Virus record (IMG/VR): IMGVR_UViG_3300032236_001457
Location: 1-64,000 of that record
Origin: a virus
Length of the DNA: 64,000 nt
Reading direction: 5' to 3' (one strand)
The translations under genes and the position numbers were made by a program. Every line of letters starts with the position of its first letter. Positions within the stretch are counted from its first letter, which is position 1. The notes beneath the pieces are model-generated. The model was not told where the DNA came from. It did no database searches and saw nothing but the letters and a program-made list of their open reading frames with translations. This document shows positions 1-64,000 of this stretch, one piece after another.

Positions 1-1638
1 AGCATCTTTATCTGCATCAGTTTTGCCAAACTTTCCAGCATCCATCTTTTTATCAATCTCACGCTTGGCATATCCTGGAACAACTTTGCGTAGAGTCTGT
101 GGTAAGCCTTCCGCCACACCTTGTTTTGATTTCAAGTAGGCTATGATTTTTTCAAGATTTTTAATTTTGACATCGTGTGCTCCATTGGCATTGAATTTTT
201 TATATTTGGCCAATTCTCTCTCGTAGTTTTTAATATTGGCAACGGTTCGGTCATCGCCTTCCGCCACACCTTGCTTTTTCTTTACAATTTCAAACTTGTG
301 CCCAAATTTTGTATGTAAAGGATGATCTAAGAATTTCTGTAGTTCTTCTTTAGCCCTTTGCCAAGAATCAAAACTGCCTGCGGCAAAGTCTTTTTCGCCA
401 TCGGGCTTAGTTCTAATAATGACATATTTTTCACCTAATTCCGGTCTATTCATGCCAGACCATGGACCTTTGATAACTTCACCTTCCGCCATACCTTGCT
501 CGTGTATGGTGTTAGGTTTGGGATTTGATAAGTTTTCAATAAATTGTAAAATTGCGTTATATTGTTGTGCGTATATTCTTGGCAGATCACTAGCCGCAGA
601 TTCTGGATCATTGTAAGCGTCACTGCCATCGTAAGCAGTATCAGTGATTGCTCTGGCTTCTTGGCTGCTTATTTTTTTACCAAGATTGTGAAGTCTAATA
701 ACTGCGTTATATAACCCTTCGGCCTTTGGGGCCCATTTTGCTACAACTTTTTGCCATTTGGGGCTTTGAGCAAACTCCTCGTCGTAATTACTGAGGCTAT
801 GCTCACCTATTAGGTCTTTGAATATGTTTAGTTCTAATAGTTCAAGAGCAGCATCTCCACTTGATATTAAGCCTTCCGCCACACCTTCATTCGACACACA
901 GTTGTTTACTCTAATGCCACCTTTGATCTTAGTGCCTTCTTTATGCTTGCCTTTCCAGCACTTGGCATCTAGGCGTTGCTTGACTTCCATCATGTTATTG
1001 CCGTGTGTTCGACACATACCACAATCTGGACAAGTCATTTCCATTTCCACACTTTCATTGTGCTTACGCTTACCGGCACAGTGAGCCCGCTGGCTAAATC
1101 CCTTTGGATGGCTACAGTTGATACTGTTCTTGTATTTTTGACTCCACCCTTCTCCCATCATTTCGTGTTGTAGGCTCTGTAGCACACTGTTGAGATAATC
1201 TGCTGCTTTAGTAATCTTGCTCTGTTGCCAAGCGTCTAGACCTTCCTCTTCACTCTTGGTCTTGATCATTGAGTGTAGTTGTTTGGCATTTTGGAAAATG
1301 CTGTGTAGTTCGCTGCCAGCCATGTTGATCTCATGATCCTGATTTTCAGCAAAGTCTTTATTCTTGTGTTTCTCGCCGCGAACCTGTTTGCTCTGTTGTT
1401 TGCGATCGGTATGCCGACCGCTACCTTTGGCTACTTTCTGAGCAGCGTGAGCAACGGGGCTACGAGGAGTAAGTTTTTGGTTAGCATCCTGGACTAGAAG
1501 ATTATCTCTGCGTTGAACCCCGCCTATTGGTTTAGATACAGAAGCAACACTTCCTGCGCTGGTTCCGCCCCCGCTGGCACTTTCTAAAACATATCTAGTT
1601 GTATCACCGTTGTTGATTTTTTTAAATTCTTTATTCAT
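1..1638 (-). CDS. Mosaic virion/head protein with QGVAEG repeats (C-terminus off the window)
   Basis: Open frame read from ATG at 1638 to the window edge: 546 residues visible, 3' end missing. Residues about 190-240 hold a Cys/His-rich patch (GFSQRAHCAGKRK and TCPDCGMCRTHG), a type I associate with T4-like virion proteins. The hexapeptide EGVAEG, QGMAEG, QGVAEG, QGVAEG starts at residues 251, 381, 456 and 506 and separates unrelated segments, so the protein looks like modules joined by a repeated linker. The linker resembles the T4 prohead-protease consensus (L/I)xE followed by a small residue. It overlaps the upstream 1635-1994 gene by 4 bp (ATGA). Function is unknown; a head-internal or scaffold-associated role is inferred. 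Confidence 0.8.
   Translation of the reverse strand, partial: MNKEFKKINNGDTTRYVLESASGGGTSAGSVASVSKPIGGVQRRDNLLVQDANQKLTPRSPVAHAAQKVAKGSGRHTDRKQQSKQVRGEKHKNKDFAENQDHEINMAGSELHSIFQNAKQLHSMIKTKSEEEGLDAWQQSKITKAADYLNSVLQSLQHEMMGEGWSQKYKNSINCSHPKGFSQRAHCAGKRKHNESVEMEMTCPDCGMCRTHGNNMMEVKQRLDAKCWKGKHKEGTKIKGGIRVNNCVSNEGVAEGLISSGDAALELLELNIFKDLIGEHSLSNYDEEFAQSPKWQKVVAKWAPKAEGLYNAVIRLHNLGKKISSQEARAITDTAYDGSDAYNDPESAASDLPRIYAQQYNAILQFIENLSNPKPNTIHEQGMAEGEVIKGPWSGMNRPELGEKYVIIRTKPDGEKDFAAGSFDSWQRAKEELQKFLDHPLHTKFGHKFEIVKKKQGVAEGDDRTVANIKNYERELAKYKKFNANGAHDVKIKNLEKIIAYLKSKQGVAEGLPQTLRKVVPGYAKREIDKKMDAGKFGKTDADKDA
107..888 (-). repeat. Four dispersed 17-bp repeats encoding (Q/E)G(V/M)AEG
   Basis: On the plus strand the 17-mer ccttccgccacaccttg appears at 107-123 and 257-273, with one-base variants at 482-498 (cac to cat) and 872-888 (last base c). 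All are in the same reading frame of the partial gene. Even third-codon positions are nearly invariant, which is more conservation than the peptide needs and suggests recent copying or DNA-level constraint. Confidence 0.85.
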
Positions 1639-1994
1639 GATTTCTTATTCCATTGTGATATGGGGCTCACTTTGTAAACATCTGACATTTCTTCACTGCG
1701 TTTGCTAGAGTGAGTTTTTCTGCTGTCATCACCAATTTGACCTGCGGCATATTTGATCATTTCCATTTCCGCTTCGGTATAAGGAGCCAATAGCGGATCT
1801 CCGGCGATATAACTGGTTGCCTTGGTAGGATACTCCGGAGCACCAGCAAGAGCAATACCCATTCTATAGTTTAGATACTGGTTGCCGGCATTCATGTTCT
1901 GATTGGAAAATGTTGTAACATTTTGAATGGCAGATTTGTGTTCGTCACGAATATTGTGAACACCACCTTCTGTAATAAATTCATTAGCTCTCAT
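1635..1994 (-). CDS. Hypothetical protein with capsid-targeting-like N-terminus
   Basis: 119 residues, not recognised as a known enzyme. It begins MRANEFITEGG, which resembles T4 capsid-targeting peptides (T4 Alt begins MELITELFDE, the internal proteins MKTYQEFIAE) and offers an I-T-E/G prohead-protease-like site after residue 9. The rest is polar with no obvious membrane segment. The start overlaps the transglycosylase stop (TAATG at 1994) and its own stop overlaps the next gene by 4 bp, so it is translated within the head-cargo operon. I infer an internal head protein; this is unproven. Confidence 0.75.
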   Translation of the reverse strand: MRANEFITEGGVHNIRDEHKSAIQNVTTFSNQNMNAGNQYLNYRMGIALAGAPEYPTKATSYIAGDPLLAPYTEAEMEMIKYAAGQIGDDSRKTHSSKRSEEMSDVYKVSPISQWNKKS

Positions 1995-2860
1995 TATGCC
2001 ATCCTTTCTATGGTGTTTTTGACATCACCTACGGTAAAATAACTTTTACCCTTACTTTTTCCAAATGCTGGATTCTGTTGCCATACTTTGGCTTTATTTA
2101 ATCCGAACACTTCGCCGCCGTTTGCATCGCCTAACACAAAATCATCGGGTTTATCTACAGCAGCAGGCATAAATGTCATCATGTAAAGATCACCAAGATC
2201 CATGCCTGGTTGAACACCGTTCATTTTATAAAATTTATAAACATAATCTAATTGTTCTACAGCAGACATTTGTGCTAGGGCTTGTGAAGTAGTTCCTAGT
2301 GATTGAGCAGTTTTTGGCATAAATTGAATTAATCCAACTGCGCTACTGGTGCCGGCACCCTGACTCGGGCTCATACTACCGCCTGTTTCGAACTTCATGA
2401 TTCTTAATAGATTCTTCGGATCCACTCCTAGTTTCTGTCCTATTAAATTTAGTTTTTCATTAAACTCGGGGCTTTGTATAGCAGCAAGATCTTCGGCGCT
2501 AGGCCCTTGGCCTCTTAGAGCATTTCTAGCAACGTCTGCCTGTGTAGATTTGACAATGGTAATATTTCCTGCTTTTAGTGCAGAATTTAATGCAGCTATA
2601 GTAGCATCATCGGCACGACTACTAGCTGGTAATTTATTTGCTGCCTGGAATTTTTTTAATGCCGCAGCAGTTAACGGTCCTAGTATACCATCTACCCCGT
2701 CTTTCTTAGGTCCGAGATTTCCGAGATCTTCTGGTGTAGCCGCACCCAATGCTAATAAGGCTTTTTGGACATCGGCAACTTCTACTCCCTTATTACCGAG
2801 AGGAGATGCCAACGGGCCGGCTACATTGGCCTCATCTTCGAATAATTCTCTTATACGCAT
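1994..2860 (-). CDS. Lytic transglycosylase with peptidoglycan-binding domain and capsid-targeting-like leader
   Basis: 288 residues. A leader MRIRELFEDEA is followed by a PG_binding_1-type repeat at about 28-75 (VQKALLALG, then DGILGPLTAAALKKFQ). An SLT-type lytic transglycosylase domain covers about 130-290, with the catalytic Glu in KFETGG (E158) and the typical SSAVGLIQFMPKTA segment. The family cleaves the murein glycan strand. The leader is very close to T4 Alt (MELITELFDE), so the enzyme may be packed in the head or the leader cleaved by the prohead protease; a baseplate or tail lysozyme role is the alternative. It overlaps the upstream Dps gene by one base. Confidence 0.85.
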   Translation of the reverse strand: MRIRELFEDEANVAGPLASPLGNKGVEVADVQKALLALGAATPEDLGNLGPKKDGVDGILGPLTAAALKKFQAANKLPASSRADDATIAALNSALKAGNITIVKSTQADVARNALRGQGPSAEDLAAIQSPEFNEKLNLIGQKLGVDPKNLLRIMKFETGGSMSPSQGAGTSSAVGLIQFMPKTAQSLGTTSQALAQMSAVEQLDYVYKFYKMNGVQPGMDLGDLYMMTFMPAAVDKPDDFVLGDANGGEVFGLNKAKVWQQNPAFGKSKGKSYFTVGDVKNTIERMA

Positions 2861-3300
2861 TATGCTCTCTTAATACTAGAACGTAAGAACCATGCGTGTT
2901 TTTTATGAGCATCCATACGCTCGGCTAGAAAATTGCTAAGTCCATGTTCTCCTGCCGCTTCGGCAGCATCGTAATTTTTCTTCAGCACAATCTGAATTTT
3001 CTCACTGTCCAATAACAGTTCTTGAATCATTTGTTGTAGATTAGGGACTTGATTTTCGTCTTCGATACGAGTCAGCATGTTCAGTGTGTGATAACTGGTA
3101 GGCATATATCCGCCTAACTTACGAACATTTTCAGCAAATGGATCTACAGCTCCATATACTTCTTCGTAGATCTCTTCGAACAGTTTATGATATTCGTAGA
3201 AATCTGGCCCTTCAACGTTCCAATGCATCGAATGGACCTTAACGTAGAAACTAAATGTAGTAGCAAACCCTATACGAGTAAGTTGAATTAATTTATCCAT
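2860..3300 (-). CDS. dps: Dps-like miniferritin
   Basis: 146 residues from ATG 3300; an in-frame TTG at 3324 would add 8 residues but overlap the upstream gene. The Dps/ferritin-like four-helix signature is clear: KVHSMHWNVEGPDF with H23 and H26, then YHKL (H38) and AVDPFAENVRKLGG with D53 and E57, the inter-subunit ferroxidase ligands. The family oxidises Fe(II) with peroxide and often coats DNA. It sits inside the head-cargo block, so it could protect packaged or injected DNA; that is inference. A late-promoter-like octamer lies just upstream (3308-3315). Confidence 0.9.
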   Translation of the reverse strand: MDKLIQLTRIGFATTFSFYVKVHSMHWNVEGPDFYEYHKLFEEIYEEVYGAVDPFAENVRKLGGYMPTSYHTLNMLTRIEDENQVPNLQQMIQELLLDSEKIQIVLKKNYDAAEAAGEHGLSNFLAERMDAHKKHAWFLRSSIKRA

Positions 3301-3307
3301 AGTATTA

Positions 3308-3315
3308 TATTTATT
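3308..3315 (-). promoter_or_regulatory. T4-type late promoter-like octamer (AATAAATA)
   Basis: The minus strand reads AATAAATA, one mismatch from the T4 late promoter TATAAATA. It ends 7 nt before the Dps ATG at 3300, so the predicted transcript would have almost no leader. Confidence 0.4.
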
Positions 3316-3316
3316 A

Positions 3317-3568
3317 TTAACCAAACCAAAGAGTAAACCATTCTGCGGTGCCAGGCTTTATGCCCTGTTCTCTTTGTATTTGTCCTTTATTACTGCCAAC
3401 AACCGGTGTTGCCTGTCGCGCTCTATAGTCTGCCAGTCGTTCTGCTGCCCCTAATCCTCCTAAACTGGCTGCGATTTTCAGTTCATGTATGGGATCATCA
3501 GGAGCGAGATAGCAGTCATCCGCACTGTCCTGTGGAATATTACTGCTGTCTATTCTGTATTGCTTCAT
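3317..3568 (-). CDS. Hypothetical phage protein
   Basis: 83 residues beginning MKQYRIDSSNIPQD. It is soluble, with a short helical segment HELKIAASLGGLGAAERLADYR and a Trp-rich end (TAEWFTLWFG). No family recognised. Its 5' end overlaps the 3' end of the 1212-residue fusion gene by 29 bp, and Dps follows directly. Being kept in frame between two well-supported genes is the main evidence that it is real. Confidence 0.65.
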   Translation of the reverse strand: MKQYRIDSSNIPQDSADDCYLAPDDPIHELKIAASLGGLGAAERLADYRARQATPVVGSNKGQIQREQGIKPGTAEWFTLWFG

Positions 3569-6500
3569 TTACTATAATCCGATTTATCAGTGAGGCCATA
3601 ATGTTTTCAACCGACTCGCTAACTGGAATATGGTTAGACATAGTTTGGCCAATTTTCTTTTCCTCTGGTTCTTTTTTTGGAGGAGGCATAATACGATCTA
3701 GTTCGCGTTGAAACTGTTCTCTATCAGGAGCACTTTTTTTACGCTCCTTTTCTAATGCACGATTTAATCGCACCTGTGCTGGACTAGGTGGTTTCCAGAA
3801 TGATTCCTGTGTGTCCTGCTGTTTATGATGCGACTTTTCTTTAACTAAATCTCTAAGTTCGGCAGTGCTGAGCAAGTTTAATTCGGCCACTCCATATCCT
3901 GTAGCACGAGCAACGGCCCGTATCAAACGCTGGCGCAGTTGATGTTCTTCGTCCTCCACAACTGATCTTTTTTGATTAATCAGTGCTGTTAGGATTCGTT
4001 CTGCTACTGTCTCTGGTTGTTTGGCAACAATACCCATGCCTTTACGGGTTATATCCATTAGATGTTCGATCCAATCTACACCGAGTTTATTAACATCGAA
4101 TGCCTTAGACCACACAGCCAACGCCTGTTCTGGAGAATCATTTTTCAAACTGTTGCGTAGCATAGTGCCACTAACCCCTGTACCTCTAGGAGTCACTTCT
4201 AAACTTACTTTAACATGCTCATAACCTGGAAACTTATTCACCGCCTTCATTAGTGCCTGTGGCATGTTTAGATTTTTGCGATCTTCGCCGACCATAATAA
4301 CAATGTTGTCATAGCGTGGCGGTTTGCCTGGCAACGGATTGATCAATTCGTGTTTGATCTTTTGTATTAGTGATCCACCTTCCTGTGTCACGGTGCTGAT
4401 ATTTTTAGCATACTGGGGATATAGCTTATGCCATGTTTCGACCTTAACGCTGGGTGGAATAGGATCGTCTTTGCCTTCTGCATTGCCAATGAACAAGTAA
4501 GGATCACCGTGCAGTTCTCGTGCCTTATCGACAGTGTAGTTCCATAGTTCCTGGTGTCCGCGATGACCGATAAAACTGCCAATAGCAACCACTGCGGTTT
4601 TGTTAGCGTTATCCCTACCGCGATCAGTGCGGGCTGCGGCTCTAGCAGCATTTTTAGTAGCGATAAGATCTTTTTGTTTTTGACTGGTAACTTTGATAGG
4701 ACCTAGTCTGCTGTTGATAACAATGCCTTCGTATTCTGTGCCTAGTTTATCTTTGCCTACAATGTTAGGATCTTCGTCGATGGCTTTTTCTAACGCAATT
4801 TGCACAGGCTTTAATTTTTCTTCAATCTGTTGGCGTAGATCCGCACTGGCACGATCACGCTTGCCTGCTGTGCCGCTGACAATGTCTTTGAGTTCATCAA
4901 TATTGTCTAATACATTAACAATTTCTGTAACATCTAGACCTTGCTTTTGAACCAGTCTATTGCTCATAAACATGACATTGTCGCTTTGTCCTAGTTCTGC
5001 TATCTGCTGAACAGCAGCATCACCATCGGGTATTTCTTCTCCAGTGCCGCCCTCTACGATGCGGAATGGAACCAATACCAGATCAATACCTTCGGGGATT
5101 TGATCATATTCAATACCTACAAACTTTAATCCACCCGATTCTGTTTTGGTGGCAAATGGTAGGAATAACACTTCGCAGGTAACCTGCCTATCTACTAAAA
5201 AGTCTGGCCCTAACGCACTATCCACCATTTTGATAGCAGTCATCATTTCGTTGAATAGTTTGTCAAAGTTGGCGGCACGACCTAACACTTCAGGATCGGT
5301 GGTTCCTTTTTGTTTGTGATAATCTAAGAATCCTGCTTTGTATTTGGGCTCAGTGCGACTGGTGCCCATAAACGGTTTGCCCTCGGCGTCCTTACCGAAG
5401 CGTCCACCGAATCCGTCGATCTTGACATTTAATGGAATATTTTGTAAAACAAATCTGCCACCCGAGTCCTGTAGTTCATCTACTAGGTCTAAAAAGTCTG
5501 CTGGTTTTAGATCACGCAGATGAGGCATGCCTTTGCGTAGTTGTGCCTTTACTGCTGGTTGTGGTTTATCTTCTTCTGCTTCTGCTAGACCCTGTGATGC
5601 CTTGGCTTTTTTCAATGCTGCTCTAGGTTGTTTTTCTTCAGGATGTTCTTTTTTGTATGCTTCAACTTCGTAATAATCATCTTCGTAAGATTTGGCCTGT
5701 GCTATGGCCTGTGCTCGCATACTGCCCATGCCCAATTTTTCCAACATGACATCGATAGCAGCAAATTTAGTTTGAGCATCTCTTACAGGATCATCTTTGG
5801 TAATCATTTGACCACCGATTTCAAAACAGATGTCTAGGAAATCTTGCACGATGCCAGGCTTTTGTTCAGGTTTAATATATTTGTTGATTAGATCCAGTGT
5901 GCCTACAAAACTCTGCTGTAGTTGGCTGTCGTTGCCTTGGGGTTTGCGACCAAAGACCATTTCAAATTGTTCAGCAAGACTTTGAACATAAGTTCTATCT
6001 TTAGGATCAACAGGAGTCACAATAGGAATGCCATCTCGACTGCTTTCACCAGTTTCTGGGTCGGTATAAGGCACATACTTTCTGCTCATACCTCCTCCCT
6101 GTTTGCTGGCCACAGCGAATGACAACATACTGACTTCGGTCGGTTCGGGACTGACCACCATTGCTCGTGCCTTGCCGCGTCCTTCCAATTTGGCTATATA
6201 AACTTGTTGTGTGCTAGCGGCCGCTGCCAATGCTCTGTAGAGATACTTGTGGAATACTCCTTTGATACCGGCAGTGATGTCATTCCAATCGCTGCTGTGG
6301 CTGAACGCAAACCACTCGTCTGGCGTGCCAGTTTCTTCACCGTATCCACCAAACTCAAAATCTATTTGTATTTTGAAAGGCGGATCTTCAAATTGAAAAA
6401 GTGCGTTAAATTGTGCAGAGCCTTTGCTAAACCCTAAACATTTGGTATCACCAATTTGTTTTCCGGTCATTGCAGTTAGGAATTCTTCTACTTCGGGCTC

Positions 6501-7178
6501 TAATTTAGCATCAACCTGTGTATCAATATCGCCTACCTTGGGTTTATGCTTGACAAACTCGTCATCACTAATACCGGAGGTATTAAAAAAGTGTAGGCTA
6601 CTACCGCTTAGAAATTCGCGACTTTGTAATAGATTTGCTGACCATAATGGCTTTTTATATTTGGCTTGAAATACGGCACTAATATCGTGTAGTAACTTGT
6701 TTAGTAGTCCTACCATGTATGTGCGATTATGAACCTTGAGATTAATTTCCTGTGCTTGATGTGGTTGAGTAGGATCTTCGGGATTAGGTAGTTCTAAATT
6801 ACCACCTTCCATTAATTTGTATTTGTCGCGTTTAATATCGTCGTTATAGTGATCATACAATCGATCACACAGTTCTTCACGCATTTCCAATGGGAATAGT
6901 TTTCCTAACTTGCCAGTTAGTTTATTTTTATGATAGAATTCTTTACAGCCCTTTTCTACCATAGGCATGAATTCTTTGACCAAACGACTTTTATTTTCTT
7001 TTTTGTTTTGTTGTTGACGTTGTATTTTCTTTGCTAGCGGATGAAAATATTCTTTATGTAGACGATCGTGCTCTAGTATGTATTGAAACAGTTCATTGGC
7101 TATTTCTTGATCATCATGATCTCGATCAGTTGGTGATTTAATATCTAGGCTTTTGCCAAAAAATTCAGTTAAAAACAT
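3540..7178 (-). CDS. Giant fusion: NTase-like + ATP-dependent ligase + cytidylyltransferase-like
   Basis: 1212 residues. The start MFLTEFFGKS resembles a capsid-targeting peptide. Residues about 150-330 hold a possible pol-beta-type nucleotidyltransferase motif (KVGDIDTQVD, 214-223). Residues about 540-840 carry nucleic-acid-ligase-type motifs: KIDGFGGR (586-593; motif I KxDGxxxR), CEVLF (668-672; motif III-like), EGIVIN (817-822; motif IV-like) and a Lys-containing IKVTSQKQK (motif V-like). Residues about 860-1045 form a cytidylyltransferase/NMNAT-type Rossmann domain with GSFIGHRGH (867-875) and SGTMLRN (1003-1009). Between the first two domains lies QGLAEAE (529-535), a near copy of the QGVAEG linker with an L-A-E/A cleavage consensus. 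I infer a packaged nucleic-acid repair or cofactor enzyme that may be cut into separate parts. Substrate unknown. Confidence 0.8.
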   Translation of the reverse strand: MFLTEFFGKSLDIKSPTDRDHDDQEIANELFQYILEHDRLHKEYFHPLAKKIQRQQQNKKENKSRLVKEFMPMVEKGCKEFYHKNKLTGKLGKLFPLEMREELCDRLYDHYNDDIKRDKYKLMEGGNLELPNPEDPTQPHQAQEINLKVHNRTYMVGLLNKLLHDISAVFQAKYKKPLWSANLLQSREFLSGSSLHFFNTSGISDDEFVKHKPKVGDIDTQVDAKLEPEVEEFLTAMTGKQIGDTKCLGFSKGSAQFNALFQFEDPPFKIQIDFEFGGYGEETGTPDEWFAFSHSSDWNDITAGIKGVFHKYLYRALAAAASTQQVYIAKLEGRGKARAMVVSPEPTEVSMLSFAVASKQGGGMSRKYVPYTDPETGESSRDGIPIVTPVDPKDRTYVQSLAEQFEMVFGRKPQGNDSQLQQSFVGTLDLINKYIKPEQKPGIVQDFLDICFEIGGQMITKDDPVRDAQTKFAAIDVMLEKLGMGSMRAQAIAQAKSYEDDYYEVEAYKKEHPEEKQPRAALKKAKASQGLAEAEEDKPQPAVKAQLRKGMPHLRDLKPADFLDLVDELQDSGGRFVLQNIPLNVKIDGFGGRFGKDAEGKPFMGTSRTEPKYKAGFLDYHKQKGTTDPEVLGRAANFDKLFNEMMTAIKMVDSALGPDFLVDRQVTCEVLFLPFATKTESGGLKFVGIEYDQIPEGIDLVLVPFRIVEGGTGEEIPDGDAAVQQIAELGQSDNVMFMSNRLVQKQGLDVTEIVNVLDNIDELKDIVSGTAGKRDRASADLRQQIEEKLKPVQIALEKAIDEDPNIVGKDKLGTEYEGIVINSRLGPIKVTSQKQKDLIATKNAARAAARTDRGRDNANKTAVVAIGSFIGHRGHQELWNYTVDKARELHGDPYLFIGNAEGKDDPIPPSVKVETWHKLYPQYAKNISTVTQEGGSLIQKIKHELINPLPGKPPRYDNIVIMVGEDRKNLNMPQALMKAVNKFPGYEHVKVSLEVTPRGTGVSGTMLRNSLKNDSPEQALAVWSKAFDVNKLGVDWIEHLMDITRKGMGIVAKQPETVAERILTALINQKRSVVEDEEHQLRQRLIRAVARATGYGVAELNLLSTAELRDLVKEKSHHKQQDTQESFWKPPSPAQVRLNRALEKERKKSAPDREQFQRELDRIMPPPKKEPEEKKIGQTMSNHIPVSESVENIMASLINRIIVNEAIQNRQQ

Positions 7179-7187
7179 AATTATTCC

Positions 7188-7607
7188 TTACCAAGCGCGA
7201 CACGACCAGTATCTAGCCTTAGTTCTAGGTCCGGGATTTTCACAATGATGGCGAGCTCTGAAACTTTTACGATGTCCGGGCAGATGTTTTTTAATGCTGA
7301 GTTTTTTATCACCAAAATTTACCTTTTTAACATTGCCTGTGCTGGGATCTTTTACATAGACCTTGCTTTTTTTAACATCGCCTTTCATTGGTTTGCCTAG
7401 AGGAACGGTGCGTCCATGGTATTTGGCTTCTTCTAAGGGAATATATGCTAGTGCTGTGGCATCTATAGCTAGGATAGGACCGTCACTTTTTAGGCCAATT
7501 ACGGTGGTTTCTAGAACAAAATCACCAAGTTCTAGTTCAAACACATCACCTTCTTGGATGGTTTCTTCAACGAAATCAAGTCCATCGAAAAGATCAACGA
7601 TACGCAT
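7188..7607 (-). CDS. Small virion protein with conserved SFRARHHC...SCRAW tail
   Basis: 139 residues. The N-terminus MRIVDLFDGLDF followed by ETIQEGD looks like a capsid-targeting peptide with an I-Q-E/G site near residue 19. The basic C-terminal module KSFRARHHCENPGP and ARYWSCRAW (two Cys) is a pattern I associate with T4-like marine phage proteins. The middle is beta-rich. A late-promoter octamer (7630-7637) and a Shine-Dalgarno AGGAG precede it, making it the first gene of the fusion/Dps/transglycosylase operon. A head-internal protein is the best inference. Confidence 0.75.
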   Translation of the reverse strand: MRIVDLFDGLDFVEETIQEGDVFELELGDFVLETTVIGLKSDGPILAIDATALAYIPLEEAKYHGRTVPLGKPMKGDVKKSKVYVKDPSTGNVKKVNFGDKKLSIKKHLPGHRKSFRARHHCENPGPRTKARYWSCRAW

Positions 7608-7629
7608 ACAAATACTCCTAAGTTTAGAG

Positions 7630-7637
7630 TATTTATT
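7630..7637 (-). promoter_or_regulatory. Late promoter-like octamer (AATAAATA)
   Basis: One mismatch from TATAAATA, lying 22 nt before ATG 7607. The predicted start site leaves a leader of about 17 nt containing AGGAG, a normal layout for a late head-gene operon. Confidence 0.5.
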
Positions 7638-7658
7638 ACAAATTAAACAAATGAAATA

Positions 7659-8051
7659 TTAGTGATTATAGTGTATAACTTCTACGGCGCCATCAACGAT
7701 TTCTACTCGTCCGCGCACCCAAACAAAGTTTCCAGTGAAGTTATAACAATCTACAGTAGCAGTATTTCTATCATCGAATTGGGTATAGTTTACTGTTGTG
7801 TCATAAACAAGAAACCAATCGCTGTTGGTAGGATCAGTAGCAAGACTGGCCTGCATACTGACTGTGCCAATAAAAGTAGGAGCAGCAGTATAGGCCACTG
7901 TGTGGATACCATCACTAGATCCATAATATCCATCACCTTTAACACGATCACTGTAATAAGTCATCATAGTTGTAGCAGTGTTGGGATAAATCACTGCTAC
8001 AGTGCTGGTCCCACGAGTGTTAAATTCTAAACTTTGGCTAAGTGCTGGCAT
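7659..8051 (-). CDS. Hypothetical structural-type protein
   Basis: 130 residues, Thr/Tyr/Val-rich and predicted all-beta (for example VAVIYPNTATTMMTYYSDR and NFTGNFVWVRGRVEIVDG). No catalytic motif, signal peptide or membrane segment. The composition and neighbours suggest a virion component such as a head decoration or neck protein. Its start overlaps the end of the upstream gene by 25 bp. Product not recognised. Confidence 0.65.
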   Translation of the reverse strand: MPALSQSLEFNTRGTSTVAVIYPNTATTMMTYYSDRVKGDGYYGSSDGIHTVAYTAAPTFIGTVSMQASLATDPTNSDWFLVYDTTVNYTQFDDRNTATVDCYNFTGNFVWVRGRVEIVDGAVEVIHYNH

Positions 8052-8743
8052 AAGATTTCCTGATCGGCAACCTTATTTATGCTATATCTAGGAACAAACT
8101 CTTCTACTCTGCGGATCTTCCCACCCGCTGCCATAGTAATCATCATGACCATGTTGCGATCGCGGGCATAAAAATAACAGGCACTGGGCCAAAATCCTCG
8201 TTTACCGGAAAAGTTCTTTCGTGTTGCATTAGGAATCCCGATACAGTTCTCGTCATACTTTTCTGCCCATTCAAGCATATTGGATGCAGTATCGGTATCC
8301 ATGTCCTTGAACACTACTCTGAACTTATACCTGTGTTTAGGAAGATGATTACATAACACGATCTTGCTATCGCCCTCCATGATCTCAAGTTCTGCGGTAT
8401 CAGCTGGCTCTGTCACACTGATAACATAATCTGCAAGTTCTGTGGCCATTTCCTGATACAGCACCGGATCCTTGATAAAAATACTAATTTGATCATGCTC
8501 TATTCGTAATTTTATACCAAGTGCTATATAGTGCTCTAATTTGATTAGATAATCCAGCAACAATAACGGATCGATATTCTTTCTTTTTGACCAATGCCGA
8601 TTGATGTTAGGAGTGATACACCATTTTTTTAGGTATTCAATTCCGCGAGCCCTTAACAGCGTGGCTCCTACCATACCAGTTGAGATCTTGTAGGGCCACT
8701 CTCCGTAGAACAGTTTATTGGTCTTCAGTTTCTTCGGTATCAT
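8027..8743 (-). CDS. Hypothetical protein
   Basis: 238 residues beginning MIPKKLKTNKLFYGEWPYKI. It has a mixed alpha/beta look, with conserved-looking HRYKFRVVFKDMD and a basic stretch NATRKNFSGKRGFWPSACYFYARDR. I do not recognise the family. It overlaps clpA upstream by 29 bp and the next gene by 25 bp, so it is probably co-translated with clpA. The strength of the frame and the gene packing support it as real. Confidence 0.75.
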   Translation of the reverse strand: MIPKKLKTNKLFYGEWPYKISTGMVGATLLRARGIEYLKKWCITPNINRHWSKRKNIDPLLLLDYLIKLEHYIALGIKLRIEHDQISIFIKDPVLYQEMATELADYVISVTEPADTAELEIMEGDSKIVLCNHLPKHRYKFRVVFKDMDTDTASNMLEWAEKYDENCIGIPNATRKNFSGKRGFWPSACYFYARDRNMVMMITMAAGGKIRRVEEFVPRYSINKVADQEILCQHLAKV

Positions 8744-10988
8744 TTTTAACCTTGCTGACAGGAAGGATATCTACAATATTGAGTTTGAGTTCGGTTCCAT
8801 CGACACTGAGTTCTACAATACCGCCATTAGCTAGACTGCCAAATAGGATTTCACGGCTTAATGGTTTCTTGATCTGCTCATCGATAACACGCTGCAAAGG
8901 TCTGGCACCCATTTTGCTATCAAACCCTCGATCGACCAAATATGCCAGTGCTAGAGCATTTGGTTTGACATGAATATTTTTATCTTTAACTAAACTATTG
9001 AGATCATCGATAAACTTCTTAACAATCTTAGTCATTGTATTCTTGTCCAACTTACCAAAGCGGATAACCCCGTCTAGCCGATTGCGGAATTCTGGAGCAA
9101 AGAATTTATTAACAGCATCTTTTGGATCGCCGTCTCGTTCCAGACTACCAAATCCTACGCCGTTCTTTTCAGCATCAGCAGCACCCAAGTTGCTGGTCAT
9201 AATGATGATAGCACTACGAGCATCTGCTTTCTTACCATTGCTACCGGTAATAAATCCATTGTCCATGATCTGTAGTAGAAGTGTTAGCACATCTGGGTGT
9301 GCTTTTTCTACTTCGTCTAGCAACAACACACAATGTGGAGTTTCCTGCAGACTAGTAATTAGTTGTCCAGCATTTTCTTCGAAGCCTACATATCCTGGAG
9401 GACTACCGATGAACTTGGCCACGCTGTGTTTTTCTTGGAACTCACTCATGTCAAACCTAATCAGTTTGATACCCATGTTAAGTGCCAGTTGTTTAGCAGC
9501 CTCGGTCTTGCCTACGCCAGTTGGTCCTACGAACAAGAAACTACCTACTGGTTTGTTCAGACTCTTCAATCCGGCTTGAGCAATAAACACCTTATCAAGT
9601 AGACTTTCAATAGCCTTTTCCTGCCCATACACTTTGGATTTCATGTTCTTTTCCAGTGATTGTGTATTGACATTTTCCTTGTTGTTGATCTGGTCGAAGC
9701 TGAGGTTAGCAAGTTTTGCTACTTCAAAAACGATTTCCTCGTGATCCACAATGCCGCCTTCTTGATCTTTCACTTTAAATCTAGCACAGGCACAGTCAAT
9801 CAGATCAATGGCCTTGTCTGGTAGCTTCTTATCAGTTAGATATTTCACGCTGTATTTGACACTGTCAATTACGGCCTGGTTAGTAATTTTAACCTTGTGA
9901 TGACGCTCGTAGTATTTTTTAATACCTTTAACAATCTTAATTGCAGTATCCTCATCGGGCTCATCGACAACTACACGCTGGAAACGACGCATAAGAGCAC
10001 GATCTTTTTCAAAGTGTTTGCGGTATTCTTCCCAAGTAGTGCTGGCAATAACTTTAATAGTGCCTTTGCCCAGTGCGGATTTCAACATATTGGCCATGTC
10101 GTTGCTGCTGCCATTAGCAGCACCGGCACCATTCATCATGTGTGCTTCGTCAATAAAAAGAATAGATTTGCCTTTCTTTTCAATAGCACCAATAACTGCC
10201 TTTAATCGTTCTTCAAAATCACCACGATATTTGCTGCCTGCTAGCAGTGCGCTGATGTCTAGACTATAGACATTGTGCTCTTGAATAAATTTAGGAACAT
10301 TACCTTCAAAGATTTTACGAGCCAATCCTTCGGCAATAGCAGTTTTACCGACACCGGGGTCGCCGATCAGAATAGCGTTGGCTTTGGTACGACGAGCCAA
10401 CACCAATTCAATTTCTTCAATCTCCTTGTCTCGCCCAATAACAGGATCAATTTTTTTAGACTTGGCTTTAGCAGTTAGATTAGTGCAGAACTGAACAATC
10501 ATGCGTTCTAGCTGTGCTGTTTTAGAATCAGTTGCTGCTGCTTCTTCATCTTCGCGAACTAGCTCTTTCTTAACAAAGTTAATGAATTTGTCTTTGTCAA
10601 TATTGGCCTTTCTAATGAAAAAGCTAGCATGACTTTTCTTTTCAGAAAACATGCTGAGGAAACAATCAACTGGTTCGATGATTTGCCTGCCACTGAACAA
10701 GACCTGTGTAAAAGCACGATTCAACATGCGATCTACAGTGTTGGTCTTTTTGGGTTTTTCTTGTTCAGGATTTACGATTTCCTGTAGATTGTTTTTGATA
10801 TAACTGTCTAGATCTTCTTTGAGAACATTTACATCTGCTCCAAATGCGGTTAGTATTTCAGCAAAGGAATTATTATTGACCATGCTGTATAAAAAGTGTT
10901 CCAATGTAATATATTCATGGTCGTATACACTGGCTATTTTAACAGCATTTTCAAAAATGCTCTCGAGATCTTTATTTGGTTCTAACAT
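8715..10988 (-). CDS. clpA: ClpA-like AAA+ unfoldase
   Basis: 757 residues, full length for ClpA. A Clp N-domain (about 1-145) is followed by AAA-1 with Walker A GDPGVGKT (209-216) and Walker B ILFIDEAH, then AAA-2 with Walker A GPTGVGKT (488-495), Walker B LLLDEVEKAH, and a Clp C-terminal domain. A VGF tripeptide (611-613) before the FAPEFRNRLDG segment sits where ClpA has its IGL ClpP-docking loop, so it should dock a ClpP. A phage ClpP is encoded at 42676-43263. The family unfolds substrates with ATP and feeds them to ClpP. It is the last recognisable member of dnaJ-def-clpA. Targets in infection are unknown. Confidence 0.95.
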   Translation of the reverse strand: MLEPNKDLESIFENAVKIASVYDHEYITLEHFLYSMVNNNSFAEILTAFGADVNVLKEDLDSYIKNNLQEIVNPEQEKPKKTNTVDRMLNRAFTQVLFSGRQIIEPVDCFLSMFSEKKSHASFFIRKANIDKDKFINFVKKELVREDEEAAATDSKTAQLERMIVQFCTNLTAKAKSKKIDPVIGRDKEIEEIELVLARRTKANAILIGDPGVGKTAIAEGLARKIFEGNVPKFIQEHNVYSLDISALLAGSKYRGDFEERLKAVIGAIEKKGKSILFIDEAHMMNGAGAANGSSNDMANMLKSALGKGTIKVIASTTWEEYRKHFEKDRALMRRFQRVVVDEPDEDTAIKIVKGIKKYYERHHKVKITNQAVIDSVKYSVKYLTDKKLPDKAIDLIDCACARFKVKDQEGGIVDHEEIVFEVAKLANLSFDQINNKENVNTQSLEKNMKSKVYGQEKAIESLLDKVFIAQAGLKSLNKPVGSFLFVGPTGVGKTEAAKQLALNMGIKLIRFDMSEFQEKHSVAKFIGSPPGYVGFEENAGQLITSLQETPHCVLLLDEVEKAHPDVLTLLLQIMDNGFITGSNGKKADARSAIIIMTSNLGAADAEKNGVGFGSLERDGDPKDAVNKFFAPEFRNRLDGVIRFGKLDKNTMTKIVKKFIDDLNSLVKDKNIHVKPNALALAYLVDRGFDSKMGARPLQRVIDEQIKKPLSREILFGSLANGGIVELSVDGTELKLNIVDILPVSKVKNDTEETEDQ

Positions 10989-10989
10989 A

Positions 10990-11487
10990 TTACTTGTGCT
11001 TCCTCTTTTGTGTTTTTTTAACTGCTAACGCCCATTTAAGAGTGCTAACTCTATCTTGAAATACAATACCTTCTAAATGGTCTAACTCATGTAAAAAACA
11101 CCTACATTGATAGTCTTCAAACTCACCTTCTTGCCATGCTCCTGTTCTATCCTGCCATCTAGCACGAATCTTGCGTGGACGATTAATTTTAACATAGATA
11201 TTGGGAAAACTCAAGCAGCCTTCCTCTAGTTCGACTAAATCCTCTGTATTGGCCACAACCATGGGATTAAAAAACGCCTGTGCCAGTTTGGGCAGTCGAA
11301 CATGACCCATGGCAAATACACGGGTCGCTATGCCCATTTGGTTGGCAGCCAGTCCAATACCATTGTTGGCCAACATGTTATCTACTAGTAATCGTTCCAA
11401 CTCTACTGGATCCATTATAGGATTGTCAAAGTCAAATTCTGGGCATGTCGATCTCAATGCCTCATTAGGAAAAGTTAATATTGTCAT
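10990..11487 (-). CDS. def: Peptide deformylase
   Basis: 165 residues. All three deformylase motifs are present: GIGLAANQ (43-50), EEGCLSFP (metal Cys at 91) and HELDH (133-137). The enzyme removes formyl from nascent N-terminal methionine. It is known in marine T4-like phages, where it is thought to speed maturation of certain host or phage proteins. It sits between dnaJ and clpA with spacings of 8 bp and 1 bp, indicating one transcript. A Lys/Arg-rich tail (KKTQKRKHK) is unusual and could bind the ribosome. Confidence 0.95.
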   Translation of the reverse strand: MTILTFPNEALRSTCPEFDFDNPIMDPVELERLLVDNMLANNGIGLAANQMGIATRVFAMGHVRLPKLAQAFFNPMVVANTEDLVELEEGCLSFPNIYVKINRPRKIRARWQDRTGAWQEGEFEDYQCRCFLHELDHLEGIVFQDRVSTLKWALAVKKTQKRKHK

Positions 11488-11495
11488 ATTGGTAT

Positions 11496-12344
11496 TTAAC
11501 GAAACACTTGAGACAGTGCGGCTCGTTGGAAGTCGGTTAGATTGGTTGGTATGCTAATGTTTATAGTCATCAACATTCGACCACGAAATCTAGAATCATT
11601 GATATTAGGCATACCGTGGCCCTGTGCTGCTAGTATTTGTCCTGGCTGTGTTCCAGGATTAATGGTAACCGCTAGGGTTCTTCCATCAATAGTATCTATG
11701 TCAACGGTTTTTCCTAACATAGCATCAACACAGGTAATATCTATATCTCTAACAAGATCATCGCCTTGTCTTTGAAAGACTGGGTGTTCTAATATATTCA
11801 CAGTGAGATGTATATCTCCTCTAGGTATATTAGCATAACTATCATCGCCCATTCCACTTAATCTCAGTGTGGTATTATCCTGTATACCAGCGGGTATTTT
11901 TATTTCAAGTGTTTGATTACGGCCACTGGGCAGTGTAAGATTAGCTAATAATTCTTTGCCGTGGAATGCTTCTTCTAGTGAGATTTGTGTTTGTATGTTT
12001 AGTGTTCGATTACGGGGACCCTGTTGGCGCCGTTGACCGAATATATCTCCAAATGGGTTTTGGCCACCAAACGCATGAGCAAATATATCTTCAAACCCTG
12101 GAGGCATTCCTCCGCCTGTATGAAAGTGGAATCCACCTGGCATACCTTGCGGTTGGGGATTGTCGTATTGTGATCGTTTATCTGGATCACTCAGTGTGTC
12201 GTATGCTGCCTGTATTTCTTGGAAGCGTTGGGTATCGCCGCCCTTATCCGGATGATTTTGGCTAGCTAAACGACGATATGCTCGTTTAATATCTTCTGAG
12301 CTGGCATTTCGATCAACGCCGAGTATTGAGTAGTAATCTGACAT
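11496..12344 (-). CDS. DnaJ/CbpA-type J-domain co-chaperone
   Basis: 282 residues. The J domain (1-65) has HPD at 31-33. A Gly/Phe-rich linker (about 67-100) precedes a C-terminal peptide-binding region (about 110-282). No CxxCxGxG zinc repeats are present, so it is a class II (CbpA-like) J protein. It would stimulate host DnaK. It leads the dnaJ-def-clpA operon behind a strong sigma-70 promoter (12369-12397). A true J-domain co-chaperone is uncommon in phages. Confidence 0.95.
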   Translation of the reverse strand: MSDYYSILGVDRNASSEDIKRAYRRLASQNHPDKGGDTQRFQEIQAAYDTLSDPDKRSQYDNPQPQGMPGGFHFHTGGGMPPGFEDIFAHAFGGQNPFGDIFGQRRQQGPRNRTLNIQTQISLEEAFHGKELLANLTLPSGRNQTLEIKIPAGIQDNTTLRLSGMGDDSYANIPRGDIHLTVNILEHPVFQRQGDDLVRDIDITCVDAMLGKTVDIDTIDGRTLAVTINPGTQPGQILAAQGHGMPNINDSRFRGRMLMTINISIPTNLTDFQRAALSQVFR

Positions 12345-12352
12345 ATCATAGA

Positions 12353-12385
12353 AAAAGGTATAGCATATAGTATACTATACCTTTT
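12353..12385 (-). terminator. Inverted repeat: terminator of the LamG gene, or operator of the dnaJ promoter
   Basis: An 11-bp perfect inverted repeat (aaaaggtatag at 12353-12363, ctatacctttt at 12375-12385). In minus-strand RNA reading through from the LamG gene it forms a hairpin followed by a U run. The same repeat covers the -10 box and start region of the dnaJ promoter. Confidence 0.6.
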
Positions 12386-12397
12386 GTGCTGTGTCAA
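12369..12397 (-). promoter_or_regulatory. Sigma-70 promoter of dnaJ-def-clpA
   Basis: Minus strand: TTGACA (12397-12392), exactly 17 bp, then TATACT (12374-12369). The -35 is consensus and the -10 matches 5 of 6. Expected transcription start is about 12362, giving a leader of about 18 nt before ATG 12344. The inverted repeat at 12353-12385 overlaps it. Confidence 0.75.
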
Positions 12398-12402
12398 TGT
12401 GT

Positions 12403-13155
12403 TTAGTAACCGTAGGCTGCTTTTGTAGCGCTCCATACACCTACTAAAGTTGAACTAGGATATGCTGTGCCATCGATTATTCTAACTTCTCGCATGGCTT
12501 GTGCTGGTTGAACACCACCGATATATTGGTCGTATGCTAATCTTACTGGTATCCCAGATCCTTCGAATGCGGTTGTATTACCACTGGTTGTATATGTAGT
12601 GCCGTCTACAACATAAACTACGGTGCTACCAGTTTGTGATACAGAAATAAAGTGCCAATCATTTGCAGTCAATGCGGTATTTAAAGAGATAGTCTGGTCT
12701 CCTCTATTATATTTTACTAGATTTACTGCGTTACCGCTACTATCGACCCGTAATCCCCATCCGTAGTTCCCGGCATTTCTACTAATTAATGTCATACTAC
12801 CCGAGAAGGCAGGAGCAGCAAACCATCCCATCAGTGTCATAGCAGTTGCTCCAGCTGTAGGAATACTAGAATTATTTGCTGTGGCATAGGTTGAGCCATT
12901 GAAATTGTAGTATTGTGAATTTCCTGCCGACGCATTTGATAGTGTAAAGGTATTACCGCTGCCGGAAATATCGGGCACTGTTGTGCCACTGGTCCAAAGA
13001 CCCATTTCGAATACCACAGCAGGATCTCCTAAAGATGTTGGGCTACCGGTTGGAGTAGTATAACTACCTCCGCCACCTCCGCCACCTGAGCCAGCTGTAA
13101 CTCCATTTCCGATTGTAATGCCTTGTCCGAATCTAATATTGTATGGTGCAGTCAT
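12403..13155 (-). CDS. LamG/concanavalin-like lectin-domain virion protein
   Basis: 250 residues. A short N-terminal motif (YNIRFGQGITIGNG) and a Gly linker are followed by a LamG/Laminin-G-3-type jelly-roll domain (about 45-250), recognisable by MTLMGWFAAP, WGLRVDSSGN, DWHFISVSQTG and VRIIDGTAYP. The family binds glycans or proteins; in phages such proteins decorate capsids or tails. It is the last gene of the lysis/lectin run and ends just before the dnaJ promoter. Its start overlaps the stop of the 60-residue secreted protein (ATGA). Confidence 0.8.
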   Translation of the reverse strand: MTAPYNIRFGQGITIGNGVTAGSGGGGGGGSYTTPTGSPTSLGDPAVVFEMGLWTSGTTVPDISGSGNTFTLSNASAGNSQYYNFNGSTYATANNSSIPTAGATAMTLMGWFAAPAFSGSMTLISRNAGNYGWGLRVDSSGNAVNLVKYNRGDQTISLNTALTANDWHFISVSQTGSTVVYVVDGTTYTTSGNTTAFEGSGIPVRLAYDQYIGGVQPAQAMREVRIIDGTAYPSSTLVGVWSATKAAYGY

Positions 13156-13334
13156 TTTTTATTAGGTGATGTAGGAATCGCCTCTCCTTCTAGTTTTTTG
13201 TGGACTTTGATTGTTTTACATACTTCAACCTGTTTGCCATTTTTGTCCTCTTTGTGGCAAACTTTTTTCATTTCGGCTTCTGCTTGGGCTGCTGTCATTG
13301 CCAATCCTAGCAATGTTGCGATTAAATATTTCAT
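13152..13334 (-). CDS. Small exported protein
   Basis: 60 residues. It has a classic Sec signal peptide (MKYLIATLLGLAMTAAQAEA) with a likely cut after AQA or AEA. The mature part is short and Lys-rich with two cysteines (VCHKEDKNGKQVEVCKTIKV) that could form one disulfide. A periplasmic role near lysis or exclusion is inferred from its place beside the holin. No family recognised. It overlaps the LamG start by 4 bp. Confidence 0.7.
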   Translation of the reverse strand: MKYLIATLLGLAMTAAQAEAEMKKVCHKEDKNGKQVEVCKTIKVHKKLEGEAIPTSPNKK

Positions 13335-13345
13335 AGTATTTTTCC

Positions 13346-13882
13346 TTATAGAATTGGTTGTGGTGGTTGAACTGGAGCAGGTTTCCCACCAAACCCTGCT
13401 ACAACTGGCGCTGCTGAACCAAAACCACTGCCAAATCCGCTAGTTGCGGCCGGTGCTGGCGCTGATCCAAATCCACTACCAAATCCACCTGCAGCTGGTG
13501 CGGGTGAACTAAAACCACCGGCTGCTGGCGTTGGGCTTGTTGGAGGTGGCGTATATGTTGTTCCGAAACTTGATGGTGTAGATAATCCGCCATTGTTTGC
13601 TCCCGCTAGTTTTTCCTGTGTGCGACCAAAAGCAGCAAGACCTAACACGGCACCCATTGCGATGTGATATAGCCCGGCACCTTGCAGTGTAAGTGGTTGC
13701 CATTGACTATTAACTGAACCATGGCTGATACTTTGTAGAACGCTCCATAATATAGGAAATATAACAAAATCTGCCGTACAGGTGGCCATATAGACCCATC
13801 CCATCATAGGACGCCATTTACTATTCATCCAATCTTCTTTTTTCTGTTCGCTTGCGCTTAGTTCAACTTTTTCATCTGCCAT
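13346..13882 (-). CDS. Putative holin (three-TM type) with low-complexity tail
   Basis: 178 residues. The segment KWRPMMGWVYMATCTADF and the hydrophobic stretch after it, plus a second hydrophobic stretch near AGLYHIAMGAVLGLAAFG, match 3TM-type phage holins. The C-terminal 80 residues are Pro/Ala/Gly-rich with repeated GFGSGFGSA, longer than in typical holins. It would permeabilise the inner membrane. It stands immediately downstream of the DUF4337-like and endolysin genes. The tail could tune triggering; this is speculative. Confidence 0.8.
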   Translation of the reverse strand: MADEKVELSASEQKKEDWMNSKWRPMMGWVYMATCTADFVIFPILWSVLQSISHGSVNSQWQPLTLQGAGLYHIAMGAVLGLAAFGRTQEKLAGANNGGLSTPSSFGTTYTPPPTSPTPAAGGFSSPAPAAGGFGSGFGSAPAPAATSGFGSGFGSAAPVVAGFGGKPAPVQPPQPIL

Positions 13883-13891
13883 GATATTTCC

Positions 13892-14482
13892 TTAAATCCA
13901 AAGTAGCAGCCCTTGGCTACTGAGTAATAAACCTGCCCCTGCTACTACAAAACTGGCCCAAAACATAGGCATACTGACTGCTAGAATACTAGCACTTAGC
14001 AACACAATGCTAAGTTGATATGCAGTGCTGGCATAACCGATCCATGGACTACGCTTTTTGGCTTCGTCGCGGTCGGCTTCTAGCTTCTTGGCCTTTTCAA
14101 ATAATTCTTTCTTGCCTTCGCCTTTTTCGGGATCGCTTTCATAACGATTGATTTTGGCAGTTAGCTCTGCCACACGCTTGTCATCCTTGCGGAAAGCGGC
14201 ATCATCACGAGCATATTCGGCCATGGTCTGTTTCATGCTTTTGGCTTGATAGAATGCCCATACATCATTGGCCTTAATGGTATTGTTTAACACTGTGCTA
14301 GATAGTGTGCCACCATACCACGCATTTACTGCTAGCAGAAGTGCGAACACATTGATGACCAATCCGGCCTTGTCTTTGATCTTAGCTTCGCGCTCGCTAC
14401 GACTACCGGCTGGCGGTTTAGGAGCGTTAGGATCCTTAGGTTGCTTGTTTACCAAGTTTAACATACTGTCGATTAATGCCAT
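13892..14482 (-). CDS. DUF4337-like membrane protein
   Basis: 196 residues. One membrane helix lies near 40-60 (AGLVINVFALLLAVNAWYGG), with NNTIKANDVWAFYQAKSMK after it. A long charged coiled coil (about 85-145) is followed by two C-terminal membrane helices ending QGLLLWI. This matches DUF4337, a membrane family of unknown role. Lying between endolysin and holin, it may be an antiholin or second holin; that is positional inference only. Confidence 0.75.
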   Translation of the reverse strand: MALIDSMLNLVNKQPKDPNAPKPPAGSRSEREAKIKDKAGLVINVFALLLAVNAWYGGTLSSTVLNNTIKANDVWAFYQAKSMKQTMAEYARDDAAFRKDDKRVAELTAKINRYESDPEKGEGKKELFEKAKKLEADRDEAKKRSPWIGYASTAYQLSIVLLSASILAVSMPMFWASFVVAGAGLLLSSQGLLLWI

Positions 14483-14483
14483 G

Positions 14484-15107
14484 TCATGCTCCTAAAATAT
14501 GTAGTGCGTGTTCGTAATGTTTTTGACGATCCGCTAGTCCTAGCGTTCCACCATTGATCTTTTTAGTCAGTGTAAGTATATCTCCTGCGTCTGCCCACTT
14601 GTTTAAGTTATTACTTTCCCAGAACCAGCAAGCACTTTGAACAGCACCTTCAAATGTTGCTAGATATTCTGGAATGTCGTTAATATCAGTTTCGATGCTG
14701 TCGGCAAAGGCTTGATAGTTGCTGCGACCAGTAAGTTGAATTAGTCCGCGACCGCAAAAACGCCATCCATCGCCACTTGCTTCATTGCCATTACCCATGC
14801 GATTAGCATAAGCACGATTAGCGATAGCCTCTTGATTGTGTGCGTATTGTTGTGCTACAGCAGGATCTTTGAAATACTTAGGCCAAACACGTGAGAGACT
14901 TTCTGCTTTGTAGTTTAGATTTTCTTTAAGGAATTTGAATCCACCACTTTCATGAGCACATTGTGCTACAAAGGCAGCGACACGAGGAGGAGTGTTAATA
15001 TCGTAGTCGGGCAGTGCCTGCTCTAAGGCATGGTGCCAGTGATCCACATAAGGATTACCTGGAATTAATTGTGCTAACTGCTCAAGACTTAGGATAAAAT
15101 CACTCAT
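14484..15107 (-). CDS. Endolysin, glycoside hydrolase family 19
   Basis: 207 residues. GH19 chitinase/lysozyme features are AQCAHESGGF (catalytic E53), LKENLNYKAESL (E62), DGWRFCGRGLIQLTGRSNY, and KKINGG followed by GLADRQ. It hydrolyses peptidoglycan glycan strands. There is no signal peptide, so it needs the neighbouring holin to reach the murein. The start overlaps the i-spanin stop (ATGA at 15104-15107). Confidence 0.93.
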   Translation of the reverse strand: MSDFILSLEQLAQLIPGNPYVDHWHHALEQALPDYDINTPPRVAAFVAQCAHESGGFKFLKENLNYKAESLSRVWPKYFKDPAVAQQYAHNQEAIANRAYANRMGNGNEASGDGWRFCGRGLIQLTGRSNYQAFADSIETDINDIPEYLATFEGAVQSACWFWESNNLNKWADAGDILTLTKKINGGTLGLADRQKHYEHALHILGA

Positions 15108-15715
15108 TTATTAACTTCCTCATATATGCGTTTTTGCTGCTTGTACCACTCCTGCCAAGTAATTAATTTTTCTCGGATTTCGTTGTATTTTCCGTAGTTT
15201 TCGACGACGGTGTCGAGGAGGTCACTTGCTTTAACTCCGGAACTGGCTCCATCAGAAACGGTGGGACTTCCGGAAACTTCATTTTTACTGGCGCTGTTGA
15301 CGAGCATGACTGTAGAAACAGGCAACTCGCACTTAGCATCAAGCTGAGCCCCAGCAACTTCTTTAATGATTTTCTTGTTGGCATTGGTTTTTTCCTTTAC
15401 AATTTTAACCTTTTCCACTACTTTTGTTTCGATAACAGTATTGACTTCTTTAGATTTTGCCTCAGCAACTTGCACTTTGGCTTCCATATCTTTTACTTTA
15501 GCTTCCCAGGCAGCCTGTATTCCGCGGCCACCCTCGTAGTAAACTCCTACTACTGTGAGGACTATACCGATAAGATGAATTGGGAAATTATATTGACTGA
15601 TAAATGTTATGCGTTTCAATATCCAGGAAGCTAGTATCAGTCCAATTCCTGTTGTTACTATAATATGAAACATCCAGGTTGGAAGTAAGCCAATCATCCA
15701 TTCAATTTGCCACAT
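15104..15715 (-). CDS. Inner-membrane spanin (i-spanin, Rz-like)
   Basis: 203 residues. Hydrophobic segments lie at about 12-33 and 45-60, followed by a long coiled coil (about 65-118, rich in KVxxAEAK heptads) and a helical C-terminus. A lipoprotein gene is nested in another frame within it (15163-15384), the classic Rz/Rz1 arrangement, so I call it i-spanin. Two membrane segments rather than one is unusual. It fuses inner and outer membranes in the last lysis step. Confidence 0.8.
   Translation of the reverse strand: MWQIEWMIGLLPTWMFHIIVTTGIGLILASWILKRITFISQYNFPIHLIGIVLTVVGVYYEGGRGIQAAWEAKVKDMEAKVQVAEAKSKEVNTVIETKVVEKVKIVKEKTNANKKIIKEVAGAQLDAKCELPVSTVMLVNSASKNEVSGSPTVSDGASSGVKASDLLDTVVENYGKYNEIREKLITWQEWYKQQKRIYEEVNK
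15163..15384 (-). CDS. Outer-membrane spanin (o-spanin, Rz1-like) nested in the i-spanin gene
   Basis: 73 residues, entirely inside the i-spanin gene in another frame. A charged start (MPTRKSLKK), hydrophobic stretch (LLGLSLMLSASCLFL) and lipobox LQSC identify a lipoprotein. The mature part is Pro-rich (KFPEVPPFLMEPVPEL) and short, as in lambda Rz1. The lipid anchor places it in the outer membrane facing the i-spanin. Signal peptide, lipobox, prolines and nesting together make this a confident call although only sequence pattern supports it. Confidence 0.85.
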   Translation of the reverse strand: MPTRKSLKKLLGLSLMLSASCLFLQSCSSTAPVKMKFPEVPPFLMEPVPELKQVTSSTPSSKTTENTTKSEKN

Positions 15716-15718
15716 ATA

Positions 15719-16477
15719 TTACCACCTTGTTTTTTCTATCACCATACCACGATCACCGTTGCGAATTAAGAATTTGTTCCCAATTTTATCGATATCGTAT
15801 TTGCCCAAATATTTAGTTAGAAACAGACATTGACTCTGGCTGCTCTCGTCTAAACTTAGTCGTCCCGGGACAGTGTCTTTAACTGCTTCGTAATCGCCTA
15901 TGGCAATGAATTTCGCCTCTATAGGACCAGCATATGGTCTGCTAAAAACTAATGTATTATCTGCTTCCAGTGTTACTTCTGTGCTGCCCTGATCAAAGAA
16001 ATCTTTCACATCAACGTTTTTAATTTCTAATATCTTAGATTCGTATTCTTCCGCAGTCATTGGAATATGCTCTAGTATACTTTCTTCTGTAAATTCTACA
16101 CTCTTAGAAGCCTTTTGGTATCTAAAACGCCAATCGTAACTGTCGCATAGTTGTCCAATACCGTTTAATAGTTCTCTCATTTGACCGGGTAATTCTTGTG
16201 TTCTAGGGATTTCTACAAATACCTGATATTGACCGTCGTGCTCTTCACCTGAGCTCATGTCTGCATCGAGAATAAATGAATATCCTTTTTCAATAAATTC
16301 CATTAAGTCCATAGCAGGGGATTTTTCTTTGACTCGAAAACCAAGAACTACAACATCTTGATCCTCACCCATCTTGCTCTTATATTGATCTACAGTGAAT
16401 AGGTCGCTGACCTGTGAATAGAGATCCCCACTGCGGAGACCTTCTGTTAAATTAGATTTCTTCTGGTTCTTCGGCAT
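15719..16477 (-). CDS. Hypothetical phage protein
   Basis: 252 residues, acidic and soluble, beginning MPKNQKKSNLTEGLRSGDL. It includes a predicted beta-rich half (VVVLGFRVKEKSPAMDLMEF, YQVFVEIPRT) and a C-terminal half with IGDYEAVKDTVPGRLSLD. No enzyme motif seen. It overlaps the upstream gene by 26 bp and the two are probably translated together from the late promoter at 17005. Product unknown. Confidence 0.75.
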   Translation of the reverse strand: MPKNQKKSNLTEGLRSGDLYSQVSDLFTVDQYKSKMGEDQDVVVLGFRVKEKSPAMDLMEFIEKGYSFILDADMSSGEEHDGQYQVFVEIPRTQELPGQMRELLNGIGQLCDSYDWRFRYQKASKSVEFTEESILEHIPMTAEEYESKILEIKNVDVKDFFDQGSTEVTLEADNTLVFSRPYAGPIEAKFIAIGDYEAVKDTVPGRLSLDESSQSQCLFLTKYLGKYDIDKIGNKFLIRNGDRGMVIEKTRW

Positions 16478-16991
16478 CTGAAGGTGCCTCCTGTGCTACT
16501 TCGTCTGTTGCTATAGCGTTAGCGCTGTTATAGCGCATGAATTCGGCCATTTGATTATTTTCTTGATTCTCTTTGCCCACATAAATGTCTTGCATTAGTT
16601 TTTTGGGCATTTCAATGGTTACTGTCCATATAGGGTGAGCATCAATTTTTCCCTTTTTAGTTCCTGGTCTGAAGTCGCTTGGATCTTTAATCTTACGAGG
16701 AACTAGAATATGTTCTTTAGCGTAGGTTACACGGCACCCATAATCGTTCAATCTTCTGCCACCTTTGGGGTCGGGCATCTCATCGCGGTCCCACATAAAT
16801 GTGCATTTAACTGTATAACGACCTACCTCAGGACCGCGGCAGAGTTCTCCCTCCTCCCAATTTTTAAAAACATAAACATCTAGTTCGTCAATAACACGTT
16901 CAAAGTCCTTAAGGACCTGAAAAGCGTCATTGTTTTCTCCTAGAGTTTGTAAATTTTTAACTACATCAAGTATATCGTGGTGCATAGGCAT
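16452..16991 (-). CDS. Hypothetical phage protein
   Basis: 179 residues beginning MPMHHDILDVVKNLQTLGEN; a second ATG lies two codons in. The core (KCTFMWDRDEMPDPKGGRRL, YGCRVTYAKEHILVPRKIKD, WTVTIEMPKKLMQDIYVG) is predicted beta-rich and the C-terminus acidic (PSDAEEPEEI). A perfect late promoter TATAAATA lies 13 nt upstream. A structural or baseplate role is possible, but no family is recognised. Confidence 0.75.
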   Translation of the reverse strand: MPMHHDILDVVKNLQTLGENNDAFQVLKDFERVIDELDVYVFKNWEEGELCRGPEVGRYTVKCTFMWDRDEMPDPKGGRRLNDYGCRVTYAKEHILVPRKIKDPSDFRPGTKKGKIDAHPIWTVTIEMPKKLMQDIYVGKENQENNQMAEFMRYNSANAIATDEVAQEAPSDAEEPEEI

Positions 16992-17004
16992 TCTCTTTAT
17001 CTAA

Positions 17005-17012
17005 TATTTATA
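17005..17012 (-). promoter_or_regulatory. Late promoter TATAAATA
   Basis: Exact T4 late octamer on the minus strand, 13 nt before ATG 16991, giving a predicted 8-nt leader (AAAGAGA before the ATG). It would drive the two hypothetical genes and possibly the lysis cassette. Confidence 0.65.
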
Positions 17013-17113
17013 CGTTTTGATCCTAATGTCTATATACTGGCTGTTTATATTGCTTTTTATTTCAATTGAGTAAATACCTATGCAGGTCAATCTTCACGAA
17101 AGGGAGGTTAAAA

Positions 17114-17860
17114 TTGCCTAAAGCTAGAAGAAGAGAACAAGGATCAGATCATGATCCACGCTTTGCTAACAATAAAAACAACTTGATACCCATCAAGCCA
17201 TATCTTAAGAGAAACCAACAGGTACAGATAATTCCTAGAAACCTAAGCCAAGAAACTTATCTAGAACTGTTAAAAAATCCTAAAAAATATATAGTATTTG
17301 CTGTGGGCCCAGCCGGCACCGGTAAAACTATGTTGGCTGTTCAAATGGCAATCAAGTTGTATAAAGAAGGGATGATTAGTAAAATTATTATTACACGGCC
17401 AGCTGTAAGCGTTGATGAGGATCACGGTTTCTTACCGGGTACACTAAATCAAAAAATGGAGCCGTGGACACGCCCGATAATGGACGTTTTTGAAGAGTAT
17501 TATCATCCAAAAGAAATTGCCGACATGTTGGCGGATGGTGTTATTGAAATTTCACCATTGGCCTATATGAGGGGTCGTACATTTAAAAATGCATTTGTCA
17601 TAGCCGACGAAATGCAAAATGCCACGCCCAGTCAGATGAAGATGTTGTTAACTAGATTAGGCGACGGAAGTCGAATGGTAGTTACAGGTGACTTGAATCA
17701 AGCGGACCGTCCTAGGGAGAACGGCTTGCTACAATTTTGCGAACTATACGGCCAAGGGGGTGATTATCGTATGGTTGCGATGGCAAGGTTTGATACAAGA
17801 GACGTTGAGCGCCATCCTGTAGTTAGGGAAGTTCTTGGGATATATAAGGAGGCTGCTTAA
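17114..17860 (+). CDS. phoH: PhoH-family ATPase
   Basis: 248 residues from TTG 17114, chosen because a strong Shine-Dalgarno GGGAGGT sits 6 nt upstream; the longer frame from 17066 has none. Walker A GPAGTGKT (65-72), Walker B FVIADEMQNATP and TGDLNQADRP are typical of PhoH. The domain has predicted ATPase/helicase-like activity and is a known marker in marine phages, with uncertain function. It is one of only three plus-strand genes and is isolated between divergent and convergent minus-strand operons. Confidence 0.93.
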   Translation: MPKARRREQGSDHDPRFANNKNNLIPIKPYLKRNQQVQIIPRNLSQETYLELLKNPKKYIVFAVGPAGTGKTMLAVQMAIKLYKEGMISKIIITRPAVSVDEDHGFLPGTLNQKMEPWTRPIMDVFEEYYHPKEIADMLADGVIEISPLAYMRGRTFKNAFVIADEMQNATPSQMKMLLTRLGDGSRMVVTGDLNQADRPRENGLLQFCELYGQGGDYRMVAMARFDTRDVERHPVVREVLGIYKEAA

Positions 17861-17887
17861 CAGATATTATTAATTTTTAACCCAAAG

Positions 17888-17931
17888 AAAAATCGCACAG
17901 CATTGACCTGCAAATCAGCTGTGCGATTTTT
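17888..17931. terminator. Bidirectional terminator between phoH and the clamp loader
   Basis: A 14-bp perfect stem (aaaaatcgcacagc at 17888-17901 with gctgtgcgattttt at 17918-17931) and 16-nt loop. T runs on the 3' side in both directions let it stop phoH (+) and the clamp-loader transcript (-), which converge here. Confidence 0.9.
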
Positions 17932-18858
17932 TTATCCTAGATTTCTTGCCAGTTTAATTAAACAGGCAGATAGGTTTATTTCCGAGTCGGCACAAATTAC
18001 ATGATCGACCAGTCCTTGTTTAATGATTAGGATTGCTGAATCTTTTTGTTCCTCTGTCGTTCCTAGAAGATCGATATTTGTATATAGCCATCGATAGATA
18101 TCTTCCATTTCCTCTGGGCGAGCACGGCCGCATAGCAGTTTACGAGCAGATTGAATCTTACCTTGTTTAAACAGTTCGATCATTTCGATACGATAATCGC
18201 TAATGCCACTGTCTTCTTGTTTAGGATTAATTAGGGCACCGCCAATGCTGTTCTGTTGCAGTAGGTTAATACACTTGCGCAAATCTGGATATGTAGCCTT
18301 AACATAAGTGTCAAGCAAATCAAGATCAAATTCAATGTTTTCTTCGACTAGGATAGTAGCAGCTCTAGCAGTGAATTCAGTTTGATCAATTGACGCAAAA
18401 TGCATCTGTTGACATCTACTGTGAATAGCAGGAATAATTTTGTTAGGATGATTACAGGTAAGAATAAATCTGCTAGTATTAGAAAACTCTTCCATTACAC
18501 CACGCATGGCGGCCTGTGCTTCCGGTGTCAAAAAGTCTGCCTCATCTAACAGCACAACTTTAAATGGACCAAATGGGATCATGCTGATAAAGTTTGTGAT
18601 TCTATTTTTAACTTCGTCAATACCACGCTGTCTACTGGCGTTAATCTCTAATAGATCAAAATCTTCAATGCCGATTTCATTTAGCAGCAGTTTGGCCAGG
18701 GTAGTTTTGCCAATGCCTGGACTACCACTTAGTAGTAGATGGGGAATTGACTGATCTTTGATCCAAGTTTGAACTTGTCTTTTTTGAGACTCGTCGCGGA
18801 ATACATATCCTTCGACAGTTTTTGGGCGATATTTTTCAGTCCAAAGTTCTTTTGCCAT
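17932..18858 (-). CDS. 44: Sliding-clamp loader subunit, T4 gp44-like
   Basis: 308 residues. RFC-type AAA+: N-terminal LWTEKYRPKTVEGYVF, Walker A GSPGIGKT (45-52), Walker B VVLLDEAD (101-108) and sensor HSRCQQM (SRC arginine finger at 147-149). It opens the gp45-type clamp for the phage polymerase. gp45 and gp62 homologues are not in the window. It is coupled to the upstream 50-residue Cys protein by a 23-bp overlap and has a CAGGGA Shine-Dalgarno. Confidence 0.93.
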   Translation of the reverse strand: MAKELWTEKYRPKTVEGYVFRDESQKRQVQTWIKDQSIPHLLLSGSPGIGKTTLAKLLLNEIGIEDFDLLEINASRQRGIDEVKNRITNFISMIPFGPFKVVLLDEADFLTPEAQAAMRGVMEEFSNTSRFILTCNHPNKIIPAIHSRCQQMHFASIDQTEFTARAATILVEENIEFDLDLLDTYVKATYPDLRKCINLLQQNSIGGALINPKQEDSGISDYRIEMIELFKQGKIQSARKLLCGRARPEEMEDIYRWLYTNIDLLGTTEEQKDSAILIIKQGLVDHVICADSEINLSACLIKLARNLG

Positions 18859-18988
18859 TTTTTCCCTGTAGCCAGTTTAAGATTTTTTCGATGTCGATCA
18901 GTGGTGGATGGTGGGGACAACGCCCCTGTTTATAATCACAGTTAGCAGTATACGCTTTTTTGCAGATTTTGCAAGCGTCATCAGCCAC
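18836..18988 (-). CDS. Small Cys-rich (zinc-binding type) protein
   Basis: 50 residues with a GTG start at 18988 overlapping the stop of the upstream gene by 8 bp. The N-terminal half has CKICKKAYTANCDYKQGRC, four spaced cysteines followed by HH, suggesting a zinc finger. The C-terminal half (PLIDIEKILNWLQG) is helical. Such small zinc proteins are common next to phage replication genes; the role here is unknown. The spaced cysteines and tight packing support it despite its length. Confidence 0.65.
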   Translation of the reverse strand: MADDACKICKKAYTANCDYKQGRCPHHPPLIDIEKILNWLQGKNGKRTLD

Positions 18989-19280
18989 GCAGACTTTCCA
19001 TAGTAATGATTTTGTCTAAACTTGTGGCCAAGTCTTGATCGTGAGTAATCACGTGAAGAGAGTTATAATGACGATCGCGTTGTGGATCATATGTTCTTGC
19101 TTCAATAACAATACCACCGGACGCACGATAAACATTGAGCCGCATTGGATGTCCCTCTAGCCCATCATCACCCCTGACTAAAACAGGCCCCCTTCCCACA
19201 GTAGCCCTGTTCGCAGTTTCAGGTTTGTCCTCAACTGAATTAATCCAGTTTCTCAACCAGTATCTAAATTTTTGTATCAT
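18981..19280 (-). CDS. Conserved phage hypothetical protein
   Basis: 99 residues. A basic helix (MIQKFRYWLRNWINSVED) precedes a compact beta domain (LNVYRASGGIVIEARTYD, YNSLHVITHDQDLATSLDKI). I have an impression of similar proteins beside replication genes in marine T4-like phages, but no function. It overlaps the upstream gene by 4 bp (ATGA). Confidence 0.75.
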   Translation of the reverse strand: MIQKFRYWLRNWINSVEDKPETANRATVGRGPVLVRGDDGLEGHPMRLNVYRASGGIVIEARTYDPQRDRHYNSLHVITHDQDLATSLDKIITMESLRG

Positions 19281-19522
19281 TCTTCGTCCTTGAGTAGTTT
19301 GATAATTTTTCTCTGTTCGCGATCCTTAAGCCACCGTTCTTCAGTGTCGCCAAAGGTTGAGCATTTTTTCATGACGTCATTGATGGTTTCTTGGATCATG
19401 TATAGATCCTTTTTGATTTCCCATTGATTAAAGCCGTCATTATATGGACTGCTACATTCTCTAGCAGCGGAGTATATTTGTCGGAGGATGTATTCTACAT
19501 CCCAGTTTTTCTTAAATCCCAT
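19277..19522 (-). CDS. Conserved phage hypothetical protein
   Basis: 81 residues, mostly helical (WDVEYILRQIYSAARECSSP, LYMIQETINDVMKKC, ending LLKDEE). Unknown function. The start codon lies inside a 13-bp perfect inverted repeat (19511-19548) with no Shine-Dalgarno, so translation may be controlled by that structure. Confidence 0.7.
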   Translation of the reverse strand: MGFKKNWDVEYILRQIYSAARECSSPYNDGFNQWEIKKDLYMIQETINDVMKKCSTFGDTEERWLKDREQRKIIKLLKDEE

Positions 19523-19548
19523 GCTGTTATAATAACATGGGATTTAAG
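19511..19548 (-). promoter_or_regulatory. 13-bp perfect inverted repeat covering a start codon
   Basis: Arms cttaaatcccatg (19511-19523) and catgggatttaag (19536-19548) with a 12-nt AT loop. In minus-strand RNA the downstream arm contains the ATG of the 81-residue gene. A TTGACC box at 19557-19552 with TATTAT about 18 bp on suggests an overlapping promoter, so it could be an operator or a start-sequestering hairpin. Confidence 0.55.
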
Positions 19549-19563
19549 GGCAGGTCAACGGTA

Positions 19564-19902
19564 TTAGGCGTTTTCTCTTTGAATATCGGCAGGTTTTTCA
19601 TCCGATATCATCATAATAGCATCGTTATCAACCATGCGTGATTCGAGCACTTCGCCCGATTCTAATTCAATTTCCACTGATCTGGTCCAGCGTCCATGTT
19701 CAACACAGATCCAATCGCCAATTTTAACTTGTTCTTGTTCGGGCCCAATTGCCCATACCCGACCCCACCGTGGGTGAATGCCCTGTGTTTTGCCATCGTC
19801 GGTAGGGATGTAAATACCTCCGGCAGTTTTTTGCACTCCGAAGTCCATATCAACAACAAATACCTTGTCTCGCAGGGGTCTAACTGTACCTCTAACTTTC
19901 AT
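19564..19902 (-). CDS. GroES-like co-chaperonin (T4 gp31-like role)
   Basis: 112 residues. The GroES fold signature PLRDKVFVV and the mobile-loop end TAGGIYIPTDD are clear, followed by GRVWAIGP and the roof/C-terminal strands VKIGDWICVEHG. GroES caps GroEL; T4 gp31 does this to fold the capsid protein. No GroEL is in the window, so it would use the host one. It lies directly after the 101-residue conserved protein. Confidence 0.85.
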   Translation of the reverse strand: MKVRGTVRPLRDKVFVVDMDFGVQKTAGGIYIPTDDGKTQGIHPRWGRVWAIGPEQEQVKIGDWICVEHGRWTRSVEIELESGEVLESRMVDNDAIMMISDEKPADIQRENA

Positions 19903-20208
19903 TTATTCCTCTGTTTTTTTAGTTTTAACAACCGGAAGCTCTTCCTCCAGCTCATCAAAGTAGTCAGGCACTACAGGATCTGGTTGAGATTCTGCGGCCT
20001 CTGCCGGTCTGGCAGGGGTCTTTTTAACAATATTTGGTTCGTAATATTCGCTAACAATATCTTCTCTGCGTCGAATGATTTTGCCGCCTGGGCCAAGTTC
20101 GTCACCACGGGCATTTACACGAGTATTACCAATAGCAGGTGTCAACTCATTTTGTCTAATTAGTTTTTCTAGATCGATTTCTCGACCTTGCATTGTTCTG
20201 TAGACCAT
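19903..20208 (-). CDS. Conserved phage hypothetical protein
   Basis: 101 residues. Distinctive N-terminal part MVYRTMQGREIDLEKLIRQN then NARGDELGPGGKIIRRREDI, a pattern I associate with T4-like phage genomes. The C-terminus is acidic and Pro-rich with a Lys tail. The ordered half is short, suggesting a binding adapter. Function unknown. It ends at the GroES start. Confidence 0.75.
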   Translation of the reverse strand: MVYRTMQGREIDLEKLIRQNELTPAIGNTRVNARGDELGPGGKIIRRREDIVSEYYEPNIVKKTPARPAEAAESQPDPVVPDYFDELEEELPVVKTKKTEE

Positions 20209-20220
20209 TTTATAATCTCC

Positions 20221-20739
20221 TTATTTAAAGAATTCTCTAATGTCTAAATCGTATTTAATGCTATCAATCCTATGAACATTTAAAAGATATAAACAATAAC
20301 TAGCTACACTGCTGCCACGACCTACTCCCCATACAATGTTATTCTCTTTCATAGTATCTACGAGATATCTGAGATAGCATAACAGTTCTATCATATCGTT
20401 TTTAGCAAACAGTTCTAATTCTTCAAGAACTCTATTTCGTTCTATATTTGTTGCACACTTGTCTAACAAGAATGAAACAATATCAAAACTGGTCGATTTA
20501 TATCTCTCGGGCATGAACCAATTGTCCTGTAAATTTGCATCAAATTGTTCTATGCTAATTGTATGTTCAGGCAATGATTTTAGCAGATCCATAGAGTCTG
20601 CATTGGTTCTTACAGCGGTATTGTATTGATCAGGTTGATCTATATAAATGCCATTGATATTGGTTATGGTTTTATTGTATAACGCATCAAATGCTTCGGT
20701 TTCAGTAAGTTCAATCTGTCCGTAGTGATTAGTTTTCAC
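20221..20739 (-). CDS. Stand-alone DnaE (Pol III alpha)-like fragment
   Basis: 172 residues. The C-terminal half (IELLCYLRYLVDTMKENNI, WGVGRGSSVASYCLYLLNV, IDSIKYDLDIREFF) matches the Pol III alpha segment that in DnaE reads [26 protein letters not shown]. The protein ends right there, before the catalytic aspartates of the palm. It therefore cannot be a polymerase. It could be a decoy, an adapter, or the remnant of a split gene; the neat overlaps with neighbours favour a retained function. Confidence 0.7.
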   Translation of the reverse strand: MKTNHYGQIELTETEAFDALYNKTITNINGIYIDQPDQYNTAVRTNADSMDLLKSLPEHTISIEQFDANLQDNWFMPERYKSTSFDIVSFLLDKCATNIERNRVLEELELFAKNDMIELLCYLRYLVDTMKENNIVWGVGRGSSVASYCLYLLNVHRIDSIKYDLDIREFFK

Positions 20740-21286
20740 TCAATCCGCCTTGTATAATTTTAGGAGAAAATTTTGGTCTATCTCTAAAATTAAGATCTTC
20801 CCAGCTGGGAGCATTTCCATATCCAGTATCAACCGAATCTTGATTCCACCAGAAACTACCTTCCATCTCAAGATTAGCCGAATCTAGTTCCATAATTGTA
20901 TATTCTACACGATCGCCTATAAGGCTGTCAAGACTTAGATATCCGATATCAAAATATTTTTCTGCAATTGCACTGAGTTTATTATACAATATAGCAGCAA
21001 CAAAATAATCGTATGGCTCGCATGGCATCAATATGATATTGGTGTTTAAGTTTACAGTTAATTCATTTAACGGATTAGCTTGATTAATAATTAATCCATT
21101 GTTTAAGTAATTGGCAATAAAATACTTGACTTTTTTAAGTCCTAAATTGACATCAGTTGATTCGGAATTATTTGGTTCTACACCTATTCTAATAGAGTAG
21201 TTATTTGGAAGGATTAATTTTTCTGTAATGATAGTACAGATTATTTCAGTTGGCCAGGAAAAACTTTCAATATGATTAGTCAACAT
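20729..21286 (-). CDS. Hypothetical protein
   Basis: 185 residues, acidic and Asn/Leu-rich. It contains IILMPCEPYDYFVAAILYNK and a C-terminal SFWWNQDSVDTGYGNAPSWE, and lacks motifs I can name. It overlaps the DnaE-like fragment by 11 bp downstream and the 80-residue gene by 11 bp upstream, so the three are probably one translational unit. Function unknown. Confidence 0.75.
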   Translation of the reverse strand: MLTNHIESFSWPTEIICTIITEKLILPNNYSIRIGVEPNNSESTDVNLGLKKVKYFIANYLNNGLIINQANPLNELTVNLNTNIILMPCEPYDYFVAAILYNKLSAIAEKYFDIGYLSLDSLIGDRVEYTIMELDSANLEMEGSFWWNQDSVDTGYGNAPSWEDLNFRDRPKFSPKIIQGGLSEN

Positions 21287-21518
21287 TTATTAAATCATCT
21301 AGGTCTTTATTTTGTTTCTTCATAACAGACTTCATTGTTTCCTGTTGTCTTTTATTTTGTTCTTCTTTTAGTGTTTCTAATATAATAACAACCTGTTGAC
21401 AAATCTGTCCCTGCCCCATACTGGCTGCTATGTGATATTTTCTAGTAAGATCTAGTATTTTATTTTCTAATTCTTGATCTTTCAGTTTGGTAGGATTTTC
21501 AAGTAATGGATGAAACAT
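21276..21518 (-). CDS. Hypothetical helical protein
   Basis: 80 residues, nearly all helical with coiled-coil propensity (LENKILDLTRKYHIAASMGQ, ILETLKEEQNKRQQETMKSV). It follows the tail-collar gene immediately and overlaps the next gene by 11 bp. Similar small helical proteins occur beside tail genes of marine T4-like phages (impression, not checked). Role unknown. Confidence 0.7.
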   Translation of the reverse strand: MFHPLLENPTKLKDQELENKILDLTRKYHIAASMGQGQICQQVVIILETLKEEQNKRQQETMKSVMKKQNKDLDDLINVD

Positions 21519-23243
21519 TTAAAAATTCTGTTGACGTCCTGATACTTTCATAATGTAATATAAGGCATAGAACGGAGGAAGGTTAGCATAGTTAGTAGAA
21601 GAAGAAACAGCACCAGTGGTGTCGACGTTAATAGTTCCTTTCATAGTAATATGGTGGGGATCGATAACACCAGTTCCTCCTCCGGAGGTATATGATAACC
21701 CACTTGTAACAGCTCCCTGTAATCTACCTACAGTATCTCTGGTATTGGCTCCGGCTAGTCCACCGGTGGTAGTAATTTGATCATAGGTATGAGTGTGTGA
21801 CAAATCCCAGGTATGATTAAGTGTTTGAGCATCACCTGTGAATTGTGCAGTATGTATGTGAGATACAAGACCTAACTCTGCTGTACCGCCTGTTGAAGTG
21901 CTGGAGCCTGCAACGGTTGTTCCTGGGAATTGCCCATAAAAATCTCCACTCGCTGCTACAACAAATTTATCTGAGAGATTAGGAGTACCATTAGTTCCAT
22001 CGCATATAGCCCACCCGAATGGTATTTTAGATTTAATTCCATACCACATGATAACAGCACCATAAGGCATTATGTTGTGTACAAATTCAGTGCTGGCCAA
22101 TGTTGCACTATCATTACTGGCTGTGTTTACTGCTAGTGTATCGATAGCAAAAGTGTTCTTAACACCGTTACCATAATTATCATATGCTACTTCTAGTTTG
22201 TTGGCATCAGCATAGATAGAACCAACATAGTTAGTAAATGTTCCAGAGCTGGTGGTAGCAGCAGTAGGCGCAAGCGTGACTACTGTAGGTTGATCATGGA
22301 ATGTGGGATTTACAAAAGTTATCGGTTCTCCGACAACTAAATCGGTGACATCAAAATCATTAGGAATAATTAGTAAGGTGTTACCACTTTGTGTATTAAC
22401 AATGTATGTAGATGTTCCAACTTCTGGACGAAGATTGAACGTGGCATTTTTATAAACATTACTAGCATCATTAACTGTTAAACTTACCCACCCTGGATTA
22501 GATTCGCTAGCAGTAGTTAATGTTTTTACTACTCTATTAGGAACCAATGCCAATTGAGCAATAGTTCCAGAGTTTCTTACTAGGGTAACATGTCCAGTTC
22601 CTGTAGTATATACATTGGTGCTAGGGTTATCGTCGACTACTCCTAGCTTTAGTTGGTTGATCCATATTACTTGAGTGCTGGTGCTTCCATCATATAAGAA
22701 ACTGTTTAATTGTTTAACATAAACATTACCACTGTCCTCTTCATTCCACAGTTCAAAGAAATTGGTAATACCATAAGTTAATTCGTATGGATTCTGTGCT
22801 GGTCCTACTGCTGTAGTTCCTAGGAAATTTAGGGCTGTATATACGTCGTTAGTAGGAGTTACTGATAGTTTTAAATTGCCAGTTTTTCCTGCGCCGGGCC
22901 AATTTTCTATATAAAGATCATGTAATCCGGCACTCAGTTCAAATTTTTGATAGCTACCTAACGTGTAGTCTATATTGACAGCATTGGTTTGCAGTGCGTA
23001 TGAATATAGTTCGTTTGAGCAGTTTTTAAAATTAGCAGAATCAAGGGTGTTACCGCCAAACGTTGAGGTGGTATTGGTTTTTATAGTAGTCTGATCTAAC
23101 AGGTCTACATTTTCATTAACATACTTAATTGCTTCGTGAATGTTATGAAAGTTGTCTCTGAACCCCTGTGAATCATTGTCCTGCCCTTTTACAGGGAAGT
23201 TCTGTTTAATTTTAGAAAGGTAGCTGGTTACGGTGCTGGTCAC
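21519..23243 (-). CDS. Tail fibre/collar protein (gp12-like, Tail_Collar domain)
   Basis: 574 residues from GTG 23243 (AGGATC upstream). The N-terminal 100 residues look like a virion-attachment helix (IKYVNENVDLLDQTTI). The middle is beta-rich. The Tail_Collar domain starts near MPYGAVIMWYGIKSKIPFGW then ICDGTNGTPNLSDKF. HxH pairs (SHIHT, SHTHTY) recall the metal-binding His of gp12-type short fibres. It binds the host surface. The C-terminus LPPFYALYYIMKVSG is typical of the family. Confidence 0.88.
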   Translation of the reverse strand: MTSTVTSYLSKIKQNFPVKGQDNDSQGFRDNFHNIHEAIKYVNENVDLLDQTTIKTNTTSTFGGNTLDSANFKNCSNELYSYALQTNAVNIDYTLGSYQKFELSAGLHDLYIENWPGAGKTGNLKLSVTPTNDVYTALNFLGTTAVGPAQNPYELTYGITNFFELWNEEDSGNVYVKQLNSFLYDGSTSTQVIWINQLKLGVVDDNPSTNVYTTGTGHVTLVRNSGTIAQLALVPNRVVKTLTTASESNPGWVSLTVNDASNVYKNATFNLRPEVGTSTYIVNTQSGNTLLIIPNDFDVTDLVVGEPITFVNPTFHDQPTVVTLAPTAATTSSGTFTNYVGSIYADANKLEVAYDNYGNGVKNTFAIDTLAVNTASNDSATLASTEFVHNIMPYGAVIMWYGIKSKIPFGWAICDGTNGTPNLSDKFVVAASGDFYGQFPGTTVAGSSTSTGGTAELGLVSHIHTAQFTGDAQTLNHTWDLSHTHTYDQITTTGGLAGANTRDTVGRLQGAVTSGLSYTSGGGTGVIDPHHITMKGTINVDTTGAVSSSTNYANLPPFYALYYIMKVSGRQQNF

Positions 23244-23267
23244 ACTATTGATCCTGGTATTATTAAC

Positions 23268-23275
23268 TATTTATT
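23268..23275 (-). promoter_or_regulatory. Late promoter-like octamer (AATAAATA)
   Basis: One mismatch from TATAAATA. It ends 24 nt before GTG 23243, with an AGGATC ribosome-binding site in the predicted leader. Confidence 0.45.
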
Positions 23276-23297
23276 GAAATATAAACTGCTCAGTAAA

Positions 23298-25751
23298 TTA
23301 TGTATTAATTTTAGCAGATAGAGCATCAACCTTGGCACTGAGTTCCTGAATAGCTTTAATTAATGGTGCTATAAGTTCTTCATATCCAATGCTTAGTACA
23401 TCATCCCCGCCTTTAATAGAGTGGTCTTGATATCCACCAAAATCTACACCTTTGTTGTCCATTACAGATTTAACTTCTTGTGCAATTAATCCATGATGAT
23501 ATCTGGTTCTAATCTTACTGCCATCATGCACGAGATTAGACATTTTTACTGACTCTTGCCAGGCCGACATAGCAGAGTTATATGCTTCTAATGCAGAGTT
23601 GTATTCGGCAGTTTGTTCTTCAGTAGGATCAACAGGCAACACTGGTTTGGATAGATCGGGTGCCGGTTGTTTATAATCTTCCCGCATATCCCATTTATAA
23701 TCTACTGGTCTTAGTGCTAGAATAAAATCTAACCCTAATTGTGTGTCACGAATTTCTGTTTTATCTCGTTGATCCGATCTGATTGACAATGCTGCGTAAG
23801 CATATGGAGTTGTGCTGGAATCTCCAAGTTGAACCTGATTATCCCCTGTAACCGCTGTATTGGCTCCTACTCCAGTACAATTATTATATGCAGTCATTGA
23901 GTACATGCTACTGAATCCCAATGCGGTATTATAAGAACTGACAAGATTGTTTTGTAAGGCGCCTACTCCGAGTGCTGAGTTATTACTTCCATTAGTTAAT
24001 GAATATAATGATTTATATCCAACTGATGCATTATTAGCACCGCCAATAAAGGTGAAAAGTGATTGAACTCCTACTGCTGTATTCTTATCCCCAGTTGTAG
24101 TTGTTGATCCACCGTATAATGATTGGTTACCTACTGCTGTATTATTGCTAGCTTCTGAATAGTATCCAGCACTGCTGCCTACAAATGTTCCGTTAGATCC
24201 TGAAACATTAGACAGTCCGGCATTCATTCCTATTCCTACATTATCTGATCCACTTGTAGAATTTCTAAGAGAAGAAGATCCGCCTACTGCTGTATTATTT
24301 ACACCGGTTGTTAGTGCTATAAGTGCATTAGCACCTATTGCTATATTAGAAGAATCTGCTGCTCCGCTAGCACCACCGAGTCCGATAGCAATAGCATTAG
24401 CAACAGTTAATGTCTTATTTCCAGAACTCCATCTAAGTCCTGAATCGCCTGTTAATCCTGATCCATTTCCATAGGCTACATAGCCGCTAACAAGAGCAGG
24501 TCCTGAGCTACCTGCTCCACTTGGGCCGCTTGGTCCCTGTGGTCCCTGCGCTCCAGTATTACCTTGTGGACCCTGTGGTCCTTGTGATCCGGCAACTCCT
24601 TGTGGCCCGGTTGGTCCTGAACTGCCTACCCCACTTGGACCCTGTGGACCAGTTACTCCTTGTGGCCCCTGTGGACCTTGCACACCACCGACTCCAACTC
24701 CTGTTGGTCCTAGCGGCCCTTGTGGTCCTGCTACGCCTTGTGGGCCTTGCGGTCCAGCAACTCCTTGTGGTCCTTGTGGCCCGGAACTTCCTGCACTAGC
24801 AGCCAATAGATCGCTACCGACACCAGTGTTAGCGGACGACAGATCGATGAATACACCTCTATTACTACCGCCTGTTTCAAAAATTCTTAATTTATTTCTA
24901 AAGATATCTATAGTAACACCAGTATCAAGTGTGGTGTTGGTAGCTGCTTTGTTTAATCTTAATTCACCACCTTCGTCTCCGGATTGGCTAGAAGAATATA
25001 AAAATGGAGTTGTTAGTAACCCACTAAACGGTCTGTAAAATAGTCCGGCGTCGACGGCTATGTCATTGTATGCATTAGCACTGGCAGACATTGTAACATA
25101 GAGATCGCTGTTGGCATTGCTTTCTGCAGTATATATCTTAGTTGTTTTATCTGCATTACCTACAACTACAGTGGATGTATTGACCCATGTAGCAGTGCTG
25201 GCATTGCTCTGTAAAATATATCCGGCAGACCCGATAGGTATAAAAGCTGTTGTATTAGTAGCACTCTGTATAGGAATGCTTCCACCTGTGCCACCTGCAA
25301 TATTAGCAGGAGTTGATGGGCCGCTCGGTCCCTGTGGTCCTTGAACACCTGCTCCTGTCGGTCCAACTGGTCCTTGTGGCCCTGTTGCTCCTTGCGGTCC
25401 TGTTGCTCCTTGCGGTCCTTGTGGCCCTTGTGGCCCTGCAACTCCTTGTGGTCCTTGTGGTCCAGTTACTCCTTGCGGTCCCTGTGGTCCAGTGACACCC
25501 TGCGGTCCTTGTGGCCCTGTAACTCCTTGCGGTCCCTGTGGACCTGTAACTCCCTGCGGTCCTTGTGGCCCAGTTACACCTTTTGGGCCTGTTGGTCCTA
25601 CTGGTCCGGATGTTGCTAATAACGAAGCGGTTTGTGGTACTGTTAGATATTGATAAACAGCAGAATCCTGCACAACAAATTTAGTTTCGCCCTCAGTGGG
25701 ATTGGTCAGTTGTGGCAACGAAGATATATTGATGTCAGGGCGGAATGTCAT
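23298..25751 (-). CDS. Collagen-like tail fibre with S74 autoproteolytic chaperone
   Basis: 817 residues. An N-terminal attachment domain (about 1-55) precedes [12 protein letters not shown] collagen repeats. A beta domain and a second GPQ block follow, then a 250-residue stretch of NNTAVG/NSALG-type repeats (trimeric beta-helix). The C-terminal peptidase S74 domain starts near [10 protein letters not shown] (Ser of the self-cleaving Ser-Lys dyad) and ends in a helix ([19 protein letters not shown]). S74 domains trimerise and then cut themselves off. The start sits 5 nt after a late octamer, suggesting a leaderless transcript. Confidence 0.93.
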
Positions 25752-25756
25752 AGTTG

Positions 25757-25764
25757 TATTTATT
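25757..25764 (-). promoter_or_regulatory. Late promoter-like octamer exactly 5 nt before an ATG
   Basis: AATAAATA then CAACT then ATG (25751). With T4 spacing, transcription would begin at the A of the ATG, so the mRNA would be leaderless. Confidence 0.5.
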
Positions 25765-25779
25765 TAAAAAGTAACAATA

Positions 25780-26133
25780 CTACTCTATGGATTCAATCCA
25801 ATTCAGATTAGTTATAGTTTGAGTTTGTGTGTTTATCACGGTTATAGCATATTGAGCACCATTAGCCTCAATTTCACGAATTCTAGGAGTTCCTACAATC
25901 TCGTAAATCCATGATAATGTTTGTTCACGAGTTAAACTTTCTAATGGAATGTAGTTATCTGAATTTGGCAATGACAACACTGTTTGACCGATAGATACAT
26001 GACGATGACCGCCCAATGCGCTAGCATCAGTGACTAGTGCCCATTCAACCATATTAACCACATTGGTTAATGTTCCTAATTCTGGTAAAACATCTATTCG
26101 AGTAATTTTCCAGGTTTGTGTTACGCCTTCCAT
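25780..26133 (-). CDS. Hypothetical tail-fibre-associated protein
   Basis: 117 residues, predicted mixed beta (WKITRIDVLPELGTLTNVVN, WALVTDASALGGHRHVSIGQ, ending NLNWIESIE). It is wedged between two adhesin genes, so a fibre connector or assembly factor is likely. No catalytic motif. I have the impression of similar short proteins next to fibre genes in marine T4-like phages. Confidence 0.7.
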   Translation of the reverse strand: MEGVTQTWKITRIDVLPELGTLTNVVNMVEWALVTDASALGGHRHVSIGQTVLSLPNSDNYIPLESLTREQTLSWIYEIVGTPRIREIEANGAQYAITVINTQTQTITNLNWIESIE

Positions 26134-26150
26134 ATTTTATAAATCCTATA

Positions 26151-27044
26151 TTATGTTACATAAAAAACAATTCTACCTTGGCGACCTTGTTGACCATGCC
26201 TTGTTCCGTTGCCACTAGCTGGACCTTGCCCACCTCGACCGCCGCCGCCGTAGTAAGTTGGAAGTGTGCCATAATCAGTGCTCCCAAAATTACCACCTTG
26301 CCCACCATCGCTTGAATAATAAGAGTAAGTTCCACCGGCTAAAGTATAGGTACTGCCAACTCCGCCTTGACCTGCGTTGTTAAGCGTATCATATCCAACT
26401 CCACCGTTTCCGCCACCACCGCCGCCATTACCTGATCCGCCGTAATCCCCGCCGGCTCCTCCAGAATTACCATTTCCGCTATTACCACCGGTGCCTGTTA
26501 AATAGACTCCATTAACAGACGAAACTGAACCATATGTTCCGCCATATCCTCCTGTACAAGATACACTGCCTCCGCCGGAGAATCCTGACATACTGCTGGC
26601 ACCGCCTTGGGATCCATTACCTACTGCATTACCGTATGCCCCTCCGTCGCCTACTGTTAAACTTAAACTGCTGGTTCCTGACAATGAAAGAGAGAAATAA
26701 TAAGCCTGACCGCCACCGCCGCCTCCCCCTCGTGAAGGAATAGTTCCGCCGGTATTATTTGCATTTGATGCACCGCCCCCGCCACCGCCGCCCGCAACAC
26801 AAATTGCTTCTATAGTGCTAGCACCGCTAGGCTTGGACCAGCTAAATGTGCCTACGGTAACATAATCATATAAAGTAGGAGTAAACGCACTCTTCCCTAA
26901 AAAATCCTGCATACTGGTAGGCAAAGGATTTAATCCGGCTAGGAAAGATGCATATGCTAGCCCTCCGGATAATCCAGGTCCGACCGCTGGAAACTCGGCC
27001 TGTATCGCTAATAAATCAATCGGTAATGAATTAGTTAATGCCAT
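26151..27044 (-). CDS. Glycine-rich tail-fibre adhesin (gp38-like tip)
   Basis: 297 residues. A short N-terminal domain (about 1-60) and a strand segment ([20 protein letters not shown]) precede [10 protein letters not shown] and many GGGG blocks separated by variable loops over residues 80-290. This pattern matches glycine-rich adhesins such as those of T-even phages, where polyglycine helices display variable loops that bind the receptor. It overlaps the upstream collagen-like fibre by 14 bp, suggesting a matched fibre/tip pair. Confidence 0.82.
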
Positions 27045-29436
27045 TTATGCTAGCTTTAATATTATCTAACTCTTTTTTAAGTTCTTTGATGGCTTCAATT
27101 AGCAATCCAGTAATATTACCATAAGCCACTGATAGATATCCATTGGTATTTTCTTGCACGACCTCGGGAATTATTGTCTGTATCTCTTGGGCAATAACTC
27201 CGATATTTGTCTTGCCATCTTGAAGACTGCGATAATTTACTCCCCTTAATTGTAGAACTTTTTCTAAAGCATCTTCAATGGTAGTAATATCGGTTTTTAA
27301 TCTTTGATCAGATGTAGCAGTAACGTTAACAAAACTAGGGCTATCGGTAGTAGCCACTCCTTGGTTCATTGCTAAAGCATAGGAATTACTAGGTCCTTGT
27401 GGTCCTTGCGGCCCAGTATTACCCTGCGGTCCCTGTGGTCCTTGTGCGCCAGTATTACCCTGCGGTCCCTGCGGTCCTTGTGCGCCAGTATTGCCTTGTG
27501 GACCTTGTGGTCCTTGTGCTCCAGTATTGCCTTGAGGTCCCTGTGGCCCTTGTGCTCCAGTATTGCCTTGCGGGCCTTGCGCACCAGTATTTCCCTGTGG
27601 CCCTTGGGGTCCCTGCGGACCGGCATTACCTTGGGGTCCCTGTGGTCCTTGTGCGCCAGCATTACCCTGTGGCCCTTGTGGTCCGGTATTTCCCTGTGGC
27701 CCTTGTGGCCCTTGTGGACCAGCATTACCCTGTGGCCCTTGTGGTCCGGTATTGCCTTGTGGTCCTTGTGGTCCTTGTGCGCCAGCATTACCCTGTGGCC
27801 CTTGTGGTCCTTGAGGGCCTTGTGGTCCTTGGGCACCTGCTCCACTTGGTCCTTGTGGTCCAGTAACTCCTTGTGGTCCAGTTGGACCTTGAACTCCGCC
27901 GATTCCGACTCCAGTCGGTCCACTCGGTCCTTGTGGTCCAGTTACTCCTTGAGGCCCTTGCACTCCACCAATTCCGACCCCTGTTGGCCCACTTGGCCCT
28001 TGCGGTCCAGTCACACCTTGTGGTCCTTGCGAACCTACTCCACTCGGTCCTTGTGGTCCAGTGACTCCTTGTGGTCCAGTTGGTCCTTGAACTCCGCCGA
28101 TTCCGACTCCAGTCGGTCCACTTGGTCCTTGTGGTCCGGCAACTCCTTGTGGGCCTTGCGCACCTACTCCGCTCGGTCCTTGTGGTCCAGTAACTCCTTG
28201 AGGTCCAGTCGGTCCTTGCACTCCACCAATTCCGACTCCAGTTGGCCCGCTCGGTCCTTGTGGTCCAGTTACTCCTTGTGGTCCCTGTGGTCCTTGAGCA
28301 CCTACTCCGCTCGGTCCTTGTGGTCCAGTATCCCCTTGTGGTCCAGTCGGTCCCTGAACTCCACCAAGCCCTACTCCTGTTGGCCCCACTGGTCCTTGTG
28401 GTCCAGTTACTCCTTGTGGTCCTTGAGCACCTGCTCCGCTCGGCCCCTGTGGTCCTGCAACTCCTTGTGGTCCGGTCGGTCCTTGCACTCCACCGATTCC
28501 GACTCCAGTTGGCCCTGCTGGTCCTTGCGGTCCGGTAACTCCTTGTGGTCCTTGAGCACCTGCTCCTGTAGGACCCGACGGTCCTTGTGGCCCAGTTAAT
28601 CCTTGTGGCCCAGTTGGTCCTTGCACTCCGCCGAGCCCTACTCCGGTCGGTCCTACTGGTCCTTGTGGTCCTTCTACACCTTGCGGTCCCTGTGGACCAG
28701 GATCGCCTTGTGCCCCTTGTGGGCCAGTTAATCCTTGTGGTCCGGTTGGTCCTTGAACTCCACCAAGTCCGACACCTGTTGGTCCTACTGGTCCTTGTGG
28801 TCCAGTTACTCCTTGTGGCCCTTGAGCACCTGCCCCACTCGGTCCTACTGGTCCTTGTGGCCCAGTTGCTCCCTGTGGTCCTTGAACACCTGCTCCTGTT
28901 GGTCCACTGGCTCCTTGTGGACCAGTTACACCTTGCGGTCCTGGATCACCTTGTGGTCCTTGCGGTCCTTCTACTCCAGTTGGTCCTGTATAACCTGTAT
29001 ATCCCTGCGGCCCAGATACTCCACTTGGGCCGCTCGGTCCTGTAACTCCTTGCGGGCCGGGCACGTTGCTAACTCCACTTGGTCCCTGTGGCCCGACAAC
29101 TCCCTGTGGACCTTGTGGTCCTGTAACTCCCTGTGGTCCTTGAGGCCCGGTAACTCCTTGTGGACCTTGTGGTCCTGTAACTCCCTGCGGTCCTTGAGGC
29201 CCAGTAACTCCCTGCGGTCCTTGTGGTCCCTGCGGTCCAGTTACACCTTGCGGTCCTTTCGGACCCTGTGGACCGGCTCCTCCGGAAACTACACCTAATA
29301 GTTGTGTAACTTGATCTGCGGTGATATATTGAGTCACTGCACTATCTTGTACAACAAATGTAGTTTCCGCAGTTGTAGGGTTATTTAAATGCGGTAATTG
29401 TACAAGATTAGGAGGAAATGGTGGTCTAGTAGTCAT
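27031..29436 (-). CDS. Long collagen-like tail fibre with S74 domain
   Basis: 801 residues. After an N-terminal attachment domain (about 1-55) almost 600 residues are G-P-Q type triplets in higher-order blocks such as [16 protein letters not shown] and [10 protein letters not shown]. The S74 chaperone begins at [10 protein letters not shown] and ends in a Lys/Glu helix ([17 protein letters not shown]). The first 40 residues resemble those of the 23298 fibre, so the two probably share a docking site. Repeat number is likely to vary among relatives. It overlaps the 702-residue gene by 11 bp. Confidence 0.93.
27420..29270 (-). repeat. Collagen-triplet coding repeats
   Basis: Nearly continuous Gly-Pro-X coding repeats with frequent synonymous changes, built from recurring 27-90 bp units. 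Such arrays contract and expand by recombination. A shorter array lies in the neighbouring fibre (about 24510-25600). Confidence 0.9.
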
Positions 29437-31534
29437 TGGAGATACTCTGGTTGCTGAATATTAGATATTTAGCAGAACTACTGTCTTTGCTTTTCTGCAC
29501 AATTAGGCGATCTACTTCGAAATCTAGTAGTTTAAAATCAAATCCACTTAATTGAATTCTGCTGGCAATACGAGAACCTTGCCCGGGTAGAGCATAACAT
29601 ATCGGTATTACGCTCATGTAATAAGGAGGCAAATAATCTCCAGATTGTGCAGTTCGCATATAGACTGGTTCATTATATTCATTAGTTTCAATAACACTGT
29701 TATCTTCTAATGTTAACTGTTGTAATCTAGTTCTTTGATTTTTTATATTGGAAGGGTAATAGGTTACTCCATTGGATTCAATTGAAGTAACTGCTCCTGC
29801 TTGATCATTTACAGCATCAACATACACCACTTCATATACCACAGTTCCGGTGCTGTCTTTGGCTATGGCAGTTTTAACTTTACCAAAATAGATACGCTGT
29901 TTGTAAAAGTTTTGTGCTAATGCCGGCACATACTGTTCTAGATTTATTCGTTCTATACCAAATTCTAAAACCATTTTAATATTGTGTTGAACTCCAAAGT
30001 TGGGATCATAATATCTATAGATCAGTGCAGGATCAAATGTAAATGTATTGCCGGTAAAGTCTTGATAGTTTCTGCGTTTGTCTAAAGGCAAGAATGGTCT
30101 GTAATAAATTTCAGTATATTCAGTGCTGGTAGTTTCAGCAACAGTTAAATTAAACTCTCTTGATACAGAACTTAATTCATACACATCGCTGGCTAATACA
30201 GTGAATGTAGAAGTTCCTATAGAGTGATAATCAACCTTGCCACAGATGCTGCCATCTCTAGCCAGTGTCAATCCGGGAGGTAATGCTCCGTCAGTTAAAG
30301 AATATTTTATAGTGTATTCTGAATTTAGCTGACGAGCAACAACTCCAAGCTCGCTGACAATTCCAGTTTCGATAGTGCCTAGATTGGGTTCAGTGACCCA
30401 TTCTATAGTGCTTTCCACCTCACCTTTTACAGTCATGGTGAATGTGTTTACTACTACTATAGTGCTGGTTGACATATTATCGTATTTTGTGGCTGCTACA
30501 GTTACCGAATAATCTGTAGAATAAGCCGGTTGATAAGGAAGGTAACCAAAGATATATCCGGTTGTAGGATCTAATTCTAATCCCGGCGGTAAATTAGTGT
30601 ATGCTGTGGTCCCGGTGACTATAGAATAGGTTATGATTCCTGTTTCCGGACGTGGATCGTATGCTGTTACTGGCTGATCTAAATTGTTATTCGATCGAAA
30701 TACGCCAAGGCTAGTTCCATTTAAAAACTGTGGAGGTTGTAGGTAACTAACATTTGCTCGTAATAAACTGATATCTAAGATAGATTGACTAAATTTTAAC
30801 AAATTATCAGATCTAAATATGTCAGGATGCACTCCTATCACGGTAAACGATTTAATGACACTAGCAACTCCATCACTAGCTGACACTGAAAAATTATAAG
30901 TCTTAGGTTGGCTAATATAGTATTCGTAATTATCGGAATCTGATGTGACAAAGTTATCATTATAGACACCGTAAATTCTTCCAGATTTAGATAAACTTAA
31001 ATTTGGAGGAAGATGTCCGGACACTAGAGAGTAGGTAATTGATGTGGATAACGGTGCTTGTTCTGGAACAGATTCAAGTTGATATTCTACCCATTGATTA
31101 TTAACAATGTAAGGATCATTGTTTAGCCCTAATTTTAAATATCCGCCTACTAGTGTTTGCGACAGTGTTCCTATAATAGTTATTGTATTACTAGCTGTTA
31201 AGGTAGATGTTGATGTGCTTATGGTAAAGGTAGCAGTAACTCCGTATGTTGTCCATTGGGGATCGTCGGGTCCTTGCACATCAATAGTAAAGGTACGATC
31301 GGTAATCTGAGTGTTATTATATGCTCTTACGACAAACTTGCTGGTTTTGACATCTAAAACATATCCAGGTGTTCCTGATATAGTTCCAATTGGACTGAGG
31401 TTGAGCCCGTCGGGTAATCGGCCACTGATTATTTTATATTCAGTATTGGTTCCTGATGCATGGATAGCAGTGGAAAAATAAACATTTTCCGTGGCAGTAG
31501 CTAATGCACCGGCGGTGGTGATCCAAGTAATCAT
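29426..31534 (-). CDS. Virion protein with He_PIG/cadherin-like Ig repeats
   Basis: 702 residues. At least four He_PIG-type repeats are visible from their motif (LP)xGLxLxxxGxIxGxP: [19 protein letters not shown] near 38, [17 protein letters not shown] near 187, [19 protein letters not shown] near 315 and [17 protein letters not shown] near 410. The C-terminal 230 residues are a separate beta region ([18 protein letters not shown]). Such modules often bind cell-surface carbohydrate. It sits between a chaperone-like gene and collagen fibres and is probably part of the tail or baseplate fibre set. Confidence 0.8.
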
Positions 31535-31535
31535 A

Positions 31536-31982
31536 TTATGGTTTCTGTGGCCATACTACATTAAACGGAAATTCTGGCTGTTGGGTAATATCACGAAGCT
31601 GTTGGCGATAAGTTTGCCAATCCTGCGGAATTGGTGTACCTGTATCCATCGCCTTAACTACTACCCAATCACAGTCGTTTAATAACTTAGCACGGTTTAC
31701 CTTAATTAAGTTGGCTGCTTGATTATACTTTTGTTCTTCGGTTCTTGTATCTTCCCAAGTTTTAGTAGACCAATTCCAAGTATGTTTTAAGTCTGGTCTA
31801 TCTGGAAAAGCCGCAGTTTCCTTAGTTTCTAAATTGAGATAATATTTTCCATTATCTATAGGTTCTGCTACTTCCAGATAATCAAATTCAGGAGGATATG
31901 GAGAAAGGTTATCCGAACTGTGTGTAGACACATTGCTGAATATTTCTCCGGTTGTGGTATTATAAATTATATAGTTCTTCAT
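31536..31982 (-). CDS. Tail-fibre assembly chaperone-like protein
   Basis: 148 residues. The C-terminal segment (RAKLLNDCDWVVVKAMDTG, DWQTYRQQLRDITQQPEFPF, VVWPQKP) matches the phage tail assembly chaperone family (Phage_tail_APC type; Rx2LLxxxDW, WxxYRQxLRDI, P.WP). The N-terminus resembles the fibre-binding part of Tfa-type proteins. It likely helps fold or attach the adjacent 999-residue fibre and is adjacent to its stop (1-bp spacing). Confidence 0.8.
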   Translation of the reverse strand: MKNYIIYNTTTGEIFSNVSTHSSDNLSPYPPEFDYLEVAEPIDNGKYYLNLETKETAAFPDRPDLKHTWNWSTKTWEDTRTEEQKYNQAANLIKVNRAKLLNDCDWVVVKAMDTGTPIPQDWQTYRQQLRDITQQPEFPFNVVWPQKP

Positions 31983-31983
31983 A

Positions 31984-34983
31984 TTATCTCTTAGTAGATA
32001 TAACTACCAAACTCCTGCCTTGGTAAAAATGAGCACCATGGCTATCACCGCCTCGAACTCTGTAAAAAACTGGACTATTATCACCAACTACATCAGTAAA
32101 TGCCCAACTGATTACCTGTCCTGTATAGTAGGAGTTTGGAGGAGGAGTTACGGCCCATGCAGATTGTATATTTTCATTAGAACCACTATAGCATCTATAA
32201 AGACTAAATGTTGCAGGATCTAGTTGGGATACTCCGTCCCACGGAATAAACACGACATATACACTGATAACTATACTTACCGAACCAAATTGCGTAGGAG
32301 TAACATAACTTCCTTGTAATAATATGTCATTTCCTGTAGCAGAGACACTGTTATTTGCACTGCTACCACCTTGTTCGGTAATAGCATTGGTATTAACGTT
32401 ACCGGTGGAAATTATACTACCATTTATAGTTAGTGCCGATCCATCCCATACCACACTCTTCGAACTGTTACCAAATGCAAATGTCCCATCATTGGCTATG
32501 GTAGCACCTGTACCGGTCATTGTGGTGCCGGACCTTGTTGGAGTTGTTCCAATAGACAGACTACCTGTTACTACAGCGTTGGCCATATTAACAGTGCTGC
32601 CGGATACACTGAACGGAACTACATTCCCGCTGCCGGTATATACTTTAAAATTGTCGGCTTTAACTATAAAATTACTAGACCCACCACCGCTATTGAGTTC
32701 ATATCCGGTGATGGCACCATTGTTGTCAATGGTTACACCATATTTGGCCTGAACTCCATTAATACTGCTGCTAAAATTAGTAATACTGGTCGAATGTCCG
32801 CTAACAGTAGTTTGTAATGTCTGTACACTTGTTGCTAAACTCGAAGTGCTATTTGCAACTGCGGTGTTAACATAACTTTGAGTAGCATATGAACTTAATC
32901 CAGAAGTAGTGACATAATTACTTTCAATTGTGCTTACTCGAGTAGTAATACTGGCAGTGCTATTGGCAATAGCTGTAGTGACATCCGAACTATTGGCTTT
33001 GCTTGATACTGTGCCACTTAATGTGGTATAATTAGTTTCAAGTGTGCTTACCCTAGTAGCAACACTGGCTGTGCTATTGGAGACTGCGGTGTTAACATAA
33101 CTTTGAGTAGCATATGAACTTAATCCAGAAGTAGTGACATAATTACTTTCAATTGTGCTTACTCTAGTGGTAATACTGGCTGTGCTATTAGCAATAGCAG
33201 TAGTAACGTCTGAACTATTGGCTTTACTAGATACTGTGCCGCTTAATGTAGTGTAATTAGTTTCAAGTGTGCTTACTCTGGTAGCAACGCTGGCTGTGCT
33301 GTTAGTAACAGCGGTATTAACATAACTTTGAGTAGCATATGAACTTAATCCAGAGCTAGTAACATAATTACTTTCAATTGTGCTTACTCTAGTGGTAATA
33401 CTGGCTGTGCTATTGGTAATTGCAGTAGTAACATCTGAACTATTAGCTTTACCTGATACTGTGCCACTTAATGAAGTATAATTGGTCTCGAGAGTAGATA
33501 CCCTAGTGGCAACACTGGCTGTGCTATTAGAGACAGCAGTATCAACATATAATGTGCTGGCCTTACCTGATACTGTGCCACTTAATGAAGTATAATTAGT
33601 TTCAAGTGTGCTTACCCTAGTAGCAACACTGGCTGTACTGCTGCTAATCAACGACACCAAATTAGTATAGGTGGCAGAATCAGCCGACACCTTATTATTA
33701 AAATTGGTAGTTAAGGTCTGCAATGAAGTTGCTAAACTGGCTGTGCTATTACTGATTAATGATACTAAATTGGTATAGGTGGCAGAATCAGCCGACACCT
33801 TATTATTAAAATTGGTAGTTAATGTTTGTAATGAACTTGCTAGACTGGCTGTGCTATTAGCTACTGCTGTATCTACATAACTAACTGTGGCACCAGTTCC
33901 GGTGCTTAGTGTATCAAATTTTGCACTTAATATGTTGAATTCACTGATAATACTGGTTACACTGTTAGCCACAGTGACTATATAATTTGTTGAAGTGGCA
34001 ATTGAAGTAACTGATGTTGCGATATTGGTATAGTTACTCTCAAGTGTTGTCACTCTAGAAGCAATACTACCTGTGCTGCTGCTAATTAGTGATACTAAGT
34101 TGGTATAGGTAGCAGAATCTGCTGTAACTTTATCATTAAAATTGGTTGTTAGTGTTTGCAATGAAGTTGCTAAACTACTGGTGCTGTTTGATACAGCAGT
34201 ATCAACATATGATATACTGGCCTTACCCGATACTGTGCTACTTAATGAAGTATAGTTGGTTTCGAGTGTGGATACTCTAGTAGCAATACTACCTGTGCTA
34301 TTACTGATTAGTGATACTAAATTGGTATAGGTAGCAGAATCCGCGGTTACTTTGTTATTAAAATTAGTAGTTAGTGTTTGTAATGAACTTGCTAGACTGG
34401 CTGTGCTATTGGATACAGCAGTGTCAACATATGATATACTAGCTTTGCCCGATACTGTGCTACTTAATGAAGTGTAATTGGTTTCGAGTGTAGATACTCT
34501 GGTAGCAATACTGCCTGTGCTATTGCTGATCAACGATACTAAATTAGTGTAGGTAGCAGAATCAGCTGTTACTTTATCATTAAAATTGGTTGTTAGTGTT
34601 TGTAATGAACTTGCTAGACTAGAGGTGCTGTTAGAAACAGCCAGATCTACATAACTGACTGTAGCACCGGTTCCGGTGCTCAGTGTATTAAAATTAGTTT
34701 CTAGGGTGGTTATTCTAGTAGTAATACTACCTGTGCTACTAGAAATTAATGATATTAAATTAGTATAACTACTAGAAACTTGCAGTTCTAAATTACTTAA
34801 TCTAGTAGTTAATGTAGTTAGATCAACTACAGAATTCCCGCCATTCTCAAGCACTAGGGTAGTCGAAAACCCTCCTGAATAGAGTTCAGCAAAATTGGTA
34901 TTAATTTTATCAAACGCATCTCGGATACTGTCGCCGACGCCGTCGTTTGGTTGACTACCAATATTGATTAATCTTTGTGCCAT
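31984..34983 (-). CDS. Long coiled-coil tail fibre
   Basis: 999 residues. The N-terminus RLINIGSQPNDGVGDSIRDA then FDKINTNFAELY is typical of proximal fibre proteins of marine T4-like phages. Residues about 75-760 are repeats of about 40-70 residues combining VSTLETNYTSLSSTVSGKA, YVDTAVSNSTASLASSLQTL and SATYTNLVSLISNSTGS, a trimeric coiled-coil stalk. The C-terminal 240 residues are beta-rich and may bind the receptor. A late-promoter octamer lies upstream. Confidence 0.9.
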   Translation of the reverse strand: MAQRLINIGSQPNDGVGDSIRDAFDKINTNFAELYSGGFSTTLVLENGGNSVVDLTTLTTRLSNLELQVSSSYTNLISLISSSTGSITTRITTLETNFNTLSTGTGATVSYVDLAVSNSTSSLASSLQTLTTNFNDKVTADSATYTNLVSLISNSTGSIATRVSTLETNYTSLSSTVSGKASISYVDTAVSNSTASLASSLQTLTTNFNNKVTADSATYTNLVSLISNSTGSIATRVSTLETNYTSLSSTVSGKASISYVDTAVSNSTSSLATSLQTLTTNFNDKVTADSATYTNLVSLISSSTGSIASRVTTLESNYTNIATSVTSIATSTNYIVTVANSVTSIISEFNILSAKFDTLSTGTGATVSYVDTAVANSTASLASSLQTLTTNFNNKVSADSATYTNLVSLISNSTASLATSLQTLTTNFNNKVSADSATYTNLVSLISSSTASVATRVSTLETNYTSLSGTVSGKASTLYVDTAVSNSTASVATRVSTLETNYTSLSGTVSGKANSSDVTTAITNSTASITTRVSTIESNYVTSSGLSSYATQSYVNTAVTNSTASVATRVSTLETNYTTLSGTVSSKANSSDVTTAIANSTASITTRVSTIESNYVTTSGLSSYATQSYVNTAVSNSTASVATRVSTLETNYTTLSGTVSSKANSSDVTTAIANSTASITTRVSTIESNYVTTSGLSSYATQSYVNTAVANSTSSLATSVQTLQTTVSGHSTSITNFSSSINGVQAKYGVTIDNNGAITGYELNSGGGSSNFIVKADNFKVYTGSGNVVPFSVSGSTVNMANAVVTGSLSIGTTPTRSGTTMTGTGATIANDGTFAFGNSSKSVVWDGSALTINGSIISTGNVNTNAITEQGGSSANNSVSATGNDILLQGSYVTPTQFGSVSIVISVYVVFIPWDGVSQLDPATFSLYRCYSGSNENIQSAWAVTPPPNSYYTGQVISWAFTDVVGDNSPVFYRVRGGDSHGAHFYQGRSLVVISTKR

Positions 34984-35011
34984 TTCTACCCCAATAAAAT
35001 AACTATAAGGG

Positions 35012-35019
35012 TATTTATC
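35012..35019 (-). promoter_or_regulatory. Late promoter-like octamer (GATAAATA)
   Basis: One mismatch from TATAAATA, 28 nt before ATG 34983. The predicted leader carries TTGGGGTAG as ribosome-binding site. Confidence 0.4.
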
Positions 35020-35036
35020 TATATATTAGATAGTAT

Positions 35037-35258
35037 TCAATGTAGGGTTTTATTCCCTAATTCTTCAAAAGAATTAATGCCAAATACACTCAATATGGCC
35101 TGTATTTCTTGTGGTGGATCTTCCATTAAATGCTCAGGATACATCACGCTTTTTAATGTGCCATCTGGACCTATAATAAATCCAAAATCATCGTGATGCA
35201 TTTCGTCTTCATCGTCTTGATACTCTTCAATTTCTACTGCGGCTGTGTTGTTGGACAT
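35037..35258 (-). CDS. Hypothetical acidic protein
   Basis: 73 residues beginning MSNNTAAVEIEEYQDDEDEM. It is very acidic at the N-terminus with a compact second half (FIIGPDGTLKSVMYPEHLME, EIQAILSVFGINSFEELGN). No family recognised. It follows the superoxide dismutase gene with GGAG as Shine-Dalgarno. Acidic small proteins of this kind can mimic DNA or bind host factors; no direct evidence here. Confidence 0.65.
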   Translation of the reverse strand: MSNNTAAVEIEEYQDDEDEMHHDDFGFIIGPDGTLKSVMYPEHLMEDPPQEIQAILSVFGINSFEELGNKTLH

Positions 35259-35271
35259 TGTGTTACTCCGG

Positions 35272-35844
35272 TTAAGTATTGTCTAGATTAATTCTATCGT
35301 TTATGACCGACCAATCAATTGCCCTCCATATGTTGTTTAAGTATTTTGCTTTATCTGCTTGGTAGTCCAATGACCAACTATGCTCCCACCAGTCTATTAA
35401 CAGTATAATATCTGATCGCATTTCGTGGTTAACAATGGTTTTAATTTTTCCATTGCGGGCAAGATACACCCATCCTGACCCCTGTATTGCCATAGCAGTC
35501 TTTTCAAATTCTGATTTCATGTCATCAAAACTGCTGAATTTTTTATTAATGAATTCTAAACTGACCCCGGTTGGTTTATTACTACCAGCAGGTGCTTTTA
35601 ACTGTGGGAAAAATATGTTATGTAAGAAAGCACCGGCTTGATTAAAGCGGTCATCACCTTCGCTGCGGTTGTATCTATCAACATAACCCTTGGCTAATTT
35701 ACCATAATGGTAGTCAATAGTTTCTTTACTCATTACGGGTGCTAGATCATCTCTACCATACGGTAATGGTTCTAATGCCAGTTTTTCTCTTTTAGATTCA
35801 GTTAGATCTATGAATCTTTTTAAGTCGCTTAATGATTTTTCCAT
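35272..35844 (-). CDS. Fe/Mn superoxide dismutase
   Basis: 190 residues. Conserved LPYGRDDLAPVMSKETIDYH then YGKLAKGYV, FNQAGAFLHNIFFPQL, GSGWVYL and DWWEHSWSLDY give metal ligands H46, H75, D151 and H155 of the Fe/Mn SOD family. The usual GKHH second His pair is replaced by GKLA, a change near the active-site channel. A 20-residue N-terminal extension (MEKSLSDLKRFIDLTES) precedes the SOD start. It converts superoxide to peroxide and would pair with Dps and rubrerythrin. SOD is rare in phages. A perfect late octamer ends 5 nt before the ATG. Confidence 0.92.
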   Translation of the reverse strand: MEKSLSDLKRFIDLTESKREKLALEPLPYGRDDLAPVMSKETIDYHYGKLAKGYVDRYNRSEGDDRFNQAGAFLHNIFFPQLKAPAGSNKPTGVSLEFINKKFSSFDDMKSEFEKTAMAIQGSGWVYLARNGKIKTIVNHEMRSDIILLIDWWEHSWSLDYQADKAKYLNNIWRAIDWSVINDRINLDNT

Positions 35845-35849
35845 ATAAG

Positions 35850-35857
35850 TATTTATA
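35850..35857 (-). promoter_or_regulatory. Late promoter TATAAATA exactly 5 nt before the SOD start
   Basis: Exact octamer, then CTTAT, then ATG (35844). T4 late start-site spacing would put +1 on the A of the ATG, predicting a leaderless SOD mRNA. Confidence 0.6.
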
Positions 35858-35897
35858 GAGGTTAAATAAACTTACATTATTTGAAAAGGAATTCAAA

Positions 35898-36221
35898 ATG
35901 GAACTGATTATCGTTTTAGCTATTGTAGGCATCATCATTGCCTTTCTAGTCATGCAGAGAAGAAAAGAAATTGCAGTTGTAGACCAACCTGCAGTAGGTC
36001 AACCGTTTCTACCTACAGAACCTGTAGCAGAGCCAGTCATTGAGCCAGTGGTAGAAGCTGCTCCTGTAGTAGCAACTGCAGAGGTTGCCGCTCCGGCTGT
36101 TGTAGTTGATAAACCGGCGTCAAAGGCCAAAAAGCCACGTAAGCCTAAGGCTGTTGTGGCAGATGATTCGGCTGCCGAGGCTGTTAAGAAGCCCCGCAAG
36201 CCACGTTCAAAGAAGGTTTAA
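35898..36221 (+). CDS. Membrane-anchored protein with basic Ala/Pro/Lys tail
   Basis: 107 residues on the plus strand, with AAAAGGA 8 nt before the ATG. A single N-terminal membrane helix (MELIIVLAIVGIIIAFLVMQ) is followed by RRKE, a Pro/Val/Glu stretch and a C-terminus with two KKPRKPK/KKPRKPR clusters. The basic tail would face the cytoplasm (positive residues follow the helix) and could hold DNA or RNA at the membrane. Function unknown. Its end overlaps the convergent UV endonuclease gene by 15 bp. Confidence 0.75.
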   Translation: MELIIVLAIVGIIIAFLVMQRRKEIAVVDQPAVGQPFLPTEPVAEPVIEPVVEAAPVVATAEVAAPAVVVDKPASKAKKPRKPKAVVADDSAAEAVKKPRKPRSKKV

Positions 36222-37220
36222 TTCTCGAGCCTGATTGGCCAGTTCGAAGCTGGCTAAATTTTTGGCCTTGCTTTCGCACATAAGGTCGAAATGTTCTAGA
36301 AATTGTAGTGCCCATTCATTAACAGACCTATTCCAGTAATAGTCACTGTGGGCACGTAGCTTTTGTTTCTTATGTCCGGACTCAATCAGTGAATGATAAT
36401 CGGGTAGGATGTCTGTGGCATGATCAACGAGATAGTCTTCACGGCTGACGCTATAATGAAGAGTAGGGCGCACACCACGCCAGCTTTCCAAGACACGTCG
36501 GACACGCGGGTCAGTAGGGCTGATATATTCACCCTCCCTCGCCCAATGGTGGTGAATATCAAGAACAATAGGCACAATGTCAGCAATAGATAAGCAATCA
36601 TCTAGCCCCCAGGCGTTTTCTTCGTTTTCGATAGTGAGACAATTACGGGCTTCTGGTGAGAGTCGATTGTAGGTATCGCGAATACCTTGGGGACCGGCTC
36701 TACCGGCGATGTGGACGTTGATCTTGAAATCTTGGAAGGTCTTGCCATATCCCATGTAACGGGCCATATCCGCATGGTATTCAAACTCCTCTATCGAGCG
36801 GGTAACAATATCAGGGTCAGCGGAAGCAAGAACAACAAACTGACCAGGATGCATACTAAGACGAATATTGCTTTCACGAGCGCGATCCCCAATAGGACCA
36901 AGATGCTGCTGAAGATAATTGCAAACATCCCCACGCCGCCAAAAATAGCTCCAATTAGGCTCGGTATAAGCAGTACATAAATCACTACCAAGCCTAACCA
37001 TTTTGAGATGCTCATCAAGCCCACCTATATAATTAACCAAGTTGCCCACAGCAGCAACATTATGGACCATAATGTCCCATAGTCGTTGCTCGGCAATCCC
37101 ACGTTCTTGATTATTTAACCAAGTTATTGTAGTGCTTTTGAAATTGAGGTCAGGAATAGCTTCGATGCCTTTTTTGGTCAAGGCAGATGCCTTGCAGGCA
37201 AAACCGATACGTTTAACCAT
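36207..37220 (-). CDS. uvsE: UV damage endonuclease (UvdE/UvsE family)
   Basis: 337 residues. TIM-barrel signatures: RIGFACKA at the N-terminus, RLSMHPGQFVVLAS, KINVHIAGRAG, LTIENEENAWG and PIVLDIHHHWA provide the metal His/Glu/Asp set of UvdE. The enzyme nicks DNA 5' to UV photoproducts, an alternative to T4 DenV. Phage versions would protect DNA in sunlit water. The downstream end overlaps the plus-strand gene. Confidence 0.93.
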   Translation of the reverse strand: MVKRIGFACKASALTKKGIEAIPDLNFKSTTITWLNNQERGIAEQRLWDIMVHNVAAVGNLVNYIGGLDEHLKMVRLGSDLCTAYTEPNWSYFWRRGDVCNYLQQHLGPIGDRARESNIRLSMHPGQFVVLASADPDIVTRSIEEFEYHADMARYMGYGKTFQDFKINVHIAGRAGPQGIRDTYNRLSPEARNCLTIENEENAWGLDDCLSIADIVPIVLDIHHHWAREGEYISPTDPRVRRVLESWRGVRPTLHYSVSREDYLVDHATDILPDYHSLIESGHKKQKLRAHSDYYWNRSVNEWALQFLEHFDLMCESKAKNLASFELANQARELNLL

Positions 37221-37419
37221 TGATTAGTTTAACAGCAAGAGTTTGGATTTCTTCTTGGGTAAGAAAGAAGTTGTAAACCGAACGATCTGTAACTTCGCCA
37301 CGGTCGTTAAGACATTCGCCAGCCAGTTCAATACTGAATAGTCCATCGGGTTTTAAACAGGCAGTCTTTTTGCCAATAAGTCTAAAATCCTCTGTTTCTT
37401 TAACAATAAACTCTTTCAT
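37213..37419 (-). CDS. Hypothetical protein
   Basis: 68 residues from ATG 37419 (MKEFIVKETEDFRLIGKKTA). The longer frame to 37497 is rejected because it would overlap the upstream gene by 82 bp, whereas 37419 gives a standard ATGA overlap. It is beta-rich, ending YNFFLTQEEIQTLAVKLING. Function unknown. It overlaps the UvsE start by 8 bp. Confidence 0.7.
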   Translation of the reverse strand: MKEFIVKETEDFRLIGKKTACLKPDGLFSIELAGECLNDRGEVTDRSVYNFFLTQEEIQTLAVKLING

Positions 37420-37607
37420 TTGTCTTCCTTTACTTTTGACAAAAACCATTCTCCATTCTCGCCTTCTTTCCATTCTAATGTATCGCCATCGCCCCAACCT
37501 TGCATAGTCAACATATCTGCGGGCAATGGTAAAATTAGTTCACCAGTTTCTGGATCTTCTTCTACGGTTACTGTCCAACGTGTGGGCAATTCATCTGACG
37601 GTCTCAT
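37416..37607 (-). CDS. Small AbrB/SpoVT-like protein
   Basis: 63 residues. The segment ELILPLPADMLTMQGWGDGD then TLEWKEGENGEWFLSKV follows the swapped-hairpin AbrB/SpoVT (MazE-like) DNA-binding pattern, where a strand with P-x-x is followed by L-x-x-G-D-x-hydrophobic. It could be a transcription regulator or antitoxin-like fold; there is no toxin neighbour. Similar small proteins are widespread in T4-like phages (impression). A sigma-70 promoter lies upstream. Confidence 0.65.
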   Translation of the reverse strand: MRPSDELPTRWTVTVEEDPETGELILPLPADMLTMQGWGDGDTLEWKEGENGEWFLSKVKEDK

Positions 37608-37636
37608 TTGATATTCCTGTGATGTTGTATGTATAC

Positions 37637-37665
37637 AGTTTACAATACTTTGCGGAAGTAGTCAA
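37637..37665 (-). promoter_or_regulatory. Sigma-70 promoter upstream of the AbrB-like gene
   Basis: TTGACT (37665-37660), 17 bp, TAAACT (37642-37637), inside the 3' end of the UDP-xylose synthase gene. It would drive the AbrB-like, 68-residue and uvsE genes. Confidence 0.5.
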
Positions 37666-38572
37666 TCGTTTTCAACAGTCCTTCTTCCAACTGAATTTTA
37701 GGTTCCCATCCTAGTAGAGATTTGGCTTTGGTAATATCCGGACGACGCTGTTTAGGATCATCCTGTGGTAGTTCTGTTAAATGAATTTGGCTAGTTGATC
37801 CGGTTAATTCAATAATCTTTTGAGCCAATTCCCAAATAGTAAACTCGCCAGGATTTCCAATATTAAAAGGACCTACTGTATCATCATCAGTGGCCATCAG
37901 TGCCATCATACCATCCAGTAAATCATCAACATAGCAAAAACTACGAGTTTGGTGTCCGGAGCCATACATAGTGATATTCTGACCTTTTAATGCCTGAACA
38001 ATAAAGTTACTGACCACTCGTCCATCTCCCTCGGCCATTCTAGGTCCATAGGTGTTGAAGATACGCATGATTTTAGCTCTAACCAAATGAACACGATAGT
38101 AGTCCATAAACAGTGTTTCGGCAGCACGTTTACCTTCGTCGTAGCAAGACCTAATACCAATTGGGTTAACATTACCCCAATATTCTTCAGGCTGTGGGTG
38201 AACGGAGGGATCACCATAGACCTCGCTAGTGCTGGCTTGTAGGATTTTAGCACCAGTTCGTTTTGCCAGTCCGAGCAGGTTGTATGCTCCTAACACACTG
38301 GTCTTCATAGTTTGAATAGGGTCCCATTGATAATGGAATGGGCTGGCAGGACAAGCAAGATTATAAATCTCATCTACTTCCACATATAAAGGGAAGCATA
38401 CATCTTGACGCATTACTTCAAAGTTTTTACGATCTAACAGATGTTCAATATTCTTTTTGCTGCCTGTAAAGTAATTGTCGACACAGAGAACGTGATGTCC
38501 TTGGTTAACTAATCTGTCGCAGAGATGACTACCTAAAAATCCGGCACCGCCGGTTACTAATATTTTCTTCAT
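37640..38572 (-). CDS. uxs: UDP-glucuronate decarboxylase (UDP-xylose synthase)
   Basis: 310 residues, extended SDR. NAD-binding GGAGFLG (8-14), then the UXS-specific blocks [57 protein letters not shown] (catalytic Tyr-x3-Lys), [10 protein letters not shown] and RSFCYVDDL. It makes UDP-xylose from UDP-glucuronate, so xylose may be added to phage DNA, phage proteins or host glycan. No xylosyltransferase is certain here; the glycosyltransferase-like gene at 58914 is a candidate. It is adjacent to the epimerase by 1 bp. Confidence 0.93.
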
Positions 38573-39394
38573 TTATACCTTCAATAAATTTGTTATATCA
38601 TACATTTTTTTCATGTATGGTGATGGGTTATTTAAAACACTGACTTCTAAATCACCTGCTCTTCTGGGCAAAACTTCGATGTCAAAATAACAGTCATTAA
38701 CTGTTTTAAAAATTTCAACAATTTCCTTTACGCTGTATCCATGCCCGTGTCCGAGATTTTCAATATCGCCGCTGGACTGTTTCACAGCAGTAACTAGTGC
38801 TTGGCAGATTTCGTTAACATGAACATAGTCTCTTATACAAGTTCCGTCGGATGTATTATAGTCATCGCCATAGAGATTAAATGTTCCTGTTTCCCCGGCA
38901 CGAATTAAATTATACATTAATCCATCGGGATTGGTTGGGGCACGACATTCACTACCTAGCACATTATAGAACCTGAATATAGTATGATTTTTTGGTTGAT
39001 GTATTTTGCAAAACTCTGCTGTTACCTGTTCAGCGGCTCGTTTGCTCATCCCATAAACATTTTGTGGATTGCTAGCAACCCCGGTACTGGCCAATATAAA
39101 ATTATCAGTTGTTACACGATTGAGAACATTTAGTGTGCCTTGAATATTCGTTGAATAATATCGAATCGGGCGTGATTCGCCTTCTCCTACTCTGACCTGT
39201 GCTGCTAGATGTATTACAGCATCAAACTGTTGTGGTATATGGAAATTTCCAACTATATCTACAGGATAAAAATCATGAACAGGAATAACTGGATCGACAA
39301 TATCTAGTCCGTGGATTTCGTATTGTCCAGCCATCATGTGGCATAGATGAGAACCGATGTATCCTGATGATCCTGTGATTAATACTTTCTTCAT
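38573..39394 (-). CDS. NAD-dependent sugar-nucleotide epimerase (GalE-like)
   Basis: 273 residues, extended SDR. GSSGYIG (8-14), VIHLAAQVRVGEGESRP, ASTGVAS, VYGMSKRAAE (catalytic Tyr-x3-Lys) and GTCIRDYVHVNEI are typical of UDP-glucose 4-epimerases, with DYVHV as the family hallmark. It is shorter than cellular GalE (about 330-340). It overlaps the DadA-like gene by 4 bp and runs into uxs, so the three form one operon. Exact substrate cannot be fixed; UDP-glucose/galactose or UDP-xylose/arabinose are candidates. Confidence 0.88.
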   Translation of the reverse strand: MKKVLITGSSGYIGSHLCHMMAGQYEIHGLDIVDPVIPVHDFYPVDIVGNFHIPQQFDAVIHLAAQVRVGEGESRPIRYYSTNIQGTLNVLNRVTTDNFILASTGVASNPQNVYGMSKRAAEQVTAEFCKIHQPKNHTIFRFYNVLGSECRAPTNPDGLMYNLIRAGETGTFNLYGDDYNTSDGTCIRDYVHVNEICQALVTAVKQSSGDIENLGHGHGYSVKEIVEIFKTVNDCYFDIEVLPRRAGDLEVSVLNNPSPYMKKMYDITNLLKV

Positions 39395-40569
39395 TGTTTC
39401 ATTAACATTACTAACATTTTAGCAGTTAATGGGCTCAATGTCCAACCTAAATGGCCATGTCCAGTATGATAATATACCTTGGGATTTTTCTTGCTACGTT
39501 TAACAATGGGCATCATGTTTGGTGTCATAGGACGCAGACATGCCCAACTGGTATAGTCGCTCGTATCGATATTGGGGAAGTTTGCATGGACCCATTTCAG
39601 TAGAGGAACGATTCTATCCTGTCGAATATCATAATTCTCTCCGGCTAATTCTGCCGTGCCGGCTACACGAAACCTATTACCCAGTGTGCTGGTTACAATT
39701 TTTGCCTGATCATCTAACAAACTAACAGTAGGCAAATATTTAGGATCAACGTCATTAATTGTGATACTGTATCCTTTTACAGGGTAGATGGGCAAATCAT
39801 CGCCAATACTACGGGCAAGTTTTACACTGCCTACACCATTGGCCATAACAATCTGATCATAATGATCTATAGTTTTAATATTGTCTATACTGTTGCCATA
39901 GAAAAACTGCACACGATATTTCTTAATTAGAATTTTTTCTAATTCGGCACAGAATTTATGTATGTCGCCTGTAAAGTCCGATGGTGTCCAAGCGCCACCT
40001 ACGATGCCTTGAATATTTCCTAATGCTGGATCTAGAGACATTACTTGTTTTGTTTCTAACAAATTCCACTCACACCCATTTGATTCGTAAATGTCTTTGG
40101 ACTTTATGGCGCTGTTCCAATAGGATTTATTTTTGTAGAAATGTAGAATTCCGCTGTTGCTCTGATCAAAATCTATACCTTCTTCCTTCATGATCTCACG
40201 ATATAGATCTCTAGACTCTAGCCCCATTAAGATGGTTAATTCGGTATTACGACGATAACTGTTTGTAGCAGTATAGAATAAAAATCTAGCCAACCACTTG
40301 ATTTTATCGGGATCTGATATTAAGCTATCTCGGCGAATTAGTAGGGGTGCATCTTTTTTACCCAGCCATTTGATACCTTTTAAAACATTACTCCAAGTAG
40401 TCCATACTTCGCTATTGCTTACTGAGATTTGTCCACCATTTGCGAAACTGGTTTTACGAGCAGGCCCAGATTCTTCTTCATAAACGAATACGCTGTGTCC
40501 TGCTCGTGCGAGATAATAAGCAGCAGTAATACCAGCAATTCCAGCACCAATGACTGCTATTCTTTTCAT
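39391..40569 (-). CDS. dadA: D-amino-acid dehydrogenase-like flavoenzyme
   Basis: 392 residues. FAD-binding Rossmann GAGIAGITAAYYLARAGH at the N-terminus, then TSFANGGQISVSNSEVW as in DadA, KWLGKKDAPLLIRRD, YPVKGYSITI and the C-terminal CLRPMTPNMMPIV then HTGHGHLGWT. It fits the DAO-family DadA, which oxidises D-amino acids (often D-alanine from murein) to keto acids and ammonia. A phage copy is unusual; it might salvage D-Ala or alter host wall precursors. It lies between an aldolase and sugar genes, so the substrate could be a modified sugar-linked amine instead. Confidence 0.88.
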   Translation of the reverse strand: MKRIAVIGAGIAGITAAYYLARAGHSVFVYEEESGPARKTSFANGGQISVSNSEVWTTWSNVLKGIKWLGKKDAPLLIRRDSLISDPDKIKWLARFLFYTATNSYRRNTELTILMGLESRDLYREIMKEEGIDFDQSNSGILHFYKNKSYWNSAIKSKDIYESNGCEWNLLETKQVMSLDPALGNIQGIVGGAWTPSDFTGDIHKFCAELEKILIKKYRVQFFYGNSIDNIKTIDHYDQIVMANGVGSVKLARSIGDDLPIYPVKGYSITINDVDPKYLPTVSLLDDQAKIVTSTLGNRFRVAGTAELAGENYDIRQDRIVPLLKWVHANFPNIDTSDYTSWACLRPMTPNMMPIVKRSKKNPKVYYHTGHGHLGWTLSPLTAKMLVMLMKQ

Positions 40570-41234
40570 GATTTTTTATAATTCCCGCTGGCCAATACAA
40601 TTTTACAAATATGTTCAAGGCGTTCAATATGCTCATATGCTCGCCAGGGACTGCTATCGATTGCCACAACTCCGTGTCCTTTAATACCTACAATGTCGTA
40701 TTTGATATGACCACTATAGGGATCAAGTTCTAATTTTTCATGACATTGATCGGCCAGTTCTTGGCTAATAGGAGGGACATCACCTACATTAGGTGCTACT
40801 TTGGTATATCTACTTAGTTCGGGGAAATCAGTTGTAAGTTCATTTAGTTGAATACCGGCATGCATTGCTGCAACACAATAAGTAGGATGCAAGTGAACAA
40901 CCACTCGCACATCATTGTTGTGTTGTCCTAAATTCTTCTGTAACCCAAAGTGTAAAGGAATTTCACCACTGGGTTTTAGACTAGAGCTGATGGCAGTATA
41001 TTCCATTTCGCTCCAACTATATCCAAACTTATCAGACCCTACCGACTCCATTCCCCATTTATGAATTTTAATCTTTTTAAATTGGTCAGGCTGTAGAGTT
41101 TGTTTTCTTACGCCAGTAGGAGTAATATAAAAATGATCTCTGTCATAATAACGAATACTGACATTAGAATCCCTACTGGTGCTCCAATTACGTTTATATC
41201 CTTCAATTAATACATCACAAATTGTTTCTAGCAT
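40566..41234 (-). CDS. Class II aldolase/adducin-family protein
   Basis: 222 residues. The class II aldolase fold is shown by SNVSIRYYDRDHFYITPTGV, GEIPLHFGL (metal-site Glu region), VVVHLHPTYCVAAMHAG (HxH zinc ligands) and IKGHGVVAID, plus a C-terminal His in EHIERLEHICK. The family makes or breaks C-C bonds in sugar phosphates, or dehydrates them. Substrate unknown; the operon partners suggest unusual sugar chemistry. It overlaps the DadA-like gene by 4 bp. Confidence 0.88.
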   Translation of the reverse strand: MLETICDVLIEGYKRNWSTSRDSNVSIRYYDRDHFYITPTGVRKQTLQPDQFKKIKIHKWGMESVGSDKFGYSWSEMEYTAISSSLKPSGEIPLHFGLQKNLGQHNNDVRVVVHLHPTYCVAAMHAGIQLNELTTDFPELSRYTKVAPNVGDVPPISQELADQCHEKLELDPYSGHIKYDIVGIKGHGVVAIDSSPWRAYEHIERLEHICKIVLASGNYKKS

Positions 41235-41236
41235 AA

Positions 41237-41782
41237 TTAACCCTCGTAGATTGCAGAATTAGCACCGTGTTCAAATACCTCGGCGCTCTTAACCCTTACA
41301 TTAGGATTAATAGGATATCGCATATTTCCGCTGGCCAACAATTCAGCCATCTTATCATAGCACATTTTAGCAAACATTTCGCATCCAACGCCTTCTACAA
41401 TACGTAGATCGCATAGAGAGCCTCTTTGGTATGGCTCGAAATTATTTCTATCAACTTGCATTTCATCTGGGCCGGTTTCGGGCAAAGTCCAGTTTGTGTC
41501 AATTAATGCCATTTGTTTAAAAAATTCTAAATGAGGATCGTCATGGGCGATAACCAATGTGTGATCAAACATGTAGTCGGCCCAAGCCTTAAATGATTTT
41601 AGCCCGCCAAAATCCATACACCAGTTTTTGTCATCCAGTGTTTCACATTCAAATACTAGCTTGATTCCGATACTGTATCCATGTAGTGTAGAACAGTGGC
41701 TATGACTAGCTCGCCACTGTCTAAAACAGCAGCTTAGTCCTCGATCATTCCCATAAGTCTTAACACTATAATATTTACTCAT
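41237..41782 (-). CDS. queD: 6-carboxytetrahydropterin synthase (QueD/PTPS family)
   Basis: 181 residues. QueD-type motifs are CCFRQWRASHSHCSTLHGYS (catalytic Cys and zinc His at 27, 29 and 34), MDFGGLKSFKAWADYMFDHT and EHGANSAIYE near the end. It is longer than usual (about 120) because of an insert around 90-130. It produces carboxytetrahydropterin, second step to preQ0, from the product of FolE (encoded at 59717). QueE was not found. The start overlaps a homing-endonuclease gene by 8 bp. Confidence 0.88.
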   Translation of the reverse strand: MSKYYSVKTYGNDRGLSCCFRQWRASHSHCSTLHGYSIGIKLVFECETLDDKNWCMDFGGLKSFKAWADYMFDHTLVIAHDDPHLEFFKQMALIDTNWTLPETGPDEMQVDRNNFEPYQRGSLCDLRIVEGVGCEMFAKMCYDKMAELLASGNMRYPINPNVRVKSAEVFEHGANSAIYEG

Positions 41783-42404
41783 ATTTAAACCCTTCTTTTC
41801 CTTTAATAATCCAATTTTTTATTGTATCCCATCTGACATTGTATGCAATGCCTGCTTCTTTAAGTGTAGTATATTTTCCTTGAGGGGTACTAACCGATAT
41901 TGCCCTGCCATTATTTCCACCTAATACTTTCTTACTTTGGTCTGGGCGCTTTTTTCCAGACCAAAATTTATTAAATCCTGTTTCAAAATTTCTTATTGAT
42001 GCGTCCTGCCTTGTATAGGTTTTGGTAGATTTTGTTGATATCACAGAATCTCTAATTTGAATTTTAGATTTATTAGAATGAGAATGGCCTTTAAATGGTG
42101 GAGATTTTGGTATAAAGTTTTCAACTGTAAAGTGTTGGTTCATAAATGACTTATGAGTCACAACATTCATTCGTCGTAACACTTTTGCTTCCCAACTATT
42201 CATCGCACCTTGTGTTCTAAAGATGCGTCGAATTTCCCATACAAATGAATGTACCCCATAATTTTTAATTTCTCGTTTAACTACTTTCGAACTTGTAAAA
42301 TAATGAGTCCAAAAATCCTCTAACGGAGGTTTTTTACTAGTTCTTTTTCCATAATACACTTTTTCAGTTGTTAAACATTTTAATAGATATGTGTAGAAAT
42401 ACAT
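41775..42404 (-). CDS. GIY-YIG homing endonuclease (free-standing)
   Basis: 209 residues from ATG 42404 with AGGAG upstream. The N-terminal GIY-YIG variant (YTYLLKCLTTEKVYYGKRTS) has a Tyr-Leu pair and Tyr-Gly motif. The C-terminus has a NUMOD-like basic helix-turn segment (GRAISVSTPQGKYTTLKEAG, IAYNVRWDTIKNWI) that binds DNA. It is inserted immediately before queD, as expected for a mobile seg-type gene that cleaves relatives lacking it. The GIY triad is atypical. Confidence 0.85.
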   Translation of the reverse strand: MYFYTYLLKCLTTEKVYYGKRTSKKPPLEDFWTHYFTSSKVVKREIKNYGVHSFVWEIRRIFRTQGAMNSWEAKVLRRMNVVTHKSFMNQHFTVENFIPKSPPFKGHSHSNKSKIQIRDSVISTKSTKTYTRQDASIRNFETGFNKFWSGKKRPDQSKKVLGGNNGRAISVSTPQGKYTTLKEAGIAYNVRWDTIKNWIIKGKEGFKYE

Positions 42405-42445
42405 CAATATTCTCCTTTGATGTATTTACCACGATCGTTCCGTTG

Positions 42446-42619
42446 CTATTTAAGTTCTTTAACTTCTTCTTTAACTATTTTCAATTCTTGTTTAATTTCA
42501 TTGATCATTTGTAATTCTTGATCACTATACTTAAAAATATGATATATCACAATACCTAACCCTATCCAACTGCCTATACACCCTAATATTAAAATTAATA
42601 TAATATGATTATTTTCCAT
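42446..42619 (-). CDS. Small membrane/coiled-coil protein
   Basis: 57 residues from ATG 42619 (Shine-Dalgarno GGAG 6 nt upstream). One membrane helix (IILILILGCIGSWIGLGIVI) is followed by a charged coiled coil (ELQMINEIKQELKIVKEEVK). The ribosome-binding site lies in the arm of a long imperfect hairpin (42618-42669). Function unknown; it resembles rI/imm-type exclusion proteins in topology only. Confidence 0.7.
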   Translation of the reverse strand: MENNHIILILILGCIGSWIGLGIVIYHIFKYSDQELQMINEIKQELKIVKEEVKELK

Positions 42620-42669
42620 AAAATTCTCCATAAGCAATTTATTTACTTGCTGTATGGAGAAAATTTTAT
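42618..42669 (-). promoter_or_regulatory. Hairpin masking the ribosome-binding site and start codon of a small membrane gene
   Basis: Arms 42618-42637 and 42647-42669 pair with a 3-nt difference; loop about 9 nt. In minus-strand RNA the downstream arm contains GGAG and the first bases of the ATG (42619), while the upstream arm contains the anti-SD TCTCC. It looks like translation control. There is no U run, so a terminator is less likely. Confidence 0.5.
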
Positions 42670-42675
42670 CCAGAG

Positions 42676-43263
42676 TTATCGGTTAGCTACAATCTTATCA
42701 CACAGACCGTATGCCAGTGCTGCTTCAGCTGACATAAATGTATCTCGGTCCATATCGCGTTCAAAATCCTCAAAGGTTTTACCTGCTGTATTGTGTTTAA
42801 CATACAGTTCGGTTAGTCGCTTTTTCCAGAACATGATCTCGTTATAGGAGATTTCGATATCACTGGCCATGCCACGAGCACCTCCCGACGGCTGATGTAT
42901 CATATGGCGACTATTGGGCAGCATGAATCTTTTGCCTGCTGTTCCGGCTTGTGCTAGAAAACTACCCATACTACAGGCCTGGCCCATAACATAAGTTGCT
43001 ACATCGGGTTTAACGAACTGCATAACATCATAGATACCCATACCGGCGGTAATTACACCACCGGGGCTATTGATATAAAAATGAATGTCCTTTTCGCTGT
43101 CAGAACTTTCTAAGTGTAGAATCTGTGCGATAACCAAGTTGGCACTGTGATCATCTACAGGTCCATTTAGAAACACGATTCTTTCCGATAATAATCTAGA
43201 AAAAATATCAAACGCTCTCTCTCCGCTTCCTGTTTTTTCAATAACAATAGGAACTAAACTCAT
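42676..43263 (-). CDS. clpP: ClpP protease
   Basis: 195 residues from ATG 43263; the frame extends to 43335 but lacks the family there, and the promoter lies in between. Ser-His-Asp triad: [10 protein letters not shown] (S98), HMIHQPSGG (H123) and [11 protein letters not shown] (D174). It cleaves proteins unfolded by ClpA or ClpX. The phage ClpA (8715) has a docking loop, so the pair may form a phage ClpAP machine. It is separated from clpA by 32 kb and has its own sigma-70 promoter. Confidence 0.93.
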
Positions 43264-43306
43264 TGTGTTGCTGCCTTCTAAAAGAGTGTGTTGTAAAACA
43301 TAAATA

Positions 43307-43335
43307 AGTATAACAAGGAAAACTGTAAATGTCAA
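43307..43335 (-). promoter_or_regulatory. Sigma-70 promoter of clpP
   Basis: TTGACA (43335-43330), 17 bp, TATACT (43312-43307). The -35 box overlaps the start codon of the plus-strand homing endonuclease (43329), so the mobile gene abuts the promoter. Confidence 0.75.
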
Positions 43336-44120
43336 CTACTTCTGGAGTATATAAAATAACATTAAAAAATGATGGTAGAATTTATATTGGTAGTTCGGCA
43401 GGAATAGAGGACAGATGGAACTGGCACATTCGCAGACAGATCCAACTTATAGGTAAAATGATTGAAAAATATGGAAAAGAATCTTTTACCTTTGAAATTA
43501 TTGAAGAAGTTGAACCTGTTAAAGAAAAATTAATCGAACGAGAACAATTCTATCTTGATACATTACAGCCATTTCCTTGGGTTAATAACAACGGTTTTAA
43601 TTTGGCGCCAACTGCCTATTCACCACTTGGAATTAAACGATCTGAAGAAACTAAAAAGAAAATGAGCAGTTCATGGCATAAATCAAGAAATACTGTTGAA
43701 TATAAACAACAGGCAAGCGATAGAATTAAAGGTGATAAAAATCCAGCAAAGCGCCCTGATGTAGCCGCTAAAATATCTAAATCTAGGCTTGGACAAACTT
43801 GGGCCAACGATGCTGATAGAGTTGAGAAGCATCGACAGGCAAGACTAGGTAAAACTCATTCTATAGAAACTATAGAAAAAATGCGAATTTCTCAACAAAA
43901 AAACAAGACAAGATCTGATGCTGCTAAAGAAAAATTCTATCTCTCGCAAAGAACATTATACGAAATAACCAAGCCCGATCAATCTACATTTCAAATTTAT
44001 AGCCGAGAATTAAAAGAGTATTGTAAAAATAATAAACTACAATATTCTAATTTAATTACAACGGCCAAAACAGACAAAGTGTATAAGAAAGGTTGGAAGG
44101 CTCGAATATTAGTAGACTAA
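43329..44120 (+). CDS. GIY-YIG homing endonuclease (free-standing)
   Basis: 263 residues on the plus strand. N-terminal [20 protein letters not shown] gives GxY-x10-YIG, then the catalytic Arg region DRWNWHIRR and Glu in EREQFYLD. C-terminal NUMOD3-type repeats follow ([46 protein letters not shown]). It is a mobile element gene inserted between clpP and the next minus-strand gene and overlaps that gene's end by 4 bp. AT-rich relative to its neighbours, consistent with transfer. Confidence 0.92.
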
Positions 44121-44560
44121 TCTACTTTTTGATAAGTTTGTGCGAAGATATCTTTCTTTACTACGCCATAATCATTAGGGCCATGACGAACAATAACATC
44201 TTTGCCTGGATTATAGTGTAGCTTTTCTCCCCAGCTTGTGTCAACAGTTCCAACGTGATCTGCCAGTTTAGCTACTTTGATAATCTTTTTTGGAGTGCAG
44301 ATACCATATCCATGATCATCTTTGAGTTCTTTGAATTTTTCTGGACTAATTGGATATTTTTCTCCCTTTGGACCAGTCATAATGTAGTAACCCGCAGGAT
44401 ATTTTACAGGACCTTCTAGGGTATCAATAGTTCCTGGTTCAGTGGCAATGTTATAGTGTTCTTTGGCTGGCTTTTTATAAGTTTCGAATCCACCGTGTTT
44501 AAACCAATCATCGGTGATATTATCCAATGATTCCACAATATTAATAAATTCTCTAATCAT
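44117..44560 (-). CDS. Hypothetical protein with YIMTGPKGEKYP motif
   Basis: 147 residues. The N-terminus MIREFINIVESLDN resembles a capsid-targeting leader. A module PAGYYIMTGPKGEKYPISPE then FKELKDDHGYGI is of a type I associate with T4-like phage proteins (PGDYxxTGxxGExYP). A beta-rich second half follows. Function unknown. It overlaps the 132-residue gene by 4 bp. Confidence 0.7.
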   Translation of the reverse strand: MIREFINIVESLDNITDDWFKHGGFETYKKPAKEHYNIATEPGTIDTLEGPVKYPAGYYIMTGPKGEKYPISPEKFKELKDDHGYGICTPKKIIKVAKLADHVGTVDTSWGEKLHYNPGKDVIVRHGPNDYGVVKKDIFAQTYQKVD

Positions 44561-44955
44561 TTTACTACCTTTAAGTTAGATAATCCCGCAATCATTTTAA
44601 ATTGTTCCCAAGCCGTGCGGGCAGCTGGGTTCTCATCCAATTCCTCATCCACTAGCACAACTTCCCGCCAATGATAGTAGGGCGATCTTGGTTGAGCACC
44701 AAACTTACGAGGTTGATGTATTTTACCATCATGCCATAGTTGGCAGATTACTGCGCGAACTTCATCCTCACGCCCTCGCAATCCGGCCCATGGTCCTTGA
44801 TGTTCGTAAGCATAACCGAGCCAAATGTTATCCCATTGATCGTCCAGTGTAGGATCAAAGTGAGTTCTGGTGATTAAGACCTGAACATCTTCGGGGTCTA
44901 CACGACCTTCTACAATGTCCTTTACGCAACGACTCAGGGAATAACCAATTTTCAT
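44557..44955 (-). CDS. Conserved phage hypothetical protein
   Basis: 132 residues beginning MKIGYSLSRCVKDIVEGRVD. The core (VQVLITRTHFDPTLDDQWDN, HQPRKFGAQPRSPYYHWREV) appears well ordered and recalls a protein of marine T4-like phages with no assigned function. It has no membrane segment. It overlaps the next upstream gene by one base. Confidence 0.75.
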   Translation of the reverse strand: MKIGYSLSRCVKDIVEGRVDPEDVQVLITRTHFDPTLDDQWDNIWLGYAYEHQGPWAGLRGREDEVRAVICQLWHDGKIHQPRKFGAQPRSPYYHWREVVLVDEELDENPAARTAWEQFKMIAGLSNLKVVK

Positions 44956-45431
44956 TAGACTACCTGATGTTTATCTACAACCTGTTGAATAACTTTCGCT
45001 ACCAATTGATTAAGTGTGATGTCCTGTTCGTGAGCCAAGCTCATTAGACGGAACATTTCGACTTCACCCAGTTCTAGTGGAATACTAACACGAGTATCAT
45101 AGTCTCGACCTGCCACAATGGCTTCAGCCTTTTCTAACCAATCTGCTTCATCTTCCAAATCTGTCCATTCAACATCATCCCAGGCTTGTTTATCAAGATC
45201 CTTACGATGATCTGGGTGGGTATACCGGTAAGCACGACTGTTTTTATAGTCGCAGGCTTGGACACAATAGACTGTTTGATCTTGTGTATTGAAGATCACA
45301 CAGAGGCTATGGCCATCTTGATCGCCGTTCCAACTGTCCAGACTGTAGGCACCGGGCTCAAATCCATACCAATCACTACCTTCTGAAATACGATAGTTAA
45401 CAGTTTCCATGAATTGTTTCAGTGTAATCAT
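44955..45431 (-). CDS. Conserved phage hypothetical protein
   Basis: 158 residues. Starts MITLKQFMETVNYRISEGS, an N-terminus that also ends in I-S-E/G. Then AYSLDSWNGDQDGHSLCVIF, AYRYTHPDHRKDLDKQAWDD and a C-terminal helix with YDTRVSIPLELGEVEMFRLM. I have seen close relatives in cyanophage-type genomes without function. Overlaps by 4 bp with the 70-residue gene upstream. Confidence 0.75.
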   Translation of the reverse strand: MITLKQFMETVNYRISEGSDWYGFEPGAYSLDSWNGDQDGHSLCVIFNTQDQTVYCVQACDYKNSRAYRYTHPDHRKDLDKQAWDDVEWTDLEDEADWLEKAEAIVAGRDYDTRVSIPLELGEVEMFRLMSLAHEQDITLNQLVAKVIQQVVDKHQVV

Positions 45432-45640
45432 TTCCGGTCCTCTTCGTTAATTGTTTCACTATTATAAATGACGGTGCCGTCTGTGTCAAGAACTTCGTAT
45501 ACCAGAGGTTCTGGGCCCAATGCGGATCTCAAGGAGGAGATGGCCTGTTCGGCTACGATTCTTCCTTGGGATCCAGGTTTGAATGCCACAATGAGCCATT
45601 CAAGAGCCTCCAGGGCTTCTCGCATGGCCTCTGTGCTCAT
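45428..45640 (-). CDS. Hypothetical protein
   Basis: 70 residues. N-terminal helices (AMREALEALEWLIVAFKPGS, IVAEQAISSLRSALG) then a beta hairpin (VYEVLDTDGTVIYNSE). No family recognised. ATGA overlaps both sides place it in the same translational chain as the accessory genes upstream. Confidence 0.65.
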   Translation of the reverse strand: MSTEAMREALEALEWLIVAFKPGSQGRIVAEQAISSLRSALGPEPLVYEVLDTDGTVIYNSETINEEDRK

Positions 45641-45807
45641 AGATCGAATTCGGAATCGTTTGGACCTTTTTTAATCTTAGCAGGTGGTTTTTGTTCACTG
45701 GCAATAATAGCATTGATCATAGCTCGTTTATAATCGGCACGACGATCAGCGGGCATTAGGGCCATTACAGTTTTATATTGTTTAGGGAATTTTACTACTC
45801 GTTTCAT
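45637..45807 (-). CDS. Small basic hypothetical protein
   Basis: 56 residues, ATG 45807, stop overlapping the next start (ATGA at 45637-45640). Basic (MKRVVKFPKQYKTVMALMPA, DRRADYKRAMINAII, PPAKIKKGPNDSEFDL). No family recognised. Perfect junctions on the 3' side and good fit in an otherwise empty 168-bp gap support it. Confidence 0.65.
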   Translation of the reverse strand: MKRVVKFPKQYKTVMALMPADRRADYKRAMINAIIASEQKPPAKIKKGPNDSEFDL

Positions 45808-45808
45808 T

Positions 45809-45982
45809 TTATTTTACTCCAAAATGTTTTTTAATTAGATCGGTGGCGTGGTATGGTTCGGCGGTTTCGGCTATGCGAGCGCATTCTGCTACGGCAAGTT
45901 CGATTAGTCGTTCCAATCTATCTTGTTCGTATGTTGAACTAAATCCTGCCAGTTTGATTAGTTGTTGAATATTTGTGTTCAT
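45809..45982 (-). CDS. MNERI/HFGVEE family paralogue
   Basis: 57 residues from ATG 45982, which overlaps the methyltransferase stop by 4 bp. Starts MNTNIQQLIKLAGF and ends LIKKHFGVK, with LIELAVAECARIAETAEPY in the middle; it is a divergent member of the family repeated through 51.3 kb. Small, helical, no membrane segment. Function unknown. Confidence 0.75.
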   Translation of the reverse strand: MNTNIQQLIKLAGFSSTYEQDRLERLIELAVAECARIAETAEPYHATDLIKKHFGVK

Positions 45983-46713
45983 TTTTTGTTGTTTATAAAA
46001 ATTCCTCTCCAAGAGAGATCTAAAAACTTTGATAAATTAACATTGGATTCTTTTTCTGTGTGAAAAGGTTCTACATTTTCCTCAGAAAAATAATTCTTTA
46101 AATCTCGTAAATTGTCGGTTTTAGGATGAGCCCACAAGTGTTTTTTAAAATCTACAGTTTCTTCTGTTATGCCGTCAGGTAGTTCAACATCTACAAGAAA
46201 TTCGTCGGTTGTATTTTGAGATGGATCCACAGGCACAATTGGCCAAGATTTCATCTTTGCATCAAACACACAAAATTTACTATTGAATTTTAATTTTTTT
46301 CGTATATTTTTAATAATTGTTTTGGTATCTATGGTATGTTGCAATGCCCAGACGGCAATACCTACAGTGAAATAATTATCAGGAAGCCGAGAGAATTCCG
46401 CATTATTGATGGCTGTGAAATTTGAATGATTAACATATTTGGTTGCATATTCCAACATTTTAGATTGAAAGTCTACACCTATTACTTTACAATTAAATTC
46501 TTCAATAATAGGTTTTGCTAACCTTCCTATGCCACACCCCCAATCTAGCACAACACTGTCTTCGTTAAAGAGATTGGTCTCGCGAAAATATTTCATTGTC
46601 CATTTGGTTTCTGTTTCCCATTGATCGGGAATAGAATCATCCGTTAGTATTATTTTTTTAGCATGTTCAATATCAGTTGGCTCAAAAAAATCGTAATTGT
46701 ATTTTACTAACAT
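45979..46713 (-). CDS. SAM-dependent methyltransferase (class I)
   Basis: 244 residues. SAM-binding motif I VVLDWGCGIGRLA (about 54-66), motif II VIGVDFQSKMLEYA, and a post-I region FTVGIAVWALQHT typical of methyltransferase type 11/25. No DNA-target motif (no NPPY-type sequence), so the substrate is more likely small molecule, sugar, lipid or protein than DNA. It interrupts the paralogue array and is AT-richer than its neighbours. The start overlaps a paralogue's stop by 7 bp. Confidence 0.88.
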   Translation of the reverse strand: MLVKYNYDFFEPTDIEHAKKIILTDDSIPDQWETETKWTMKYFRETNLFNEDSVVLDWGCGIGRLAKPIIEEFNCKVIGVDFQSKMLEYATKYVNHSNFTAINNAEFSRLPDNYFTVGIAVWALQHTIDTKTIIKNIRKKLKFNSKFCVFDAKMKSWPIVPVDPSQNTTDEFLVDVELPDGITEETVDFKKHLWAHPKTDNLRDLKNYFSEENVEPFHTEKESNVNLSKFLDLSWRGIFINNKK

Positions 46714-46958
46714 AAAACTCCAAAATGTTTAGATATGCGACTCATAGCCTGTTTCAATGCTCTGTTATGTGCCCGGTATAATCCTTCTATGGATTCATCA
46801 TGAGGATCAGGTTCAATCAGGTCATCAACGCAGTTAATACATTCCTTTACTAATAATTCGGCAAACTTTTCCAAACTGAACTGACGAGTATGTAAACCAG
46901 TTTGCCCGGGTATATGTATCATTGCTTCTTCTGCCAATCTTTCAAATTGTTCGTTCAT
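46707..46958 (-). CDS. MNERI/HFGVEE family paralogue
   Basis: 83 residues. Starts MNEQFERLAEEAM, has FSLEKFAELLVKECINCVDD and ends ISKHFGVLC. It matches the family frame: N-terminal helix, then FAELxVxEC helix, a variable insert, and the HFGV tail. Overlaps the upstream gene by 4 bp. Confidence 0.8.
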   Translation of the reverse strand: MNEQFERLAEEAMIHIPGQTGLHTRQFSLEKFAELLVKECINCVDDLIEPDPHDESIEGLYRAHNRALKQAMSRISKHFGVLC

Positions 46959-47296
46959 CGGCAGACCTCTATAGTAGCATCGGGTTCATTCCAGCAGGCA
47001 TTACGGTATTCATAAACAAACCGCCAAAGATTATCGTAATTACCCCAACCATTCTCTGGATTATGTTGTTTGAAACGATCGGGCTCACTCAGTAGTATGT
47101 TCCAACCTTCGTCCAGCAATTCCGCAATATCTTTAGCATAAACCAATTCATGTTCATCGGGTCGCCATAACACATCGTATAGTGTTAGTCCATTAGACAA
47201 TTTAACTTCGGAAGCCATCTTACACAAGTTATGAGTAATGTTGTTGTCATAGACTCTTACAGGTTTGGTCACATTTAAGGATACGGTTAAACTCAT
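46955..47296 (-). CDS. Conserved phage hypothetical protein
   Basis: 113 residues. Contains NNITHNLCKMASEVKLSNGL, LYDVLWRPDEHELVYAKDIA, LLDEGWNILLSEPDRFKQHN and PENGWGNYDNLWRFVYEY, a strongly patterned protein I recognise as widespread in phages and bacteria without a known function. Overlaps by 4 bp with the Cys-rich micro-gene upstream. Confidence 0.8.
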   Translation of the reverse strand: MSLTVSLNVTKPVRVYDNNITHNLCKMASEVKLSNGLTLYDVLWRPDEHELVYAKDIAELLDEGWNILLSEPDRFKQHNPENGWGNYDNLWRFVYEYRNACWNEPDATIEVCR

Positions 47297-47400
47297 TCTT
47301 CAATTCCTACTGATTTACATTTGTGGAATGGCATAATTCGACCAAGCCATCCAATCAGTTCACCGCAATTTTGGCAACAGTATGATGGGTATTTCTTCAT
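47293..47400 (-). CDS. Micro-gene: zinc-ribbon-like 35-residue protein
   Basis: 35 residues. Cys pattern YCCQNCGELIGWLGRIMPFH then KC suggests a one-zinc ribbon followed by a hydrophobic loop. ATG 47400 and the stop at 47293 both overlap their neighbours by exactly 4 bp (ATGA), which is hard to get by chance. Role unknown. Confidence 0.75.
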   Translation of the reverse strand: MKKYPSYCCQNCGELIGWLGRIMPFHKCKSVGIEE

Positions 47401-47585
47401 TCTTCAACACCAAAATGTTCTTTGAGATAATCTACATTGTCGCCGCGGTGAAACGCAACATCGATACATTCTCTCACCATCAACTCGGCGAACTTTTTAC
47501 ACTCGGGCATATCCCAATGACCAAATCCAAACATATCCGCTTTATATCCAGCCTGTTCGGCAAGTTGTTCAATTCGTTCGTTCAT
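47397..47585 (-). CDS. MNERI/HFGVEE family paralogue
   Basis: 62 residues, close to the family consensus: MNERIEQLAEQAGYKADMFG, KKFAELMVRECIDVAFHRGD, YLKEHFGVEE. ATGA overlaps both ends. It is probably a small all-helical protein with a variable middle. Confidence 0.82.
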   Translation of the reverse strand: MNERIEQLAEQAGYKADMFGFGHWDMPECKKFAELMVRECIDVAFHRGDNVDYLKEHFGVEE

Positions 47586-47893
47586 TCGTCAACTCCATAC
47601 TTCTTGTTTAGTTTTTTAATCTCTGCTCGGAGATTTCGTTTCTCATATTCAGCCCAACCAAGTTGCTCCTGCATATCCCGCATTTGTTGAGCAAAGTCAC
47701 GATCAGCAGGTGAGAGTTCTTCTTCTGCTCGTAGAATAAACTTACCATTTTCCCAATCAAATCCATTCTGAGCACTTTTAACAGCGACCATAGGAATCGC
47801 ACCAACTGTAGAGTAGGGCAGTTTAATGGCAATCATTACTTCATTCTCATCGCGGACATGTTCCAGTATGCGTTTGAGTTCGCTAACTTTCAT
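47582..47893 (-). CDS. Conserved hypothetical protein, coiled-coil tail
   Basis: 103 residues. N-terminal MKVSELKRILEHVRDENEVM and a beta unit (IAIKLPYSTVGAIPMVAVKS, NGFDWENGKFILRAEEEL) followed by a coiled coil (QMRDMQEQLGWAEYEKRNLR). The C-terminus KKYGVDE resembles the HFGVEE tail of the surrounding family. I recognise the N-terminal pattern from other phages, function unknown. Confidence 0.75.
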   Translation of the reverse strand: MKVSELKRILEHVRDENEVMIAIKLPYSTVGAIPMVAVKSAQNGFDWENGKFILRAEEELSPADRDFAQQMRDMQEQLGWAEYEKRNLRAEIKKLNKKYGVDE

Positions 47894-48105
47894 TCTTCAA
47901 CTCCAAAATGTTCTAGAATCTGTAGGCTACAATGTTGTCTGCTTCTAACATCATCACCGGGGCTGGGACGACTTTCACATATTAGAGCACATTCCCGCAC
48001 AATCAACTCGGCGAACTTCTCAGCAAACTTTCCATAAGTTGAAAACTGGTCGTTGACAATGACCATTCCAGCCTGTTCGGCAAGTTCTTTAATTCGTTCG
48101 TTCAT
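47890..48105 (-). CDS. MNERI/HFGVEE family paralogue
   Basis: 71 residues: MNERIKELAEQAGMVIVNDQ, KFAEKFAELIVRECALICES, LQILEHFGVEE. A good family consensus, with an insert before the tail (RPSPGDDVRSRQHC). Overlaps by 4 bp at both ends. Confidence 0.82.
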   Translation of the reverse strand: MNERIKELAEQAGMVIVNDQFSTYGKFAEKFAELIVRECALICESRPSPGDDVRSRQHCSLQILEHFGVEE

Positions 48106-48215
48106 GGTTTACCCCATATTGCTTCTAATACTGTATTAAGAGATACATTCAATATCCTTGAGATTACTTCTATTTGGAATCCTTCTTTATACATCTCTCT
48201 GATTTCATCCTTCAT
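48102..48215 (-). CDS. Micro-gene: helix-turn-helix-like 37-residue protein
   Basis: 37 residues, MKDEIREMYKEGFQIEVISR then ILNVSLNTVLEAIWGKP. The spacing (helix, EGFQIEVISRILNVSLNTVLEAI) matches the minimal resolvase-type helix-turn-helix (IxxIAxxLxVSxxTVxxxL). Perfect 4-bp ATGA overlaps at 48102 and 48215. Could regulate the array; this is inference. Confidence 0.72.
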   Translation of the reverse strand: MKDEIREMYKEGFQIEVISRILNVSLNTVLEAIWGKP

Positions 48216-48433
48216 TCTTCAACTCCGAAATGTTCTAGTTTCTCGTTTAAGAGATTCCAACTGACGCTACCAACTATGAACATATCACGGCAAATCTCAA
48301 TCTGTTCTTTCGCAATCAACTCGGCGAACTTTTCTAATTCATCGTAGCCTACAGTAGTGGCAGGTTTACTGCCAAACCAAAAACACTCTTCTGCTCTAGC
48401 CTGCTCTAAAAGTTGTTCAATTCGTTCGTTCAT
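48212..48433 (-). CDS. MNERI/HFGVEE family paralogue
   Basis: 73 residues: MNERIEQLLEQARAEECFWF, ELEKFAELIAKEQIEICRDM, KLEHFGVEE. Differs from siblings by Glu-Gln in place of REC, losing the conserved Cys. Overlaps both neighbours by 4 bp. Confidence 0.8.
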   Translation of the reverse strand: MNERIEQLLEQARAEECFWFGSKPATTVGYDELEKFAELIAKEQIEICRDMFIVGSVSWNLLNEKLEHFGVEE

Positions 48434-48786
48434 TTCATATTCCTTCCAATTTCAGCCGCGGCCCTGACGATGGCACGGCGGGTGGCGGCGTAGGGGTCGG
48501 TGCCGTACATGATTTTTCCAGTGCCTATGTAGCCTCCGTCAAACCAGCCGACCACGTAGTCGTCGTAATGCTTTATGTCGATCTTCAACTTCACCGCCAT
48601 CCTGAAGGCATCTCCATCGTCGGTCAGGGGTAGCCAAGCAAACGGTCGCCGGCTAGGCGTTGATGGGTCGCTGACATAAAGACAATTGTCCATCATGTCG
48701 TCCCAGCCAGAGATTCCATACCCCGCCGCCTTGGCAGCGTACTGGAGCAATTCATGGTCCAATTCTTGTATTCGTTCATTCATCAT
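48430..48786 (-). CDS. GC-rich hypothetical protein with an MNERI-type 5' end
   Basis: 118 residues. The first 8 codons (MMNERIQE) copy the family start, but the rest (DDGDAFRMAVKLKIDIKHYD, ATRRAIVRAAAEIGRNMK) is an unrelated protein of a type found in many phages. The DNA after the first 25 nt is clearly richer in G+C than its neighbours, suggesting an acquired gene fused to a resident translation start. Function unknown. Confidence 0.78.
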   Translation of the reverse strand: MMNERIQELDHELLQYAAKAAGYGISGWDDMMDNCLYVSDPSTPSRRPFAWLPLTDDGDAFRMAVKLKIDIKHYDDYVVGWFDGGYIGTGKIMYGTDPYAATRRAIVRAAAEIGRNMK

Positions 48787-49049
48787 TTTCTTTCCCTAGT
48801 TTTTAACAACATCACTTGTTCTTCGGTGGCAAATTCACTAATAAAGACACTGCTGTATTCTTTGCCTAACACTTTGTTTAGTAGGCCTGGCCCTAGTCCG
48901 ATAAATTCATATCTATAGTTATCCAGTTCGACTATCATGTTTTTAGTATCAACACGAAGATTTTGATTGGTAGTAAGGGTATCTTTACATTGATTAAATT
49001 TATGTTTGGCTTGTTCGTGCGTATCACAAACAAATAGTGTGCTATTCAT
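48783..49049 (-). CDS. Hypothetical protein
   Basis: 88 residues: MNSTLFVCDTHEQAKHKFNQ, then a strand-rich core (MIVELDNYRYEFIGLGPGLL) and SEFATEEQVMLLKTRERK. It resembles a viral DTHxQA protein seen in T4-like phages by impression. Overlaps by 4 bp with the paralogue upstream. Confidence 0.65.
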   Translation of the reverse strand: MNSTLFVCDTHEQAKHKFNQCKDTLTTNQNLRVDTKNMIVELDNYRYEFIGLGPGLLNKVLGKEYSSVFISEFATEEQVMLLKTRERK

Positions 49050-49261
49050 CCGTCAACTCCGAAATGTTCTTTAATCGCATCAATCATCTTCTCGCAAGCA
49101 CGGTTATATCCAATAACAAAGTGTGTATCAGTTTTCGGTTCTCCTCTAACCTCTGAGGCAATGTCTAAAAATTCCCGAACAATTAACTGGGCGAACTTGA
49201 AATCATCATAGTGTGCTGAGCCATATACTTGTTCAGCAAGTTCTTTAATTCGTTCATTCAT
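49046..49261 (-). CDS. MNERI/HFGVEE family paralogue
   Basis: 71 residues from ATG 49261: MNERIKELAEQVYGSAHYDD, FKFAQLIVREFLDIASEVRG, AIKEHFGVDG. The in-frame extension to 49306 is rejected because it overlaps the upstream gene without family similarity. Insert before the tail contains RACEKMIDA. Confidence 0.8.
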   Translation of the reverse strand: MNERIKELAEQVYGSAHYDDFKFAQLIVREFLDIASEVRGEPKTDTHFVIGYNRACEKMIDAIKEHFGVDG

Positions 49262-49484
49262 TGTTTGCCACACTATATCGTTCTGCCAGTCGGCGAATAG
49301 TGTCAATCCTTGGGCTTCCTAATGAATCATCATTGGTCAATTCGCTTAGAACATCGTAGACAATACACTTGTAGAATTTGGTCAGTTCTTCACGATTGAA
49401 AGTAAAAGATGCTGGAGGTTTGGGAAAGTCCCATTCTTTTTGACCGGCACAATCAATAGCAAGTTGTTCAAATAGTTCGTTCAC
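49254..49484 (-). CDS. Divergent MNERI-family-like protein
   Basis: 76 residues with a GTG start at 49484: MNELFEQLAIDCAGQKEWDF and LTKFYKCIVYDVLSELTNDD, ending RRLAERYSVANNE. It keeps the N-terminal helix pattern but lacks the HFGVEE tail. It is the first gene after the sigma-70 promoter at 49517. Overlaps the next gene by 8 bp. Confidence 0.65.
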   Translation of the reverse strand: MNELFEQLAIDCAGQKEWDFPKPPASFTFNREELTKFYKCIVYDVLSELTNDDSLGSPRIDTIRRLAERYSVANNE

Positions 49485-49516
49485 GATTCAATTCCGTTTT
49501 TACACTGTATGAATAC

Positions 49517-49545
49517 ATTATACAGACATTGCAGGGAATCGTCAA
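49517..49545 (-). promoter_or_regulatory. Sigma-70 promoter of the paralogue array
   Basis: TTGACG (49545-49540), 17 bp, TATAAT (49522-49517). A 5/6 -35 and consensus -10, in the only gap (84 bp) of the array. It would drive the genes from 49484 down to about 44.1 kb. Confidence 0.75.
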
Positions 49546-49568
49546 TCCGTTGTGGTTATACAACAATT

Positions 49569-49814
49569 TTAGGACCACCTCAACATAAACCACATAAATT
49601 TCTTTTCATCAACAATGCGGTAGTCTTCAATACTGTGGAGTTTGTGATTCAAATCAAGTTCTATGCCGTATTCAACTAGTATACGATGTATTTGAGCGTC
49701 AAGTCTTGCATTGCCCGTGACAAGTCGTGCTTCTGGTGTAAGAGTGACTGGAACATGACGCCCAAATTCACTGTATTCTCGACTTAATATTGTTTGTAAT
49801 TCGCAAGGCTTCAT
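49569..49814 (-). CDS. LRWS-tail family paralogue (last of four)
   Basis: 81 residues from ATG 49814, which overlaps the upstream stop by 4 bp. Basic/hydrophobic, ending KFMWFMLRWS. It is the last member before the promoter gap; here the LRWS codons are followed by TAA rather than an overlapping start, so the tail is conserved even without a gene to couple to. Function unknown. Confidence 0.75.
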   Translation of the reverse strand: MKPCELQTILSREYSEFGRHVPVTLTPEARLVTGNARLDAQIHRILVEYGIELDLNHKLHSIEDYRIVDEKKFMWFMLRWS

Positions 49815-50017
49815 GACCACCTCAATATGAACCAAGCATAATCACGATCATTGTCAAAATGAAACAGCATCTCTTGAGCCATAATACGAAATCCCCATCT
49901 AAACTGGTCGCCTACACTGTATAGGTCAGGAGCCATTTGTCCAAATTGTTGATCGCACCAATCCAGCATTTTACTCACTACATACGGATTCATACACTGA
50001 AATTTAGCTTCAATCAC
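49811..50017 (-). CDS. LRWS-tail family paralogue
   Basis: 68 residues from GTG 50017 (GTGA overlap). Starts MIEAKFQCMNPYVVSKMLDW, contains a CDQQFG helix and ends YAWFILRWS. Its own last codons (TTGAGGTGGTCATGA) carry a Shine-Dalgarno and the ATG of the next gene. Confidence 0.75.
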   Translation of the reverse strand: MIEAKFQCMNPYVVSKMLDWCDQQFGQMAPDLYSVGDQFRWGFRIMAQEMLFHFDNDRDYAWFILRWS

Positions 50018-50196
50018 GACCACCTCAAAGAAAACATTAACGCATCTTTTTCGTCGCTAAAATGATAATCAACCTTAGTATGATCATATGTATTGTATCC
50101 ATCCATGTGCATATCGTTAGTAATATAACTTGAACAATATTTTTTAGCCCAATGCAATGGTTCCCAAAATGGATCGTAAGGTATGGTAACTGTCAT
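50014..50196 (-). CDS. LRWS-tail family paralogue
   Basis: 60 residues from ATG 50196 (ATGA overlap): MTVTIPYDPFWEPLHWAKKY, then a beta strand pair and the tail DALMFSLRWS. The longer frame with GTG 50217 would be read from inside the upstream tail and is rejected. Ends with the same SD-plus-start arrangement (GTG). Confidence 0.75.
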   Translation of the reverse strand: MTVTIPYDPFWEPLHWAKKYCSSYITNDMHMDGYNTYDHTKVDYHFSDEKDALMFSLRWS

Positions 50197-50411
50197 GACC
50201 ACCTCAATATAAACCACGCACAGTCAGGTTCATTGCGAAATTTGAAAACACCCTCGCCATCATAATGCCAGCTAGAGTCCAGGGTGTAACCAAACTGTTT
50301 CTCGCACCATTCTATACAGGGTGTCCAACCTTCATACATTTCTCCTCTTGGAGGAACCGTTGTAATCGGTGCCGGCACACTGGCCACATACCATCCATCG
50401 TAGGTCTGCAT
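50193..50411 (-). CDS. LRWS-tail family paralogue (first of four)
   Basis: 72 residues: MQTYDGWYVASVPAPITTVP, WTPCIEWCEKQFGYTLDSSW and CAWFILRWS. The conserved core is a helix with WCxxQFG followed by strands FKFRNEPDCAWFILRWS, a ferredoxin-like or small alpha/beta unit. Family members differ in the N-terminus but keep the tail. Function unknown. Confidence 0.75.
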   Translation of the reverse strand: MQTYDGWYVASVPAPITTVPPRGEMYEGWTPCIEWCEKQFGYTLDSSWHYDGEGVFKFRNEPDCAWFILRWS

Positions 50412-50412
50412 T

Positions 50413-50517
50413 TTAACAAAGACCGAATGTAGAGTGGGTGATTAAGTAATGGGCACTGATGATCATCACAATGATGCCAAACAGTTGGATGATTCGATCC
50501 ATGTGATTATTTTTCAT
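50413..50517 (-). CDS. Micro-gene: 34-residue membrane peptide
   Basis: 34 residues, MKNNHMDRIIQLFGIIVMII then SAHYLITHSTFGLC: one membrane helix with a short charged head. It fills the gap between a paralogue and the LRWS family and overlaps the upstream stop by 11 bp. There is no Shine-Dalgarno, so confidence is low. Confidence 0.4.
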   Translation of the reverse strand: MKNNHMDRIIQLFGIIVMIISAHYLITHSTFGLC

Positions 50518-50716
50518 TACTGGGCAATCCAAAATGTTGTCGAATTTCTCTTGCGGTGCCTCCGCCGGTCATTTTGCTTTCGGCAATTTTGACACATTCA
50601 ATAGCAATCGACTCAGCGAATTCTCGCATCTGCTCAAAAGTGTATCCGTGGAGATCGCCTCGTTCTGGATCATACCCTAGCCATTCTTGAGCGGGTAGTT
50701 TAATTCTTTCGTTCAC
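50507..50716 (-). CDS. MNERI/HFGVEE family paralogue
   Basis: 69 residues, GTG start at 50716: MNERIKLPAQEWLGYDPERG, MREFAESIAIECVKIAESKM and EIRQHFGLPSNEK. The tail is degenerate (HFGLPS). Variable segment before the tail is glycine-rich (TGGGTA). Confidence 0.78.
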   Translation of the reverse strand: MNERIKLPAQEWLGYDPERGDLHGYTFEQMREFAESIAIECVKIAESKMTGGGTAREIRQHFGLPSNEK

Positions 50717-50803
50717 TCAATACCCCCAAGATAGTATACCACCACACCCGCTCCAATAGTAATTGTCGCAACCAATTAATTGAATAGGATAAAATTCAAT
50801 CAC
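50717..50803 (-). CDS. Possible micro-gene of 28 residues
   Basis: VIEFYPIQLIGCDNYYWSGC then GGILSWGY, GTG start at 50803 overlapping the end of the upstream gene by 8 bp and stopping 1 bp before the next start. The Trp/Cys/Gly-rich composition is odd but could be chance. Weak evidence, based on fit only. Confidence 0.25.
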   Translation of the reverse strand: MIEFYPIQLIGCDNYYWSGCGGILSWGY

Positions 50804-51002
50804 CTTTACCAACCCACATATGAGCTACTTCTTCAAAGTCAAAGATTTCTCCTGCTTGTCGATAACGATCTTCACATGGTCCGCAGACAGTTTGATACAC
50901 GATGGCTCGCTCGCCATAACGATCTGTGCCTTTGGTCATAATATGATAAGCGTGTGGAAAGTCAAATACCTCATGACCGCAACTCAGTATAATTCTGCTC
51001 AT
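50796..51002 (-). CDS. Hypothetical zinc-binding protein
   Basis: 68 residues: MSRIILSCGHEVFDFPHAYH, then VYQTVCGPCEDRYRQAGEIF. A CGH and a CGPC motif make a likely zinc site. I recognise the form SCGH...VCGPC from small phage proteins without known function. Start overlaps the membrane protein stop (TAATG). Confidence 0.72.
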   Translation of the reverse strand: MSRIILSCGHEVFDFPHAYHIMTKGTDRYGERAIVYQTVCGPCEDRYRQAGEIFDFEEVAHMWVGKGD

Positions 51003-51136
51003 TACCGATCCTTGGTATCCTTTGTTTCTTCAACTTGCGTTTCAAACCTAGGTTCGATATATCGATCCCAAACCTTTTGGCCACTGTTCCAACCAAATAC
51101 TGAGAAAAACCCAAATAGTATAGCACCCCAGATCAT
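51002..51136 (-). CDS. Small membrane protein
   Basis: 44 residues from ATG 51136, chosen because it gives a 4-bp ATGA overlap with the upstream paralogue; the frame to 51217 would overlap that gene. One membrane helix (MIWGAILFGFFSVFGWNSGQ) then an amphipathic, Glu/Lys-rich tail. Confidence 0.65.
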   Translation of the reverse strand: MIWGAILFGFFSVFGWNSGQKVWDRYIEPRFETQVEETKDTKDR

Positions 51137-51342
51137 AGTGGTCTCGTATAAAAGTCTTTGATTTCCTGTGCCACTTGGCGGCCATTGCCATCTGACAGTA
51201 GTGCAATTCCTATGCAATCTTCAATGATCAACCGAGCAAAGCGTGTTAATTCTTTTTCGTAAGCCATTATTGGTTTACCGTGTTCAAATCCAGCAGATGC
51301 GAATCCTGATTCAAACGCTAGTTCTTTAATTCTTTCGTGCAT
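51133..51342 (-). CDS. MNERI-family paralogue (divergent)
   Basis: 69 residues: MHERIKELAFESGFASAGFE, ELTRFARLIIEDCIGIALLS and EIKDFYTRPL. Family-like N-terminus and central helix; the HFGVEE tail is replaced by DFYTRPL. Overlaps the upstream gene's end by 25 bp. Confidence 0.75.
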   Translation of the reverse strand: MHERIKELAFESGFASAGFEHGKPIMAYEKELTRFARLIIEDCIGIALLSDGNGRQVAQEIKDFYTRPL

Positions 51343-51674
51343 GATTCCTCTCCTTTAAGAATACTCATTATTTGACGATTGCGTTCATCTTGTTCTTTAC
51401 GCTCACGAGTCTTGTCGTGTTTAACGCCAAACACCATACGATCGTATTGTCGAGCCCATTGAATACCCCTAAGCCATAGTTCGAGTTGGTCAATGGTGCC
51501 TAAAAATAATTCAGCATCGCGACTGTATACAGGGAGACTATTTTGATCTTTTGGTTTAAGGGCAAGAACATCTTGTCCGTAACTACCAAATTTACTGTGA
51601 CAGAACATGAGACCCAATTCATCACATTCTCGCTCAAGACGACGAATTTTAAGAACTGCTTCGTATCCGCTCAT
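51318..51674 (-). CDS. Hypothetical protein
   Basis: 118 residues, helical (YEAVLKIRRLERECDELGLM) with a soluble core (VYSRDAELFLGTIDQLELWL) and charged C-terminus (KTRERKEQDERNRQIMSILK). No enzyme motif. Overlaps the SGNH gene by 4 bp. Role unknown. Confidence 0.72.
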   Translation of the reverse strand: MSGYEAVLKIRRLERECDELGLMFCHSKFGSYGQDVLALKPKDQNSLPVYSRDAELFLGTIDQLELWLRGIQWARQYDRMVFGVKHDKTRERKEQDERNRQIMSILKGEESCTKELKN

Positions 51675-52090
51675 TTTACAACCTTAGCAATTTGTTTATA
51701 ACCTGCCCAACTGGGGTGAATACCATCACTTTCTGCACGGGCAATTGGGATTACCGTATCACCGTGTAGTGCAGCAATTACCTTAATTATACGCTGAACC
51801 TCTTCAACGGGCAAGCCTCCCTTAGGATTGTTGCCCTTTGGCAACACCCAGAACACACGACTGGCCTGAACCTTTTCCCGCAACCGTTCTAATTCTGCTT
51901 GAGTTTGAATACCTTTATGATCATTGCTGCCCAAACTGATAATCACAGTGCCGGCAGTGAGGTCGTATTTGAGATAATCTCGATTCCATTGTGCTGTATT
52001 CCAGCCGGTCTTGCTGAGGGATTCACAGGGAGCCACATGATGGTATAGGCCTACAGCAATGCTATCGCCTAACAATAAACATTCAAACAT
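51671..52090 (-). CDS. SGNH/GDSL-type hydrolase
   Basis: 139 residues. Block I GDSIAVGL (catalytic Ser near 10), block III SLGSND and block V DGIHPSWAGY (Asp and His) match SGNH esterases. It is shorter than usual but all three blocks are present. It could remove O-acetyl groups from sugars or lipids; the substrate is unknown. It follows the kinase-like gene by 7 bp. Confidence 0.85.
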   Translation of the reverse strand: MFECLLLGDSIAVGLYHHVAPCESLSKTGWNTAQWNRDYLKYDLTAGTVIISLGSNDHKGIQTQAELERLREKVQASRVFWVLPKGNNPKGGLPVEEVQRIIKVIAALHGDTVIPIARAESDGIHPSWAGYKQIAKVVK

Positions 52091-52097
52091 TTTATTT

Positions 52098-52694
52098 CTA
52101 TACTACTGGATCAGTTATGACTAGGGAATCGCCGCGTTTCATAATATTACTTAGATTCAAATCATCGTCGCCGTTGTAACTACTTAGATCTAGAATGGTT
52201 TCAAAAGCGGCCAAAAGATCAGGCCAATGTTCTTTTAAAAAGTCCTCATTCTCTGGCCAAAATATTTCTTCCCAACTCCTGCTGTTTAATTCAGGATCTA
52301 TATATTTGGCAAAAACAGGATCTGTTTTTGAGTTAAATGGCGTTAATCTTTCCATTCTAACTGCATAGGCTGTGGGACTTATACGCCACATCTTACCATA
52401 TACTCTAGGCAAAAATGGATTTTTTTGATTGGCCACAACATACTTGAGCCAATCTACACCCCCGGTGTGTTCAGTAAATACTTTAAGAACATACTCATAT
52501 TTTGGATTAGAGTATACTAGAGAGAACATACCACTACCCAACAGCGTCCAACCAAGTTTTTCTAAATGAGTTGATAAATTCTCTTGTTCCTTTTTTCCAT
52601 AGAATTTATCATTTAATCCAGGATCGCTGCCAAGTTGTTGTGCAGCCTGAAAAGCAGGATGTTGTTTATAGCCAGTTAGTTCATTTATTCTCAT
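52098..52694 (-). CDS. Kinase-like protein with capsid-targeting-like leader
   Basis: 198 residues. Starts MRINELTGYKQHP (leader-like). A glycine-loop LLGSGMFSLVYS and Lys in YVLKVF (K71), hinge-like AVRMERLTPF, catalytic-loop-like DLNLSNIMKRG and DP in ITDPVV resemble the protein/aminoglycoside kinase fold, compressed, with a DFG replaced by TDP. It could be a phage kinase that modifies host factors. A late octamer ends 5 nt before the ATG. It may be packaged like T4 Alt; unproven. Confidence 0.68.
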   Translation of the reverse strand: MRINELTGYKQHPAFQAAQQLGSDPGLNDKFYGKKEQENLSTHLEKLGWTLLGSGMFSLVYSNPKYEYVLKVFTEHTGGVDWLKYVVANQKNPFLPRVYGKMWRISPTAYAVRMERLTPFNSKTDPVFAKYIDPELNSRSWEEIFWPENEDFLKEHWPDLLAAFETILDLSSYNGDDDLNLSNIMKRGDSLVITDPVV

Positions 52695-52699
52695 GTAAT

Positions 52700-52707
52700 T
52701 ATTTATT
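52700..52707 (-). promoter_or_regulatory. Late promoter-like octamer exactly 5 nt before the kinase-like start
   Basis: AATAAATA, then ATTAC, then ATG 52694. The same 5-nt spacing as the SOD (35850) and collagen-fibre (25757) genes predicts a leaderless transcript. Confidence 0.5.
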
Positions 52708-52717
52708 TCGATAAGAT

Positions 52718-53359
52718 CTATTGTTCCATTAGATCATTGACAAAATTCAATAATAACTCATGATGCCGAAACTCATGCCAATGTTCTTTCATGTAAGGTT
52801 GGCGATACCATGATAGCGATGATTCCGGATGACACCCAATTAGACCAATACGGTTTTGAATGATTGCCATTGGATCACCGTTGGCATAGGTGGCAATGGT
52901 TTTTTGTTTATGTGGTTTACTGACAAAAGCACACCCATCGTAGAAATACATGGTCTCTGGATTGCCATTCCAGGTCACTTCGGCTACAGTAGCATAACTG
53001 CGTTTGATTTCGGTGTTGGGTCGTTTGATATACTGAACTGCTTTAACGCCATCTAATAGATCAAAGTAGTAATGACCTGCCCAGTATGCTCCCATACAGA
53101 TACCGAGGTATCTGCCACCTCCTGCGAGATATTCTTTAACTGTATCAACACGATCTTCGAGCAGTTCTTCAAATGATCCACTATTGCCTATACCGCCCGG
53201 GAAGGCAATAATGTCGGCTTTTTTAAGAGTTTTTTTATTAAGGTCGTGGCGAGTAAAAATACGAATATCATAGACTTCAGACAGCGCCTCATACATACCA
53301 GCACAGCAGATAACTGAGCATTCTGGATCGTTGAGGAATATTGCTATCTTAGGTTTCAT
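52718..53359 (-). CDS. Class I glutamine-amidotransferase-like (BPL_N type)
   Basis: 213 residues. Rossmann-like start (IAIFLNDPECSVICCAGMYE), FPGGIGNSG, then the nucleophile elbow GGGRYLGICMGAYWAG (Cys) and CHPESSLSW. It matches the BPL_N/GATase1-like family (N-terminal part of biotin-protein ligase-type proteins), a small alpha/beta hydrolase-like group of uncertain role. No partner synthase adjacent. It overlaps the TM/coiled-coil gene by 11 bp. Confidence 0.82.
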   Translation of the reverse strand: MKPKIAIFLNDPECSVICCAGMYEALSEVYDIRIFTRHDLNKKTLKKADIIAFPGGIGNSGSFEELLEDRVDTVKEYLAGGGRYLGICMGAYWAGHYYFDLLDGVKAVQYIKRPNTEIKRSYATVAEVTWNGNPETMYFYDGCAFVSKPHKQKTIATYANGDPMAIIQNRIGLIGCHPESSLSWYRQPYMKEHWHEFRHHELLLNFVNDLMEQ

Positions 53360-53564
53360 TCTTGTTTTTTAGTCTATTAATTTCTAATTTAAGTCTTTCG
53401 CAATCATGTTTATAGCTTTCGCTAAGATTACGATATAGTTCTAAATCTTTTCTAACCTGTTGATCAACTTCATAAAATGTTTTATTGTATTGATCAGCAA
53501 GTCGTTGGGTTCTCATGGTAACTCCAACTAAGATACCTGCTATAAAAAATATAAGTTCTAACAT
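53349..53564 (-). CDS. Small membrane/coiled-coil protein
   Basis: 71 residues. An N-terminal membrane helix (MLELIFFIAGILVGVTM) then a coiled coil (YNKTFYEVDQQVRKDLELYR, SYKHDCERLKLEINRLKN). Topology resembles a spanin, but a complete spanin pair exists elsewhere, so this is probably unrelated. Overlaps its neighbours by 7 and 11 bp. Confidence 0.72.
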   Translation of the reverse strand: MLELIFFIAGILVGVTMRTQRLADQYNKTFYEVDQQVRKDLELYRNLSESYKHDCERLKLEINRLKNKNET

Positions 53565-53806
53565 TCTTTATCTTGATCGTATTGTTTAACCCATCTATAC
53601 AGCGGTTCCATTTCTTTTTGGAAAACACGTGGAGCCAAGTTAGCGGTCTCCTGCATTTCCCATTCGGAAGGAAAATGTCTAAGACAGCGTCTTGCCTCTA
53701 ATCTTAGGACCGCCGGCACTCTTGGCGTTTGCTTTGGATCCATCAATTTAGTTAGCAAATGACGGGCCATTGTGATGGAAAGGTATCGTTCATCTGGTAA
53801 TGTCAT
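53558..53806 (-). CDS. BPSL0761-like small protein
   Basis: 82 residues from ATG 53806: MTLPDERYLSITMARHLLTK, then VPAVLRLEARRCLRHFPSEW. I recognise TLPDERY...RLEARxCLRHxPSxW as the BPSL0761-type family, common in phages of Proteobacteria, function unknown. The longer frame start at 53836 would overlap the upstream gene and is rejected. Confidence 0.78.
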   Translation of the reverse strand: MTLPDERYLSITMARHLLTKLMDPKQTPRVPAVLRLEARRCLRHFPSEWEMQETANLAPRVFQKEMEPLYRWVKQYDQDKEC

Positions 53807-53832
53807 GATCTGTCTCTTTCTATTTAAACTGG

Positions 53833-55014
53833 TCACTTGAACACTTTGAGAATAACTACATCCTCGTTAAGACGGCCAGTTAGCACAGTCTCAGTAGTTT
53901 TAATACGACTAAACCAAGTCTCTACTCGTTTCTGTGTATTCTGTTCTTTAAACTCTTTAAGCTCTACTAATGGCTTACGCAGAGTCTTCTGGAAACTCTT
54001 TTCTGTAAAGTTGGTAATAGTAGTGCCTTTAATCCCAAAGCCTTCGGAATTTGTAGCATAATACAGTCCCAACTTGCGAGTTTTGCTGTTAAACACAATA
54101 GCTGACTGCGCTCGAATCAATTGTGCAGGTGGCACACTGGTAATGCCCAGTTTGTCATCGCTGACTTTGAATTTAACACGCTTAACCAACTCCTCCGCAG
54201 GCTTGACCTTACGAGCACGAGGCTTCTTAATAACTTTGGCCTCTGCGGCAATTTGGTCACAAGCGGTAAGCACAGACTGATAAAACTCAATCAATTTGCG
54301 TACATTCTTACGGGTATGACGGCTATAGGCCTCGCGCAGTTGTTCGTCAGCATTACCACTGGCCAGTTCCGTCAGTTCATCATGCCCACGCTGGAAGAAA
54401 CTTTTAATATAGCGGGCCTGTTGGGCCTTACAGCCTTTACCTCTCAGCATATTAAGCACTTTGTATGCTTTGGGATCAAATGCTTCGCTATCCACAATCC
54501 AACTGTCAATAGTGTAGTCAATATCCTCACTGATCTTCACGGCCTGGTCTCGGATCTTTTCTTGGATAGTGGGTTCTGGTGCTGCCACCTTTTTAACTTC
54601 AGCAACCGGCACTTCATCCTCCTGCCCTGCAGAGACCACATCGGCAATAGCATTGCGGAGCCACTCTGCGGTATTGCGACCACCGTTAAAGTCCGGGCGG
54701 GATTCTGGCATACCACGAAGCAGGCAAGCGGCAATAGCCCCCATTACTACACTACACCGCCAATCTTTAGTGTCCTTAAATGCTCGAATTTGGTCACGGT
54801 CATAGTCGTTACGACCCATCCAATCGATCACCTTGCTTTTAAGTTCTCGCCCACTATGCTCCAGATTGTAATAACTCATCGCTTCGCGATAGCGGCGACC
54901 AAACTCAGCGCCGGTCCATTCTTCCGCACCTTCCCACTTAGGGCTACGGTCGCGTTTGGCTGCGGCACTGGCAGATTCTTTTGCGGCAATTTTACGAGTT
55001 TTAACTTCAGTCAT
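53833..55014 (-). CDS. Conserved phage hypothetical protein
   Basis: 393 residues, beginning MTEVKTRKIAAKESASAAAK with a SPKWEGAEEWTGAEFGRRYR domain at about 25-110, a Lys/Pro-rich linker, a helical middle and a C-terminal beta region (SDDKLGITSVPPAQLIRAQS, GLYYATNSEGFGIKGTTITN). Similar proteins recur in cyanophage-like genomes (impression); I cannot assign a function, though a nucleic-acid-binding role fits its basic character. A consensus sigma-70 promoter precedes it. A plus-strand frame across it is its shadow. Confidence 0.82.
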   Translation of the reverse strand: MTEVKTRKIAAKESASAAAKRDRSPKWEGAEEWTGAEFGRRYREAMSYYNLEHSGRELKSKVIDWMGRNDYDRDQIRAFKDTKDWRCSVVMGAIAACLLRGMPESRPDFNGGRNTAEWLRNAIADVVSAGQEDEVPVAEVKKVAAPEPTIQEKIRDQAVKISEDIDYTIDSWIVDSEAFDPKAYKVLNMLRGKGCKAQQARYIKSFFQRGHDELTELASGNADEQLREAYSRHTRKNVRKLIEFYQSVLTACDQIAAEAKVIKKPRARKVKPAEELVKRVKFKVSDDKLGITSVPPAQLIRAQSAIVFNSKTRKLGLYYATNSEGFGIKGTTITNFTEKSFQKTLRKPLVELKEFKEQNTQKRVETWFSRIKTTETVLTGRLNEDVVILKVFK

Positions 55015-55045
55015 TTTGGGTCTCTGTTATTTAAACAATACATAC

Positions 55046-55074
55046 ATTATACGGCCAGATCTCGGCTGTGTCAA
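55046..55074 (-). promoter_or_regulatory. Consensus sigma-70 promoter
   Basis: TTGACA (55074-55069), 17 bp, TATAAT (55051-55046): both boxes perfect. It drives the 393-residue gene and those after it. Confidence 0.85.
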
Positions 55075-55094
55075 TGGGTGTGGCATTTTTGCGA

Positions 55095-55676
55095 TCAGCT
55101 GTCGCAGTCGTCGTAATCGACTAGTATCCAGCCAAGCCGTTTTAGGTCTGCTCGAATCTCTTCAGTAACACAACTTTCTCCGACAAACTGATTAGTAATG
55201 GCCAATCGTTGTTGCATCTCTTCAGTTATTTCTACTTCAGTGGTATCATACATCTCGCCTTTAATTCCACTGCAATACCAATCAATATAATCACCAGATT
55301 GCCGCATGTCAGCAACGATGCCGCCGGCATAACGCCAACTGCATGACCATTTATCATTTCGAAGAATAGGCATGACTTCTAATTTTTGGAACTCGTTATT
55401 ACACATGGCAGCATATAAATGCTGGGCATATACTTCACTTGCACGAACTTTGTTGAGAATCCAATCGGTGCTACGCAGATCGTATTCCATATTATCTTTT
55501 TTCCAGGCAGGATCTTGTTCTCTTTGTTCTGTCATGATCTTCACATTTTTATAGTATTGAATCATTTCCTGAGTATGAGTATCAGTATCTACATCAAGGC
55601 CTTTTTCTTTGGCTCGACGAATAATACCGTTTATACCAAAAGTTCCGCGATCTGGGCTGTTAGATAAGATCGACAT
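55095..55676 (-). CDS. Conserved phage hypothetical protein
   Basis: 193 residues beginning MSILSNSPDRGTFGINGIIR; contains MEYDLRSTDWILNKVRASEV, YAQHLYAAMCNNEFQKLEVM and SCSWRYAGGIVADMRQSGDY. Tightly patterned, of a type I associate with marine T4-like phages. No catalytic motif assigned. A 3-bp gap separates it from the next gene. Confidence 0.78.
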   Translation of the reverse strand: MSILSNSPDRGTFGINGIIRRAKEKGLDVDTDTHTQEMIQYYKNVKIMTEQREQDPAWKKDNMEYDLRSTDWILNKVRASEVYAQHLYAAMCNNEFQKLEVMPILRNDKWSCSWRYAGGIVADMRQSGDYIDWYCSGIKGEMYDTTEVEITEEMQQRLAITNQFVGESCVTEEIRADLKRLGWILVDYDDCDS

Positions 55677-55679
55677 AAT

Positions 55680-56423
55680 TTAATCCCACAACCCTTGATA
55701 ATATTTTCCAAAAAGTTTTAGTCCGTTGTTAATACGATCTTGATGTGCCTTTAATCCTTCTTGATCGATTTTAACAGTATGATTAGGCCCATCTTTCATT
55801 TCATACATTGTAGGCTTGCCGTCCTCACCCCATGCAGTGGGAACGCTACGCAAGTCATACTCTCCTGTGTAGTATTGTTTTTCCCAATCACATTCAGGTT
55901 GTAATTGCTCAAATGTCCAAATTAATTCGTCCATGATCCAATCCCACCGAGCAAAATGGTTGCCATCGACATCGTATTCATTTTCTCTTGGTGGTGCTGC
56001 AGTGCTACGCAGGTGTTCTGGAACATCGTCATCATCGACCAGTGGAGCACCGTGTTTGGTAGCATGTAGTTGTTTCAGCATGGGCAGAATGATCATGCTC
56101 AGTGTAGAGTCCATGCCCCAAGTATCGTATCGATCAATACGGATTTTGACTTTGCGTTTGCGTTTGGATTCAATCCACAGTAAAAACCGATACAGTAGTG
56201 TATTGGGGCGATCCCGATCACGATTGAGAATGTCGATGCCTGTATGGAAATCTGGCTCAGGTTCTACGCTACCATGAGCCAGCCATTCTCCAAAGTTATG
56301 GACCCAGTCTGGTTTGCTTTCAATACCATATTTGTCCTTTACAGGCTTAGCCCAAAAGCATAGCTTTTCGGCAATTTGATATGGCCCAACCCAGGACTTA
56401 TGAGGTCCAATATAAACTTTCAC
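55680..56423 (-). CDS. Conserved phage hypothetical protein
   Basis: 247 residues: MKVYIGPHKSWVGPYQIAEK, LLYRFLLWIESKRKRKVKIR, RIDRYDTWGMDSTLSMIILP, HFARWDWIMDELIWTFEQLQ. It is strikingly Trp-rich. I have the impression that homologues occur in cyanophages, unassigned. Overlaps the Bax-inhibitor gene by 4 bp. Confidence 0.8.
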   Translation of the reverse strand: MKVYIGPHKSWVGPYQIAEKLCFWAKPVKDKYGIESKPDWVHNFGEWLAHGSVEPEPDFHTGIDILNRDRDRPNTLLYRFLLWIESKRKRKVKIRIDRYDTWGMDSTLSMIILPMLKQLHATKHGAPLVDDDDVPEHLRSTAAPPRENEYDVDGNHFARWDWIMDELIWTFEQLQPECDWEKQYYTGEYDLRSVPTAWGEDGKPTMYEMKDGPNHTVKIDQEGLKAHQDRINNGLKLFGKYYQGLWD

Positions 56424-57106
56424 TCTTTTCTTCCGCCAAATAGTTGTAACAAACTTAGGAACAGGTTGATAAAATCCATATACAGTGTCAATGCACCCAT
56501 GATTTCCACACGATGATCATCATCATACATTAGCATTTCGCGAATCTTTTGGGTATCGTAAGCAGTCAACCCGGTAAAGATCACAATAGCCAGTGCGCTA
56601 ACCACCTGTGCCAGTGGGCCACTTTGCAAGAACATGTTAATTATACTGGCAATACAGATAGCAACCAACCCCACAAACATCCATTTTCCAATGCTGTCCA
56701 AACTGCGTTTAGTGAAGTATCCATAAAAACTCATCACACCGAACAGCACAGCAGCACTCATAAATGCACCGGCAATACTGCCCATTTGGTAGACAGCAAA
56801 AATTACAGAAAAACTCAGTCCCATAGCTGCCGCAAATACATGTAGCAGTAATGGTGCCATGGTCTTGCCAGCATTACTCAGTGCCCAAGGCACAACAAAT
56901 GCCAGAACCAATGGAAGAAACATCACAATCCATTTCATTACGCCGGTAAAGAAAAAGGCGAGTAGTGATGGACTGGTTCCTACAAAGTAACTGACAATCA
57001 TACTGGTCACTACTGCCAATCCCATGTGGCCATACACACGAGCCATAGCGGTATTGATTGCTTCGGCTCCTCTATAACTACTTCCGTAATAACTGGTTCC
57101 GTACAT
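56420..57106 (-). CDS. Bax inhibitor-1/YccA-family membrane protein
   Basis: 228 residues with seven membrane segments. BI-1 features: N-terminal MARVYGHMGLAVVTSMIVSY, a segment VPWALSNAGKTMAPLLLHVF, and the C-terminal ALAIVIFTGLTAYDTQKIRE followed by GALTLYMDFINLFLSLLQLF. Cellular members act as calcium-leak channels or bind FtsH (YccA). A phage copy could restrain host proteolysis or alter membrane permeability; inference only. Confidence 0.9.
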   Translation of the reverse strand: MYGTSYYGSSYRGAEAINTAMARVYGHMGLAVVTSMIVSYFVGTSPSLLAFFFTGVMKWIVMFLPLVLAFVVPWALSNAGKTMAPLLLHVFAAAMGLSFSVIFAVYQMGSIAGAFMSAAVLFGVMSFYGYFTKRSLDSIGKWMFVGLVAICIASIINMFLQSGPLAQVVSALAIVIFTGLTAYDTQKIREMLMYDDDHRVEIMGALTLYMDFINLFLSLLQLFGGRKE

Positions 57107-57110
57107 GGTA

Positions 57111-57482
57111 TTACTCCTTTGTTAAAAATGGTTTAAGGTCAGGAGGTGAGTAAGTGATGGGTTTAAGAACTTTTCCATCTTCACGCTTTCTAACCATTCC
57201 GGTTTCTTTATCAATCTTACTGAGATTTGAGCGCATAACTTCCTTCCACGCTCCTTCGGCATCTACGCCGAGACTATGCAATGCTCCAACGGTGACCACT
57301 AGGATATCAATCAGTGCGTCTAGTTCTTCAAGACGGTCGTTGCGAGCAAATGCTGTAGAGTGCTCTTCCATTTCTTCTCTAATAAGTTTTAGATAAAGTT
57401 TATACTGATCGTCGTCATATTTACCAACGATTTGATCGCAAGCCCGCATAAACTTTTCTTGATCGCGAAACACATTAGGCAT
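57111..57482 (-). CDS. MazG-like nucleotide pyrophosphohydrolase
   Basis: 123 residues. The all-alpha NTP-PPase signature is LIREEMEEH (ExxE metal site) and ELDALIDILVVTVG (ExxD). Phage MazG is common in marine T4-like phages and may hydrolyse dGTP/dCTP or alter nucleotide pools. A short C-terminal extension (KVLKPITYSPPDLKPFL). It overlaps the SH3-like gene by 8 bp. Confidence 0.85.
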   Translation of the reverse strand: MPNVFRDQEKFMRACDQIVGKYDDDQYKLYLKLIREEMEEHSTAFARNDRLEELDALIDILVVTVGALHSLGVDAEGAWKEVMRSNLSKIDKETGMVRKREDGKVLKPITYSPPDLKPFLTKE

Positions 57483-57666
57483 CTTTCTTCTCCACTAGCC
57501 GTAGAATTTTTTCACTGTAAACATGTAGCACACCACGATCGTCTTCCACAACCAAACGAATTGCTCCACTCAGTTTGGCAAATACGCAAACAACGTGTCC
57601 TACAAATTGATAATCCCCGCCGACCTTTTCCACAAGGTCACCTACTTTAAATTGTGCGTTTTCCAT
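57475..57666 (-). CDS. SH3-like small phage protein
   Basis: 63 residues from ATG 57666 (MENAQFKVGDLVEKVGGDYQ). Beta-barrel-like pattern VGHVVCVFAKLSGAIRLVVE then DDRGVLHVYSEKIL. I recognise the FKVGDxVxKVGGDYxFxG / RxVVEDDRGVLHIxS form from phage and bacterial proteins of unknown role. Confidence 0.78.
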   Translation of the reverse strand: MENAQFKVGDLVEKVGGDYQFVGHVVCVFAKLSGAIRLVVEDDRGVLHVYSEKILRLVEKKDA

Positions 57667-57956
57667 TATGTTCCCCATTTTAAATAATATTCTGTTACTC
57701 TTGGTCCCGGCAGTTCTGCCATTATTGCGTATCTATATCCAAAGCTGTTATGGTCTATATCTCTATGCCAGGTCGGTGGTTCTACGGCATGTTCCATTAC
57801 CCATTGACCTTTTAGTGATCGTTCCCACACCCAAAGTGGTTGTGCGGCGTAAATGTCTGGATCCGCAACATCACTTACTCTAAAAATGTGTACCACAATT
57901 TTATGTATTTCCTCAATGGAACCATCTTCTCTAATACGTTTTCTTACTCTGCCCAT
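57666..57956 (-). CDS. Hypothetical protein, YYLKWGT tail
   Basis: 96 residues. Trp-rich core (AAQPLWVWERSLKGQWVMEH), YAIMAELPG and the ending VTEYYLKWGT. The tail is similar to the LRWS family of the 50-kb array, suggesting a distant paralogue. Function unknown. Confidence 0.72.
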   Translation of the reverse strand: MGRVRKRIREDGSIEEIHKIVVHIFRVSDVADPDIYAAQPLWVWERSLKGQWVMEHAVEPPTWHRDIDHNSFGYRYAIMAELPGPRVTEYYLKWGT

Positions 57957-58273
57957 TTTAGATTGTATAAGGTGATGAATTTTTCAGCATCTCGTTTATG
58001 TTTGAAATGCCACATGTCCCACGCTTGCCTACTGACATTTTCCCAAGTATCCAGTTGATGAGCGGCCCAAATCACTCGTGCGTCAAGGCTAGGTGTGCCC
58101 CACGGATTGCCGTAGTCATCAAACATGCCCCAGTCTATTTTAATTCGTAGAACCCAAGTTCGTTTAACCAATTCTAGCATTGGTTTAATTTGCGGCCCTT
58201 TATCCATGAATTCTTTTAACTCATCATAATTGGGTTGTAGCATACGAAGGGTATGACCCCAAGGTTGAGTCAT
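57944..58273 (-). CDS. Hypothetical protein, LYNLKWAE tail
   Basis: 109 residues. Contains TWVLRIKIDWGMFDDYGNPW and ends DAEKFITLYNLKWAE, again like the LRWS family (Ala-x-Phe-x-x-Leu-x-W). Overlaps the next gene by 4 bp. Its similarity to the neighbour supports a diverging family. Confidence 0.72.
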   Translation of the reverse strand: MTQPWGHTLRMLQPNYDELKEFMDKGPQIKPMLELVKRTWVLRIKIDWGMFDDYGNPWGTPSLDARVIWAAHQLDTWENVSRQAWDMWHFKHKRDAEKFITLYNLKWAE

Positions 58274-58737
58274 GGCTTGCGTGGTTTTTTATTATAACGT
58301 CGAGGTTTATTGGACTTGGAATCTTTAAGAACCAGCGGTGGAAGAACCGCGGTTTGTTGAGATCTTTCCATAGCAGCATGAATTTCTTCCGGAGTAGGAT
58401 CATCTGATTCTTCATCTCCGTCAAAAAAGTCAGCAGTCCTGCCGAGATCAAACCCAGTCTTTGCCAATACCTTTCTATCTGCAGTGTCATCAAGTCCACG
58501 CAAACCACCAACCGGACCCTGATCGTCTTGACTAATAGTTTCCCAGGTTCGCACTTCAATTAAGGGTTCAATGTGACTGTCCACAGCGATAACATAATGT
58601 TCTACGGTAGGATCAAACCCTTCAAATTTGAGATTGAACCGATGAATGATTCGTCCCTGGCATGGAACATCGTTACGAACATAGATGCCATAAATCCAAA
58701 CTGTTTCGCCGATGCTATATCGTTTTCGAATAGTCAT
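58270..58737 (-). CDS. Conserved phage hypothetical protein
   Basis: 155 residues. N-terminal beta unit MTIRKRYSIGETVWIYGIYV with QGRIIHRFNLKF, an Asp/Glu-rich middle, and a basic C-terminal tail (NKPRRYNKKPRKP). SIGETVWIYGI looks like a short SH3/KOW-like strand pair. Function unknown; the basic tail may touch nucleic acid. Confidence 0.75.
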   Translation of the reverse strand: MTIRKRYSIGETVWIYGIYVRNDVPCQGRIIHRFNLKFEGFDPTVEHYVIAVDSHIEPLIEVRTWETISQDDQGPVGGLRGLDDTADRKVLAKTGFDLGRTADFFDGDEESDDPTPEEIHAAMERSQQTAVLPPLVLKDSKSNKPRRYNKKPRKP

Positions 58738-58901
58738 GCTTCGGCCTGTTCGCGGGTCTTGGTCTCCAGCAGATCCTTGACAAATTTAACTGCCTTCCGA
58801 TCCGTGTCGTAGACGTATTCTTCATCTTCGTCCTCATCGGTTCGCAAGGTCACAATGACCCCATTCTTAACCTTGCGAATTTCAATACTTTCGAACATCA
58901 T
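58734..58901 (-). CDS. Small conserved phage protein
   Basis: 55 residues, start ATG 58901 (MM) with AAAGGT upstream: MMFESIEIRKVKNGVIVTLR, then DEEYVYDTDRKAVKFVKDLL. I recognise this I-x-I-x-K-V-x-N-G form from cyanophage-type genomes. Function unknown. Overlaps the next gene by 4 bp. Confidence 0.78.
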   Translation of the reverse strand: MMFESIEIRKVKNGVIVTLRTDEDEDEEYVYDTDRKAVKFVKDLLETKTREQAEA

Positions 58902-58913
58902 AAGTAAACCTTT

Positions 58914-59648
58914 TTATTTTGGTACGCTAAGGTTATAGTTGAAATGAAAGATACCAATATGTGATGTTTCACGACTGAGTTCCTGATCACACCAAATCTC
59001 ATAACCTGCTTTTTGTGCCTGTTGACAGAAGAAAATATCCTCACCAATCTCAAGATTAAGACTAGGAACATATTCTTGCAAGTAGTGTGGGTGAGGAATC
59101 TTCTCGTAAACTTCACGTTTAACCATAACCAATCCGTGTGGCAGAACGTCAATCAATTCCATAGCCGGGCTGTTATCAGTTGTTTGAAACTCAGTAAATT
59201 GTCCGCTTTTACCCATCATACCAGTAAAGTTTGGATTAGGGAAGCGCCGACGACGATAGTTAGCACCAACAATGTCTTTGTTACGTTGAAGCAGTCTTAC
59301 TGGAGCGTCAATTGGAAACTTCATATCACTGTCAACCCAAAAGATATAATCAAAGTCTGACTTCAAAAAGATATCAACCAAGTTGCGACGAGCAATAGTA
59401 ATCACCGAACCGATGTTAAAGGCACAGTTGATTTTGATATTGTGTGCTACCATGTTGGCAGCAGCCATAGCTAGGTGTTGAGCAAATTCAGCATTAACCA
59501 TTTCCATAGCAGGAACTGCAATCATTACGCTAGGGGGACGGCCTTTTGGGGCAGCACCAGGAGCATTGATAGCACCCTGAGTAGGTGGTGGCATAGTCTT
59601 CGGTTGTGCCGAGCGACTGGGAATATTCAATTTACCTTTATTTTTCAT
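58914..59648 (-). CDS. Glycosyltransferase-like GT-A protein
   Basis: 244 residues. After a Pro-rich N-terminal stretch it has a Rossmann-like GT-A pattern: PSVMIAVPAMEMVNAEFAQH, ARRNLVDIFLKSDFDYIFWV and the DxD motif DSDMKFP, then GANYRRRRFP. It likely transfers a sugar to phage or host material and could use UDP-xylose from the uxs product; this link is speculative. Sigma-70 promoter upstream with TACAAC. Confidence 0.8.
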   Translation of the reverse strand: MKNKGKLNIPSRSAQPKTMPPPTQGAINAPGAAPKGRPPSVMIAVPAMEMVNAEFAQHLAMAAANMVAHNIKINCAFNIGSVITIARRNLVDIFLKSDFDYIFWVDSDMKFPIDAPVRLLQRNKDIVGANYRRRRFPNPNFTGMMGKSGQFTEFQTTDNSPAMELIDVLPHGLVMVKREVYEKIPHPHYLQEYVPSLNLEIGEDIFFCQQAQKAGYEIWCDQELSRETSHIGIFHFNYNLSVPK

Positions 59649-59662
59649 TTCATTCCTTAGAT

Positions 59663-59691
59663 GTTGTAATTGTATGAGGTTATTGTGTCAA
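59663..59691 (-). promoter_or_regulatory. Sigma-70 promoter upstream of the glycosyltransferase-like gene
   Basis: TTGACA (59691-59686), 17 bp, TACAAC (59668-59663). The -10 matches 4 of 6. Confidence 0.6.
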
Positions 59692-59716
59692 GAGCAATGA
59701 CTAATTTGCTCAAAGT

Positions 59717-60403
59717 TTAACCATGTCCTTTCATGCTGAGACAGATGTCGTAGAACTCTTTCTTTAGGGCAGGGTCGGTTCCGAATGCCCCTAGCATGAT
59801 AGCAGTGGTCATGTCCGATTCATGTTCACGAACACCACGCATTGTCATGCAATGATGCTCGGCTTTGACCACAACAGCAATATTTTCTGTCTTAGCATAT
59901 TGTCGCAGTGCTTCGGCAATCTGTGTGGTCATTTCTTCCTGGATCTGTGGTCGTTCGCAAATATGGTGGACTAGTCTGTTAAACTTACTTAGTCCAATGA
60001 CCTCCTGCTCTGGCACAATTCCGACCCAGCATTTGCCTACGATATTCTGAAAATGATGGGCACAGGTGCTGCGAACACTGATTGGCCCTGTGGTATATAG
60101 ACTTTTGTATCCCATATTAGGAAATGCTGTTACCTTAGGAATGTTCCTATAACGACCGCTAAATGTTTCACGCACAAACATTTTGGCTACACGACGAGCA
60201 GTATCTTGTGTGTTGTGATCATTGTCTGTGTCAATGATGAGACTAGAGAGAACACCTTGGAATCGTTCTGCTACTTCGTCTACCAGTTGATCAATTTCTT
60301 CTTCGTCTTCAATGAATTCTGCAATGTTGTCGTTACAGTGAAACCGGGCATTTGCTGCCTTGATGCGGGCGCGAATTACTTCGCTGATGTATTTGTCACT
60401 CAT
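59717..60403 (-). CDS. folE: GTP cyclohydrolase I
   Basis: 228 residues. Typical FolE-I core: STCAHHFQNIVGK (C114, H117 zinc), VIGLSKFNRLVHHICERPQI, then EHHCMTMRG (C185). It makes dihydroneopterin triphosphate from GTP, the first step to folate or to preQ0/queuosine. QueD at 41237 and a QueC-like gene at 61286 suggest a deazaguanine route. It has its own promoter and precedes the GT-A gene. Confidence 0.95.
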   Translation of the reverse strand: MSDKYISEVIRARIKAANARFHCNDNIAEFIEDEEEIDQLVDEVAERFQGVLSSLIIDTDNDHNTQDTARRVAKMFVRETFSGRYRNIPKVTAFPNMGYKSLYTTGPISVRSTCAHHFQNIVGKCWVGIVPEQEVIGLSKFNRLVHHICERPQIQEEMTTQIAEALRQYAKTENIAVVVKAEHHCMTMRGVREHESDMTTAIMLGAFGTDPALKKEFYDICLSMKGHG

Positions 60404-60445
60404 TTATTATTCTCCGATGTTAAGGCAGAGGATTGCCAATTGTTT

Positions 60446-60474
60446 ATTTTAAACGATTATTTAGGCTGTGTCAA
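60446..60474 (-). promoter_or_regulatory. Sigma-70 promoter of folE
   Basis: TTGACA (60474-60469), 17 bp, TAAAAT (60451-60446). About 40 nt of leader precede ATG 60403. Confidence 0.75.
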
Positions 60475-60495
60475 CCATAGAACAACAAAAAGAAA

Positions 60496-60536
60496 GTGCC
60501 ATTGTTTACAGGATTCGTTTCTGTAAACAATGGCAC
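60496..60536 (-). terminator. Strong terminator after rubredoxin
   Basis: 16-bp perfect stem (gtgccattgtttacag at 60496-60511 and ctgtaaacaatggcac at 60521-60536) with a 9-nt loop, followed in minus-strand RNA by a U-rich run. It closes the rubrerythrin-rubredoxin operon. Confidence 0.9.
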
Positions 60537-60557
60537 AGCGATTAATAAAAAGTTAAG

Positions 60558-60698
60558 TTAGACTAACTCAAAGTCTTGTTTTCCAACTCCGCATTCTGGG
60601 CAGGCATAGTCTTCTGGTAAATCTTCCCAAGGCCCGTGATTTTCTTCAGAATGAATATAACCGCAGACAATGCAAACGTGTTCTTGTTGTTCAGTCAT
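60558..60698 (-). CDS. Rubredoxin
   Basis: 46 residues. CIVCGYIHSEENHGPWEDLP then EDYACPECGVGKQDF: two CxxC(G/C) pairs and the WxDLPxDxxCPxCGxxKxxF signature are diagnostic. One mononuclear iron carries electrons to rubrerythrin. The ATG at 60698 overlaps the rubrerythrin stop by 8 bp, so the two are translationally coupled. It is shorter than many rubredoxins (about 52) and was missed by length-based ORF cut-offs. Confidence 0.95.
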   Translation of the reverse strand: MTEQQEHVCIVCGYIHSEENHGPWEDLPEDYACPECGVGKQDFELV

Positions 60699-61152
60699 GA
60701 TGTAGTAATACCTCCAATTGTTGTTGATAAGCAGCAGCGTGTCTCTGTTCCACGCTCTTCAATGCAGCAAATCTTTTCTCTGCTTTAGCCAGCACAGCCT
60801 TAAATTCTTCAGCATGTTCCTGACTTTCGGCGATTTGATCAACCATTTCTTTTTCGGCCAACTCATTGCCTTCGTAAACAGCGTCATCTCTAAAATTTGG
60901 ATACATTGTGGTGAACTCGTAAGTTTCACCTGCAATGGCTTTTTCCAAACATTCTTTAGTCGATGGGCGACCAACCAGCAGTTCCAAGTGACCCCACGCA
61001 TGTTTGAGTTCTTGATCTGCGGTGTGTTCAAAGTGTTGAGCAATATCTTCGTGACCTTCTTCACGAGCAATACGGGCAAAGTAGCGATATTTGACATGTG
61101 CCATAGATTCGCCTGCCAGTGCGCTTTCTAAATTCTTTAATGTAGCTGACAT
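60691..61152 (-). CDS. Rubrerythrin (diiron domain only)
   Basis: 153 residues. Ferritin-like diiron motifs are ALAGESMAHVKYRYFA (E15 ligand), EHTADQELKHAWGH (E48, H51) and a C-terminal ENELAEKEMVDQIAE-type helix with YEGNELAEKEM. The C-terminal rubredoxin domain of full-length rubrerythrin is absent and is replaced by the separate rubredoxin gene. The pair reduces hydrogen peroxide in low-oxygen bacteria. A clear sigma-70 promoter and AAGGAGA ribosome-binding site lie upstream. Confidence 0.92.
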   Translation of the reverse strand: MSATLKNLESALAGESMAHVKYRYFARIAREEGHEDIAQHFEHTADQELKHAWGHLELLVGRPSTKECLEKAIAGETYEFTTMYPNFRDDAVYEGNELAEKEMVDQIAESQEHAEEFKAVLAKAEKRFAALKSVEQRHAAAYQQQLEVLLHHD

Positions 61153-61190
61153 ACAAGTGATCTCCTTAAAGTGTGTGTTGTCTTACATAT

Positions 61191-61220
61191 ATTATATATG
61201 CTTTTAATACCGGAGATCAA
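61191..61220 (-). promoter_or_regulatory. Sigma-70 promoter of rubrerythrin-rubredoxin
   Basis: TTGATC (61220-61215), 18 bp, TATAAT (61196-61191), then AAGGAGATCA before the start. A dedicated operon. Confidence 0.7.
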
Positions 61221-61285
61221 GTGGATTTTCACTAGTTTTGTTAAGGATAATTTCTATAACTATTATAGGAAAAGTCAATAACGAT

Positions 61286-61927
61286 TTAAATTGTTCCAGG
61301 GTCAATTCGCCCCAGTTGATCAAATCCCCATTGCCGTTCATTGCAACCGTTGCAGGATCCGCACTTACCGGGCATGTTACAACTGTGGGTAAGTTCAAAT
61401 AATTTTTCTTGATTGAAATGGTAAATCAAATCTACTATGTGGCTTTTGTTTAGATCTTTAAATGGATATTTACGAGTTTCTGTTTCTGTCCATTTTATTG
61501 GGTCTCTCCAACCTATAGTATGTATAGCCAGTTCTTCGATTAATCCTAAGTATAAAATATTTGATTTTTCTAGCACATCGGCGCACCCAGATTCTACCTG
61601 TAAGGATTCTGGTAAGGCAGGGTCTCCTGCAATCTCGGTCGATAGGTGAGGTAAATTGAATTGATCGTGAACATAGTCAATTACGGATTGAGCGAATTGA
61701 CAAGATCCGTCTTTTCTAAGAATAGTATAAGGAGTAATCTTATGTGTAAGACCTTGTTCTATGTTTAGTTTCACTAACAAATAATAAAGTAAGGCACTAT
61801 CCATTCCTCCACTTATCAATATGCCAACCCGTCTTCTTAATGGGTTTAGGTAAATTTTTAAGATTTTTCGGTTGATGGAGGGACCGCATTCGACTACAAT
61901 TTTGTTTTTAATATTAAGAGGAAACAT
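61286..61927 (-). CDS. QueC-like PP-loop ATPase
   Basis: 213 residues. PP-loop LISGGMDSALL (SGGMDS 39-44) and a C-terminal zinc knuckle HSCNMPGKCGSCNGCNERQW (C183, C189, C192, C195) are QueC hallmarks. QueC converts carboxydeazaguanine to preQ0. The rest is divergent and no canonical QueC residue block follows. It is downstream of another PP-loop gene and a subtilisin, so the substrate may be a protein or peptide rather than free CDG; QueC-like members of defence systems are known to act on proteins. It is therefore not called queC. Confidence 0.75.
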   Translation of the reverse strand: MFPLNIKNKIVVECGPSINRKILKIYLNPLRRRVGILISGGMDSALLYYLLVKLNIEQGLTHKITPYTILRKDGSCQFAQSVIDYVHDQFNLPHLSTEIAGDPALPESLQVESGCADVLEKSNILYLGLIEELAIHTIGWRDPIKWTETETRKYPFKDLNKSHIVDLIYHFNQEKLFELTHSCNMPGKCGSCNGCNERQWGFDQLGRIDPGTI

Positions 61928-61940
61928 TTAATATGTAGAG

Positions 61941-62795
61941 TTATATTTTATTTGTTATTATTTTTAACATAGGTGATTGCAGTTTTTTTTCGTAAGGATG
62001 TCTTAGTAATAGATCAAAAACTCTACGACTAATATTCCTAGAAATCATTAATTTATGTTTCGGAGTTATCAAGTTCATGTAATGCTGATCATAGTAATCT
62101 TTAACTTTTTCAAATCCTGTATACTTTTGATCTTGGGGAATAACAGGATATCCGCCTAGATGATAACATTTCGTGTCGTGTATATATCCATCTGTTGTCG
62201 ATGACAATTGTTGAACTATTTTTTCAAAAGAATATGCCAGCTCGGGTGTTGCTAAAAAGAAAAATGGAACTATCGATGTATTGGAAATTTCAGAATATCT
62301 TTTTATTCCTAACTGGGTATAATCTATCGGGACCATGGAATTAACAATGTAATTACCACTAAAAATTCTGGTTCCTGAATCTACTAAGCTAGCAATCTTC
62401 ATATGTACACAAATCTGAGGGCTGCTACAATGATATTCAGTTGCCCAATTATCATATTCGTTGTCTAAAAAGCCAAATAGATCAAAATTTATAAATGTTA
62501 TAGGTATATGATAAAGAGAGGAAAATTCTTCAATGTTTTTTAAATCATAATCATTTAAATTATGATTGTATCTAGCAGATAATGTATTAAATTTATGTCC
62601 AGACATGTGCCAGGCCCATAGCATAGCCTGGCTATCGATGCCACCACTTAACATTAGTGTATATGGTGGGGGATAGTTTTCTACAATATAATTGACCGTG
62701 TATATTCCGGCATCGACCGGAAACATGTCATTAACGTTTGCTGTAAAGTCTAATGTTATTTGATTATTAGTATTCTCAAATCGAACCCAATTCAT
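61941..62795 (-). CDS. PP-loop ATPase, asparagine-synthase-like
   Basis: 284 residues from ATG 62795 (4 bp after the protease stop); the longer start at 62873 would overlap that gene by 74 bp. SGGIDSQAML (50-59) is a PP-loop that adenylates a carboxylate, as in asparagine synthetase, lactam synthetase or NAD synthetase. N-terminal 45 residues are too short for a glutaminase domain. No known substrate. It is co-transcribed with a subtilisin and the QueC-like gene. Confidence 0.72.
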   Translation of the reverse strand: MNWVRFENTNNQITLDFTANVNDMFPVDAGIYTVNYIVENYPPPYTLMLSGGIDSQAMLWAWHMSGHKFNTLSARYNHNLNDYDLKNIEEFSSLYHIPITFINFDLFGFLDNEYDNWATEYHCSSPQICVHMKIASLVDSGTRIFSGNYIVNSMVPIDYTQLGIKRYSEISNTSIVPFFFLATPELAYSFEKIVQQLSSTTDGYIHDTKCYHLGGYPVIPQDQKYTGFEKVKDYYDQHYMNLITPKHKLMISRNISRRVFDLLLRHPYEKKLQSPMLKIITNKI

Positions 62796-62799
62796 TTCA

Positions 62800-64000
62800 T
62801 TAGCAGGTGCAATTTTTCCTTGTTGCCGGTGTTTTACAAGTGCTACTATTACAAGGGGTTGAGGTACAATCATTAGTGCAACTAATACCGGTTAAAATTC
62901 CAGTAGGACACGCAGAATTGTTAGAGCAATTAGCGGCATCTAAGTTAATTTGTAAAATAGGATCACCAGCAGGAACTTGAGTTTTATCAAACTCGGGACT
63001 TAATATTGCTATAACCAAAGTAGTATCTCTTACTACATCGTTGGTATCGGTAATTCTTACCAACGAATTAAAAATCTGATAACTACTACTAATTGAGTCG
63101 GCAATACCTCCAATTTGGCCACTAGTCATGATATAAAAGCCAGGGGGTAATGGATTGATAATTTCTACATGTTTGGTAATTTGAGGGTTGTAAATTTGTC
63201 CTATTATTTTGTTAGAACCAACGTAGGTATGAAACTCGTAGTAATCTAGGTCAATACTCTCATGTAGTAGTTTATTAATTAATGTAGAAATACGATTTGT
63301 AGAATTGGCATATTTAGGATCTGATAAATCCATCAGACCTCGACGAAGCATACTAATTTCTGACAACTGAAAAATGGATCCGGGTTGAAACACTCCTGGC
63401 TTTGTATTTCCACCAAGAAGTATATCTGATGTATTATACGCCAATACACAGCTATGAATTGCTGCCGATATACTAGTTCCTGAACAATATCCATAACTTC
63501 CATCTAATGCTGCTACCCAAATTTGCTCTCCCGGAGCCCATCCATTTAGCTGACCGCTGTTAACTGTATTGGCAGTATTACTAATCACCGATGAATTAGA
63601 ATAGTTTGAAAAATCGCTAGGTTCAAAATTGAGACCATATGACCCAATGGTCAATACTTCGGGCATGGATGCTGGAGTTACTGTTTCAATAGGCACTCCG
63701 CTATTGCCAGCTGATGCTACAACAGAAATTCCCTGACTAATTAATTTTAGAAACTTGCTTTCGATATAGCTATTTTTAGCAATGTGCCAGCTACAATTTA
63801 ATATAGCAGCCTGGTTATTATTATTTGAAAAATCCCCTAAAATAGAATCTAGAGCATTCAACATATCACTTTGTTTTGTTGGTTGATTTTTATCAAATAT
63901 TTTTACAATTTTCAAAGTAGCATTACTTAGTCCACAGGTTTTTCCTGAAATAATACTAGCGATAGCAGTGCCGTGGCCACTTGTATCAGTATAATTATCT
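62800..64000 (-). CDS. Subtilisin-family serine protease with Cys-rich tail (N-terminus off the window)
   Basis: 399 residues visible; start beyond 64000. The S8 blocks are SGHGTAIASI (catalytic His), VVASAGNSG (oxyanion Asn) and YGYCSGTSISAAI (catalytic Ser near 63473). The Asp block is outside the window. After the protease domain (about to residue 300) comes a C-terminal region ending ACPTGILTGISCTNDCTSTP then CNSSTCKTPATRKNCTC, with about 10 cysteines in 48 residues. The tail looks like a peptide that could be a disulfide-rich or modified product. No signal seen in the visible part. Confidence 0.82.
   Translation of the reverse strand, partial: DNYTDTSGHGTAIASIISGKTCGLSNATLKIVKIFDKNQPTKQSDMLNALDSILGDFSNNNNQAAILNCSWHIAKNSYIESKFLKLISQGISVVASAGNSGVPIETVTPASMPEVLTIGSYGLNFEPSDFSNYSNSSVISNTANTVNSGQLNGWAPGEQIWVAALDGSYGYCSGTSISAAIHSCVLAYNTSDILLGGNTKPGVFQPGSIFQLSEISMLRRGLMDLSDPKYANSTNRISTLINKLLHESIDLDYYEFHTYVGSNKIIGQIYNPQITKHVEIINPLPPGFYIMTSGQIGGIADSISSSYQIFNSLVRITDTNDVVRDTTLVIAILSPEFDKTQVPAGDPILQINLDAANCSNNSACPTGILTGISCTNDCTSTPCNSSTCKTPATRKNCTC

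Follow-up and report, generated by a model that had tools for sequence, protein, structure and literature searches.

Bacteriophage T4 packs its internal proteins, known agents of anti-restriction and host takeover, behind a single common leader, and the S77 protease gp21 of this phage cuts Alt after [LI]TE. The proteins described below resemble T4 IPI-III and Alt in the pattern of the short N-terminal peptide, in the [LI]xE/ rule (throughout, a slash marks a known or predicted cut), in the variety of cargo behind a shared leader, and in the S77 protease, found here in relatives. They differ in a much larger number of carriers, including enzymes, in polyproteins with repeated internal sites, and in the exchange of modules at a seam conserved as DNA; their packaging and cutting are predicted from sequence.

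Several other systems are comparable. The polyvalent proteins are likewise single chains of many unlike domains that are believed to be injected together with the DNA (Iyer et al., 2017, PMC5512222); however, embedded peptidases are proposed to release the domains in part of them, whereas the Pfam matches obtained here for 61 seam ORFs included no peptidase domain, and the present proteins have sites that fit a prohead protease, a standard seam and module swapping. In SPN3US and phiKZ, the prohead protease cleaves head proteins behind a glutamate, and these proteins are ejected (PMC5694885), but the protease belongs to another clade with another motif (AxE in SPN3US), and no shared swappable seam is reported there. 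Finally, non-structural proteins were detected by mass spectrometry in virions of the cyanophage S-CREM2 (PMC10665884). Such cyanophage virion proteins (S-CREM2 SAM hydrolase, kinase and cytidylyltransferase; T4-GC190) also come from T4-like phages, have MKxFxxFLxE-like starts and include a related cytidylyltransferase-type domain and a DUF6321 protein, but they are encoded by separate genes, with no GVAEG arrays in those examined. The open-access literature yielded no relevant paper on GVAEG and no link between these leaders and cyanophage virions.

Here, we describe the window formed by the first 64,000 nucleotides of the 101.8-kb viral record IMGVR_UViG_3300032236_001457. Our analysis suggests, with a probability of roughly 0.68, that it encodes a swappable, protease-cut system of head cargo, which would be packed in the head and probably injected.

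Leader-Bearing Proteins

A first-pass annotation had proposed T4-like capsid-targeting peptides at four N-termini. All four are present on the minus strand at the left end of the record (Table 1), and peptides of this type are enriched among its gene starts. The loose motif ^M.{2,4}[DE][FL][FILV].{0,4}[ED] was matched by 7 of 134 starts in the record, compared with 1.2 for permuted N-termini (binomial p = 0.0003 against the internal methionine rate of related loci). In the related loci themselves, 155 of 1,693 gene starts (9%) matched, versus 109 of 11,898 internal methionines (0.9%). Matches cluster at the left end of the record (4 of 8 genes, versus 3 of 126 elsewhere; Fisher p = 2e-4, the region having been picked post hoc), and in related loci the match rate declines with distance from the seam polyprotein, a gene type described below, from 20% within 0.5 kb to 10%, 7% and, beyond 5 kb, 1.4%. 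The strict motif ^M.{3,6}[FL][FIL].E, derived from T4 alone, is passed by MRANEFITE but failed by the other three leaders of the left-end block, for which the case rests on orthologs.

Table 1. Features of the locus (coordinates in the window; a slash marks a candidate cut).
Feature	Position	Strand	Remarks
Seam polyprotein, 546 aa, runs off record end	1..1638	-	four [EQ]G[VM]AE/G seams with exchangeable modules
Start of widespread module GLPQTLRKVVPGYAKREIDKK..., truncated by record end	1..108	-	near-identical copies elsewhere
Seam 4, QGVAE/G	106..123	-	
Exchanged module GDDRTVANIKNYERELAKYKK...KQGVAE, 150 nt	109..258	-	98% DNA identity to L062
Seam 3, QGVAE/G	256..273	-	
Seam 2, QGMAE/G	481..498	-	
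Seam 1, EGVAE/G	871..888	-	hotspot: relatives L123, L124 and L284 continue differently
Capsid-protein-like maturation site RYVLE19/SASGGGTSAG	1507..1605	-	alignment to G002 capsid protein
119-aa protein, leader MRANEFITE/G	1635..1994	-	N-terminus reads MRANEFITEG
Transglycosylase with peptidoglycan-binding domain, leader MRIRELFEDE/A	1994..2860	-	
Dps/ferritin-like protein, without leader	2860..3300	-	conserved same-strand neighbour of seam polyproteins
1212-aa carrier, leader MFLTEFF (start MFLTEFFGKS)	3540..7178	-	
Junction LAE533/A of 1212-aa carrier	5577..5588	-	[LIV]xE/A in 9/9 orthologs
Junction LME124/G of 1212-aa carrier	6804..6815	-	[LI]xE/GGN in 9/9 orthologs
139-aa protein, N-terminus MRIVDLFDGLDF, start MRIVDLFDG, candidate cut IQE19/G	7188..7607	-	
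Weak candidate MIREFINIVE/S, PGDYG family	44117..44560	-	

The leader is conserved as protein while its synonymous codons vary freely; it is found on a domain standing alone and is usually lost once the domain is fused. Orthologs of the 119-aa protein keep the leader when the protein stands alone, and in three loci (L004, L130, L131) its body occurs as a fusion with other proteins. An ortholog of the transglycosylase in L284 begins MRIREILSED. For the 139-aa protein, IQE/G is retained in L123 and L124, and the body is fused onto the ends of other ORFs in L196, L116 and L047.

The carriers form an enzyme-rich set, as had been proposed: transglycosylase, pol-beta-type nucleotidyltransferase, probable ligase and cytidylyltransferase. 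The term "head block" used for the region was wrong, the neighbours being Dps, ClpA-like, DnaJ and deformylase genes and, in relatives, a DNA polymerase gene; in the relative G002, the head genes are located approximately 63 kb away from the carrier. Capsid targeting and cleavage of the leaders is well supported, indirectly, by these sequence patterns and by the junctions, the capsid-like site, the protease genes of relatives and the S-CREM2 data given below, as part of a modular system of processed cargo whose central polyprotein had been overlooked.

The 1212-aa carrier comprises a nucleotidyltransferase (residues 125-533), a probable ligase (534-840) and a cytidylyltransferase-like domain (845-1050), and both of its invariant junctions are situated at domain borders. 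The [LIV]xE/A motif of LAE533/A lies within a hypervariable linker, and the [LI]xE/GGN junction is immediately preceded by the leader in six of the nine carrier orthologs. Judged by their residues, these junctions and MRANEFITE/G agree with the specificity of T4 gp21, which cleaves behind [LI]xE, and may be sites of this type.

Seam Polyprotein and Module Exchange

The gene type missed by the first-pass annotation is represented by an ORF (positions 1-1638, minus strand) that overlaps the listed block and in which modules are joined by (K/E/Q)GVAE/G seams. Its N-terminal part is conserved among relatives and, to some extent, in cyanophages, and contains a sequence similar to the maturation site KYLAE/SATAGATSAG of the G002 capsid protein (local alignment score 74, shuffle maximum 44, p < 0.001). 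Three residues before the predicted cut, the seam carries V rather than L or I, which counts against the cutting proposed below. Many seam modules are short (median 79 residues), and the domains found in seam ORFs are GNAT, cytidylyltransferase, deaminase, 5'-nucleotidase, LysM and modules of no known function. Apart from the motif itself, hydropathy around the seams gave no clear sign of a linker, and no obvious inverted repeat was seen by eye in the seam GGTGTGGCGGAAGGC.

Module swaps break at the seams, so that cassettes are exchanged at a common short DNA site, as in an integron-like cassette system. The 150-nt module has two matches in L062, where the flanking sequence is unrelated and the identity breaks off at the seams, and near-identical copies of the GLPQTLRKVVPGYAKREIDKK module, flanked differently, occur in 11 other loci. 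The seams are fixed as DNA: GCG was found at 57 of 69 sites, compared with a background of 7.5%, and the seam 17-mer occurred in at least 119 stretches, versus 49 for a synonymous 17-mer built from commoner codons. With loci found by protein, we could reject the idea that searching for the exact 17-mer had produced this conservation. The 17-mer also had 70 matches in cellular genomes; these were scattered over many taxa, formed no arrays and lay in mixed frames, and were taken as chance.

This DNA-level conservation could stem from recombination alone. The chances are about even that virion cargo is exchanged here as in-frame cassettes, in a system where one element of ~18 nt would serve both as the joint for DNA exchange and, translated, as the cut site of the prohead protease. 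If so, any swapped module would automatically be targeted, released and delivered.

Protease and Capsid Genes

An S77 (gp21-type) protease is encoded in 7 of 22 related records, and the relative G002 carries it together with gp22 and gp23. Neither S77 nor gp23 was found on the 101.8-kb record or on many related records; as the two are missing together, the records without S77 are read as fragments.

Cyanophage Virion Proteins

The first motif (an acidic residue before F/L) matched none of the 28 non-structural proteins of S-CREM2 virions, and for this reason the comparison with this phage is an after-the-fact one: with the T4-derived motif, adopted post hoc, T4-like leaders reading MKxFxxFLxE were recognised on its virion proteins. 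In the family of the virion cytidylyltransferase, this leader is kept in five cyanophages and is missing in phages whose enzyme begins at the catalytic domain. DUF6321 is common to the S-CREM2 virion protein gp137 and seam polyproteins.

Proposed Mechanism and Alternatives

We infer that the proteins of this block are packed inside the phage head, cut at the sites described above and probably injected, and that the modules act as delivered cargo. Each precursor would be recruited to the scaffold core, as happens in T4, through a short helix at its N-terminus (M-R/K-x-x-E-F/L-I/F-x-E). Once the shell has closed, [LIV]xE/[AGS] sites would be cleaved behind their glutamate by a prohead protease of the gp21 type (S77), which would remove the leader and split the 1212-aa protein into separate domains, while the neighbouring polyprotein would be cut at each GVAE/G seam into modules of ~50-200 residues. 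As the seams are almost identical at the DNA level, they could recombine with one another and thereby swap modules in frame, and lineages would reshuffle their cargo quickly. If correct, this would allow a phage to shuffle the delivered proteins without losing their targeting or processing. If uncultivated T4-like phages carry such arrays, the leader, the [LIV]xE/[AGS] rule and the GVAE/G seam could be used as metagenome markers for injected phage proteins, most of which would be of unknown function.

Alternatively, the seams may be recombination joints or flexible linkers only, with the polyprotein remaining an uncut multidomain ("polyvalent") protein of the virion or cytoplasm and the shuffling driven by nothing but identical DNA at the joints. 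We regard this as unlikely. Conservation of the seams as DNA is not required by protease recognition alone, and known polyvalent proteins do join many domains in one injected chain (PMC5512222); however, [LIV]xE/[AGS] persists where the DNA has drifted, at both invariant junctions of the 1212-aa carrier, and is seen again where the capsid protein matures and at numerous borders of fusions, and the lack of peptidase domains in the Pfam matches of seam ORFs also speaks against it. It is considerably less probable that the polyprotein and the leader proteins are components of the scaffold core, cut to peptides that leave the head like T4 gp22, gp67 and gp68, so that nothing is injected. In T4, the proteins of the core undergo cleavage at sites of this kind, and the fragments leave the head (PMC5694885), and the small size of many modules would agree with such a fate, but conserved enzymes are present among carriers and modules, and leader-bearing enzymes remain in S-CREM2 virions.

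Slightly less probable still is that the N-termini are ordinary amphipathic starts, or reflect shared ancestry of gene starts, and are unrelated to capsid targeting. Several carriers are indeed homologous to one another across loci, and some of the short N-termini match only weakly. However, the leader recurs on many unrelated bodies with free synonymous change, the cyanophage cytidylyltransferase has it or lacks it depending on where the enzyme starts, and the same kind of leader marks the S-CREM2 virion proteins.

Weaker Leader Candidates

Two weaker N-termini, at 44560 and 52694, had also been listed, and both exist in the sequence. The kinase at 52694 is unsupported as a carrier, with one weak match and no leader-bearing ortholog. 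Homologs of the PGDYG-family candidate at 44560 are present in two loci of the seam type (L190 and L195).

Leader genes and their surroundings

The first-pass annotation had proposed a set of head-block proteins whose short N-termini (leaders) resemble the capsid-targeting peptides of T4. The four N-termini are present exactly where claimed (Table), on the minus strand of a virus fragment of 101,834 bases, but not in a head gene cluster: the surrounding genes are Dps, assigned via Pfam, and ClpA-like, deformylase and DnaJ genes, assigned via sequence reading and synteny. G002, a related record, has the carrier gene at ~26-30 kb; its S77 (gp21-type) prohead protease gene, with gp22 and gp23 after it, is at 93 kb.

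Features of the window and of the record beyond it
Feature	Positions	Strand	Remark
Seam polyprotein ORF	1-1638	-	open at record end; four-base overlap with last listed gene
Exchanged module	258-109	-	98% DNA identity to two places in related locus L062
MRANEFITEG carrier	1635-1994	-	
MRIRELFEDEA carrier	1994-2860	-	transglycosylase plus peptidoglycan-binding domain
Dps/ferritin-like gene	2860-3324		without leader
MFLTEFFGKS carrier	3540-7178	-	1212 residues
MRIVDLFDG carrier	7188-7607	-	
Tail-fibre-like ORF	23298-25751		
Tail-fibre-like ORF	27031-29436		
Kinase-like protein	52098-52694		
Subtilase-family (S8) ORF	62800-63915		E = 4e-10
RuBisCO large-subunit-like ORF	88871-90094 (record)	-	L002:5871-7094; beyond window

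The transglycosylase expected among the carriers was confirmed. In the 1212-residue carrier, described earlier as a nucleotidyltransferase/ligase fusion, residues 125-533 have a pol-beta-type nucleotidyltransferase fold (best match DNA polymerase beta, E = 0.002), while residues 534-840 are a probable ligase, with invariant motifs KxDG, EGxV and K in the alignment and weak DNA ligase fold matches. For residues 845-1050 the fold matches are to phosphopantetheine adenylyltransferase and FAD synthetase.

Seam polyprotein and module exchange

The missing piece, overlooked beside the listed genes, is the ORF at the record end. It contains [EQ]G[VM]AEG four times, the copies being almost identical in DNA; these joints between modules are called seams. 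At least 119 IMG/VR stretches contain the 17-mer CAAGGTGTGGCGGAAGG, and its translation in the longest ORF is QGVAEG each time (161 of 161); such ORFs have up to eight seams, with inner modules of 79 residues (median). In loci retrieved through protein similarity rather than through the 17-mer, GCG encodes the seam alanine in 57 of 69 cases (background 7.5%, p = 2e-52) and GTG the valine in 51 of 57 (background 13.6%, p = 8e-38). The seam is fixed at the DNA level; in the conserved 1212-residue gene, sites with the same protein motif show drifted DNA (CAAGGGTTAGCAGAAGCA, CAAGGAGTAACAGAAGCA). Across 61 seam ORFs, Pfam assigns GNAT, cytidylyltransferase, deaminase, 5'-nucleotidase and LysM domains, among others; the bulk of their sequence has no match. 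Of 90 seam loci with a length of 8 kb or more, 43 have a Dps/ferritin-like gene beside a seam polyprotein on the same strand; all 48 such pairs share the strand, at a median distance of 145 bases.

Modules have been exchanged between loci: homologous modules have a different neighbour on 112 of 128 testable sides. The flanks of the module shared with L062 are unrelated, and the breaks fall at the seam. The last window module is nearly unchanged in 11 further loci with different flanks in each, and close relatives L123, L124 and L284 differ in what follows the window's first seam.

Distribution of leaders

A loose leader motif, its form influenced by the window's own four sequences, matches 7 of 134 gene starts of the record (1.2 expected by permutation) and, in related loci, 155 of 1,693 gene starts versus 109 of 11,898 internal methionines. 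Its frequency is 19% in seam-bearing ORFs themselves, 20% at less than 500 bases from them, then 10%, 7% and, beyond 5 kb, 1.4%; within head-gene regions it is 1.2%. The same picture was obtained with a strict motif drawn from T4 internal proteins and Alt only, passed by MRANEFITE alone among the four window leaders: 61 of 710 starts near seam ORFs versus 2 of 323 far from them (p = 2e-8). Codons vary freely in the leaders (63 examples); therefore, the peptide is under selection.

Candidate processing sites

The polyprotein start, RYVLE/SASGGGTSAG (slash, candidate cut site), aligns to KYLAE/SATAGATSAG of the G002 capsid protein (score 74, shuffle maximum 44, p < 0.001), a probable maturation site judging from its position and T4 gp23; seven relatives have LxE/[SN]A in this region. 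In nine orthologs of the 1212-residue protein [LI]xE124/GGN and [LIV]xE533/A are invariant, the latter within a hypervariable linker. The nucleotidyltransferase domain directly follows the leader in six of the nine (e.g., MILREFFKRTLLE/GGNLEI). The window and two relatives instead have this domain, site included, fused to the C-terminal side of a different leader-bearing module, which in loci L128 and L132 is encoded separately and has a leader of its own.

The bodies of the 1635-1994 and 7188-7607 proteins have leaders when standalone, and when fused to other proteins' ends often start right behind [LIVM]xE/[AGS] (loci L004, L196, L116, L047 and L122). No such site right before the body was found in the L186 and L039 fusions, and the leader is kept inside the fusion in L130 and L131. 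In T4, gp21 cleaves Alt at ITE and LTE, such proteases cutting after glutamate (PMC5694885); among 22 related records, 7 encode an S77 protease. The invariant junctions, the capsid-like start, the leader/fusion pattern, the T4 rule and the proteases of relatives are read as signs of prohead-protease processing.

The main rival explanation is a polyvalent protein whose joints stay uncut; seam cleavage, packaging, injection and host function are putative steps for these proteins. Several independent lines of indirect evidence support the targeting-peptide reading, which is best placed within a larger, modular system of cargo proteins.

Comparison with cyanophage virions

Mass spectrometry of cyanophage S-CREM2 virions detected a SAM hydrolase, a kinase, a cytidylyltransferase, Cas9 and several unknown proteins, with carry-over of abundant proteins considered possible by the authors (PMC10665884). 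Five non-structural virion proteins start with MKDFDSFLEE, MKDLHSFLTE, MKRFDAFLTE, MQTFSMFFSE and MKNFSSFLTE in the S-CREM2 genome. The T4-derived motif, set after inspection, matches 5 of 28 non-structural virion, 0 of 24 structural and 3 of 167 undetected proteins (p = 0.002). The cytidylyltransferase (T4-GC190) was also detected in S-SM1 virions (PMC3037559); its relatives in P-SSM2, S-SM2, Syn19 and S-RIM2 start with MKxFxxFLxE, while those of P-HM2 and Escherichia phage G17 begin at the catalytic domain. The window's cytidylyltransferase-like domain is distantly related to the S-CREM2 enzyme (23% identity, pairwise E = 6e-5). S-CREM2 gp137, itself detected in virions, contains DUF6321; so do 3 of the 61 polyproteins scanned and the window polyprotein's relative in S-SM2.

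A weak relative of the kinase-like protein ends a cytidylyltransferase-like ORF in locus L097 (E = 3e-6), echoing the kinase/cytidylyltransferase pair of cyanophage virions. Elsewhere on the record, the tail-fibre-like ORFs carry long collagen-like GPQGPQG repeats, and the RuBisCO-like ORF matches Pfam RuBisCO_large (E = 6e-38).
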